A stretch of 33,156 bases of DNA, taken from NCBI GenBank assembly GCA_009699605.1, contig WLNW01000018.1:1-33156 (forward strand). Direction: 5' to 3'. This document shows positions 1-33,156 of the stretch, piece by piece. Position 1 is the first letter of the stretch. Each line of letters begins with the position of its first letter. This DNA is from Actinomycetota bacterium (GTDB taxonomy: Bacteria > Actinomycetota > Acidimicrobiia > Acidimicrobiales > WLNW01). The translations under genes were made by a program, and so were the position numbers. The notes under the pieces were generated by a model. That model was not told where the DNA came from. It saw nothing but the letters and a program-made list of their open reading frames with translations, and made no database searches.

Positions 1-51
1 CACTTCGAGGCGAGCCCCGCGGTACAGATCGAGACCGAGACCGAGCTTCAT
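1..51 (-). CDS. N-terminal fragment, possibly luciferase-like (LLM) oxidoreductase
   Basis: Only the first 17 codons lie in the window, reading MKLGLGLDLYRGARLEV from an ATG at 51. A strong ribosome binding site (GGAGGCG on the minus strand, bases 54-60) sits just upstream, so the start is convincing. The MKLGLGL opening is typical of the first beta strand of luciferase-like F420- or FMN-dependent monooxygenases, but seventeen residues cannot prove the family. The gene runs leftward out of the window and is divergent from coaE. Confidence 0.45.
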   Translation of the reverse strand, partial: MKLGLGLDLYRGARLEV

Positions 52-53
52 CG

Positions 54-60
54 CGCCTCC
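54..60 (-). promoter_or_regulatory. Shine-Dalgarno site of the left-edge gene
   Basis: GGAGGCG read on the minus strand, 2 nt before the ATG at 51 (core GGAGG about 4 nt away). It stands out because most monocistronic genes in this window have no such site. Confidence 0.55.
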
Positions 61-132
61 TTCCGACGCCGCGATCCGCGACGACATCCGATCATCGCCC
101 GTCCGGCCACGTCGCGCCATCCCACCCGCTAC

Positions 133-138
133 TAGCCT
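133..138 (+). promoter_or_regulatory. Candidate leaderless -10 hexamer for coaE
   Basis: TAGCCT, 7 nt before the GTG at 146 and 1 nt before the GTG at 140. The spacing favours 146 as the translated start if the transcript is leaderless. Confidence 0.35.
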
Positions 139-139
139 G

Positions 140-763
140 GTGGCCGTGTTCGTTGTTGGGCTCACCGGTGGGATCGGATCCGGCAAGACCACGGTTGCGT
201 CGATGCTCGCAACGCGTGGCGCACACATCATCGACTGCGACGGGCTGGGCCGCCTGGTCGCCGAGCCCCACGGGCGGGCCTACGGCGCAATCGTGGCTCA
301 CTTCGGTCACGGAATCGTCGGCGCCGACGGCCGCCTCGACCGGCCGGCATTGGCGGGAATCGTGTTCTCCGACCCCGATGCACTCGGCGCGCTCAACGCG
401 ATGACGCATCCGGCGATCGACGCCGAGATCCTCGAACGACTCCGCACGCTGCCCGACGACTCGATCGTCGTGCTCGACATGGCGGTGCTCACCGAATCGC
501 AACTCGGCGCGGGCATCTACCAATACGTCGTCGTGGTCGAGGCCGATCCGGTCGGTCGCATCGACCGGATCATCCGCCGCGGCCTCACCGAGGCCGATGC
601 CCGTGCCCGCATGGCGTCACAGGCCACCGACGACCAACGTCGCACCATCGCCGACCTGATCGTGCCCAACACCGGTGCGCTCGATGAGCTCGAACGGGCC
701 GTCGATATCGCGTGGATCGCCATCCGGCGCGCCGCTACCCCCGCTGCCCCCGCGCCCGATTGA
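140..763 (+). CDS. coaE: Dephospho-CoA kinase CoaE
   Basis: Cytosolic enzyme of the last step of coenzyme A synthesis: it phosphorylates the 3'-hydroxyl of dephospho-CoA with ATP. The N-terminus carries the CoaE P-loop GLTGGIGSGKTT at residues 8-19, followed by the DCDGLGR region near residue 32 (substrate binding), and later TDDQRR and a typical IxNxG segment (LIVPNTGALDEL). About 207 residues is the normal single-domain length. The start is a GTG at 140; a second GTG at 146 is equally possible, because a TAGCCT hexamer at 133-138 would place the transcript start at about 145. No Shine-Dalgarno site is seen. The gene is followed closely by a glycosyltransferase-like gene with its own promoter inside the 3' flank. 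Confidence 0.95.
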   Translation: MAVFVVGLTGGIGSGKTTVASMLATRGAHIIDCDGLGRLVAEPHGRAYGAIVAHFGHGIVGADGRLDRPALAGIVFSDPDALGALNAMTHPAIDAEILERLRTLPDDSIVVLDMAVLTESQLGAGIYQYVVVVEADPVGRIDRIIRRGLTEADARARMASQATDDQRRTIADLIVPNTGALDELERAVDIAWIAIRRAATPAAPAPD

Positions 764-770
764 TCGTTCG

Positions 771-776
771 TACACT
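771..776 (+). promoter_or_regulatory. Leaderless -10 hexamer (TACACT)
   Basis: TACACT ends 6 nt before the GTG at 783, so transcription would start exactly on the start codon. This decides the start of the downstream membrane protein. Confidence 0.6.
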
Positions 777-782
777 CGCGCC

Positions 783-2720
783 GTGAAATCGACCGAGGCA
801 CCCAGTCGCCGCGCCTGTTCCATCGTCAGCGTGTTCGCGGCGTGCAGCTTCGCCGCGAGCATGGTGATCGGCGGCTGGCTCTTTCCGCACCTGTCGGACA
901 ACAACGACGATGCGGTCTACGTCTTCCAGGGGAAGACCATCGCCCAGGGTTCACTCACGCTGCCGGCCGACCCGCATGCCGACTTCTTCCGACCTTGGAT
1001 GTCGGGCCCGCATGACGGCCGGCAGGTGCTGGTCTTCCAGCCCGTCTTCCCGGCCACGCTCGCGCTCAGCGAGGTGCTGTTCGGGACGATGCGCGTGGTT
1101 CCCGCAGCCATCACCGCCGGGTGCGTAATGCTGATCTTCGCGTTCGCGCACGCCGCGTTGCGCGACGAGCGAAAGGCACTGTTCGCCGCAGCGCTGTTCG
1201 CCCTCTCGCCGCTGGTGCTCGTGCACAGCGGCATGTACCTCGAATACCTGTACGCGGTGCTGCTCGAGTTGGCCGTGCTGGTGCTCGTTCTACGCGCGTC
1301 GTGGGGGCACGCCACACGACGCCTCGTCACCGCCGGGCTGCTCCACGGCCTCCTGTTCTTCATGCGACCGTTGGACGCGATCCTCCTCGGTCTCGTCATC
1401 GTCGCGATGCACGTCCTCCCCCGTCCGGCGGTGGTTCGCGCGGCCATCCGTCCGGTCGCGACCGTGGCTGCGGCCGCGGTCCCCGGCGTGCTGTTGTGCT
1501 TCGCGTACAACCATCTGGTGACCGGAAGCGCGCTGCGTTTTCCTCTCTGGGCCATCGGGGGCGACAACAGCCTCGGCTTCGGGAAGCGCTCCATCGCCGC
1601 GGGTGCGCCGGTGATCGACTTCCAGTTCCACGATGCGTGGATCGCGATCCGTCAGAACGTGCGGTCACTGCCCCACTGGCTCGCCGGTGGTGTCGTGGCC
1701 GTGCCGCTCGGCCTGTACGGGTTGTGGCGTATGCCGCGCGATCGCGTGGTCGCGGCGCTCGTCGCGATTGCCGTGCTGTTCCCGCTCGGGTATCTGGCCT
1801 ACTGGGGCAACGTGCTGATCTTCTTCGGTCGGCGCACCATCGGGCCGCACTACTACCTCGCGTTGTTGATCCCCGCGTGCGTGGTCACCGCCGCCGGGCT
1901 CGATGCCTGCGCAAGGCTCGGTCGCGTGGCGTTCGGCGTCGCCACGCTCGCGCTCGTGATCGGCACCGGCGTCGAGCTCCCCGACAAGCTCGATCGCAAC
2001 CGAACGGTCGCCGATCGCATCGACGCCGAGAACACGACCATCGAGACTGCGGTGGGGGCCGGCGCCGCGGTGGTCGTGTTGCCGACCACGCGTGACGGTC
2101 CGTACCTCCTTCATCCGCGTGGGTGGTTGATGAACGAGCCCGACCTGTCGAATCGCGTGCTCTATGCCGCGGACCGCGGCGGCGACAACGTCACGCTCTT
2201 CGACCGGTTTCCCGATCGGCCGATCTGGCGTTTCCAGTCGGTCGAGGCCACCGGGCCACGCCCCCGCCCCGACATGCAGCGGCTCCGTCAGGTCGAGATG
2301 CGCGCCTCGACCCCGATCGTGGTGAACATCCGCAACACCGCGGCCCAACCGGTGGTCGTGCTCCAGCTGTCGACCGGGGCGGCCACCTCGTCGTGCGTCA
2401 TCGACGGCGCGGCACGAGCCGGTGCGAACTACCAGGTCGAGCTCACCATCGACGAGCGGGGTGCCAGGGTGAGCTGTCCGAGCGGCGCGATCACCGCCGC
2501 GCTGCCCGACGGTCACGGCACGCTCTCGCTCGGCGCGGCGTTCGGCCCAAACGAGGACACCGGCATCGCGTCGATCAACGAGTACCGCATCTGGTACTCC
2601 CGCCAGGGCGCGACGATCTCGGTGATAGCGCCGGCCGAGCAGTGGCGTCGCGACCCGGCACCGCTGCAGCGCTGGCGGGTCACGATCGACAACCCCGCGA
2701 TCGCCCTGTCGGTCGGCTGA
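783..2720 (+). CDS. GT-C type membrane glycosyltransferase-like protein
   Basis: A 645-residue integral membrane protein resembling the ArnT/PMT-type GT-C superfamily, which transfers sugars from polyprenyl-phosphate donors on the outer face of the membrane. One N-terminal helix (about residues 12-34) is followed by an extracytoplasmic loop with an acidic pair, Asp42-Asp43, in NNDDAVYVFQG; this is where GT-C enzymes keep catalytic acids. Many hydrophobic helices follow to about residue 410. The last 200 residues are soluble, beta-rich and probably extracytoplasmic. An upstream in-frame ATG at 675 lies inside coaE; the GTG at 783 is preferred because TACACT ends 6 nt before it. Donor and acceptor are unknown. 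Cell-wall or lipid glycosylation is inference. Confidence 0.7.
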   Translation: MKSTEAPSRRACSIVSVFAACSFAASMVIGGWLFPHLSDNNDDAVYVFQGKTIAQGSLTLPADPHADFFRPWMSGPHDGRQVLVFQPVFPATLALSEVLFGTMRVVPAAITAGCVMLIFAFAHAALRDERKALFAAALFALSPLVLVHSGMYLEYLYAVLLELAVLVLVLRASWGHATRRLVTAGLLHGLLFFMRPLDAILLGLVIVAMHVLPRPAVVRAAIRPVATVAAAAVPGVLLCFAYNHLVTGSALRFPLWAIGGDNSLGFGKRSIAAGAPVIDFQFHDAWIAIRQNVRSLPHWLAGGVVAVPLGLYGLWRMPRDRVVAALVAIAVLFPLGYLAYWGNVLIFFGRRTIGPHYYLALLIPACVVTAAGLDACARLGRVAFGVATLALVIGTGVELPDKLDRNRTVADRIDAENTTIETAVGAGAAVVVLPTTRDGPYLLHPRGWLMNEPDLSNRVLYAADRGGDNVTLFDRFPDRPIWRFQSVEATGPRPRPDMQRLRQVEMRASTPIVVNIRNTAAQPVVVLQLSTGAATSSCVIDGAARAGANYQVELTIDERGARVSCPSGAITAALPDGHGTLSLGAAFGPNEDTGIASINEYRIWYSRQGATISVIAPAEQWRRDPAPLQRWRVTIDNPAIALSVG

Positions 2721-2724
2721 CGGC

Positions 2725-2730
2725 TACGTT
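2725..2730 (+). promoter_or_regulatory. Leaderless-type -10 hexamer (TACGTT)
   Basis: TACGTT ends 8 nt before the ATG at 2739, predicting a transcript with about a 2-nt leader for the DUF3097 gene. Confidence 0.5.
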
Positions 2731-2738
2731 CGCCGCCC

Positions 2739-3551
2739 ATGGGCATCTTGAGCGGTCCGATCGACATGGACCCGCAGAAGCGAAAGGCCGCCGAATACCC
2801 GCGGGTCCACGCACGGCCCGGGCTCGAGCTCGTGCACCGCGGCACGGGGGTGCGGGGCAAGCTGGTGTCGTTCGCGTCGGCGAAGATCGTGCTGCGCGAC
2901 GCGCAGGGTCGTGACCACGCATACCGGCCCGCCGACGGCGACTTCCTGTTCGACGGCAAGGCGGTGGCCATCCGGCCGCCGAAGCCCGCCGACGGCACCG
3001 GCGCCAAGCGAACCGCGTCTGGCTCGATCGATCTCGGCGCCGTGCCAGCGCGACTCGCGCGGGCCAGTCGGATCTATGTCGAGGGGCTCCATGACGCCGA
3101 GCTCGTCGAGAAGGTCTGGGGTGACGACCTTCGAGTCGAGGGCGTGGTCGTCGAGCATCTCGGAGGAATGGACGACCTCGAGGCGGTGGTGCGCCAGTTC
3201 GGGCCCGGACCGCGCCGCCGGCTCGGCGTCCTGCTCGACCATCTCGTGGACGGCACCAAGGAGCGGCGCGTCGCGTCGCGCATCGATCATCCCGACGTGC
3301 TCATCACCGGCCACCCCTACATCGACATCTGGCAGGCGGTGAAGCCGTCAGTGGTCGGGATCACGATGTGGCCGGCTGTCCCGAAGGGCCAACCGTGGAA
3401 GGAAGGCGTGTGCGAGGCCATCGGTTGGCGCGACTCCACCGCGGCCTTCTGGAAGCACCTGTTGGGCAAGGTCCAGTCCTACGCGGACCTCGAGCCCGAA
3501 CTCATCGGCGCGGTCGAGCAACTCATCGATTTCGTCGCTCCGCCTGAGTAG
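2739..3551 (+). CDS. DUF3097 family protein, Toprim-like
   Basis: A 270-residue protein that matches my recollection of DUF3097, a family conserved in Actinobacteria. The N-terminal third looks like a small beta-barrel (GVRGKLVSFASAKIVLRD, then a charged linker). The C-terminal part begins RIYVEGLHDAELVEKVWGDD and continues with GVLLDHLVDGTKE. Glu115 in VEG and the later acidic residues resemble the Glu and DxD positions of Toprim folds (primases, OLD nucleases, RNase M5), which suggests a metal-dependent nucleic-acid enzyme, although no function has been established that I know of. The ATG at 2739 is supported by an upstream TACGTT. The gene stands alone between a membrane protein and a lipoprotein. 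Confidence 0.8.
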   Translation: MGILSGPIDMDPQKRKAAEYPRVHARPGLELVHRGTGVRGKLVSFASAKIVLRDAQGRDHAYRPADGDFLFDGKAVAIRPPKPADGTGAKRTASGSIDLGAVPARLARASRIYVEGLHDAELVEKVWGDDLRVEGVVVEHLGGMDDLEAVVRQFGPGPRRRLGVLLDHLVDGTKERRVASRIDHPDVLITGHPYIDIWQAVKPSVVGITMWPAVPKGQPWKEGVCEAIGWRDSTAAFWKHLLGKVQSYADLEPELIGAVEQLIDFVAPPE

Positions 3552-3570
3552 CCGGAGCATTCGACGCGAG

Positions 3571-3576
3571 TACGGT
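3571..3576 (+). promoter_or_regulatory. Leaderless-type -10 hexamer (TACGGT)
   Basis: TACGGT ends 8 nt before the ATG at 3585. It supports that ATG over an in-frame TTG at 3576, which overlaps the hexamer. Confidence 0.5.
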
Positions 3577-3584
3577 TGCCCGCC

Positions 3585-4850
3585 ATGCACGCTCGCAGAT
3601 CGACTTCCCCTTCCCGCGCGGCTGCGGCTCTGGCAGTGGTGTTCCTCCTTCTGCTCGCCAGCTGCAGCGACGACAGTGGCGGCACCAACCAGACCGCCTC
3701 CAGCCCCACCCCGTCCACGACCACGCCGTCGGTCGCCACCACGGCGAAGGCATCCCAGACCACCGTCTCCGGGCCGGCCACTAGTACCACGATGCCGTTC
3801 ACGTTTCCGGGCCGTCAGCCACTCGCCGGGATGCCCGTGAACACCGACCCCAAGAACATCTACGCGAACGCGCTGTCGGGCCTCTCCGATGCGGTGAAGA
3901 ACGCCAAGAACCTCGTGTACGTCCCGCACAACGACTCGGCCGACGTGTGGGTGATCGATCCCACGACCTACAAGGTGATCGACAAGTTCCCCACCGGTGC
4001 CATCGCCCAGCACGTCGTGCCGTCCTATGACCTCAAAACGCTGTGGGTGAACAACAACGCAGGCAACACGCTGACCCCGATCGACCCCACCACGGGCAAG
4101 CCGGGCAAGAACATCCCGGTCGAGGCGCCTTACAACCTCTATTACACGCCCGACGGCAAGTACATGATGATCATGGAAGAGCGCAACAACACGATCACGT
4201 TCCGCGATCCGAAAACGCCTTTGCTCGACATCGTGCAGAAGGTCAAGGTTCCGTGTCGCGGCGTCAACCACGTCGACTTCTCCCCCGACGGCACCTACTT
4301 CATCGCGAGCTGCGAGTTCTCCGGTCAGCTCATCAAGTTCGATCTGATCACGATGCAGGTCGTCGCCACGCTGAACCTCGAGGCCAACTCGTCCCAACCC
4401 CAGGATGTCCGGCTCGCGCCCGACGGTTCCCGGTTCCTCGTGGCCGACATGGCGGCCAACGGCATCTGGGAGATCGACGGGGAGAAGTTCACGGTGATGA
4501 ACTTCCTCGAGAGCGACGCCGGACCGCACGGCATCTACCCCAGTCGTGACGCGAGCCAGATGTACATCTCGAACCGCAACGCCGGCTCGATCAGCGTCTA
4601 CGACGTCGCAACGCACACCATCGTGAAGCGCTGGAAGATCCCCGGGGGCGGCTCACCCGACATGGGTGGCGTCTCCGCTGACGGCAAGGTGCTCTGGTTG
4701 TCGGGCCGCACCAACAACGTCGTCTATGCGATCGACGTGGTGAACTGGACGCTGCTGGCAAAGATCCCCGTAGGCCAAGGCCCGCACGGTTTGGCCGTGT
4801 ACCCGCAACCGGGGCGCTACTCGCTCGGCCACACCGGCAACTACCGCTGA
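3585..4850 (+). CDS. Secreted beta-propeller lipoprotein (YVTN/YncE-like)
   Basis: A 421-residue predicted lipoprotein. The signal peptide has basic residues, a hydrophobic core (AVVFLLLLAS) and a lipobox ending at Cys27. A Ser/Thr/Pro-rich tether of about 45 residues follows, then a series of about 45-residue blades with the pattern VWVIDPTTYKVIDKFPTG, LTPIDPTTGKPGKNIPV, IKFDLITMQVVATLNL and ISVYDVATHTIVKRWKIP. This is the YVTN-type propeller repeat, which typically forms a seven-bladed extracellular disc used for binding. No catalytic motif or heme motif is visible, so a ligand-binding or scaffold role is inferred. The ATG at 3585 is chosen because it gives a compact signal peptide and fits the upstream TACGGT. 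Confidence 0.8.
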   Translation: MHARRSTSPSRAAAALAVVFLLLLASCSDDSGGTNQTASSPTPSTTTPSVATTAKASQTTVSGPATSTTMPFTFPGRQPLAGMPVNTDPKNIYANALSGLSDAVKNAKNLVYVPHNDSADVWVIDPTTYKVIDKFPTGAIAQHVVPSYDLKTLWVNNNAGNTLTPIDPTTGKPGKNIPVEAPYNLYYTPDGKYMMIMEERNNTITFRDPKTPLLDIVQKVKVPCRGVNHVDFSPDGTYFIASCEFSGQLIKFDLITMQVVATLNLEANSSQPQDVRLAPDGSRFLVADMAANGIWEIDGEKFTVMNFLESDAGPHGIYPSRDASQMYISNRNAGSISVYDVATHTIVKRWKIPGGGSPDMGGVSADGKVLWLSGRTNNVVYAIDVVNWTLLAKIPVGQGPHGLAVYPQPGRYSLGHTGNYR

Positions 4851-4862
4851 CCTCGGGTCGGG

Positions 4863-4889
4863 CCCCTCGAGTGACCGTGGTGCTCGGGG
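4863..4889. terminator. Weak bidirectional hairpin between convergent genes
   Basis: CCCCTCGAG at 4863-4871 can pair with CTCGGGG at 4883-4889, with one bulged T and an 11-nt loop. It lies in the 40-bp gap between the convergent lipoprotein and esterase genes. There is no U-tract, so this is only a candidate terminator. Confidence 0.3.
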
Positions 4890-4890
4890 A

Positions 4891-5958
4891 TCAAAGGTGC
4901 GTCGACACGAACCGCCAGGCCTCGGTGGTGGTGTCGAACCAGGTGTTGCTCACCCAGTCGTGGCCACCGCCGGTGACCTTGAAGTGCACGACATCGGCTC
5001 GACAACCGGTGCCGCGCACCGCGGTGACGGCGGGTGACGAAGCGGCGATGGGCACCGACTCGCTGTTGGTGCAGCCGTTGACCCCCCGCCATATGTCGAG
5101 CATTTCACGTACCGGCGCGACCTGGCCGCGCGACTTGCCGCCGCTGTTCGCGACCTGTCCGCCCTCGTAGGGGACGACGGTGTCGGCGGTGCCGAACACC
5201 ACCATTATCGGCAGCGGCCGGCTGGGCTTGCACCGCTGGGTCATGTCACGCGGGCCCGCGCCCGAGACGAGAACCACCGAGGCGAGCTGGTCGGTCATGT
5301 CGCATGCAGCCCGCGAGGCCATGAGCGCACCGTTCGAGAACCCGGCGATCGCGATGCGGGTCGGGTCGGCGCCCGCCTCGGCGACCGAGCGCGAGATCAG
5401 CTCGCGAAGAAACGCAACGTCGTCGACGGGGCTGCCGACCAGCGGCTCCATGCCCGGACGGCCGTCGTTCCAACTACCACCGAATGCATCGGGGTACGCC
5501 ACGATGTAGCCGGCCGGTGCGGCGAGCTTGTCGAAACCGAGCCGCTGCATCGCGGGGCCTTTGCCTCCCACGCCGTGGAGCACGATGAGCAGCGGCAATC
5601 GCTGCTGCTCCGTCGTGTTGGGCGGGACCACCAGCATCCACCGACGATCGACGCCGCCGACCAGCGTGGTCACGGTCCGCTCCCCGGCCGGCCGCATGGT
5701 CGGCGCCGCCACGGCGGTCGTGGGGACCGGGGCGTTCGCGGCCACGACGAGCGTGACCGCCCCGGCGCCCGGAACGCCGGACATCTCGGGCGCAAGCCAC
5801 GAAGCCGTGGGGTCGACGTCGGAAAGTACCTGATCGGAGCGCTCGAGGTGCCCTCCCGCTACATCGGTGGGCGGTGTCGCGGCCGACGCCTGGGCGCAGG
5901 CCGCGAGCAGCAGGGCGGCGGCGGCTCCTGCCCACCAGTGATGTGTCGGATGTCGCAC
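4891..5958 (-). CDS. LpqC/PHB-depolymerase-like secreted esterase lipoprotein
   Basis: A 355-residue predicted lipoprotein with an alpha/beta-hydrolase domain of the polyhydroxybutyrate depolymerase/LpqC/feruloyl esterase group. From the GTG at 5958 the protein starts MRHPTHHWWAGAAAALLLAAC, with the lipobox Cys at 21. About 90 low-complexity Ala/Pro/Thr residues follow, then the hydrolase: LPLLIVLHGVGG (oxyanion region), GFSNGALMA (nucleophile Ser), GTADTVVPYEGG (catalytic Asp) and GGGHDW (catalytic His), a complete triad. Substrates in this family are polyesters or esters of aromatic acids; which one applies here is unknown. A longer in-frame start at 5997 is rejected because it would disrupt the signal peptide and because TACGGT lies at 5972-5967. 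Confidence 0.82.
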   Translation of the reverse strand: MRHPTHHWWAGAAAALLLAACAQASAATPPTDVAGGHLERSDQVLSDVDPTASWLAPEMSGVPGAGAVTLVVAANAPVPTTAVAAPTMRPAGERTVTTLVGGVDRRWMLVVPPNTTEQQRLPLLIVLHGVGGKGPAMQRLGFDKLAAPAGYIVAYPDAFGGSWNDGRPGMEPLVGSPVDDVAFLRELISRSVAEAGADPTRIAIAGFSNGALMASRAACDMTDQLASVVLVSGAGPRDMTQRCKPSRPLPIMVVFGTADTVVPYEGGQVANSGGKSRGQVAPVREMLDIWRGVNGCTNSESVPIAASSPAVTAVRGTGCRADVVHFKVTGGGHDWVSNTWFDTTTEAWRFVSTHL

Positions 5959-5966
5959 GGGCACGA

Positions 5967-5972
5967 ACCGTA
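5967..5972 (-). promoter_or_regulatory. Leaderless-type -10 hexamer (TACGGT)
   Basis: TACGGT on the minus strand ends 8 nt before the GTG at 5958. It fixes the short start that exposes the lipoprotein signal of the esterase. Confidence 0.5.
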
Positions 5973-6073
5973 GATGACCACGAACTGACACGCACATACA
6001 TGAGGCAAAAGGCCCTCAGATTCTGCGACATCGATCACTTGGTTTTCGACCTCTTCGTGCCGATCACTAGGCC

Positions 6074-8536
6074 ATGAAGACCACCCCGACGATTCGTTGC
6101 GGCCTTGCGGCGAACCCGAGCCCGTTGTCGGGTGCGGCACGAGATCCGTTCCTCGACGCCATACGCACCATCGCGCTCCTGCGGGTCATGCTCTGGCACA
6201 CGTTCGGCGATCCGGTGCTCACCTACGTGATCGCTGCGGTGCCCACGATGTTCTTCGTCGCCGGGTCGCTGCTCGCGAAGTCGCTCGACCGCCGGCCGTG
6301 GCCCCGCGTGCTCGCCGACCGGGCGCGGCGGATCCTCCTACCCCTTTGGGCGTTCGCGGCGGTCGCGTTCGTCGCGATGCGGGTGGCATGGCTGCTCGAT
6401 CCGTCGCCGCGCACCGCAGTGCCGTGGAGAAGCATCATCTTTTGGATCGTGCCGCTCGGGGATCCACAGGGTTCGGCATGGGAGGGCGGTTGGATGTCCC
6501 AGCCGCTCTGGTACATACGCGCCACATTCTGGCTGTTCCTGCTGAGCCCGTTGCTCCGTAGCGCGCTCCGGCGCTTCGGCCTCGTCGTGTTCGTCCCACC
6601 GGTCATGGCGGTGTTCGCATTGGACGTGCTGACGCGCAACCCTGCCGTGACCATCCACGCGGCACCAGAGTTGCTCTGGCAGATCGGCGATCTTGCGCTT
6701 TACAGCATCTTCCTCATGGCGGGCTTCGCGCACCGAGACGGCCGCTTCGCGCATCTCCGCCCCAGCGGTTGGTTCGGCGGCGCCGCGCTGGCGGGCATCG
6801 CGTCCACGGCGTGGATCCTGACCCAGCCGGTTCCGTTGCACGTGGTGAACAACTCGCATCCGGCCCACCTCTTCGTCGGCACCGCGTGGCTGTGCTTGTT
6901 CCTCGCGTGTCGGGCGCCGATCACTGCGGTGGCGATGACCTCGGCCGGTCGAGCCATCGTCGGCTGGATCTCGTTGCGCACGATGACGATCTACCTGTGG
7001 CACTCGACGGCCGTCATCCTCACCTATCAGGTGCTCGCGTCCGGCGACGACCGGCCCCCGGGGGTCTACGCCGCCGCGATGATCGCCGGCATGGTGAGCA
7101 TCACGATGGTCTTCGTCGTCGCGTTCGGGTGGGTCGAAGACCTCGCCGCGCGACGACGTTTACTCGTCTGCCCGTTGCTCGTCGCGTCGGGTGACTCGCC
7201 GGGTGATCGTGCGCCGTTCGCCGCCCATCGCCGATCGGTGTACCGATTCGTCGGCGTGCCCTCGCTCGCCGGTGTGCTGTTGTTGGGCGGATGCGCGTTC
7301 ATGACGCAGCCGATGAGCGGCGAAGCGGCCGCGGCCGCCGACGGCGCAGTCGGCGGCGCAGTCGACGGCGGAGTCGTCGCATCCAGGGTCGCGAAGAAGC
7401 CACCCGTCCCCTCACAAGCGCCGCCGCGCCCCGAGTTCGAACGTGCCCCGAGCACATCCGCGCCCGCGTCCACGACGAGCGAGCGACGCGCCGCAGTGGT
7501 CGCACCGGCCGCCACGATCGCGCCCGCCGCCCCGCTCGCCCCGGAGGCCGATGATGCGCTCGCCACTGCGATCCAAAGGACTGTCGACGAATGGCGGGCC
7601 CGCTGGAACGTGCCCGGGATCGCTGTCGGAGTCGTCCAGCCGGGCAGTTTGTCGTGGCGGGGCGCGAGCGGCGCCGATCCCGTCACCGGCGCCGCCGTGG
7701 ATGTCGATGATCGCTTCGACATCACGAGCATCACCAAGACGTTCACAGGAACGTTGGTCTTCCAGCTCGCGGCAGAAGGCCGCATCGACCTCGATGCGCC
7801 ACTCCCCCGACTCGTGCGGGTGCCCGACTTCCCGTACGCCGCGGGTATCACCGTCCGACAGCTCCTGACCCACCGAACCGGACTCGTGCCGTATCGAGAC
7901 ACGCGCGCCTACGCCGCCGCGCCGGATGCCATCGATACGCCGGATAAAGCACTGGCCGCCGCGCTGCTCGAGCCCTTGCAGTTCGCGCCGGGCACCAAGT
8001 CCGCCTATTCGAGCACCAACTTCTTGGTGTTGGGCTTCCTCGTCGAAGAGGTCACCGGCCTCGGCTACGACGCACTGCTGGAACAGCAGCTCTTCGAACC
8101 GGTCGACCTTCGGAGCACCACGCACAGCCCGCCGTCGGCATTGGCACCCAACTTCGCCACGAGCGGAATCGTCACCGACACTGCGGACCTGCTCCGCTGG
8201 GGCATCGCGCTCTACCGCGACCACACGGTGATCGATGTCGTCGGACTCGCCGCCATGCACCAGATCGACACGTCGACGGGGCTCGGCCCTGCGGTCTATG
8301 GCTACTGCCCGTGCACCATCGACGACTCAGGCCGGGAGCACTGGCAGTGGATCGGCCACACCGGCGGCACCACGCAGCTCGCGTACAGCGACACCGACGA
8401 CATCGCGATCGCGCTGAACGTCACCGACTCGCTTTGGCTCGAAAATCGAGGCCGGGCGGTCGCTGAACTGCTGACGCTCCTGCGCGCCGCGGTACTCGGG
8501 GCCACACCACGGGCGGCGATCCCCAGCTTCTCCTAG
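6074..8536 (+). CDS. Membrane acyltransferase-3 fused to beta-lactamase-family serine hydrolase
   Basis: An 820-residue two-part protein. Residues 25-355 are an acyltransferase-3 (OafA/WecH-like) domain: the R-X10-H motif (Arg31 to His42) in the first helix, the FFVAGSLLAKS segment and RRILLPLW, with about ten membrane helices. A further helix (GVPSLAGVLLLGGC, ending at Cys407) leads to an Ala/Pro-rich linker and then, from about residue 495, a class C beta-lactamase/D-aminopeptidase/EstB-like domain with SITK (Ser552, Lys555), Tyr645 in the YSSTN loop and His762-Thr-Gly in place of KTG. The extra helix would put the hydrolase outside the cell. AT3 proteins usually carry SGNH hydrolases, so this pairing is unusual. 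Acylation plus deacylation or transpeptidation of a surface glycan is inference. No frameshift is seen. A lipobox-like LLLGGC could allow an internal start (GTG at 7240) for a separate lipoprotein. Confidence 0.85.
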   Translation: MKTTPTIRCGLAANPSPLSGAARDPFLDAIRTIALLRVMLWHTFGDPVLTYVIAAVPTMFFVAGSLLAKSLDRRPWPRVLADRARRILLPLWAFAAVAFVAMRVAWLLDPSPRTAVPWRSIIFWIVPLGDPQGSAWEGGWMSQPLWYIRATFWLFLLSPLLRSALRRFGLVVFVPPVMAVFALDVLTRNPAVTIHAAPELLWQIGDLALYSIFLMAGFAHRDGRFAHLRPSGWFGGAALAGIASTAWILTQPVPLHVVNNSHPAHLFVGTAWLCLFLACRAPITAVAMTSAGRAIVGWISLRTMTIYLWHSTAVILTYQVLASGDDRPPGVYAAAMIAGMVSITMVFVVAFGWVEDLAARRRLLVCPLLVASGDSPGDRAPFAAHRRSVYRFVGVPSLAGVLLLGGCAFMTQPMSGEAAAAADGAVGGAVDGGVVASRVAKKPPVPSQAPPRPEFERAPSTSAPASTTSERRAAVVAPAATIAPAAPLAPEADDALATAIQRTVDEWRARWNVPGIAVGVVQPGSLSWRGASGADPVTGAAVDVDDRFDITSITKTFTGTLVFQLAAEGRIDLDAPLPRLVRVPDFPYAAGITVRQLLTHRTGLVPYRDTRAYAAAPDAIDTPDKALAAALLEPLQFAPGTKSAYSSTNFLVLGFLVEEVTGLGYDALLEQQLFEPVDLRSTTHSPPSALAPNFATSGIVTDTADLLRWGIALYRDHTVIDVVGLAAMHQIDTSTGLGPAVYGYCPCTIDDSGREHWQWIGHTGGTTQLAYSDTDDIAIALNVTDSLWLENRGRAVAELLTLLRAAVLGATPRAAIPSFS

Positions 8537-8539
8537 TGT
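8534..8539 (+). promoter_or_regulatory. Leaderless -10 hexamer (TAGTGT) overlapping a stop codon
   Basis: TAGTGT ends 6 nt before the ATG at 8546. Its first three bases are the TAG stop codon of the preceding acyltransferase-hydrolase gene, so termination codon and promoter share sequence. Confidence 0.6.
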
Positions 8540-8545
8540 CCGGCG

Positions 8546-9730
8546 ATGGACCTGTCGACGTTCGACCCGCTCGACCCGCTCGCCGAATCGCCCGAACGCC
8601 GCCAGCTTCGCGACACCGTGCGGACGCTCGTACGAGACTTCTCGCCCCACGCCCACACGCAGGCGCTCGATGATGCCGAGCAGTTCGATGACGCGCTCTA
8701 CGAACAGCTCGCGGCGATGGGCGTCCTCGCCATCGACGCACCCGAAGACGTAGGCGGGATCGGTGACCTCCGCGACCAGCTCGTCGTGATCGAGGAGCTC
8801 GCCGCAGGCCCCACGTCGATGGCGGCCTTCCTCATCGTGCAGTTCATGATCATCCAGGTACTGCGCGGGTATGCGTCGACCCCCCAGCAGCACGTCGTGC
8901 TCGAGCAGCTGGTGCGCGGCGAGACCAAGGTCTCGTTCTCGATGTCAGAGCCCGACGGTGGCACCGACGTGGCGCGGGCCATGAAGACGCGCGCCACCAA
9001 GATCGACTCCGGCTGGCGCATCAACGGCACGAAGCTGTGGACCTCCGGAGCGACGCGCGCCGAGTGGCTCATCGTCATCGCCCGCACACGCGAGCCCGAG
9101 CGCTCATCGATCGATGGGGTCACGATGTTCCTGGTGCCCACTGCGGCCACTGGAGTCACGGTCCGCGAGATCGACACGTTGGGCATCCACGGCATGTCCA
9201 CGTGCGAGGTGTCGTTCGACGACGTACACGTCGGTCACGACGCGCTCATCGGGGTCGAGCACGCCGGCTTTCGGCAGGCGTTCGCGACGCTCAACCGCGA
9301 AGGTCTCAACGCCGCAGCGGCATGCATCGGGGTGGGCCGCGGCGCGCTCGAGTACGCGGCCAACTACGCCAACCAGCGCGAAGTGTTCGGCAAGGTCATC
9401 GGCGCGTTCCAGGTGCCCCAGCACTGGCTCGCCGATGGTGCGGTCCGTCTCGAGGCTGCACGAAGCCTGGCCTCGCGCGCCGCGGCCATAGAGGTGGCGG
9501 GCGGAAATGCCGAACTGCTCGCGCAGATGGCCAAGCTCGTCGCTTCCGAGGCCGCGCAGCACATCACCTTGTCGGGCATGCAACTGATGGGCGGCTTCGG
9601 CTTCAGCCGCGAGCTCCCGATGCAACGATGGTTCCGCGACGTGCGCCTGTGGAGCTTCGCGCCGCTCAACAACGAGATGGTGCGCAACCGCATCGGCGAG
9701 CGACTGCTCGGCCTGCCCCGCTCCTACTGA
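8546..9730 (+). CDS. Acyl-CoA dehydrogenase
   Basis: A 394-residue FAD-dependent dehydrogenase that introduces a 2,3 double bond into acyl-CoA and passes electrons to ETF. Full length for the family. An N-terminal helical domain (residues 15-110) with the usual MGVLAIDAPEDVGG turn is followed by the middle beta domain with FSMSEPDGGTD (FAD/substrate contact) and the WRINGTKLWTSGA segment, and then the C-terminal helical domain with REVFGKVIGAFQVPQHWLAD and QLMGGFGFSRELPMQRWFRDVRLW, which contacts FAD across the dimer. The start codon is fixed by TAGTGT 6 nt upstream. Chain-length or ring specificity cannot be told. It sits away from the catabolic block at 17-33 kb but could serve it. Confidence 0.93.
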   Translation: MDLSTFDPLDPLAESPERRQLRDTVRTLVRDFSPHAHTQALDDAEQFDDALYEQLAAMGVLAIDAPEDVGGIGDLRDQLVVIEELAAGPTSMAAFLIVQFMIIQVLRGYASTPQQHVVLEQLVRGETKVSFSMSEPDGGTDVARAMKTRATKIDSGWRINGTKLWTSGATRAEWLIVIARTREPERSSIDGVTMFLVPTAATGVTVREIDTLGIHGMSTCEVSFDDVHVGHDALIGVEHAGFRQAFATLNREGLNAAAACIGVGRGALEYAANYANQREVFGKVIGAFQVPQHWLADGAVRLEAARSLASRAAAIEVAGGNAELLAQMAKLVASEAAQHITLSGMQLMGGFGFSRELPMQRWFRDVRLWSFAPLNNEMVRNRIGERLLGLPRSY

Positions 9731-9745
9731 TCACTGTCACCGGAT

Positions 9746-9765
9746 GCCGCGTCAGAGCACGCGGC
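9746..9765. terminator. GC hairpin between convergent genes
   Basis: GCCGCG at 9746-9751 and CGCGGC at 9760-9765 form a perfect 6-bp stem with an 8-nt loop, spanning the stop codon of the minus-strand cytochrome gene, 15 bp past the acyl-CoA dehydrogenase stop. No U-tract follows in either direction. Confidence 0.3.
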
Positions 9766-10126
9766 GCGTGTAGTCCACAACGGCCGCGATGTCGGCCTCG
9801 CTGAGCACGCTCTTCCACGCGGGCATGCCCGATCCCTTGCCGTTGCGCACTACCGCGATCTCGGCCGAAGCATCGGGATACGCATTGGTCACCTTGCCAG
9901 CGAGACGCGGCCCCGCGCCGCCGGAGCCGTTGGGCGCGTGACAGCGCGCACACCGGTTGATCCATATGGCCCGACCGCTCATCAGAACCGGGTCGTTCGC
10001 ATCGGCCCCTACGGGCATGGGGGCCTCGCCGGCGCGGGCACACGCGGCGGCAACGCATAGCGCCACGAAGAAGGCCGCGACGAGCACCGGCCTCCTGACG
10101 AACGCGACACCAGCCGACCCACGCAC
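9752..10126 (-). CDS. Small secreted c-type cytochrome
   Basis: A 124-residue monoheme cytochrome c. The N-terminus has two Args and a hydrophobic stretch (LVAAFFVALCVAAAC) consistent with a signal peptide; cleavage after ARA (residues 30-32) is likely, and a lipid anchor at Cys29 is possible but the lipobox is weak. The heme motif CARCH is at 59-63, GPRLAGK follows, and the probable axial Met101 is in GSGMPAW, as in cytochrome c6/cbb3-subunit-III-like domains. It would carry electrons outside the membrane; its partner is not in the window. The GTG at 10126 is fixed by TACGCT exactly 6 nt upstream. It is divergent from argJ. Confidence 0.88.
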   Translation of the reverse strand: MRGSAGVAFVRRPVLVAAFFVALCVAAACARAGEAPMPVGADANDPVLMSGRAIWINRCARCHAPNGSGGAGPRLAGKVTNAYPDASAEIAVVRNGKGSGMPAWKSVLSEADIAAVVDYTRRVL

Positions 10127-10132
10127 GCGCTC

Positions 10133-10138
10133 AGCGTA
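10133..10138 (-). promoter_or_regulatory. Leaderless -10 hexamer (TACGCT) for the cytochrome gene
   Basis: TACGCT on the minus strand ends 6 nt before the GTG at 10126. Confidence 0.6.
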
Positions 10139-10199
10139 GGTGCCCCATCAAGGGGGCCGGTCACCGGGCAATGCGTCGGGATCGCCGTGTGACGGTCGC

Positions 10200-10205
10200 T
10201 ACGCT
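10200..10205 (+). promoter_or_regulatory. Leaderless -10 hexamer (TACGCT) for argJ
   Basis: TACGCT ends 6 nt before the ATG at 10212, showing that the in-frame extension back to 10140 is not translated. The same hexamer drives the divergent cytochrome gene 61 bp away. Confidence 0.6.
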
Positions 10206-10211
10206 GCGCCC

Positions 10212-11363
10212 ATGTCGAACACCTGGCCCAACGGATTTCGCGCGTATGCGGCGAACATCGGCGTGAAGGACACCACCCTCGACTTCTCCGTGGTCATCGG
10301 CGACCCGGGCACCCGATGCTCGGCCATGTTCACCCAGAGTCGTTTCGCCGGTTGCAGCGTTCTCATCAGCCGTGAACACGTCGCAGTGGGCAAGGCGCGT
10401 GGTGTGGTCACCATCTCGAAGAACTCAAACGTTGCGTCAGGCGCCCAAGGCGATGCGAACGCACGCGCCGTGCTGGCCCAGGTCGCGGCGAAGCTCGGCA
10501 TGAGGTCCGACGAGCTCCTCATCGGCTCCACCGGAGTCATCGGACGCCAGTACCCGATGGACCGCATGACCGAGGGCATCGATCTCCTCGACGCATCCAG
10601 TATGAATGCCACGCTCGCACAGGTGGCCAAGGCCATGATGACCACCGACACCGTGCACAAGACCTCTCGGCGCAGCGCCGGCGATGCCACCGTCGCCGGC
10701 ATCGCGAAGGGCGTCGGCATGATCGAGCCCGACATGGCCACGTTGCTCACCTGGATCTTCACCGACGCCGAGATCGCACAGCCCGATCTCGACACCATCT
10801 TTCGTCGCGTGATCGAGCGCACGTTCAACTCGCTTTCCATCGACAGCGACACGTCCACGTCCGACTCCGCGGTGATCTTCGCGAGCGGTGCTGCGGGGCC
10901 GGTCGACCTCGAGACCTTCGAGACAGCGCTGTCGGTGGTGTGCCTCGATCTCACCAAGCAGATCGCCCGAGACGGCGAAGGTGCCACGAAGCTGATCGAG
11001 GTGCGCGTCGACGGCGCGCTCGACGATGCGCAGGCCAAGCGCGTGGCCAAGTCCATCGTCAACTCGCCGTTGGTGAAAACCGCAATCCACGGCGCCGACC
11101 CGAACTGGGGTCGCATCGCCATGGCCGTGGGCAAGGTGTACGACCCAAACCTCGGCCCCGAGTCCACCATCATCCGATTCGGATCCATGGAGGTGTACCC
11201 CACACCCCTCGACGAGGCCGATCTCGACCAACTCTCATCGATAATGAAGCACGACCACGTCCCAGTGCACGTCACCGTGGGCCACGGCCCCGGTGAGTGG
11301 GTCGTGTACGGCTGCGATCTCTCGCGCGAGTACATCTCGATCAACGCGGACTACACGACCTGA
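10212..11363 (+). CDS. argJ: Glutamate N-acetyltransferase / amino-acid acetyltransferase ArgJ
   Basis: A 383-residue cytosolic enzyme of arginine synthesis that moves the acetyl group from N-acetylornithine to glutamate (cyclic route) and may also use acetyl-CoA. The self-cleavage site is visible: KGVGMIEPDMATLLTW, where Thr177 after Ala becomes the new N-terminal nucleophile of the beta chain. Other family landmarks are GSTGVIGRQ near residue 100, NSLSIDSDTSTSD and the C-terminal GADPNWGRI. The end, SREYISINADYTT, fits the family. Other arg genes are not adjacent here. The last 13 bp overlap the 3' end of nhaA on the other strand. Confidence 0.96.
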   Translation: MSNTWPNGFRAYAANIGVKDTTLDFSVVIGDPGTRCSAMFTQSRFAGCSVLISREHVAVGKARGVVTISKNSNVASGAQGDANARAVLAQVAAKLGMRSDELLIGSTGVIGRQYPMDRMTEGIDLLDASSMNATLAQVAKAMMTTDTVHKTSRRSAGDATVAGIAKGVGMIEPDMATLLTWIFTDAEIAQPDLDTIFRRVIERTFNSLSIDSDTSTSDSAVIFASGAAGPVDLETFETALSVVCLDLTKQIARDGEGATKLIEVRVDGALDDAQAKRVAKSIVNSPLVKTAIHGADPNWGRIAMAVGKVYDPNLGPESTIIRFGSMEVYPTPLDEADLDQLSSIMKHDHVPVHVTVGHGPGEWVVYGCDLSREYISINADYTT

Positions 11364-12544
11364 GCGTCGATCGTCGGCTGATCGGCCTTCGTCGTCGAGG
11401 TCACCAGCAGCGCGGCGCCGATACACGCGGCGAGCACACTGCCGACCAGGACGCCGAGCTTGGCCGCATCGGTATCGAGATTGATCGCCGGCCCTGAGGT
11501 GCCGCCTGCGAACGCGAGCTGGCTCACGAAGATCGACACGGTGAAACCGATCCCGGCGAGCGAGGCCACGCCGACGAGTTGTCGCCACGTCGTGCCCGGC
11601 GGACGCGTCGCCAAACGCATGCGCACGGCGAGCGCGCATGCCCCGATGATGCCGAGCGGCTTGCCCAGGACGAGTCCGGCGACGACCGCCCATGAGGTTC
11701 GCGTCGGGCCGACGCCGAGCGAGACACCGGCGTTCACGAGCGCGAACGCCGGCACGATGAGGAAGCTCGAGATGGGATGCAGCGCTTGCTCTGCGCGCTC
11801 GAGTCGCGCCGCGGGCAGCACGAACGCGAGGCATACGCCGGCGAGCGTTGGGTGCACTCCGGCCTCGAACAGCGCCCACCAGATCCCCATGCTCAACGCG
11901 ACGTAGGGCCACAACGTGTGCACCTTGGCCAACCGCAGCGCAATGAGCGCACCGACCAGGACGAACCCGCCCAGGAGCGCGCCGGGCGCGACGCTGTCGG
12001 AGTAGAAGATCGCGATCACCACGATCGCGCCGAGGTCGTCGACGATGGCGAGCGCGAGCAGGAAGAGCTTCAACGGTGCGGGCACGCGCGATCCGAGCAG
12101 TGCCGTGATCCCGACGGCCATGGCGATGTCGGTGGCCATCGGAATGCCCCAACCGTGCGCCGTGGGAGTGCCGGCGGTGAGTGCGAAGTACACGAGTGCG
12201 GGTACCACCATCCCGCCGATCGCGGCGATCGCGGGGAGCGCCGCGCTGCGGGGTTCTCGCAACTCCCCGAGCACGAGCTCGCGCTTTATCTCGAGCCCGA
12301 CGACCAGGAAGAAGATCGTCATCAAACCCTCGTTCACCCACGTGTGGAGCTCGGCCCAACCGTGGCCATGGGTGAAGTCGATGTAGCTCGAGTCGGCGGG
12401 CGAGTTCGCCCACAGCAGTGCGACCACGACGACCGCGACGAGCACGATGCCGCCCGCAGATTCATTGCGCAGAAAGTCGGCCAAGGCGCCGAGGGCACGA
12501 GGTCGACGCGTGTGCGGGGTACGGCGCGTGGGAGAGGTGGTCAC
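11351..12544 (-). CDS. nhaA: Na+/H+ antiporter NhaA
   Basis: A 397-residue inner-membrane antiporter that exports Na+ in exchange for H+. The start FLRNESAGGIVL matches the family helix I; MATDIAMAVG contains Asp139 and LAIVDDLGAI contains the essential Asp pair 169-170, equivalent to Asp133 and Asp163-Asp164 of E. coli NhaA. The C-terminal half shows LVLGKPLGIIG and GIGFTVSIFVSQLAF, the usual crossing helices. An N-terminal basic extension of about 20 residues is present. The start is a GTG at 12544 with GAAAGGG about 4-9 nt upstream. The gene lies downstream of a TetR gene on the same strand but 93 nt away. Confidence 0.96.
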   Translation of the reverse strand: MTTSPTRRTPHTRRPRALGALADFLRNESAGGIVLVAVVVVALLWANSPADSSYIDFTHGHGWAELHTWVNEGLMTIFFLVVGLEIKRELVLGELREPRSAALPAIAAIGGMVVPALVYFALTAGTPTAHGWGIPMATDIAMAVGITALLGSRVPAPLKLFLLALAIVDDLGAIVVIAIFYSDSVAPGALLGGFVLVGALIALRLAKVHTLWPYVALSMGIWWALFEAGVHPTLAGVCLAFVLPAARLERAEQALHPISSFLIVPAFALVNAGVSLGVGPTRTSWAVVAGLVLGKPLGIIGACALAVRMRLATRPPGTTWRQLVGVASLAGIGFTVSIFVSQLAFAGGTSGPAINLDTDAAKLGVLVGSVLAACIGAALLVTSTTKADQPTIDAQVV

Positions 12545-12559
12545 GAAGCCCTTTCGGAG

Positions 12560-12580
12560 GTCGGCAAACGAGGCGCCGAC
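12560..12580 (-). other. Small hairpin in the nhaA leader
   Basis: GTCGGC (12560-12565) and GCCGAC (12575-12580) form a 6-bp stem with a 9-nt loop just upstream of the nhaA ribosome binding site. Lithium-sensing nhaA-I and nhaA-II RNAs are known upstream of nhaA genes, but this leader looks too simple to assign. Confidence 0.25.
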
Positions 12581-12637
12581 CAGACTTCCCGGCTCTCCCG
12601 TGCCGTCGAGCCCTGAACGAGCAGCTACGCGACTAGA

Positions 12638-13291
12638 TCAGATTAGGCCGACAGGCGCACTTCCGGCCCGCACGTCGGCTGACGCGCGGGCCGACACCGG
12701 GCCGACAAGCATGGCAACGATCGCGTCGGCGGCCACCGAGGCGGCAACGTGGCTGTCGGGGAGGAACCCACGTTCGACATCCTCGGCCACCGCGAGGATG
12801 AGCCCGAACGCCAGCCGAAGTCGGGCCGAGAGGACCGCTTCGGGCACATCGGCCAGCAACACCTTGAGTCGGCCCCGGGCCTGCCACACGCCGTCCTGGA
12901 GCGAGCGCGGGGGTGCGGGATAGCACCCCGCCCACGTGCCGCGGGCCGACAGTTGTGCGAGGAAGCGGGCGTACCAGCTCTCCCCTGGTGTGATGACGTC
13001 GATGAGCGGCGTCACGAGTACGTCGACGAGCGCCACGAGCTCGGCGTGATCACCCGTGAGTTCGAGCACCGCGAGCGCTGCGAGTCGCTGCTCGTTCATC
13101 GAGCGCATGCGGTACTCGTAGATGGCCGCGACAAGGCCTTCCTTGGTACCGAAGTGGTATTGCGCGGCCGAGTTGTTGCGCTGCCCGGCTGCGGCACCGA
13201 TCTCGCGCAGGGACACGGCGTCGATGCCTCGTTCGGCGATGAGTCGTTCTGCGACGAGGATCATTTGCTCTCGGGCCGAAGGACGTTTCAT
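12638..13291 (-). CDS. TetR family transcriptional regulator
   Basis: A 217-residue DNA-binding regulator. The N-terminal helix-turn-helix is clear: ILVAERLIAERGIDAVSLREIGAAAGQRNNSAAQYHFGTKEGLVAAIYEYR, with the typical tyrosine/histidine/phenylalanine turn (QYHFGTKEGL). The C-terminal ligand domain is not recognisable. The ATG at 13291 is placed by TAAACT 6 nt upstream. A perfect palindrome TTACGaCGTAA overlaps that promoter, which suggests autorepression. Neighbours that could be targets are the zinc alcohol dehydrogenase upstream on the same strand and nhaA downstream. Confidence 0.9.
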   Translation of the reverse strand: MKRPSAREQMILVAERLIAERGIDAVSLREIGAAAGQRNNSAAQYHFGTKEGLVAAIYEYRMRSMNEQRLAALAVLELTGDHAELVALVDVLVTPLIDVITPGESWYARFLAQLSARGTWAGCYPAPPRSLQDGVWQARGRLKVLLADVPEAVLSARLRLAFGLILAVAEDVERGFLPDSHVAASVAADAIVAMLVGPVSARASADVRAGSAPVGLI

Positions 13292-13297
13292 GGCCAG

Positions 13298-13303
13298 AGT
13301 TTA
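13298..13303 (-). promoter_or_regulatory. Leaderless -10 hexamer (TAAACT) of the TetR gene
   Basis: TAAACT on the minus strand ends 6 nt before the ATG at 13291. Confidence 0.6.
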
Positions 13304-13311
13304 CGACGTAA
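13301..13311. promoter_or_regulatory. Palindrome TTACGaCGTAA, candidate TetR operator
   Basis: A perfect 11-bp inverted repeat with one central base, sharing bases 13301-13303 with the -10 hexamer of the TetR gene. A regulator bound here would block polymerase. The palindrome is shorter than many TetR operators. Confidence 0.45.
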
Positions 13312-13375
13312 TCCAGGTGCCGCCCCATGCCCGGCCCGCCGGCACTTGAGACACGAGGCTGAATCCCGACGACGA

Positions 13376-14473
13376 TCAGAAGACGATGACGCTCCGCGCG
13401 ACAGTGCCCCCCTCGGCCGCGGCAATGGCCTCGTGCACGCGATCGAGAGGTAGGCGCTGGGTGACCAGCGTGTCGAGGTCGAGGCGCCCACTGCGGTACA
13501 GGTCGACGATGCGCGGAATGTCGCGGTGCGGCACATTGTTGCCGCCCGTCGTTCCGATGAGCCGGCGATCAGCGAACAGCGAACGACCATCGATAGGGAT
13601 GGTGCTGCCCGTGGGCGGCGAGCCGACCATGACGCAGGTGCCCCCCGGACGCACCAGTTCGAAAGCGGCGGCGACGAGTGTGGGTGAACCGACGACCTCG
13701 AACGCGAAGTCGACGCCGCCGGGCACAATGGCCTTCAGCCCGTCAGCCATCTCGACGGTGCTCGCGTCGATCGTGTGCGTCGCGCCGACGCGACCCGCGA
13801 TCTCGAGCTTCGTCGGGTTCGTGTCGATCGCGATGATCGTCTTCGCGCCAGCCAAACGCGCGCCCTGTACGACGTTCAGACCAACACCACCACAACCGAC
13901 CACGGCGACTGTGTCGCCGGGTGCGACGCGCGCCGCGTTGAACACCGCGCCGAGGCCGGTGGTGACACCACATCCGGCGAGGCAGATCGTGTCGAGCGCA
14001 ACGTCATCCGCTATGGGCACCACCATCGCCGAGCGCACCACTGCGTACTCGGCGAGCGAACCGCACCCGATCATCGGGTAGACCACCGCGTCGCCTTGGC
14101 GCAACCGCGTCGTGCCATCACCCATGGTGCCGAAAATATTGGCCATGCGATCTGCCCCATTGCAGTGCGCGATGTCGCCCGTGAGGCACGCATGGCACGC
14201 ACCGCAAGGACCGTAGAGCGCGATGACGACATGGTCGCCGGGCGCGACGTTCGTGACCCCTGGGCCGACGGCCTCGATCACGCCGGCACCCTCGTGGCCG
14301 AGCACCATCGGATACTTCGCGACCACGCTGCGGCCGTGCAGCACGTGCATGTCGGATCCGCACAGCCCGGACGCGGCGATCTTCACGACCACCTCGCCGG
14401 CACGCGGTTCGTCGATCTCGACGTCTTCGACCTTCGCCCCGTCGGCGTGGTCGTGCACGATGCACGCTCGCAT
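13376..14473 (-). CDS. Zinc-dependent alcohol dehydrogenase (MDR family)
   Basis: A 365-residue medium-chain dehydrogenase/reductase that oxidises an alcohol (or reduces an aldehyde) with NAD(P). Catalytic zinc ligands are Cys38 (GLCGSDMH) and His60-Glu61 (LGHEGAG); the structural zinc site is Cys90, Cys93, Cys96 and Cys104 (GPCGACHACLTGDIAHC). The nucleotide fold shows VVGCGGVGLNVVQGARLAGA with a following acidic IDTN, favouring NAD. It resembles class III or NDMA-type dehydrogenases in the central loop, but the substrate is open. The ATG at 14473 has AGGGGG 4 nt upstream. It lies head-to-head with the HSL-type hydrolase and 84 nt upstream of the TetR gene. Confidence 0.9.
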   Translation of the reverse strand: MRACIVHDHADGAKVEDVEIDEPRAGEVVVKIAASGLCGSDMHVLHGRSVVAKYPMVLGHEGAGVIEAVGPGVTNVAPGDHVVIALYGPCGACHACLTGDIAHCNGADRMANIFGTMGDGTTRLRQGDAVVYPMIGCGSLAEYAVVRSAMVVPIADDVALDTICLAGCGVTTGLGAVFNAARVAPGDTVAVVGCGGVGLNVVQGARLAGAKTIIAIDTNPTKLEIAGRVGATHTIDASTVEMADGLKAIVPGGVDFAFEVVGSPTLVAAAFELVRPGGTCVMVGSPPTGSTIPIDGRSLFADRRLIGTTGGNNVPHRDIPRIVDLYRSGRLDLDTLVTQRLPLDRVHEAIAAAEGGTVARSVIVF

Positions 14474-14554
14474 TCGTCCCCCTACTCATCAGTCCCCGGC
14501 CGCCGCTCGCAGCCCCAGCGTCGGACTGTACCGGCGAACCAGCTCACCGCTTCT

Positions 14555-14604
14555 CGAAATTTGGTAGCGGGGACACCCGGAAGTACGCAAGCCGCCAAAT
14601 TTCG
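14555..14604. repeat. Paired AAATTT boxes (inverted repeat) in a divergent promoter region
   Basis: CGAAATTTGG at 14555-14564 and its exact reverse complement CCAAATTTCG at 14595-14604. Each arm is itself nearly palindromic around AAATTT, and the centres are 40 bp apart, about four helical turns. They are the only strongly A/T-rich patches in the 180-bp gap between the alcohol dehydrogenase and hydrolase genes, so they look like a paired operator. Confidence 0.45.
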
Positions 14605-14665
14605 GGGAGGAGCGGCCGGCGGCAGCGGGAAGCAGGGCGGGTTCGGGTCGACCATGATGGGCGCC

Positions 14666-15598
14666 ATGGCTCTCGACCCCGCGGCTAAAGCACTGATCGA
14701 CGTGATGGACGCGGTGTTCCCGCGCCTCGACGAGGCGAAGGACGGCAACGAAGCACGCGTCGCGGTCGCCGCGGCCATGGCCGGTATGCCCGTCGCCGAG
14801 CCCGAACCGATCCACCACGTCGCCGACCACACGATCGCGGTCGACGGCGGCGAGATCGCGGTGCGCGTGTACCGGCCGACGGCCAACGAGGCCGCTCCGG
14901 TCGTGGTGTTTCTCCACGGCGGCGGGTGGGTGCTCTGCGATCTCGACTCGCACGACGGCACCTGTCGCCGCATCGCGAACGACAGCGGTTGCGTGGTCGT
15001 CGCCACTGACTATCGCCGTGCGCCCGAGTTCCGGTTCCCGGTTCCCGTCGAGGACTGCTACGCCGCGTTGCTGTGGGCGCACGCGAACGCAGCCGACATC
15101 GGTGGCGACCCCGACCGTGTTGCGATCTTCGGCGACAGCGCTGGCGGCAACCTCGCCGCAGCGGTCGCGCAGATGACCCGCGATCGAGGCGGCCCCACGC
15201 TGAAGCTACAGATCCTCGCCTACCCGGTCATCGACGCGGCATGCGACACCGCGAGCCACAAGCGCTTCGGTCGCGAGCTCAACCTGTCGAGCGCCGAGGT
15301 GAAGTGGTGTTGGGACCAGTACCTCTCATCTCCGGCCGACACCGCGAATCCTTATGCGTCGCCCAACCGCGCCGCGTCGCTCGCGGGCCTGGCGCCGGCG
15401 CTGATCATCTCGCCCGAGTACGACCCGCTGTGCGACGAAGGCGCGGCATACGCCGCCGCGCTCGCCACAGCCGGGGTTCCCACCACCTACTCGCTCTATC
15501 CCGGCATGATCCACAGCCTGCTCGCCTTCTCCGCCGCACTACCCCCGGCCGAGAAAGCCTTCGCCGAGATCGCCGCCGCCCTCCACCAAGCGCTCTAA
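14666..15598 (+). CDS. Alpha/beta hydrolase, hormone-sensitive lipase (HSL) family
   Basis: A 310-residue esterase/lipase-like enzyme. The HSL oxyanion motif is VVFLHGGGWVLCD, the nucleophile motif is GDSAGGNLAA, the acid is in ISPEYDPLCDEG and the catalytic His is in YPGMIHSLL, so the triad is complete. The N-terminal cap helices begin ALDPAAKALIDVMD. Start choice is uncertain: in-frame ATGs at 14654, 14657 and 14666 all precede this region and no Shine-Dalgarno or leaderless hexamer decides. The substrate is unknown; HSL enzymes favour short acyl esters. It is convergent with the MFS exporter, 8 bp apart. Confidence 0.9.
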   Translation: MALDPAAKALIDVMDAVFPRLDEAKDGNEARVAVAAAMAGMPVAEPEPIHHVADHTIAVDGGEIAVRVYRPTANEAAPVVVFLHGGGWVLCDLDSHDGTCRRIANDSGCVVVATDYRRAPEFRFPVPVEDCYAALLWAHANAADIGGDPDRVAIFGDSAGGNLAAAVAQMTRDRGGPTLKLQILAYPVIDAACDTASHKRFGRELNLSSAEVKWCWDQYLSSPADTANPYASPNRAASLAGLAPALIISPEYDPLCDEGAAYAAALATAGVPTTYSLYPGMIHSLLAFSAALPPAEKAFAEIAAALHQAL

Positions 15599-15606
15599 CC
15601 GGCGGG

Positions 15607-17040
15607 TCAGGTCGGTGCGGGTGCCGCGGACGCGCCCGCCGACGAAGGGGGCGCGGTGCTCACGGTGCGCACGCCGAGGCCCTTCGAATAACGGAACGCC
15701 AGCAGCAGAGCGAGCACCGGGGGGATCGAGAAAAACAGCCAGATGTGCTTCAGGGTGCTGAGCGCGTCTTCCGGCGCCGCGTTGCCGTACATGCCGAAGA
15801 ACATCGCGGTGCCGAGCATGCCGCCGATCTGGCGGAAGGTCTGCAGGATGGCAACGCCGACGCCGAAGTTCTCGGACGACATGTCGGTCACTGCCGCGGC
15901 GTTGATCATGCTGATCGCGAACCCCCAGGTACCTATGCCAGCCAGGGCTACGCCGGGGAAGAAATTCGTCCAGTAGTGGGGCACCGAACCCGGCAGGAGC
16001 CCGTAGCTGAGCAAGCCGATCGACGTCATCGCCGTGCCGAGCAGGATCGCATTGCGATGCCCGTAGCGGTCGGCGTATCGGCTGGCGATGGGCGCGGCGA
16101 GCCCGGCCAGCACCGGCAGCGGCGACACCGCAATGCCGGCGTGCAGCTTCGTGTAGTGCCACGCGTCTTCCAAGAACCGGGGCTGCATCACGAGGTTGGC
16201 GTTCATCGGACCGGTCACGAGCATCGAGACCACCAGCGACAGCCGATAGGTGCGGCCGCGCAGCAGGTTCACGTCGAGCACGGGCGCCGGGTGACCCTTC
16301 GACCGGAGGGCAAACAGCACGGTGAGCACCACCGCGAGTGTCGCCGAACCAAGAATCTTCGGATCGGTCCATCCCCACGTGCGACCCTGCACGATCGTCA
16401 GCGCGAGGAACGCGAGCGAGCCCGACAGCAGCACGATGCCCAATGGATCGGGCAGCAGTGCGTCGGCGCGCTTCTCGGTGTCGACCTCGAGGCGGAATGC
16501 GCGCCATAGCGTCGGCACGCCGATCATCACGTTGACCCCGAACGCGACGCGCCAACTCCAGTTCTGCACGATCACTGCGCCGAGCGTGGGCCCGATGCCC
16601 GAGGCGATCCCGCCCACGGTGATCCACGCGGCGATGGCGGCGGTGCGCCGGTCCTCGGGCCACGCGACGAGGATGAGCCCGAGCGACGCGGGCGTGAAGA
16701 TGGCGTGGCCGGAACCCTGAACCAGTCGTGCTGCGATGAGCAGCGCGGGCGACGGCGCGATCGCGCACAGCCCCGAGCCCAGCACGAACAGCGCCGTACC
16801 GATGATGAACATGCGGCGGCGGCCGGTGCGGTCGGCGAGGCGCCCGGATGCGACGACGAAGCTCGCCAGACCAATCGAGTAGGCCGTGAACACCCATGCC
16901 AGCGTGGTCTGGGGCGTGTCGGAGAACTCGCGCCGGATGTCGCTGAAGACGAGCGGGATCATGCCGCCGTCCATCGAGGCCATCGCGACAGATGCCGTGA
17001 CCACGGTGAACACGCGCCAATGGTCAGGCATACGCCGCAT
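15607..17040 (-). CDS. MFS drug/efflux transporter, DHA2-like
   Basis: A membrane transporter of about 477 residues resembling the 14-helix DHA2 (EmrB/QacA-like) group. Motif A appears as GRLADRTGRRRMFIIG between helices 2 and 3, and motif C-like glycines as GGIASGIGPTLGAVI in helix 5. Proton-driven export of hydrophobic compounds is the usual role. Starts at 17070 (GTG), 17058 (ATG), 17040 and 17031 are all in frame; 17040 is chosen because the first helix begins about 10 residues later and a GGGGG run precedes it, but this is not firm. It diverges from the amidohydrolase operon, so it might export or import that pathway's compounds; that is inference. Confidence 0.87.
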   Translation of the reverse strand: MRRMPDHWRVFTVVTASVAMASMDGGMIPLVFSDIRREFSDTPQTTLAWVFTAYSIGLASFVVASGRLADRTGRRRMFIIGTALFVLGSGLCAIAPSPALLIAARLVQGSGHAIFTPASLGLILVAWPEDRRTAAIAAWITVGGIASGIGPTLGAVIVQNWSWRVAFGVNVMIGVPTLWRAFRLEVDTEKRADALLPDPLGIVLLSGSLAFLALTIVQGRTWGWTDPKILGSATLAVVLTVLFALRSKGHPAPVLDVNLLRGRTYRLSLVVSMLVTGPMNANLVMQPRFLEDAWHYTKLHAGIAVSPLPVLAGLAAPIASRYADRYGHRNAILLGTAMTSIGLLSYGLLPGSVPHYWTNFFPGVALAGIGTWGFAISMINAAAVTDMSSENFGVGVAILQTFRQIGGMLGTAMFFGMYGNAAPEDALSTLKHIWLFFSIPPVLALLLAFRYSKGLGVRTVSTAPPSSAGASAAPAPT

Positions 17041-17102
17041 GTTGTGGGACCCCCGCATGCATTTCACCACACCGGCGCGCTGCGGACACGCGTTTCGAAC
17101 AG

Positions 17103-17131
17103 TTGATTCATACGCTAGTTCGACGTAGGTT
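17103..17131 (+). promoter_or_regulatory. Candidate -35/-10 promoter of the six-gene operon
   Basis: TTGATT at 17103-17108 and TAGGTT at 17126-17131 are separated by 17 bp. Transcription would start near 17138 and leave a short leader carrying the ribosome binding site. Confidence 0.4.
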
Positions 17132-17139
17132 GATGGTTC

Positions 17140-17145
17140 GGAGGT
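17140..17145 (+). promoter_or_regulatory. Strong Shine-Dalgarno GGAGGT
   Basis: GGAGGT lies 8 nt before the ATG at 17154. It is one of the best ribosome binding sites in the window and marks a leadered operon rather than a leaderless gene. Confidence 0.65.
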
Positions 17146-17153
17146 AACTCACC

Positions 17154-18296
17154 ATGACCATCACGACGCCATCCGGCACGACGCGCATCATCTCGGCCGA
17201 CTGCCACATCTGCGAGCCACCACACGTCTTCGAGAACGTGCCGGCCGCTTTCCTCGATCGCACGCCCAAGATGGTGCGGGGCCTCGACGGTGGCGACGGC
17301 TGGAGCTTCGACGGCGCGCCCCCGAAGCGAACGTTCGGCATCGAGGCCACGGCCGGCCAGGCCGCCGGCAACCTCAAGATCTCGGGGCTCCGCTTCGACG
17401 AGATCATGCCGGGCAACTACAACGGCGCGGCCCACCTGGCCGACATGGACATGGACGGCATCGACGTGTCCGTGGTGTACCCGTCGAGCGCGATCTTCAC
17501 CTACGTCGATCCCGACCGCGATCTCGCGCTCGCGTGCATGCGCTCCTACAACGACTGGATGCTGCAGGAATTCGCCGGCGATGCGGCTGGCCGCATCGTG
17601 GGCCTACCGATGCTCCCGGTCGACGACGGCATGGACGTTTGCGTCGCGGAGTTCGAACGGTGCCAGGCGCTCGGCGCAAAGGCCATGTTCGTCCCGGGCT
17701 TTCCGGTGCAGCCCTACAACTCTCCCTACTTCGATCCGTTGTACGCCCGTGCCGCCGAGACCGGTATTCCGCTCACGTTCCACCGCACGTTCGGCGGCAA
17801 ACCACAAGACGCAGATTTCGACGAGGTGATCAACCAGCAAATCACCACGGCCGGAACGGTGTACCGCTTCTTCGCTGCGATCAAGCCGTTCACCTACATG
17901 GTGATGAGTGGCGTCTTCGCCCGGCACCCTGAGCTCAAGTTCGTCGGCGCCGAAGTCAACTTCGGTTGGTTGCCGTTCTGGGCCCAGACCATGGAGCAGA
18001 ACTTCGACATCCGTTCCGCGTTCGTCGATGAGAAGTCGGTCGGCACCCAGATGCGCCCCACCGATCACCTGGGCCGCAACCTGTTCGTCACCGTGCTCGA
18101 CGACTACGTCGGTTTCGGCCTCATCGAGAAGTTCCCGTATCTCGCCGACACCGCCATGTACTCGAGCGACTATCCGCACTCGGTCACGTTGTGGCCGAAC
18201 TCACGTACCCACATCGAGAAGCTCAGCCAGGGCGTCGACCCGGTCGCGGTCGAGAAGATCTTGTCCGGCAACGCCGCCCGCGTCTACGGGGTCTGA
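17154..18296 (+). CDS. Amidohydrolase family 2 (ACMSD-like metal-dependent hydrolase/decarboxylase)
   Basis: A 380-residue TIM-barrel protein of the amidohydrolase_2 group, whose members decarboxylate or hydrolyse cyclic acids. The first metal motif is IISADCHICEPP (DxH with a Cys in the middle and the typical following Glu-Pro), the middle His is in LTFHRTFGG, the next strand is FVGAEVNFGWLP and the catalytic Asp is in MYSSDYPHS. All metal positions are kept, unlike the second amidohydrolase of the same operon. First gene of the operon, with a strong ribosome binding site; the next start is only 9 bp away. The exact reaction is not predictable. Confidence 0.88.
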   Translation: MTITTPSGTTRIISADCHICEPPHVFENVPAAFLDRTPKMVRGLDGGDGWSFDGAPPKRTFGIEATAGQAAGNLKISGLRFDEIMPGNYNGAAHLADMDMDGIDVSVVYPSSAIFTYVDPDRDLALACMRSYNDWMLQEFAGDAAGRIVGLPMLPVDDGMDVCVAEFERCQALGAKAMFVPGFPVQPYNSPYFDPLYARAAETGIPLTFHRTFGGKPQDADFDEVINQQITTAGTVYRFFAAIKPFTYMVMSGVFARHPELKFVGAEVNFGWLPFWAQTMEQNFDIRSAFVDEKSVGTQMRPTDHLGRNLFVTVLDDYVGFGLIEKFPYLADTAMYSSDYPHSVTLWPNSRTHIEKLSQGVDPVAVEKILSGNAARVYGV

Positions 18297-18305
18297 GCTC
18301 CCTCG

Positions 18306-19460
18306 GTGAGTGCTCATCCCTTACGCGATCGCGCGGCGATCGTGGGCGTCGGCTACACCGACTTCATGAAGAACTCGGGCGTATCCACGCTCGCGCTGGC
18401 CTTGCAGGCCATCCACGCCGCGTGTGACGACGCCGGGATCTCGTTCAAGCAACTCGACGGCGTGGCCACACACCGGGTCGGCGACTCCGTCCAAGGCGCG
18501 GTGGTGCTCAACGCGCTGGGCATGGTCGATCCAAAGTTCTACGTCGACCAGTTCGGCGGCGGCAGTGCGTCGCACACCGTGGTCGGCCAGGCCGCCATGG
18601 CGGTGGCCACCGGGGTCGCCGACTACGTCGTGTGCTGGCGGGCCATCAACGCGCGCAGCGAATACCGGATGGGTGGCACGGGCCGGCCGCCTCCTGATGT
18701 GGTCGAGTTCCAATATCAGACCCCCTACGGCTACGCGACACCGCCGCAACAGTTCGCGTCCATGGCCAGCGCGTACATGGCGAAATATGGCGCGACGCGC
18801 GAAGACTTCGGCCGCGTCGCGATCCGACAGCGCGACAACGCGTCACGGAACGAACGCGCCATGATGCGCACCCCGATCACCATGGACGACTACCTGTCGT
18901 CGCGTTGGATCGTCGAGCCACTGTGCTTGTTCGACTGCTGCCTCGAGACCGACGCCGCCATCGCGGTCGTGGTCACCAGCGCGGAGCGAGCCCGCGACCT
19001 CAAGCACACTCCCGTACTCGTGTCGGGTGCAGCATGGGGCGGCGGCCACACGTTGTACTCCAACCACCGCGAGGACCTCACCACCAGCGCAGCGGCGGCC
19101 ATGTCGAAGCGGCTCTACGCGATGGCGGGGGCCGGCCCCGAAGACATCGACGTCGGCTGCATCTACGACGCGTTCACGCCGCTCGTGCTGGTGCAGCTCG
19201 AGGACTACGGCTTCTGCGCCAAGGGCGAAGCGGGCGCGTTCGTCGCCGAGGGCACGTTCCCATTCAACCCGCACGGTGGGCACCTCTCCGCGGGGTACGT
19301 GCACGGCATCAACCACATCGCCGAGGCGGTCGAGCAGCTGCGCGGCAACGCTGGTGCCCGCCAGGTCGCAGGGGCCGAGGTTGCGCTGTCCACCGGCCAG
19401 AGCGGCTACGTCGCCGGGTCGTCATCAGCACTCATCTTGCGCAAGGGGGAACAGTCATGA
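18306..19460 (+). CDS. Thiolase-fold lipid-transfer protein, probable Ltp2-type aldolase
   Basis: A 384-residue thiolase-superfamily protein of the non-specific lipid-transfer group. It opens RDRAAIVGVGYTDFMKNSGVST and ends GQSGYVAGSSSALILRKG. The position where true thiolases carry their acyl-accepting Cys reads FGGGSASHTVVGQAAMAV with no Cys. The pattern YDAFTPLVLVQLEDYGFC and HGGHLSAGYVHGINHIAEAV follows. Loss of the Cys and the adjacent DUF35 gene match Ltp2/ChsH2-like retro-aldolases, which cleave C-C bonds of tertiary beta-hydroxyacyl-CoA in steroid side chains. The GTG at 18306 lacks a clear ribosome binding site, so coupling to the preceding gene (9-bp gap) is likely. The stop overlaps the next ATG (ATGA). 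Confidence 0.87.
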   Translation: MSAHPLRDRAAIVGVGYTDFMKNSGVSTLALALQAIHAACDDAGISFKQLDGVATHRVGDSVQGAVVLNALGMVDPKFYVDQFGGGSASHTVVGQAAMAVATGVADYVVCWRAINARSEYRMGGTGRPPPDVVEFQYQTPYGYATPPQQFASMASAYMAKYGATREDFGRVAIRQRDNASRNERAMMRTPITMDDYLSSRWIVEPLCLFDCCLETDAAIAVVVTSAERARDLKHTPVLVSGAAWGGGHTLYSNHREDLTTSAAAAMSKRLYAMAGAGPEDIDVGCIYDAFTPLVLVQLEDYGFCAKGEAGAFVAEGTFPFNPHGGHLSAGYVHGINHIAEAVEQLRGNAGARQVAGAEVALSTGQSGYVAGSSSALILRKGEQS

Positions 19461-19876
19461 GCGACGTCGAGCGATTGATTCCGTACCCCGATCGCGACTC
19501 TGTCCTGTGGTGGGCCGCTTTGGCGCGTCACGAGTTCGTGCAGCAACGCTGCGACGACTGCGGTACCTGGCGCTGGCCACCGCGCGCGATGTGCAGTGGT
19601 TGCGGATCGTTCACCTGGACCTGGCAGCCAGCGGCGGGTCGTGGCACCGTGATCAGCTGCATCCGCACCCACCACGCCTTCTTGCCCGGCTTCGAAGCGC
19701 CCTACTTCACGGTGTTCGTCAGCATCGACGAGCAGGCCGACATCGTGATGCCCGGCACCTGGCACCACGCCGACCCGCCGCAGGTCGGCCTGCGGGTGCA
19801 GGTGTTCTTCGACGACATCGACGTGCGCGAGGGTGCGCCCGTCACGTTGGTCGGCTGGCAGCCGGCCGACGATTGA
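19457..19876 (+). CDS. DUF35 zinc-ribbon/OB-fold acyl-CoA-binding partner protein
   Basis: A 139-residue protein with the DUF35 layout: an N-terminal helix (SVLWWAALARHEFVQQRC), a zinc ribbon CDDC...CSGC (about residues 30-50) and an OB fold (GRGTVISCIRTHHAF... PYFTVFVSIDE... GLRVQVFFDDI). DUF35 proteins bind acyl-CoA and form complexes with thiolase-fold aldolases. It overlaps the thiolase-fold gene by 4 bp (ATGA) and has AGGGGGA upstream of its ATG, so both products are probably made in equal amounts. Confidence 0.92.
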   Translation: MSDVERLIPYPDRDSVLWWAALARHEFVQQRCDDCGTWRWPPRAMCSGCGSFTWTWQPAAGRGTVISCIRTHHAFLPGFEAPYFTVFVSIDEQADIVMPGTWHHADPPQVGLRVQVFFDDIDVREGAPVTLVGWQPADD

Positions 19877-19923
19877 CCGACACTTGTCCGACCACGCAAC
19901 GAACTCACAGGAACGGGGACGCA

Positions 19924-21312
19924 ATGGCTCAGGGGATTCGACGACCGCACGAAGCGATCGACTTCGCGGCGATCGAGCGCATGTACCCGCCGCCGCCCGA
20001 GTACTTCGAGACGGCCTACTTCGAAGATCGCGAGACCATCGAGCGCAAGCAGTTGGCTCGCCTCATCGACCGCGCGTGGCGCGCCTACGAGATCCCGTTC
20101 CATCGCAATCGCTGGGACGCGGCCGGGTTCCACCCGAGTCACCTGAAGACGCTCGACGATTTGTGGAAGTGCCCGTCGTACACCGTCGACGACATCCGCA
20201 TCTCGATCGACAACAACCCGCCCTACGGCGACTACCAGGGCGTCACGCCGGCGCTCGCCACGCGCGAGCCGATGCGCGTGTACATGTCGGGTGGCACCAC
20301 GGGGAAGTCCCGGCCCACCTTCTACACCGCGTGGGATCGCATGGCGGGCGCGGTGTTCACCGCGCGCGCTCTCTACCAACTCGGCATCCGCCCCGGCGAC
20401 GTAGTCCTCAATTCGTGGGCGTACAGCACGCACAACGGTGCGATGTGCTTCGACGAGGCGCTCTACAGCTGGCTCAACTGCGTCGTGCTCACCACCAGCA
20501 CGGGCAATGTCACCAGTACGGAGAAGCAGGTCGAGCTCGCCATCCAATACGGCGCGACGGCCATCCTCACCACGGGCGACTACCTGTTCCGCATCGCCGA
20601 GGTCGCACGCTCCCTGGGGTATGACCCCGAGAAGGACCTCAAGATCCGCGCGCTACCCAACATCGGCGACGCCGACCTGTTGTCGTCCACGTTCGGTGCG
20701 CCCTACTACCGCAGCTACGGCTTCCACGAAGTGCAATGGGTCGCCAGCGAGTGCGAGATGCACGACGGCTTGCACATCTACGAAGACGGGTTCATCGTTC
20801 AGGTGGTCGATGTCGAGACCGGTGAGCCGCTGCCCGACGGGTCGCTCGGCTCATTGTGCGTGACCGAGCTCTACAAGACCGGCACGGCGCAGTTCCGCTA
20901 CAACATCCTCGACCTGTCCTACCTGTATCCGAAAGGGCAGTGTGGGTGTGGGTCATGGCTGCGCAAGATCGGTCCGTTCGCAGGTCGCGGCGACAACATG
21001 GTCAAGCTGCGCGGCGTCAACCTCTGGCCCGAGGGTGTCGGCGAGGTCGCGTGCTCGGTATCGGGCACCCTTCCCGACTACTTCGTCACGGCGTCGCGCG
21101 TGAACAACCGCGACGAGCTGTCGATCATCGTGGTCTCGGGTCGCGACTCGTCGCAGTTCGCCGACATCCAGGCCGAGGTCGAACGGGTGCTGCACGGTCG
21201 CTTCGGCCTCAAGATCAGCGCCAGTGTCGTGCGCCCCGGCGAGATCGATCACCTCACCGAGTTCCTCACGTCGCCGAAGCCGAAGCGCTTCAAGGACGAG
21301 CGGGGCGGCTGA
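19924..21312 (+). CDS. Phenylacetate-CoA ligase-like acyl-CoA synthetase (AMP-forming)
   Basis: A 462-residue adenylate-forming enzyme of the PaaK group, which makes an acyl-AMP from a carboxylic acid and ATP and then the CoA thioester. The phosphate-binding loop is YMSGGTTGKSRPT (residues 120-132), a middle motif is YRSYGFHEVQWVASECEM, the hinge region is IGPFAGRGDNMVKLRGVNLWP and the C-terminal catalytic Lys is expected in TSPKPKRFKDERGG. A CGCG pair (YPKGQCGCGSW) resembles the small metal-binding patch in PaaK. The start at 19924 follows GGGGACGCA. The substrate is presumably an aromatic or cyclic acid, which is inference from the family. Two bases separate it from the next gene. Confidence 0.9.
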   Translation: MAQGIRRPHEAIDFAAIERMYPPPPEYFETAYFEDRETIERKQLARLIDRAWRAYEIPFHRNRWDAAGFHPSHLKTLDDLWKCPSYTVDDIRISIDNNPPYGDYQGVTPALATREPMRVYMSGGTTGKSRPTFYTAWDRMAGAVFTARALYQLGIRPGDVVLNSWAYSTHNGAMCFDEALYSWLNCVVLTTSTGNVTSTEKQVELAIQYGATAILTTGDYLFRIAEVARSLGYDPEKDLKIRALPNIGDADLLSSTFGAPYYRSYGFHEVQWVASECEMHDGLHIYEDGFIVQVVDVETGEPLPDGSLGSLCVTELYKTGTAQFRYNILDLSYLYPKGQCGCGSWLRKIGPFAGRGDNMVKLRGVNLWPEGVGEVACSVSGTLPDYFVTASRVNNRDELSIIVVSGRDSSQFADIQAEVERVLHGRFGLKISASVVRPGEIDHLTEFLTSPKPKRFKDERGG

Positions 21313-21314
21313 GG

Positions 21315-22181
21315 ATGAGCCCTTCCCCGCGCATCATCGACTACATGTGCAGCTCGTTCCTCCCCGATCGGGCCGACGTGTGGGATCACGCGCTTGCCGA
21401 GCAGGGCATCCCGCTCAAGATCCGGCGCAACCCCGACGACAGCTTCTGTGACGCGCCCGCCATGGTCGAGCGCATGGACGAGCTGGGATACGAGTCGATC
21501 ATCGTTTCGACGAGCGATCCGCACCATCACGGCACCACGTTCGAATACGACCCAGTCGCCAACCGCTTCGACGAGATGCAGGAACTCGCCGAGCAGCACC
21601 CGGGGCGCTTCTACGCAAACTGGGCACTGAACCCGCAGCTCGGCATGGCCGGCGTGAAGCGCGCCCGCGAAGTGCTCGAGCATCAATGGGTCGCGGCGCT
21701 GTGGATCCATACCCACAGCTTCGATCGTCGCTTCGATCACCCCGACTACTACCCGTACTACGCGCTGGCATCCGAATTCGGCGTGCCCGTGGTGATGCAG
21801 GCCGGCGCGAGCGGCGGCCTCATGCCGAGCGAGTGCGGCATGCCCATCGGCATCGACCGCCCCGCGATCTATTTCCGCGACGTCAACTTCGTGCTGTCAC
21901 ACACCGGCCACCCGTGGGAGGCCGAAGCCATCAACATGGCGCTCAAGTTCCCCAACGTCTTCTTGGGCGCGTGCGCGTACCCACCCAAGCATTGGCCACC
22001 CGCGCTGCACACGTTCCTGCGCGGGCCCGGGCGCACCAAGGTCATCTTCGGGACGAACTTCCCCACCGTCGGGCACCGGCACGTGATCTCGCAGCTCGCC
22101 GAGCTCGACGTGCCCGCCGAGACGCACGCGAACTTCGTGCGCAACAACGCACGGCGTGTGTTCACCCGTCTCGCGCGATGA
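21315..22181 (+). CDS. Divergent amidohydrolase-2 protein lacking standard metal ligands
   Basis: A 288-residue amidohydrolase_2-fold protein. The barrel strands are recognisable (IIDYMCSSFLPDR, YESIIVSTSDPHHHGTTFEYD, FYANWALNP, PVVMQAGASGG, NFVLSHTGHPWEAEA, NVFLGACAYPP, KVIFGTNFP), and the C-terminal FVRNNARRVF is typical. The first-strand HxH/DxH pair is replaced by YMC and the usual catalytic Asp in (G)SDYP is Asn in GTNFP. Either the enzyme uses different residues or it works without metal. The His of SHTGHPW is kept. The start ATG lies 2 nt after the ligase stop; the stop overlaps the next gene by ATGA. Confidence 0.85.
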   Translation: MSPSPRIIDYMCSSFLPDRADVWDHALAEQGIPLKIRRNPDDSFCDAPAMVERMDELGYESIIVSTSDPHHHGTTFEYDPVANRFDEMQELAEQHPGRFYANWALNPQLGMAGVKRAREVLEHQWVAALWIHTHSFDRRFDHPDYYPYYALASEFGVPVVMQAGASGGLMPSECGMPIGIDRPAIYFRDVNFVLSHTGHPWEAEAINMALKFPNVFLGACAYPPKHWPPALHTFLRGPGRTKVIFGTNFPTVGHRHVISQLAELDVPAETHANFVRNNARRVFTRLAR

Positions 22182-24226
22182 GCGAGCGAGTCATCCCCGA
22201 GCCCGAGGTGAAGGCCATGCTCGTCGCTCGCGGCGTGCGCGTCCCTTCGGGTACCACTGATCCCACCGCGGTTTCGCACCTGTCGGCGCCGCTCGTGGTG
22301 AAGGCGTTCGGCCCCACCATCATCCACAAGAGCGACATCGGCGCCGTGCAGCTGGGCGTCGCGCACGTCGACGTTGCGGCGGTCGTCTCGGCCATGGGCG
22401 CTCGCGTTGAAGCCGCCGGGTTCCTCGTCGAGGAGCAGTGTGCTCCAGGCATCGAGCTCATCGTCGGCGTGGTCGATCGCGGCTACGGGCTCATGGTCGC
22501 CGTGGGCTTCGGCGGAACGCTCACCGAGGTGCTCGACGACGTCGCCCTGCGATGCGTACCCATCGATCGGGATGACGCGCTCGCCATGCTCGACGAGTTG
22601 CGCGGGGCCGCCATCCTGCACGGCACGCGCGGCAAGTCCGGCATCGATCGCGATGCAGTCGCGGCGATCGTGGTCGCGGTCGCCGACCTCGCGCAATCAC
22701 TCGGCGATGCGTGCGCGGAACTCGAATGCAATCCGGTCATCGCCTACGCCGATGGTGCAGTCGCGGTCGACGCGCGGCTCATCCTCCGCGACACCGCAAA
22801 GGCGGGCGCCGACCGGCCGCTCACCGACTTCACCCCGCTGTTCAACCCACGTGGCGTGGCCATCGCCGGGGCGTCGGCAACCAAGTCGACGTTCGGCAAT
22901 CGCTTCCTCGCTGCGTATCGCGACTACGGCTGGACCGACGGGCTCTACGCGTTGCACCCCACCGCAACAGAGATCGACGGGGTGCCCGCGTATCCCACGC
23001 CGGCCGACATCCCCGGGCCGCTCGACTACGTCATCGCCGCAGTACCCGCGACCGGTTGCGCCGAGCTCGTCCGCAGCGCGGCCGGCGTCGCGCCTTTCGT
23101 CCACATCATCAGTGGCGGGTTCAGCGAGGTGGGGGCGAACGGCAAAGGCCTCGAGGCCGACCTCGTCGCCGCGGCCCGCACCACCGGCGTGCGGGTGCTC
23201 GGGCCGAACTGTATGGGCACCTTCTCGCCACGTGGCCGGCAGGTCTTCCACGAGGACGCTCCGCGACGCCAGGGACACGTGAGCGTCATCAGCCAGAGCG
23301 GCGGGCTCGCGGGCGACATCGTCAAAGTCGGCGACCTTCGCGGCATCGGGTTCTCCAAACTCGTCACCATGGGCAATGCGGTTGACGTCACGCCGGGCGA
23401 GATCTGCGAATGGCTGGTCGACGATCCCGACACCAGCCTCATCGGCCTCTACATCGAGGACCCTCGCGATGGCGAAGCGCTCGTTCGTGCGCTGCGGCGC
23501 GCACGCGGCCACAAGCCGGCGGTCGCGCTCGTCGGTGGCTTGTCGGGCCAGGGCGGTGAGGCCGTCGCTTCGCACACCGGCTCACTCGCGGGCGACGCGC
23601 GCGTGTGGCAGGCAATCGCCGCGAGCACCGGCCTCACCGTGGTGCGCACGCTCGAGGATCTGCTCGGCTCACTCGTGATGTTGCAGCGCTACGCGCACGA
23701 ACCGTCGAACGGCGAACGCTCGGTACTCGTGATGGGCGTGGGCGGAGGCGCGTCGGTGCTCACCACCGATGCGTGTGACCGCGCCGGGTTGCAGGTCACC
23801 AAGGTGAACGCCCACATCCAGGACGAGCTCCGCGCCATGGGCTACGGCGCGGGCACCAGCGTGGCGAACCCGCTCGAGATCCCGTTCGGGCCGGTAGCAC
23901 CGCTCGACGCGTTCAGCCGCGTGCTCGGCCCGATCCTCGGACAACAGCCCTACGGTGATTTGCTCATCCACTTCAACGTGCAGTCGTACTTCTCGTTCGG
24001 CCCCGGTGGAGCGGCGAAGCTGCTGCCGAGCGTCGACATGGTGGCCGACCTTCACTACCCCGGCACGCGGGTCACCCTGGTGCCGCGCAACGTCGACACT
24101 GCGCCACCCGAGTTGGTGGCCGCGATCTTCGACCGGGCGAACGAGCGCGGACTCCCCTGCTATCGCACCCTCGACGAGGCCGCCGTGGCCATCGCTGCAG
24201 TGCAACACTTCACCGCTTCTCGCTGA
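22178..24226 (+). CDS. Acyl-CoA synthetase, NDP-forming (beta-alpha fusion)
   Basis: A 682-residue enzyme that makes, or by reversal consumes, acyl-CoA with ATP/ADP through a phosphohistidine. Domain order: ATP-grasp beta domain first (residues 1-215: PLVVKAFGPTIIHKSDIGAVQLG, IELIVGVVDRGYGLMVAVGFGG, CAELECNPVIAY), then the CoA-binding domain (FNPRGVAIAGASATKSTFGNRF), then ligase domains (VISQSGGLAGDIV, GEAVASHTGSLAG with the likely phospho-His at 466, RSVLVMGVGGGASVL). Many bacterial fusions have the reverse alpha-beta order. It ends the operon and overlaps the converging dehydrogenase gene by 17 bp. A second CoA-activating enzyme in the operon suggests that two acids are activated or released. 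Confidence 0.92.
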   Translation: MSERVIPEPEVKAMLVARGVRVPSGTTDPTAVSHLSAPLVVKAFGPTIIHKSDIGAVQLGVAHVDVAAVVSAMGARVEAAGFLVEEQCAPGIELIVGVVDRGYGLMVAVGFGGTLTEVLDDVALRCVPIDRDDALAMLDELRGAAILHGTRGKSGIDRDAVAAIVVAVADLAQSLGDACAELECNPVIAYADGAVAVDARLILRDTAKAGADRPLTDFTPLFNPRGVAIAGASATKSTFGNRFLAAYRDYGWTDGLYALHPTATEIDGVPAYPTPADIPGPLDYVIAAVPATGCAELVRSAAGVAPFVHIISGGFSEVGANGKGLEADLVAAARTTGVRVLGPNCMGTFSPRGRQVFHEDAPRRQGHVSVISQSGGLAGDIVKVGDLRGIGFSKLVTMGNAVDVTPGEICEWLVDDPDTSLIGLYIEDPRDGEALVRALRRARGHKPAVALVGGLSGQGGEAVASHTGSLAGDARVWQAIAASTGLTVVRTLEDLLGSLVMLQRYAHEPSNGERSVLVMGVGGGASVLTTDACDRAGLQVTKVNAHIQDELRAMGYGAGTSVANPLEIPFGPVAPLDAFSRVLGPILGQQPYGDLLIHFNVQSYFSFGPGGAAKLLPSVDMVADLHYPGTRVTLVPRNVDTAPPELVAAIFDRANERGLPCYRTLDEAAVAIAAVQHFTASR

Positions 24227-25226
24227 CCCAGGTCTCGGGTTGCGCCGGCAGGTCGGACTCGGTGATCTCGTGCAGGAGTTGACCGCCGCGCTGCCAACGC
24301 TGAAGGTTCTCGGCAAACACGTCGACGGCGCGCTGGATGCGACCGTCGCCGCCCCCCGATGAGTGGGGTGACACGACCACGCGAGGGTGATCCCAGAACC
24401 GGCTGTCGACCGGCAGCGGTTCGGTTGCGAACACATCGAGGATGGCGATCTCGGGTACACCACGGTCGAGCGCTTCGAGTAGCGCGACCTCGTCGACCAT
24501 GTAGCCGCGCGCTACGTTCACGAACGCCGAACCGGGTTTCATCTGCTCGAGGAACTCGCGGCCGATCATGTTGCGCGTCTCGTCGCCGCCCGCGGCGGCC
24601 AGCACCACCACATCGGCCAGCGGAGCCTGCGCGAGCATCTCGCCGGGTGTGCACAACTCGTCCACCGGCTCGTCACCCCGCGCCACCGATCGACGGACGC
24701 CCACCACGTGCGCTCCGAAGGCGCGGGCACGTGTCGCGACCTCCCCGCCGATGGAGCCGAGGCCCACCACGAGCCATCGGGAGCGGGACACCTCACGGAA
24801 CGGCTGGTGCTTCCACACGTGGGCCGCCTGCTGCTCGACGAGACGGTGCGGTTGCTGGAAGTGCGTGAGCACGGCACGCAGAACGTACTCGGCGATGGGC
24901 ACCGCAGTGACGTGGGCGCGTGTGACACGACAATTGCGGCCGATGAGCGTGCGGTAGAGCGGCGCCTCGGTGCCCGCAGCCGCCGACTGCACCCACTCGA
25001 GCGACGGCCACGCTTCGAGCAACTCGAAGCACTTCCGTACCGGACCGTAGAAGACATCGTTCGAGATGAAGGCCACGTCGGGCCCGAGCCCGGTGGCCTC
25101 GACAACATCGTCGCCGAGGCGGAGCGTGCCGTCATCTTGGAGCCGTAGCCACGCGGCATCCGGCGCGAGCGCTTGTAGACGACAACCGTGGTCTCGGTGG
25201 ACATTCTCACTGATCATCACGAGCAT
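24210..25226 (-). CDS. D-2-hydroxyacid dehydrogenase, NAD(P)-binding
   Basis: A 338-residue enzyme that reduces a 2-keto acid to a D-2-hydroxy acid or runs the reverse. The Rossmann core is WLVVGLGSIGGEVATRARAFGAHVVGVRR, followed by NMIGREFLEQMKPGSAFVNVARG, EIAILDVFATEPLP and the catalytic His in VVVSPHSSGG. The Arg after the second strand (GVRR) favours NADP. The start ATG at 25226 is fixed by TACGTT exactly 6 nt upstream; the open frame extending to 25427 is not translated by this reasoning. It faces the plus-strand operon tail to tail. Confidence 0.88.
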   Translation of the reverse strand: MLVMISENVHRDHGCRLQALAPDAAWLRLQDDGTLRLGDDVVEATGLGPDVAFISNDVFYGPVRKCFELLEAWPSLEWVQSAAAGTEAPLYRTLIGRNCRVTRAHVTAVPIAEYVLRAVLTHFQQPHRLVEQQAAHVWKHQPFREVSRSRWLVVGLGSIGGEVATRARAFGAHVVGVRRSVARGDEPVDELCTPGEMLAQAPLADVVVLAAAGGDETRNMIGREFLEQMKPGSAFVNVARGYMVDEVALLEALDRGVPEIAILDVFATEPLPVDSRFWDHPRVVVSPHSSGGGDGRIQRAVDVFAENLQRWQRGGQLLHEITESDLPAQPETWVSEKR

Positions 25227-25232
25227 GACCCC

Positions 25233-25238
25233 AACGTA
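25233..25238 (-). promoter_or_regulatory. Leaderless -10 hexamer (TACGTT)
   Basis: TACGTT on the minus strand ends 6 nt before the ATG at 25226 and fixes the hydroxyacid dehydrogenase start. Confidence 0.6.
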
Positions 25239-25318
25239 GACCGCAGTCCCTCTTCGAGACACCCCGCCCCCTCGCGAGCGCCGAAGCCCACGGAGAGAAC
25301 GGTCCGGCACGCGGGCGC

Positions 25319-26080
25319 TCAGGCGCCAGTCCAGTTGGCGGCTCGCTTTTCGACGAAGGCGCGCGGGCCTTCGTGAAAGTCGGCGGTCTGCATGTTGCGG
25401 GTCATGGCGTCGCGGGCGATCTGCCACAGCTCGGCATCGGGATGGTCGAGCGCGGCAAGTGCGACGGCGCGGGTTTCGCGCACCGCTACGGGCGCGTTGG
25501 CGTTGATGGCGGCCGCGAGCTCGAGTGCGGCTTCGAGCACGTTGCCCGGTTCGACCAAGCGGTTCACGAGGCCGAGCTCATAACCACGCGCCGCGCTTAT
25601 CGGGTCGCCGGTCATCACGAGCTCGAGCGCGATCTTCGGACCGAGTTGGCGCATCATGCGGAACGGTCCGCCGCCAGTGGCCACGAGTGCGCGCTTCACC
25701 TCGGGAAGCCCGAACCGCGAGTCGGTGGAAGCCACGATGCAGTCGCACGCGAGCGCAATCTCGAACCCCCCAGCCAACGCCGCTCCGTCGATCGCCGCGA
25801 TGAGCGGCTTGGTCCGCAGGCGCGCACAGATTCCGGCGAAGCCATGTTCCTTCGACTCGATGCCGCGGCCGCCACCGCTTGCCACCACCTTGAGATCGGC
25901 GCCGGCGCAGAACACGGGGCCGCGATGCGTGATGATCGCGACCCACAGATCGGGGTCGGCCTCGAACCGGTCGAGCGCCTCGACGATCGCCTCGGTGGTC
26001 TCGGCATTGATCGCGTTGCGAGCCTCTGGGCGATCGAGCGTGAGCACCAGGACACGACCGCGAGTTTCGACGTGCAGCAT
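25319..26080 (-). CDS. Enoyl-CoA hydratase/isomerase family protein
   Basis: A 253-residue crotonase-fold enzyme that would add water to an enoyl-CoA or act on a related CoA thioester. It begins MLHVETRGRVLVLTLDRPEARNAIN; the oxyanion hole comes from FCAGADLK and AALAGGFEIALACD; the active-site acid is expected in RFGLPEVKRAL and the usual Pro-Gly turn. Length is normal. The ATG at 26080 follows TAGCGT by 6 nt. It has its own promoter and so is regulated apart from the operon upstream. Confidence 0.93.
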   Translation of the reverse strand: MLHVETRGRVLVLTLDRPEARNAINAETTEAIVEALDRFEADPDLWVAIITHRGPVFCAGADLKVVASGGGRGIESKEHGFAGICARLRTKPLIAAIDGAALAGGFEIALACDCIVASTDSRFGLPEVKRALVATGGGPFRMMRQLGPKIALELVMTGDPISAARGYELGLVNRLVEPGNVLEAALELAAAINANAPVAVRETRAVALAALDHPDAELWQIARDAMTRNMQTADFHEGPRAFVEKRAANWTGA

Positions 26081-26086
26081 GCACGG

Positions 26087-26092
26087 ACGCTA
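26087..26092 (-). promoter_or_regulatory. Leaderless -10 hexamer (TAGCGT)
   Basis: TAGCGT on the minus strand ends 6 nt before the ATG at 26080 of the enoyl-CoA hydratase gene. Confidence 0.6.
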
Positions 26093-26114
26093 CTCGCGGC
26101 GTGCAGAGCTCAAG

Positions 26115-26311
26115 GGAGTACGCCTGTCCGTTCCGTTGTTCGGTGTGCCGATCGGGGTCGGCGCCGACAACGCAGTCAGCACCCTGGTCGGGCTGCTCGG
26201 GAAGCCGGCCACCGATTCAGGTTGGGGCTTCGGCTGTCCCCACGACAGCCTCACCGACAAGAGCGAGACACCGCACCGAGGTCCCCGCCCGAAGACCACG
26301 CGCCTCTTCGT
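26115..26311 (+). pseudogene. Possible remnant of a secreted-protein domain
   Basis: The largest gap in the right half (26093-26321) still reads like protein in one plus-strand frame: VPLFGVPIGVGADNAVSTLV, then LLGKPATDSGWGFGCP, then TTRLFVSGKS. The pattern (hydrophobic-FG...AVSTLxxLLGxPxxDSGWxxxCP...) resembles a short repeated domain I recall from actinobacterial lipoproteins. No start codon, signal peptide or ribosome binding site belongs to it, and the C-terminal part runs into the antisense of the monooxygenase gene. It is therefore listed as a decayed fragment, with limited confidence. Confidence 0.35.
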
Positions 26312-26321
26312 CAGCGGCAAG

Positions 26322-27488
26322 TCAGCCCGTGAATGCGGCGCGGAGCGCCGGCTGTACTTCGCGCGCGTAGAGGTCGATGCTGCGGGCGGTGGTGTCGTGG
26401 TCCATGTGACCACCGTGCATCATCATGAGCAGGTTGCCGAACCCGCCGACGCGCTCGTGAAAGCGGGTGATCTGTTCGATCACCGCGTCGGGTGTGCCGA
26501 CGAACATCATCCCGCGGTCGACGAGCTCGTCGATCGTTGCGTTCAGGATGTCTGCGATGGGGCTGCCCAGTGCCGTGCCACGTGCCTCCGCCGCAAGTAT
26601 CGGGGCGCGCAGCGCCGGCGGCTGGTAGCCGGGTGGGTTCAGGAACTGGGGTGCCACCTTGTTGTTCTGCAGGTACCACTGCAGTTGGCGCGCGCCGGCC
26701 TGTGCTTGTGCATCGTCTTCGCCCACGAACACCAGACCGAGGTACGCGAGTTGGTGCTCCATCACGGGCGCGAGCCCCTGTTCGAGGCGACGTTGCCGAT
26801 ACGCCTCGAACATCCGCCGTGCGCCGTCATGACCGTTGAGGATGACGGCGAGGTTGAAGCCGCGATCCGCCGCTTCGACCACCGTCGATGCGCTCTGTGT
26901 CGGGATCCACATTGGCGGATGCGGTTGCTGGTACACCCGCGGCCACACGTTCACCTGCCGGGCGTGAAAGTGGTCGCCCTCCCAGTTGAACGGGCCGTCG
27001 ATCGAGGTCCACGACTGCACGATGAGGTCGACCGCCTCCCAGAACCGCTCCTTCATCAACACCGGGTTCACGTTCGACGGGGAGATCTCCTGCGGCACCC
27101 CACGCACGAAGCCCACCTCGACGCGACCGCGCGAGATCACGTCGCACATCGCCATCTCCTCGGCGACGCGTATCGGCTCCTCACGGTTCGAGACCGGATT
27201 GCCGAGGATCAGCAGCCGGGCGTGCTTCGTCTCGCGAGCGAGTATGGCCAACGCGAGCGGTGCACACGCGTCGACACACGTCGCGGTGGCGTGATGCTCG
27301 TTCACCATCACGTCGAGCCCGGCGGCGTCGGCGGTGCGGTAGAGATCGAAGTACCGCTCGTAGAGCTCTGCGCCACGCACCGGATCGAACACACGCGACG
27401 GCAGCGTGACGCGCATGGATTCGAACTCGCCGTCCGGCGGGAGGTCGGGATACGGCATCTCGGTGAAGAACCACGAGCGAAAGGTCAT
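26322..27488 (-). CDS. Luciferase-like (LLM) flavin-dependent monooxygenase
   Basis: A 388-residue TIM-barrel oxidoreductase of the bacterial luciferase superfamily, using FMN or coenzyme F420. It starts MTFRSWFFTEMPYPDLP; MVNEHHATATCVDACAPLALAILARETKHARLLILGNPV and EEMAMCDVISRGRVEVGFVRGVP are the cofactor-facing family segments, and MFVGTPDAVIEQITRF is the C-terminal landmark. Oxygen insertion or hydride transfer to a cyclic substrate is the usual chemistry. The ATG at 27488 overlaps the upstream hydrolase stop (ATGA) and has GAGGGG 5 nt upstream. Last gene of the minus operon. Confidence 0.9.
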   Translation of the reverse strand: MTFRSWFFTEMPYPDLPPDGEFESMRVTLPSRVFDPVRGAELYERYFDLYRTADAAGLDVMVNEHHATATCVDACAPLALAILARETKHARLLILGNPVSNREEPIRVAEEMAMCDVISRGRVEVGFVRGVPQEISPSNVNPVLMKERFWEAVDLIVQSWTSIDGPFNWEGDHFHARQVNVWPRVYQQPHPPMWIPTQSASTVVEAADRGFNLAVILNGHDGARRMFEAYRQRRLEQGLAPVMEHQLAYLGLVFVGEDDAQAQAGARQLQWYLQNNKVAPQFLNPPGYQPPALRAPILAAEARGTALGSPIADILNATIDELVDRGMMFVGTPDAVIEQITRFHERVGGFGNLLMMMHGGHMDHDTTARSIDLYAREVQPALRAAFTG

Positions 27489-28261
27489 GCCAGCCCCTCG
27501 GCCACGAGCCGCTGGATCTCGTCGATGATGGCGCGAGGACATTCCTCGTCGACGCGATGCGCGGCGTCGGCAACCCGCACCACGCGCGCCGGGGGTACGA
27601 ACGCATTCGCGTACGCGGTGTAGAACTCGTCGGCGTCGTAGACGAACCGGTCGGTTGCGCCGTAGATGATGCTCACGGGCACCAGCACTCGATCGAGTCG
27701 CCGGCGGAGCTTGGGATCATGAAAGTACGGCTTCCACACGTACCGGGTGGTCGCGTGTTGGGCTCGAGCAAGCTCGTCGAACTCGACGGCGGCCAGCATC
27801 GTGCGATCGACCACCGGTGTCGATGCGTGCATGGCCCGCGCGATCTCGCCGGCGGGGGCGGCGTAAAGATCGAGATAGTCCCGATCGGTACGGCCACGGA
27901 CCTTGATGCCCACGGGCGCGACGAGCACCGCGGCCCGGACGTTTGCCGCGCCGCGCACCAGTGCCTCGGCCACCACCCACGCGCCCAGCGACACCCCTAC
28001 GAGCACCACGGGGCCCGGCAAGGACACGAGGTAGTCGAGCAGCACGATCGCCAAATCGTCCACCCCCGTGATGTGCGCCGGCCATGGCTCGTGGCCCCAA
28101 CCGGGAAGCACGATGGAACGCACCGACGCGCCATGAGCGATGCCAGCGATGAGCGGCCCCGAGAAGAGCAGGCCGTCCTCGCCGTGCACGAACACCACGA
28201 TGGCACCCGAGCCGCGCTCGTGGACCTCGACCGGGACCCCGCGGAGGGAGTGGATGCTCAC
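27485..28261 (-). CDS. Alpha/beta hydrolase
   Basis: A 258-residue hydrolase of the single-domain alpha/beta type. GSGAIVVFVHGEDG gives the oxyanion region, VVLVGVSLGAWVV the nucleophile Ser91, YGATDRFVY the acid and DAAHRVDEE the His, so the triad is complete. Enzymes of this kind cleave C-C bonds of meta-fission products or esters; the neighbouring lyase and monooxygenase make a ring-cleavage pathway plausible, but the assignment is inference. The start is the GTG at 28261, giving VSIHSLRGVPVEVHERG; no clear ribosome binding site, 28 nt after the lyase stop. Confidence 0.85.
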   Translation of the reverse strand: MSIHSLRGVPVEVHERGSGAIVVFVHGEDGLLFSGPLIAGIAHGASVRSIVLPGWGHEPWPAHITGVDDLAIVLLDYLVSLPGPVVLVGVSLGAWVVAEALVRGAANVRAAVLVAPVGIKVRGRTDRDYLDLYAAPAGEIARAMHASTPVVDRTMLAAVEFDELARAQHATTRYVWKPYFHDPKLRRRLDRVLVPVSIIYGATDRFVYDADEFYTAYANAFVPPARVVRVADAAHRVDEECPRAIIDEIQRLVAEGLA

Positions 28262-28289
28262 AACGCCGTCGTTCGACGTGCGTACAGTG

Positions 28290-29252
28290 TCACGCCACAC
28301 CGAGGGCCGTAGCCCACTCGAGGTTGAGACGGGCCGATTCGATATGGGCGCCGTGCACCACGTGCGCCTCGCCTTGGCCCGGGTCGCCGTGGAGGATCGG
28401 CCCCGTCCCGGTTTGCTCGGCGTCGTCGCCCAACGCGACGAGTTCCTTCCAGTACGCGACATCGGCCGGCGCAGGAGTGAAGACCTCATGAGCGAGGGCG
28501 ACGTGTTCGTGGTAACTGATCATCATTCCGTAGTAGCCGAGATCGCGGAGCTCGGTCGCGAAGCCACGGAAGCCTTCGAAATCAAGCGTGGGCCCACCCC
28601 ACATGCCGCTGATCGGGTAGCGGATTCCTGCGGCGCGCGCGTCGATCAGCACGTTGCTGCGCAGCACGAACGTCTCGGAACTCGCCGGTGTCCAGCGGTA
28701 GCCAACGGCCTGATGGATGTCGCCGAACCGGCTGATCGCACCGCCCAGGTAGGCAACGCGTGGGGAGGCCATCGCGATGTCGAACGCACGTCGCAACGCA
28801 GGCGCCGTCTCGAGGATGGGATAGAGCGCAATGCCACCGAGCAGCAGTCCGGCCTCGGCTTCGGCGTTCGTGAGGACGGCATCCGCGGCGACGATGTCGT
28901 CGGGGCCGTACGACTTGGGCACCACCACGCCATACAGCGATGGGTGCAGGATCGCCCGCAGATCCTTCGACATCTGACCGGTACGAGGCGCCTGGACACG
29001 GCAGAACAGGCGCGGGCTCCCCGGGGTGCCGGCCGGTGGTGCGCTGCTGATCACCTCGTGCACGATGTGGCGCGCCCGCTCGCGCACCCCCTCATTCATG
29101 GGTGACTGCGGTTCCTCCATGTCGATGATCAATGCGTCGGCGCCGCTGTGCATTGCGGCGTCGATGGCGGATGAGTTGGTGCTCGCGACGAACAGGACCG
29201 ACCGCAAGGGCAGCATCGGCAGACGGTCAGTCATGAACGGGTCGGTTTTCAT
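28290..29252 (-). CDS. HpcH/HpaI aldolase or citrate lyase beta (CitE)-like protein
   Basis: A 320-residue TIM-barrel lyase of the HpcH/CitE superfamily, which cleaves or forms a C-C bond next to a carboxylate or CoA thioester with Mg2+. Signature: RSVLFVASTNSSAIDAAMHSGADALIIDMEEPQSP (CitE-like start, normally DLED), VVPKSYGPDDI, LYPILETAPAL with the metal Glu, and AYLGGAISRFGD. The ATG at 29252 overlaps the amidohydrolase stop (ATGA); an internal ATG at 29234 is also possible. GAGGA lies 3 nt before the start, closer than usual. Confidence 0.87.
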   Translation of the reverse strand: MKTDPFMTDRLPMLPLRSVLFVASTNSSAIDAAMHSGADALIIDMEEPQSPMNEGVRERARHIVHEVISSAPPAGTPGSPRLFCRVQAPRTGQMSKDLRAILHPSLYGVVVPKSYGPDDIVAADAVLTNAEAEAGLLLGGIALYPILETAPALRRAFDIAMASPRVAYLGGAISRFGDIHQAVGYRWTPASSETFVLRSNVLIDARAAGIRYPISGMWGGPTLDFEGFRGFATELRDLGYYGMMISYHEHVALAHEVFTPAPADVAYWKELVALGDDAEQTGTGPILHGDPGQGEAHVVHGAHIESARLNLEWATALGVA

Positions 29253-30709
29253 CGGTCCTCGCCTGCGTCGATCGCTTCGGCCACCGCAGCTTCGACGACA
29301 GTTCCCTTGAAGTAATCGGGGTTCATGTTGGCGTGTAGGCGGATGGGATTCGTGAACACGAAGTCGCGGAATCCTGCTTCGTCGATGGTGCCGTGCTCGA
29401 CCAGCTCCCAGGCCTCGGACACGGTGCCGGTCATGTCGGGCACGTCCCAGTGCGAGATGTCGCTCCCGAACACCGCGCGCAGCTTGGCGCCGTGCGGGTT
29501 CACGCGGTCGTTGAACGCCCACGCCACGAGCGGATCATCGGCCTCGCAACCGAAGTAGAAGTTCGGCACGAACTTGTCGCGTAGCTCGGTGGCCGAGCTC
29601 ACGTGCACTGCGGCGAAGTCGTCGAGCTCGGCGGGACGCGCCCCTGGCCTGGCGAACCATTCGCGCAGGCGCTCCGTGTCGCGGATCATGGCGTCGTCGC
29701 CGTGGGAGCCGACGTACGTCATGATCCGGTCGACGTCGAGACGATCAGGGTCGAACTGCCAGATGTCTCGGGCGTTGCGCTTCTCCCAATGGCCGAGCAG
29801 CCCGGTGTAAAGACCCGCGGCCCACGCGACGCCACCTTCGAGGAACCCGAAGCGAAGCGTCGGGAACCGATGGGTCACCCCGCCGAGGAACAGCGACTTC
29901 GCAGTGGCCTCATGACACTTCGCGATGCCGTCAATGTGGTTGTAGACGTAGTTCGAGACCGAGCGCGAGAGATCGTGGTACTGAACCGAGCTGTGCACGG
30001 ACGGGGCGATGTTGCGATCAACACAGGCACGCCACAACGGGTCGTAGTCGTACTCGCTGTCGAGGCCGAAGTGGTCGAGCCGATACACCTTCGGCGACAG
30101 CGACCCATGCTTGTTCTGGAGTTTCGCGATGGGCCGGCGCGCATATGCGGAGATGAGACATGACTTGAAGCCGAGATCGACCGCGTTGTGCAGTGCCTCG
30201 ACTGCGAGGTCGGGCCGCTGCATCGGGATCAGTGCGCCGACGGTCATGCGGTCGGCATAGGGCGCGAAGATGCGCGCGTACGCGCGATTGACCGCCATGC
30301 ACACTGCCGCGCCGAGCTCCGCGTCGTCGATGTCGAGCAGGCCGATAGTCATCGAGGGGTAGAGAATCGTGAAGTCGATCCCGAACTCGTCGAGCCGCTC
30401 GTAGAGCAACCCGGGTATGTGCGACGTGGCGCGATCGAGCACGTTCTCGGACGGCCAACCCCACCACGACGGCATCGACGACCACGATTCGCGCGCCCCG
30501 CTCAGCGTGCGCGACGAGAGGATGGTCGAGGTATCCGTGGGCTTGAGCGGGTTCTTCAGGTACCGCTCTCGCATCGCGGCACCGCCGATCTCCTCCAAGT
30601 TGTGAAGGATCTCGTCGTGCAGCAGTGGCGCCATCTCGACGAAGTGACCGTCGGCGTCGATGACCGGATGCGAGACCTGGGCGCGTACCTGCGCTGATGT
30701 GACGCTCAT
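29249..30709 (-). CDS. Amidohydrolase family 2, long form
   Basis: A 486-residue metal-dependent TIM-barrel protein. The N-terminal motif is VIDADGHFVEM (DxDGH, metal ligands and following Glu), FTILYPSMTIGLLD and IPMQRPDLAVEAL are barrel strands, APSVHSSVQYHD supplies the middle His, FPTLRFGFLEGGVAWA the next strand, and VFGSDISHWDVPDM the catalytic Asp. It is about 100 residues longer than the first amidohydrolase at 17154, mainly in loops. Its ligands are complete. Head of a four-gene minus operon; AGGGGAG lies just before the ATG, and TACGGT at 30742-30737 could be the promoter with a 21-nt leader. Confidence 0.9.
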   Translation of the reverse strand: MSVTSAQVRAQVSHPVIDADGHFVEMAPLLHDEILHNLEEIGGAAMRERYLKNPLKPTDTSTILSSRTLSGARESWSSMPSWWGWPSENVLDRATSHIPGLLYERLDEFGIDFTILYPSMTIGLLDIDDAELGAAVCMAVNRAYARIFAPYADRMTVGALIPMQRPDLAVEALHNAVDLGFKSCLISAYARRPIAKLQNKHGSLSPKVYRLDHFGLDSEYDYDPLWRACVDRNIAPSVHSSVQYHDLSRSVSNYVYNHIDGIAKCHEATAKSLFLGGVTHRFPTLRFGFLEGGVAWAAGLYTGLLGHWEKRNARDIWQFDPDRLDVDRIMTYVGSHGDDAMIRDTERLREWFARPGARPAELDDFAAVHVSSATELRDKFVPNFYFGCEADDPLVAWAFNDRVNPHGAKLRAVFGSDISHWDVPDMTGTVSEAWELVEHGTIDEAGFRDFVFTNPIRLHANMNPDYFKGTVVEAAVAEAIDAGEDR

Positions 30710-30736
30710 GAGCTCCCCTATTCACCGTCTTGCGTC

Positions 30737-30742
30737 ACCGTA
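30737..30742 (-). promoter_or_regulatory. Candidate -10 hexamer (TACGGT) of the minus operon
   Basis: TACGGT on the minus strand would start transcription near 30730, leaving a 21-nt leader with AGGGGAG before the ATG at 30709. This is a leadered arrangement, unlike the monocistronic genes. Confidence 0.35.
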
Positions 30743-30815
30743 TCTCGCGCCACCGAGACAGGACGCCCCGAGGTGGCGCCCAAGTGGCCGACGCCCGGTC
30801 TGCGAGGATGACTCA

Positions 30816-31091
30816 ATGCGCGTGTTCAATTGGTTCTTCCGCAATCGCGAAACGGGCGAGATCACCGTCGCGCAATTTCCGAACATGCCGCTGTGGATCT
30901 TCTTCGGGGCGTCGCTCGTGGCGCGTGCCTCGGGTTACGGTGACGTGAAGGCGATCGCCCGCGGTGCGGCGACGGGCGCTCTCGGCTGGTGGGCGGTCGA
31001 CGAGGTCGCACGCGGCGTGAACCCGTGGCGACGCGTGCTCGGTGCCGGCGGTCTCGGCCTCGTTGCGTGGCGTCTAGTGTCGATCGGATGA
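30816..31091 (+). CDS. Small two-helix membrane protein, unknown function
   Basis: A 91-residue protein beginning MRVFNWFFRNRETGEITVAQFPNMPLWIFFGASLVARA and ending VLGAGGLGLVAWRLVSIG. Two hydrophobic segments (about residues 27-40 and 74-88) flank a positively charged middle with a glycine-rich AIARGAATGALGWWAVDEVARG stretch. I do not recognise a named family. The ATG at 30816 has GAGGA 7 nt upstream. The TGA overlaps the ATG of the molybdenum hydroxylase gene (ATGA), so the two are probably co-expressed, although the downstream gene also has its own hexamer. Confidence 0.75.
   Translation: MRVFNWFFRNRETGEITVAQFPNMPLWIFFGASLVARASGYGDVKAIARGAATGALGWWAVDEVARGVNPWRRVLGAGGLGLVAWRLVSIG
31075..31080 (+). 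promoter_or_regulatory. Leaderless-type -10 hexamer (TAGTGT)
   Basis: TAGTGT ends 7 nt before the ATG at 31088 and lies inside the small membrane protein gene. It is the same hexamer as at 8534. Confidence 0.5.
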
Positions 31092-33156
31092 GCGAGACGC
31101 ACAGCAGCATCCTCGGCACCCGGGTGATCCGGGTCGAAGACCCGGGGTTCCTCACCGTGGGCGGCAACTACATCGCCGACCTCGACCTCCCCGGCGCAGC
31201 CCACGTGACCTACGTACGGTCCACGGTCGCCCATGCCCGCATCCTGTCGATTGATACCGAGGACGCACGCCAAGCCCCTGGGGTTGTCGCCGTGTTCACG
31301 TCGGCCGATCTGGGCTCCTTACCGCCGGCCGCTCCCCCCATGCCCTTCATGAATCCGGCGATGGCCCGGCCGTTCCTCGCTGGTGATCGTGTGCGTTTCG
31401 TGGGCGAACCGGTGGCGGTCATCGTCTCCGACACGCGGACGCAGGGCGCAGACGCGGCCGAGCTCATCCTGGTCGGCTACGAGCCCTTGCCCGCGGTGAT
31501 CGACTTCGAACACTCGGCCACCGACCCGACGCTGCTCTTCCCTGATGCCGGCACCAACGTCGTGCACGAGATCCCGACCGCGGCCGACCCACAGCTCTTC
31601 GACGGTTGTGATGTCACCGTCACGGCACGCCTCGAGAACACCCGCATGGCGGTCGCGCCCATCGAGCCCCGTGCGTGCGCGGCCGTGTGGGACGGCGAGC
31701 GCCTCACCCAGTGGGCGTGCTCGCAGGGTGCGCACAACACCCGCGCCGGCATCGCCGCGCGACTCGGACTGACCAACGAGCAGGTGCGCGTCATCGTGCC
31801 CGACGTCGGCGGCGGGTTCGGCGGAAAGCAGGGCACGTACCCCGAAGAGATCATGGTCGGATGGCTGGCCATCAACCTGGACCGGCCGATGCGCTGGGTC
31901 GAGTCGCGCACCGAGCACATGGTGGCCTTCGCGCACGGCCGCGGACAGGTCCAGTACGCAACGCTCGGCGGCACCCGCGACGGCACGTTGCTCGCCTACA
32001 AGCTGCACGTGGTGCAGGACTGCGGCGGCTACCCGTCGAACTTCGGTGCGTTGATGCCCATGATGACGCGCACCATGGCATCGGGCTGCTACCACCTCCC
32101 GAAGATCGAGTACTCGTCGCAATCGGTCCTCACGAACACCACACCGGTCGGCGCGTTCCGGGGTGCGGGTCGTCCCGAGGCCGCGGCGGCAATCGAGCGC
32201 ATGGTCGAGTTGTTCGCCACCGAGGCGGGCGTCGACGCGATCGAGGTGCGACGCCGCAGCTTCATCCGTCCCGAGCAGTTCCCCTACGAGACGCCCACCG
32301 GCGCGAACTACGACGTCGGTGCATACCAGTCGGCCCTCGACGTCGCGCTCGATGCGGCGGGCTACACCGAACTGCGCGCCGAGCAGGCGGCGCGTCGAGC
32401 ACACGACGACCACGTGCTCATGGGCATCGGCATCGCGACCTACGTCGAGATCACGAACCCCATGAGCGGGGGCGAGTTCGGGGCGATCGAAGTGCATGCC
32501 GATGGTTCGGCAACGGTGCGCACCGGATCGTCGCCGCACGGTCAGGGCCACGCCACCTCGTGGTCGATGATCGCGAGCGACCTCACCGGCATCCCGATGG
32601 AACACATTCGGTTCGTCTACGGCGACACCGACCTCGTCCCGCGCGGTGGTGGCACCGGCGGATCGCGGTCGCTGCAGGTCGGTGGTTCGGCAGTGAAGAT
32701 CGCCACCGAGACGCTCGTCGATCGAGCGCGTGGTCTCGCCGCCGATCTGCTCGAGGCGAACGTCGACGACATCGTGCTCGACCGCGGTACGGGTACCTTC
32801 CACGTCGCAGGCACTCCCACGCAGGGCCGTACCTGGGCCGAGCTCGCGACTGCCGCGGCCGGGACACCGTCCACACTTGCGGAGGAAGTCGACTTCGTGC
32901 CAAACGGTGCGACGTTCCCCTTCGGGACGCAGATCGCCGTGGTCGACATCGACACCGAGACAGGCGATGTGCGCGTGCGTCGCCTCATCGGCGTCGACGA
33001 TGCCGGCCGCATCCTCAACCCACTGCTGCTCGAAGGTCAGATCCACGGCGGCATGGCTTCGGGAATCGGGCAGGCGCTGATCGAGCACGTTCGCTACGAC
33101 GAGCACGGCAATCCGCTCACGGCGAACTTCGCCGACTACGGCATCATCTCAATGAC
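31088..33156 (+). CDS. CoxL-like molybdenum hydroxylase large subunit (truncated by window end)
   Basis: The open frame runs from the ATG at 31088 to the window edge (689 codons; the family has about 770-800). It begins MSETHSSILGTRVIRVEDPGFLTVGGNYIADLDLPG, typical of xanthine dehydrogenase/CO dehydrogenase large subunits, followed by the FVGEPVAVIVSDTRTQGADA segment, the molybdopterin loop VGGGFGGKQG (residues 240-249) and the active-site loop GAFRGAGRPEAAAA (355-368). The loop lacks the Cys of form I CODH (AYRCSFR) and matches the form II type AYRGAGR, so CO oxidation is doubtful and hydroxylation of an organic substrate is likelier. It would need small (2Fe-2S) and FAD subunits, presumably beyond the edge. 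The catalytic Glu expected near the C-terminus is cut off. Confidence 0.92.
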   Translation, partial: MSETHSSILGTRVIRVEDPGFLTVGGNYIADLDLPGAAHVTYVRSTVAHARILSIDTEDARQAPGVVAVFTSADLGSLPPAAPPMPFMNPAMARPFLAGDRVRFVGEPVAVIVSDTRTQGADAAELILVGYEPLPAVIDFEHSATDPTLLFPDAGTNVVHEIPTAADPQLFDGCDVTVTARLENTRMAVAPIEPRACAAVWDGERLTQWACSQGAHNTRAGIAARLGLTNEQVRVIVPDVGGGFGGKQGTYPEEIMVGWLAINLDRPMRWVESRTEHMVAFAHGRGQVQYATLGGTRDGTLLAYKLHVVQDCGGYPSNFGALMPMMTRTMASGCYHLPKIEYSSQSVLTNTTPVGAFRGAGRPEAAAAIERMVELFATEAGVDAIEVRRRSFIRPEQFPYETPTGANYDVGAYQSALDVALDAAGYTELRAEQAARRAHDDHVLMGIGIATYVEITNPMSGGEFGAIEVHADGSATVRTGSSPHGQGHATSWSMIASDLTGIPMEHIRFVYGDTDLVPRGGGTGGSRSLQVGGSAVKIATETLVDRARGLAADLLEANVDDIVLDRGTGTFHVAGTPTQGRTWAELATAAAGTPSTLAEEVDFVPNGATFPFGTQIAVVDIDTETGDVRVRRLIGVDDAGRILNPLLLEGQIHGGMASGIGQALIEHVRYDEHGNPLTANFADYGIISM

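Follow-up and report, generated by a model that had tools for sequence, protein, structure and literature searches.

The window, a stretch of 33,156 nucleotides from an Actinomycetota bacterium (contig WLNW01000018.1), is high in GC and contains on its forward strand a single open frame that runs from an ATG at 6074 to a stop at 8536 and encodes 820 amino acids. Pfam recognised two domains in the product: Acyl_transf_3 at residues 25-347 (E 2.5e-24), with 86.4 bits for PF01757 against a cut-off of 31, which places it in the AT3/TmAT profile family, and Beta-lactamase (S12, PF00144) at residues 502-788 (E 5.4e-46, 157.7 bits). An earlier note, made from the letters alone, had described an unbroken 820-codon frame joining an AT3 domain to an SxxK hydrolase with SITK and HTG motifs; frame and domains are as it described, and the motifs lie at S552-K555 and 762-764. 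The features of the locus are collected in Table 1. Pfam also identified a DUF3097 neighbour, and a promoter and terminator scan found nothing.

Table 1. Features of the fusion gene, its product and its neighbours (window positions unless a locus is named; residues are those of the fusion protein).
Feature	Position	Strand	Basis or conservation
AT3-S12 fusion gene	6074..8536	+	820 aa; ORF, Pfam
Acyl_transf_3 (AT3/TmAT) domain, residues 25-347, 10 predicted TM helices	6146..7114	+	Pfam, AF2, Foldseek
R31-x10-H42 motif (R/K-x10-H) in TM1	6164..6199	+	R/K and H in all fused copies
R83xxR86 motif, cytoplasmic TM2-TM3 side	6320..6331	+	invariant in fused copies
Extracytoplasmic TM3-TM4 loop and start of TM4; fusion-typical D130, G139, W140, R149	6443..6520	+	20 fused vs 19 AT3-only
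Extracytoplasmic TM7-TM8 loop, VxNxS	6842..6856	+	N259 and S261 invariant in fused, variable in AT3-only
E355 after TM10	7136..7138	+	invariant in fused; kept in AT3-only relatives too
Eleventh TM helix, residues 391-410 (predicted)	7244..7303	+	hydropathy, charge pattern, AF2 helix 395-410
Pro/Ala/Ser-rich tether, variable length	7304..7552	+	low pLDDT, family comparison
S12 domain (beta-lactamase/R61 DD-peptidase fold), residues 494-812	7553..8509	+	Pfam, Foldseek
SxxK motif S552-I-T-K555	7727..7738	+	Ser and Lys invariant in complete fused copies
Tyr motif Y645-S-S647	8006..8014	+	Tyr alone invariant
C745-P-C747	8306..8314	+	in every complete fused copy
Third motif H762-T-G764	8357..8365	+	not kept across fused family
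Exported alpha/beta hydrolase, lipoprotein-like (LAAC), divergent from fusion; possible partner	4891..5997	-	Pfam, signal read
Acyl-CoA dehydrogenase, begins just past fusion stop	8546..9730	+	ORF, Pfam
Anchored-protein genes adjoining fusion	L047 6603-7553; L097 9184-11361	+	30-35% identical mutually

Profile searches were run on overlapping sets of 397 genomes (order), 396 (phylum) and 296 (class, with a 5-row profile), and loci were then fetched. Both domains were found in a single frame at 21 loci from 20 genomes, under ten family labels of the order; one of these loci (G137) ends with its contig inside the S12 domain. Two carriers (G006 and G139) are single-contig genomes, and the source genome has a second copy, of 764 aa, on another contig. 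Outside the 21 loci, two copies cut by contig ends are consistent with the fusion: G903, and G770 in a genome that carries the label of the same class, not of the same order. Third-position GC is high throughout the frame (0.74-0.98), the junction at 7124-7573 included; block 7124-7273 is the only one in which GC1 and GC3 are level (0.76 and 0.74). The earlier note had allowed for two adjacent genes joined by a frameshift or assembly error near 7200-7300. Among the homologous loci, two (G028 and G339) do have disrupted frames, but we rejected this explanation as practically inconceivable, since independent assemblies, among them two single-contig genomes, carry the same fusion undisrupted, and GC3 does not drop. 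Its recurrence in about twenty related bacteria shows that the AT3-S12 fusion is a genuine design. The disrupted copies (loci L048 and L135) reflect either gene decay or sequencing errors; in the first of them (L048 6872-8817, from G028) the first AT3 helices are also missing.

Outside the class, no fusion was found in the sampled genomes at the profile threshold used. A plasmid tblastn gave no record with one place covering 80% of the query, and a contig scan returned partial AT3 matches only, in Citricoccus, Pseudonocardia and Microbacterium. The phylum does hold AT3-only relatives, in genomes of 6-10 Mb: their AT3 domain is about 30-33% identical to that of the window and keeps the catalytic motifs, their frames stop soon after it in the copies examined, and no S12 match was present in the fetched flanks. 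A phylum-wide listing of the AT3 family held too many frames of AT3-SGNH length for further S12 fusions to stand out. In a tree of the AT3 domain (20 fused and 19 AT3-only sequences), the fused copies fall on one side of a single branch (support 83/89), so that the labels change only once, a value as low as which was reached in 0 of 500 label shuffles. Directly upstream of one fusion (G013), we observed a standalone S12 gene without CPC (L049 9541-10683, minus strand), perhaps a duplicated S12 part.

The AT3 part modelled alone (39 sequences) reached a pLDDT of 94.9. With this predicted structure as the Foldseek query, the four best PDB matches were all human HGSNAT, a member of the TmAT superfamily (probability 1.00, TM about 0.5), at weak E-values of 0.06-0.11; as modelled, the domain has the ten-helix TmAT fold. 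Searched by sequence with the AT3 profile, the PDB gave no match at E 0.1. The residues of R/K-x10-H and RxxR and E355 have as counterparts R14, H25, R69, R72 and E325 in the AT3-SGNH protein OafA, where their mutation abolishes or strongly reduces activity (PMC7448272). Other residues set fused copies apart from AT3-only ones: W41, G139, F213, V257, N259 and S261 are typical of the fusion, and W124, D130, W140 and R149 partly so. Several belong to the loops TM3-4 and TM7-8, which are predicted to face outward, on the side of the S12 domain. Shared ancestry could account for part of this pattern, but the residues are retained even though overall identity is 26-42%. TM1-2 of the fusion lack the GG-F/Y-xGV-D motif of AT3-SGNH enzymes and read VIAAVPTMFFVAG there in the window.

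The topology is predicted to be that of SGNH fusions, reached through an eleventh helix, as had been proposed: hydropathy, charge pattern and AlphaFold agree on it. Full-length AlphaFold (20 sequences) returned a TmAT-like domain and an S12 domain, both confident, separated by helix 11 and by a tether that is mostly disordered (about 411-493), and the order of helices together with the positive charges in the cytoplasmic loops would place S12 outside, after helix 11. The tether contains a conserved PPVPSQAPP (7400-7426), and the spacing between E355 and W507 varies from 80 to 180 residues across the fused family, which does not suggest rigid docking. Around it the tether is variable. The short motif, PPxPSxxP (or PLSG), also stands in the linkers of loci L047 and L097, twice in G105 and three times in G006. 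In the window copy, helix 11 ends in a lipobox-like LGGC (7283-7294, residues 404-407) and resembles a lipoprotein signal sequence; the Cys is missing at this position in most other family members. Helix 11 may once have been the signal peptide of an S12 protein that was secreted.

For the S12 part, the best Foldseek match was the Streptomyces R61 DD-peptidase (3pte, E 6.9e-16), which is also among the top two by profile; further structural matches were the FmtA-like 4gdn and the macrolactin acyltransferase 6kjp (E 1.2e-11), and 6kjp/6kjh were matched by sequence too. A penicillin-binding-protein-like fold thus stands where an SGNH domain is usual, in agreement with the earlier reading. The protein belongs to S12 by the PF00144 profile, Ser-x-x-Lys and the catalytic Tyr. 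The YxN and (K/H)TG motifs of DD-peptidases and class C beta-lactamases are not conserved in the family, although the window copy has HTG, and the score with the NCBIfam class C beta-lactamase model, 58.3 bits, lies below its cut-off of 415. The second motif appears in homologues as YSS, YSN, YSR or YAN. The YSS of the window, which had been taken as a possible sign of altered chemistry, is therefore ordinary variation around an invariant Tyr, and we discarded that idea. The third motif reads HTG, HNG, YYG, YAG, YFG or less recognisable forms. At the level of sequence, the informative change is the loss of (K/H)TG in most homologues while Ser, Lys and Tyr stay invariant, together with the invariant CPC. 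Only one of the 29 standalone S12 frames listed from related genomes has CPC (two of the 29 rows being the same gene), and it is the best-scoring one (G062); a standalone S12 protein in G137 also has it.

In its general plan the fusion follows the AT3-SGNH enzymes (OafA/OafB, OatA), with an N-terminal AT3 domain that has R/K-x10-H, RxxR and the Glu after TM10, followed by helix 11 and an extracytoplasmic serine enzyme. It differs from them in that its C-terminal domain has the S12/beta-lactamase fold rather than SGNH (Pfam, Foldseek), TM1-2 lack their motif, and a disordered tether of variable length replaces the structured SGNH extension; the absence of an SGNH domain puts it outside that class. 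From the AT3-only acyltransferases of the same phylum, with which it shares the AT3 catalytic motifs, it is set apart by the S12 domain. The AT3 literature, as covered by a partial search, names fusions with SGNH, racemase (VanT) and NRF domains, and a combination of AT3 and beta-lactamase was not found in it. The AT3-S12 fusion is, apparently, an undescribed two-domain AT3 envelope enzyme with a new partner domain, which would decorate or edit surface molecules.

The S12 half also has known counterparts. DltE and FmtA, D-Ala esterases of teichoic acids that belong to S12, are extracytoplasmic as well and keep SxxK and Tyr, and the YxS of DltE recurs in the fusion; at the level of motifs the likeness to DltE extends to the third one, of which DltE has the Gly only and many fusion homologues little more than that, while the window copy has HTG. 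These esterases, however, are not fused to an acyl carrier, and DltE sits beside a separate Dlt machinery. DltE (SIQK, YxS, Gly only), once annotated as a DD-carboxypeptidase, is a lipoteichoic-acid D-Ala esterase inactive on the peptidoglycan stem (PMC10241514). That the third motif is not conserved in the fused family, as in DltE, favours acyl-ester chemistry over that of a DD-peptidase or beta-lactamase. The macrolactin acyltransferase BmmI (6kjp) and family VIII carboxylesterases such as EH7 share with the fusion the beta-lactamase fold and a Ser-Lys-Tyr chemistry capable of acyl transfer, but they are not membrane-fused, and the acceptors known for them are small molecules. Acyltransferase activity can occur in family VIII esterases of S12 whose motifs are altered (PMC9795927). 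Compared with R61, its closest structural match, the fused family has no conserved YxN and HTG, and CPC is added.

The gene surroundings vary between carriers. The divergent hydrolase has a 47% identical counterpart beside the G028 fusion copy. The downstream acyl-CoA dehydrogenase gene is close enough for co-transcription with the fusion to be possible; near the second fusion copy we found just a 31% identical counterpart, and such genes are probably common in these genomes, so we rejected a conserved operon of the two. In G006 and G105, the fusion abuts, in operon-like arrangement, a gene whose product crosses the membrane once and bears one or two related extracellular domains, with a PF06439 match in G105. 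The hydrolase and the anchored proteins, which are not universal neighbours, give a hint of surface chemistry that involves esters and glycans.

From these data we favour a two-domain membrane enzyme in which AT3 delivers an acyl group and Ser552 of S12 transfers it to a hydroxyl group on a surface glycan, a model to which we give a probability of roughly 0.45. The TmAT-fold AT3 domain would take the acyl group from cytoplasmic acyl-CoA, the presumed donor, and present it at the outer face of the membrane, where helix 11 and the flexible tether would hold S12. S12, a serine enzyme with Ser552, Lys555 and Tyr645 and of the R61/DltE/family-VIII type, would most likely accept the acyl group on Ser552, by a putative direct hand-over between domains, and pass it on to the glycan, an acceptor and a direction of transfer that we infer; it would do the job of SGNH in OafA/OatA. 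The observed part of this model comprises the fusion with its conservation and grouping, the motifs that are intact and the predicted folds and topology. It is supported by the single-frame fusion in 20 genomes, with the fused AT3 domains forming one group in the tree, by the retention of the OafA-essential residues checked (R/K-x10-H, RxxR and the Glu after TM10), by an invariant Ser-Lys-Tyr while the DD-peptidase motifs drift, and by the existence of S12-fold acyltransferases. Residues of the outer face that are conserved in the fused copies but not in AT3-only relatives, among them N259, S261 and positions in the TM3-4 loop, argue for it as well, in analogy with OafA, where SGNH-fusion-specific essential residues occupy outer-face positions (PMC7448272). 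The operon-like neighbour in G006 and G105, with its extracellular domains and PF06439, gives a hint of the glycan. Against the model, the TM1-TM2 region without GG-F/Y-xGV-D resembles AT3-only enzymes, E355 is not specific to the fusion, and the variable tether does not suggest rigid docking; moreover, the AT3-only relatives presumably act alone, so S12 need not be a transferase. A little more tentatively, we propose a distinct class in which the penicillin-binding-protein fold replaces SGNH as the final acyl-transfer enzyme and the SxxK serine is loaded directly from the AT3 channel.

A possible though less probable explanation is that AT3 alone acylates a surface polymer and S12 acts on it as an editing esterase, taking acyl groups off or redistributing them, like DltE or FmtA. 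DltE has a similar motif pattern, and its loss still lowers alanylation (PMC10241514); an FmtA-like structure is among the matches of S12, and the divergent neighbour of the fusion is another exported ester hydrolase. AT3-only relatives, too, have no S12 in their fetched flanks. On the other hand, two opposed activities in the same polypeptide would serve no purpose unless they were controlled, and the clustering of fusion-specific residues on the AT3 outer face fits a hand-over better.

It is improbable that S12 acts on peptidoglycan stems as a DD-carboxypeptidase or transpeptidase-like enzyme while AT3 acylates a wall glycan, the fusion merely co-localising both: R61 is the best PDB match and the window copy has HTG, but motifs two and three drift across the family, and in DltE such drift accompanies no peptidoglycan activity (PMC10241514). 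Least of all these would we expect S12 to be a non-catalytic sensor or binder gating the AT3 channel, for instance of beta-lactams or wall fragments, as the eroded third motif and the flexible tether might suggest, given that no complete fused copy departs from Ser, Lys and Tyr. Acyl transfer by S12 is favoured over editing, the other of the two options in the earlier note, and over a peptidase.

How the acyl group is handed over to an acceptor outside, and why some AT3 enzymes need a fused hydrolase-fold domain, are open in the AT3 field (PMC9558356). A natural exchange of SGNH for an unrelated serine-enzyme fold allows one to ask if any serine acyl-enzyme would do the job. The fusion calls for caution, too: an annotation as beta-lactamase or penicillin-binding may stand for an acyl-ester enzyme of the envelope. 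On another contig of the source genome (C245, locus L002), we observed an AT3 frame of 729 codons whose C-terminal region is of the GDS type (LFLGDSIAFD). It apparently encodes a classic AT3-SGNH protein, so both designs seem to coexist in this genome.
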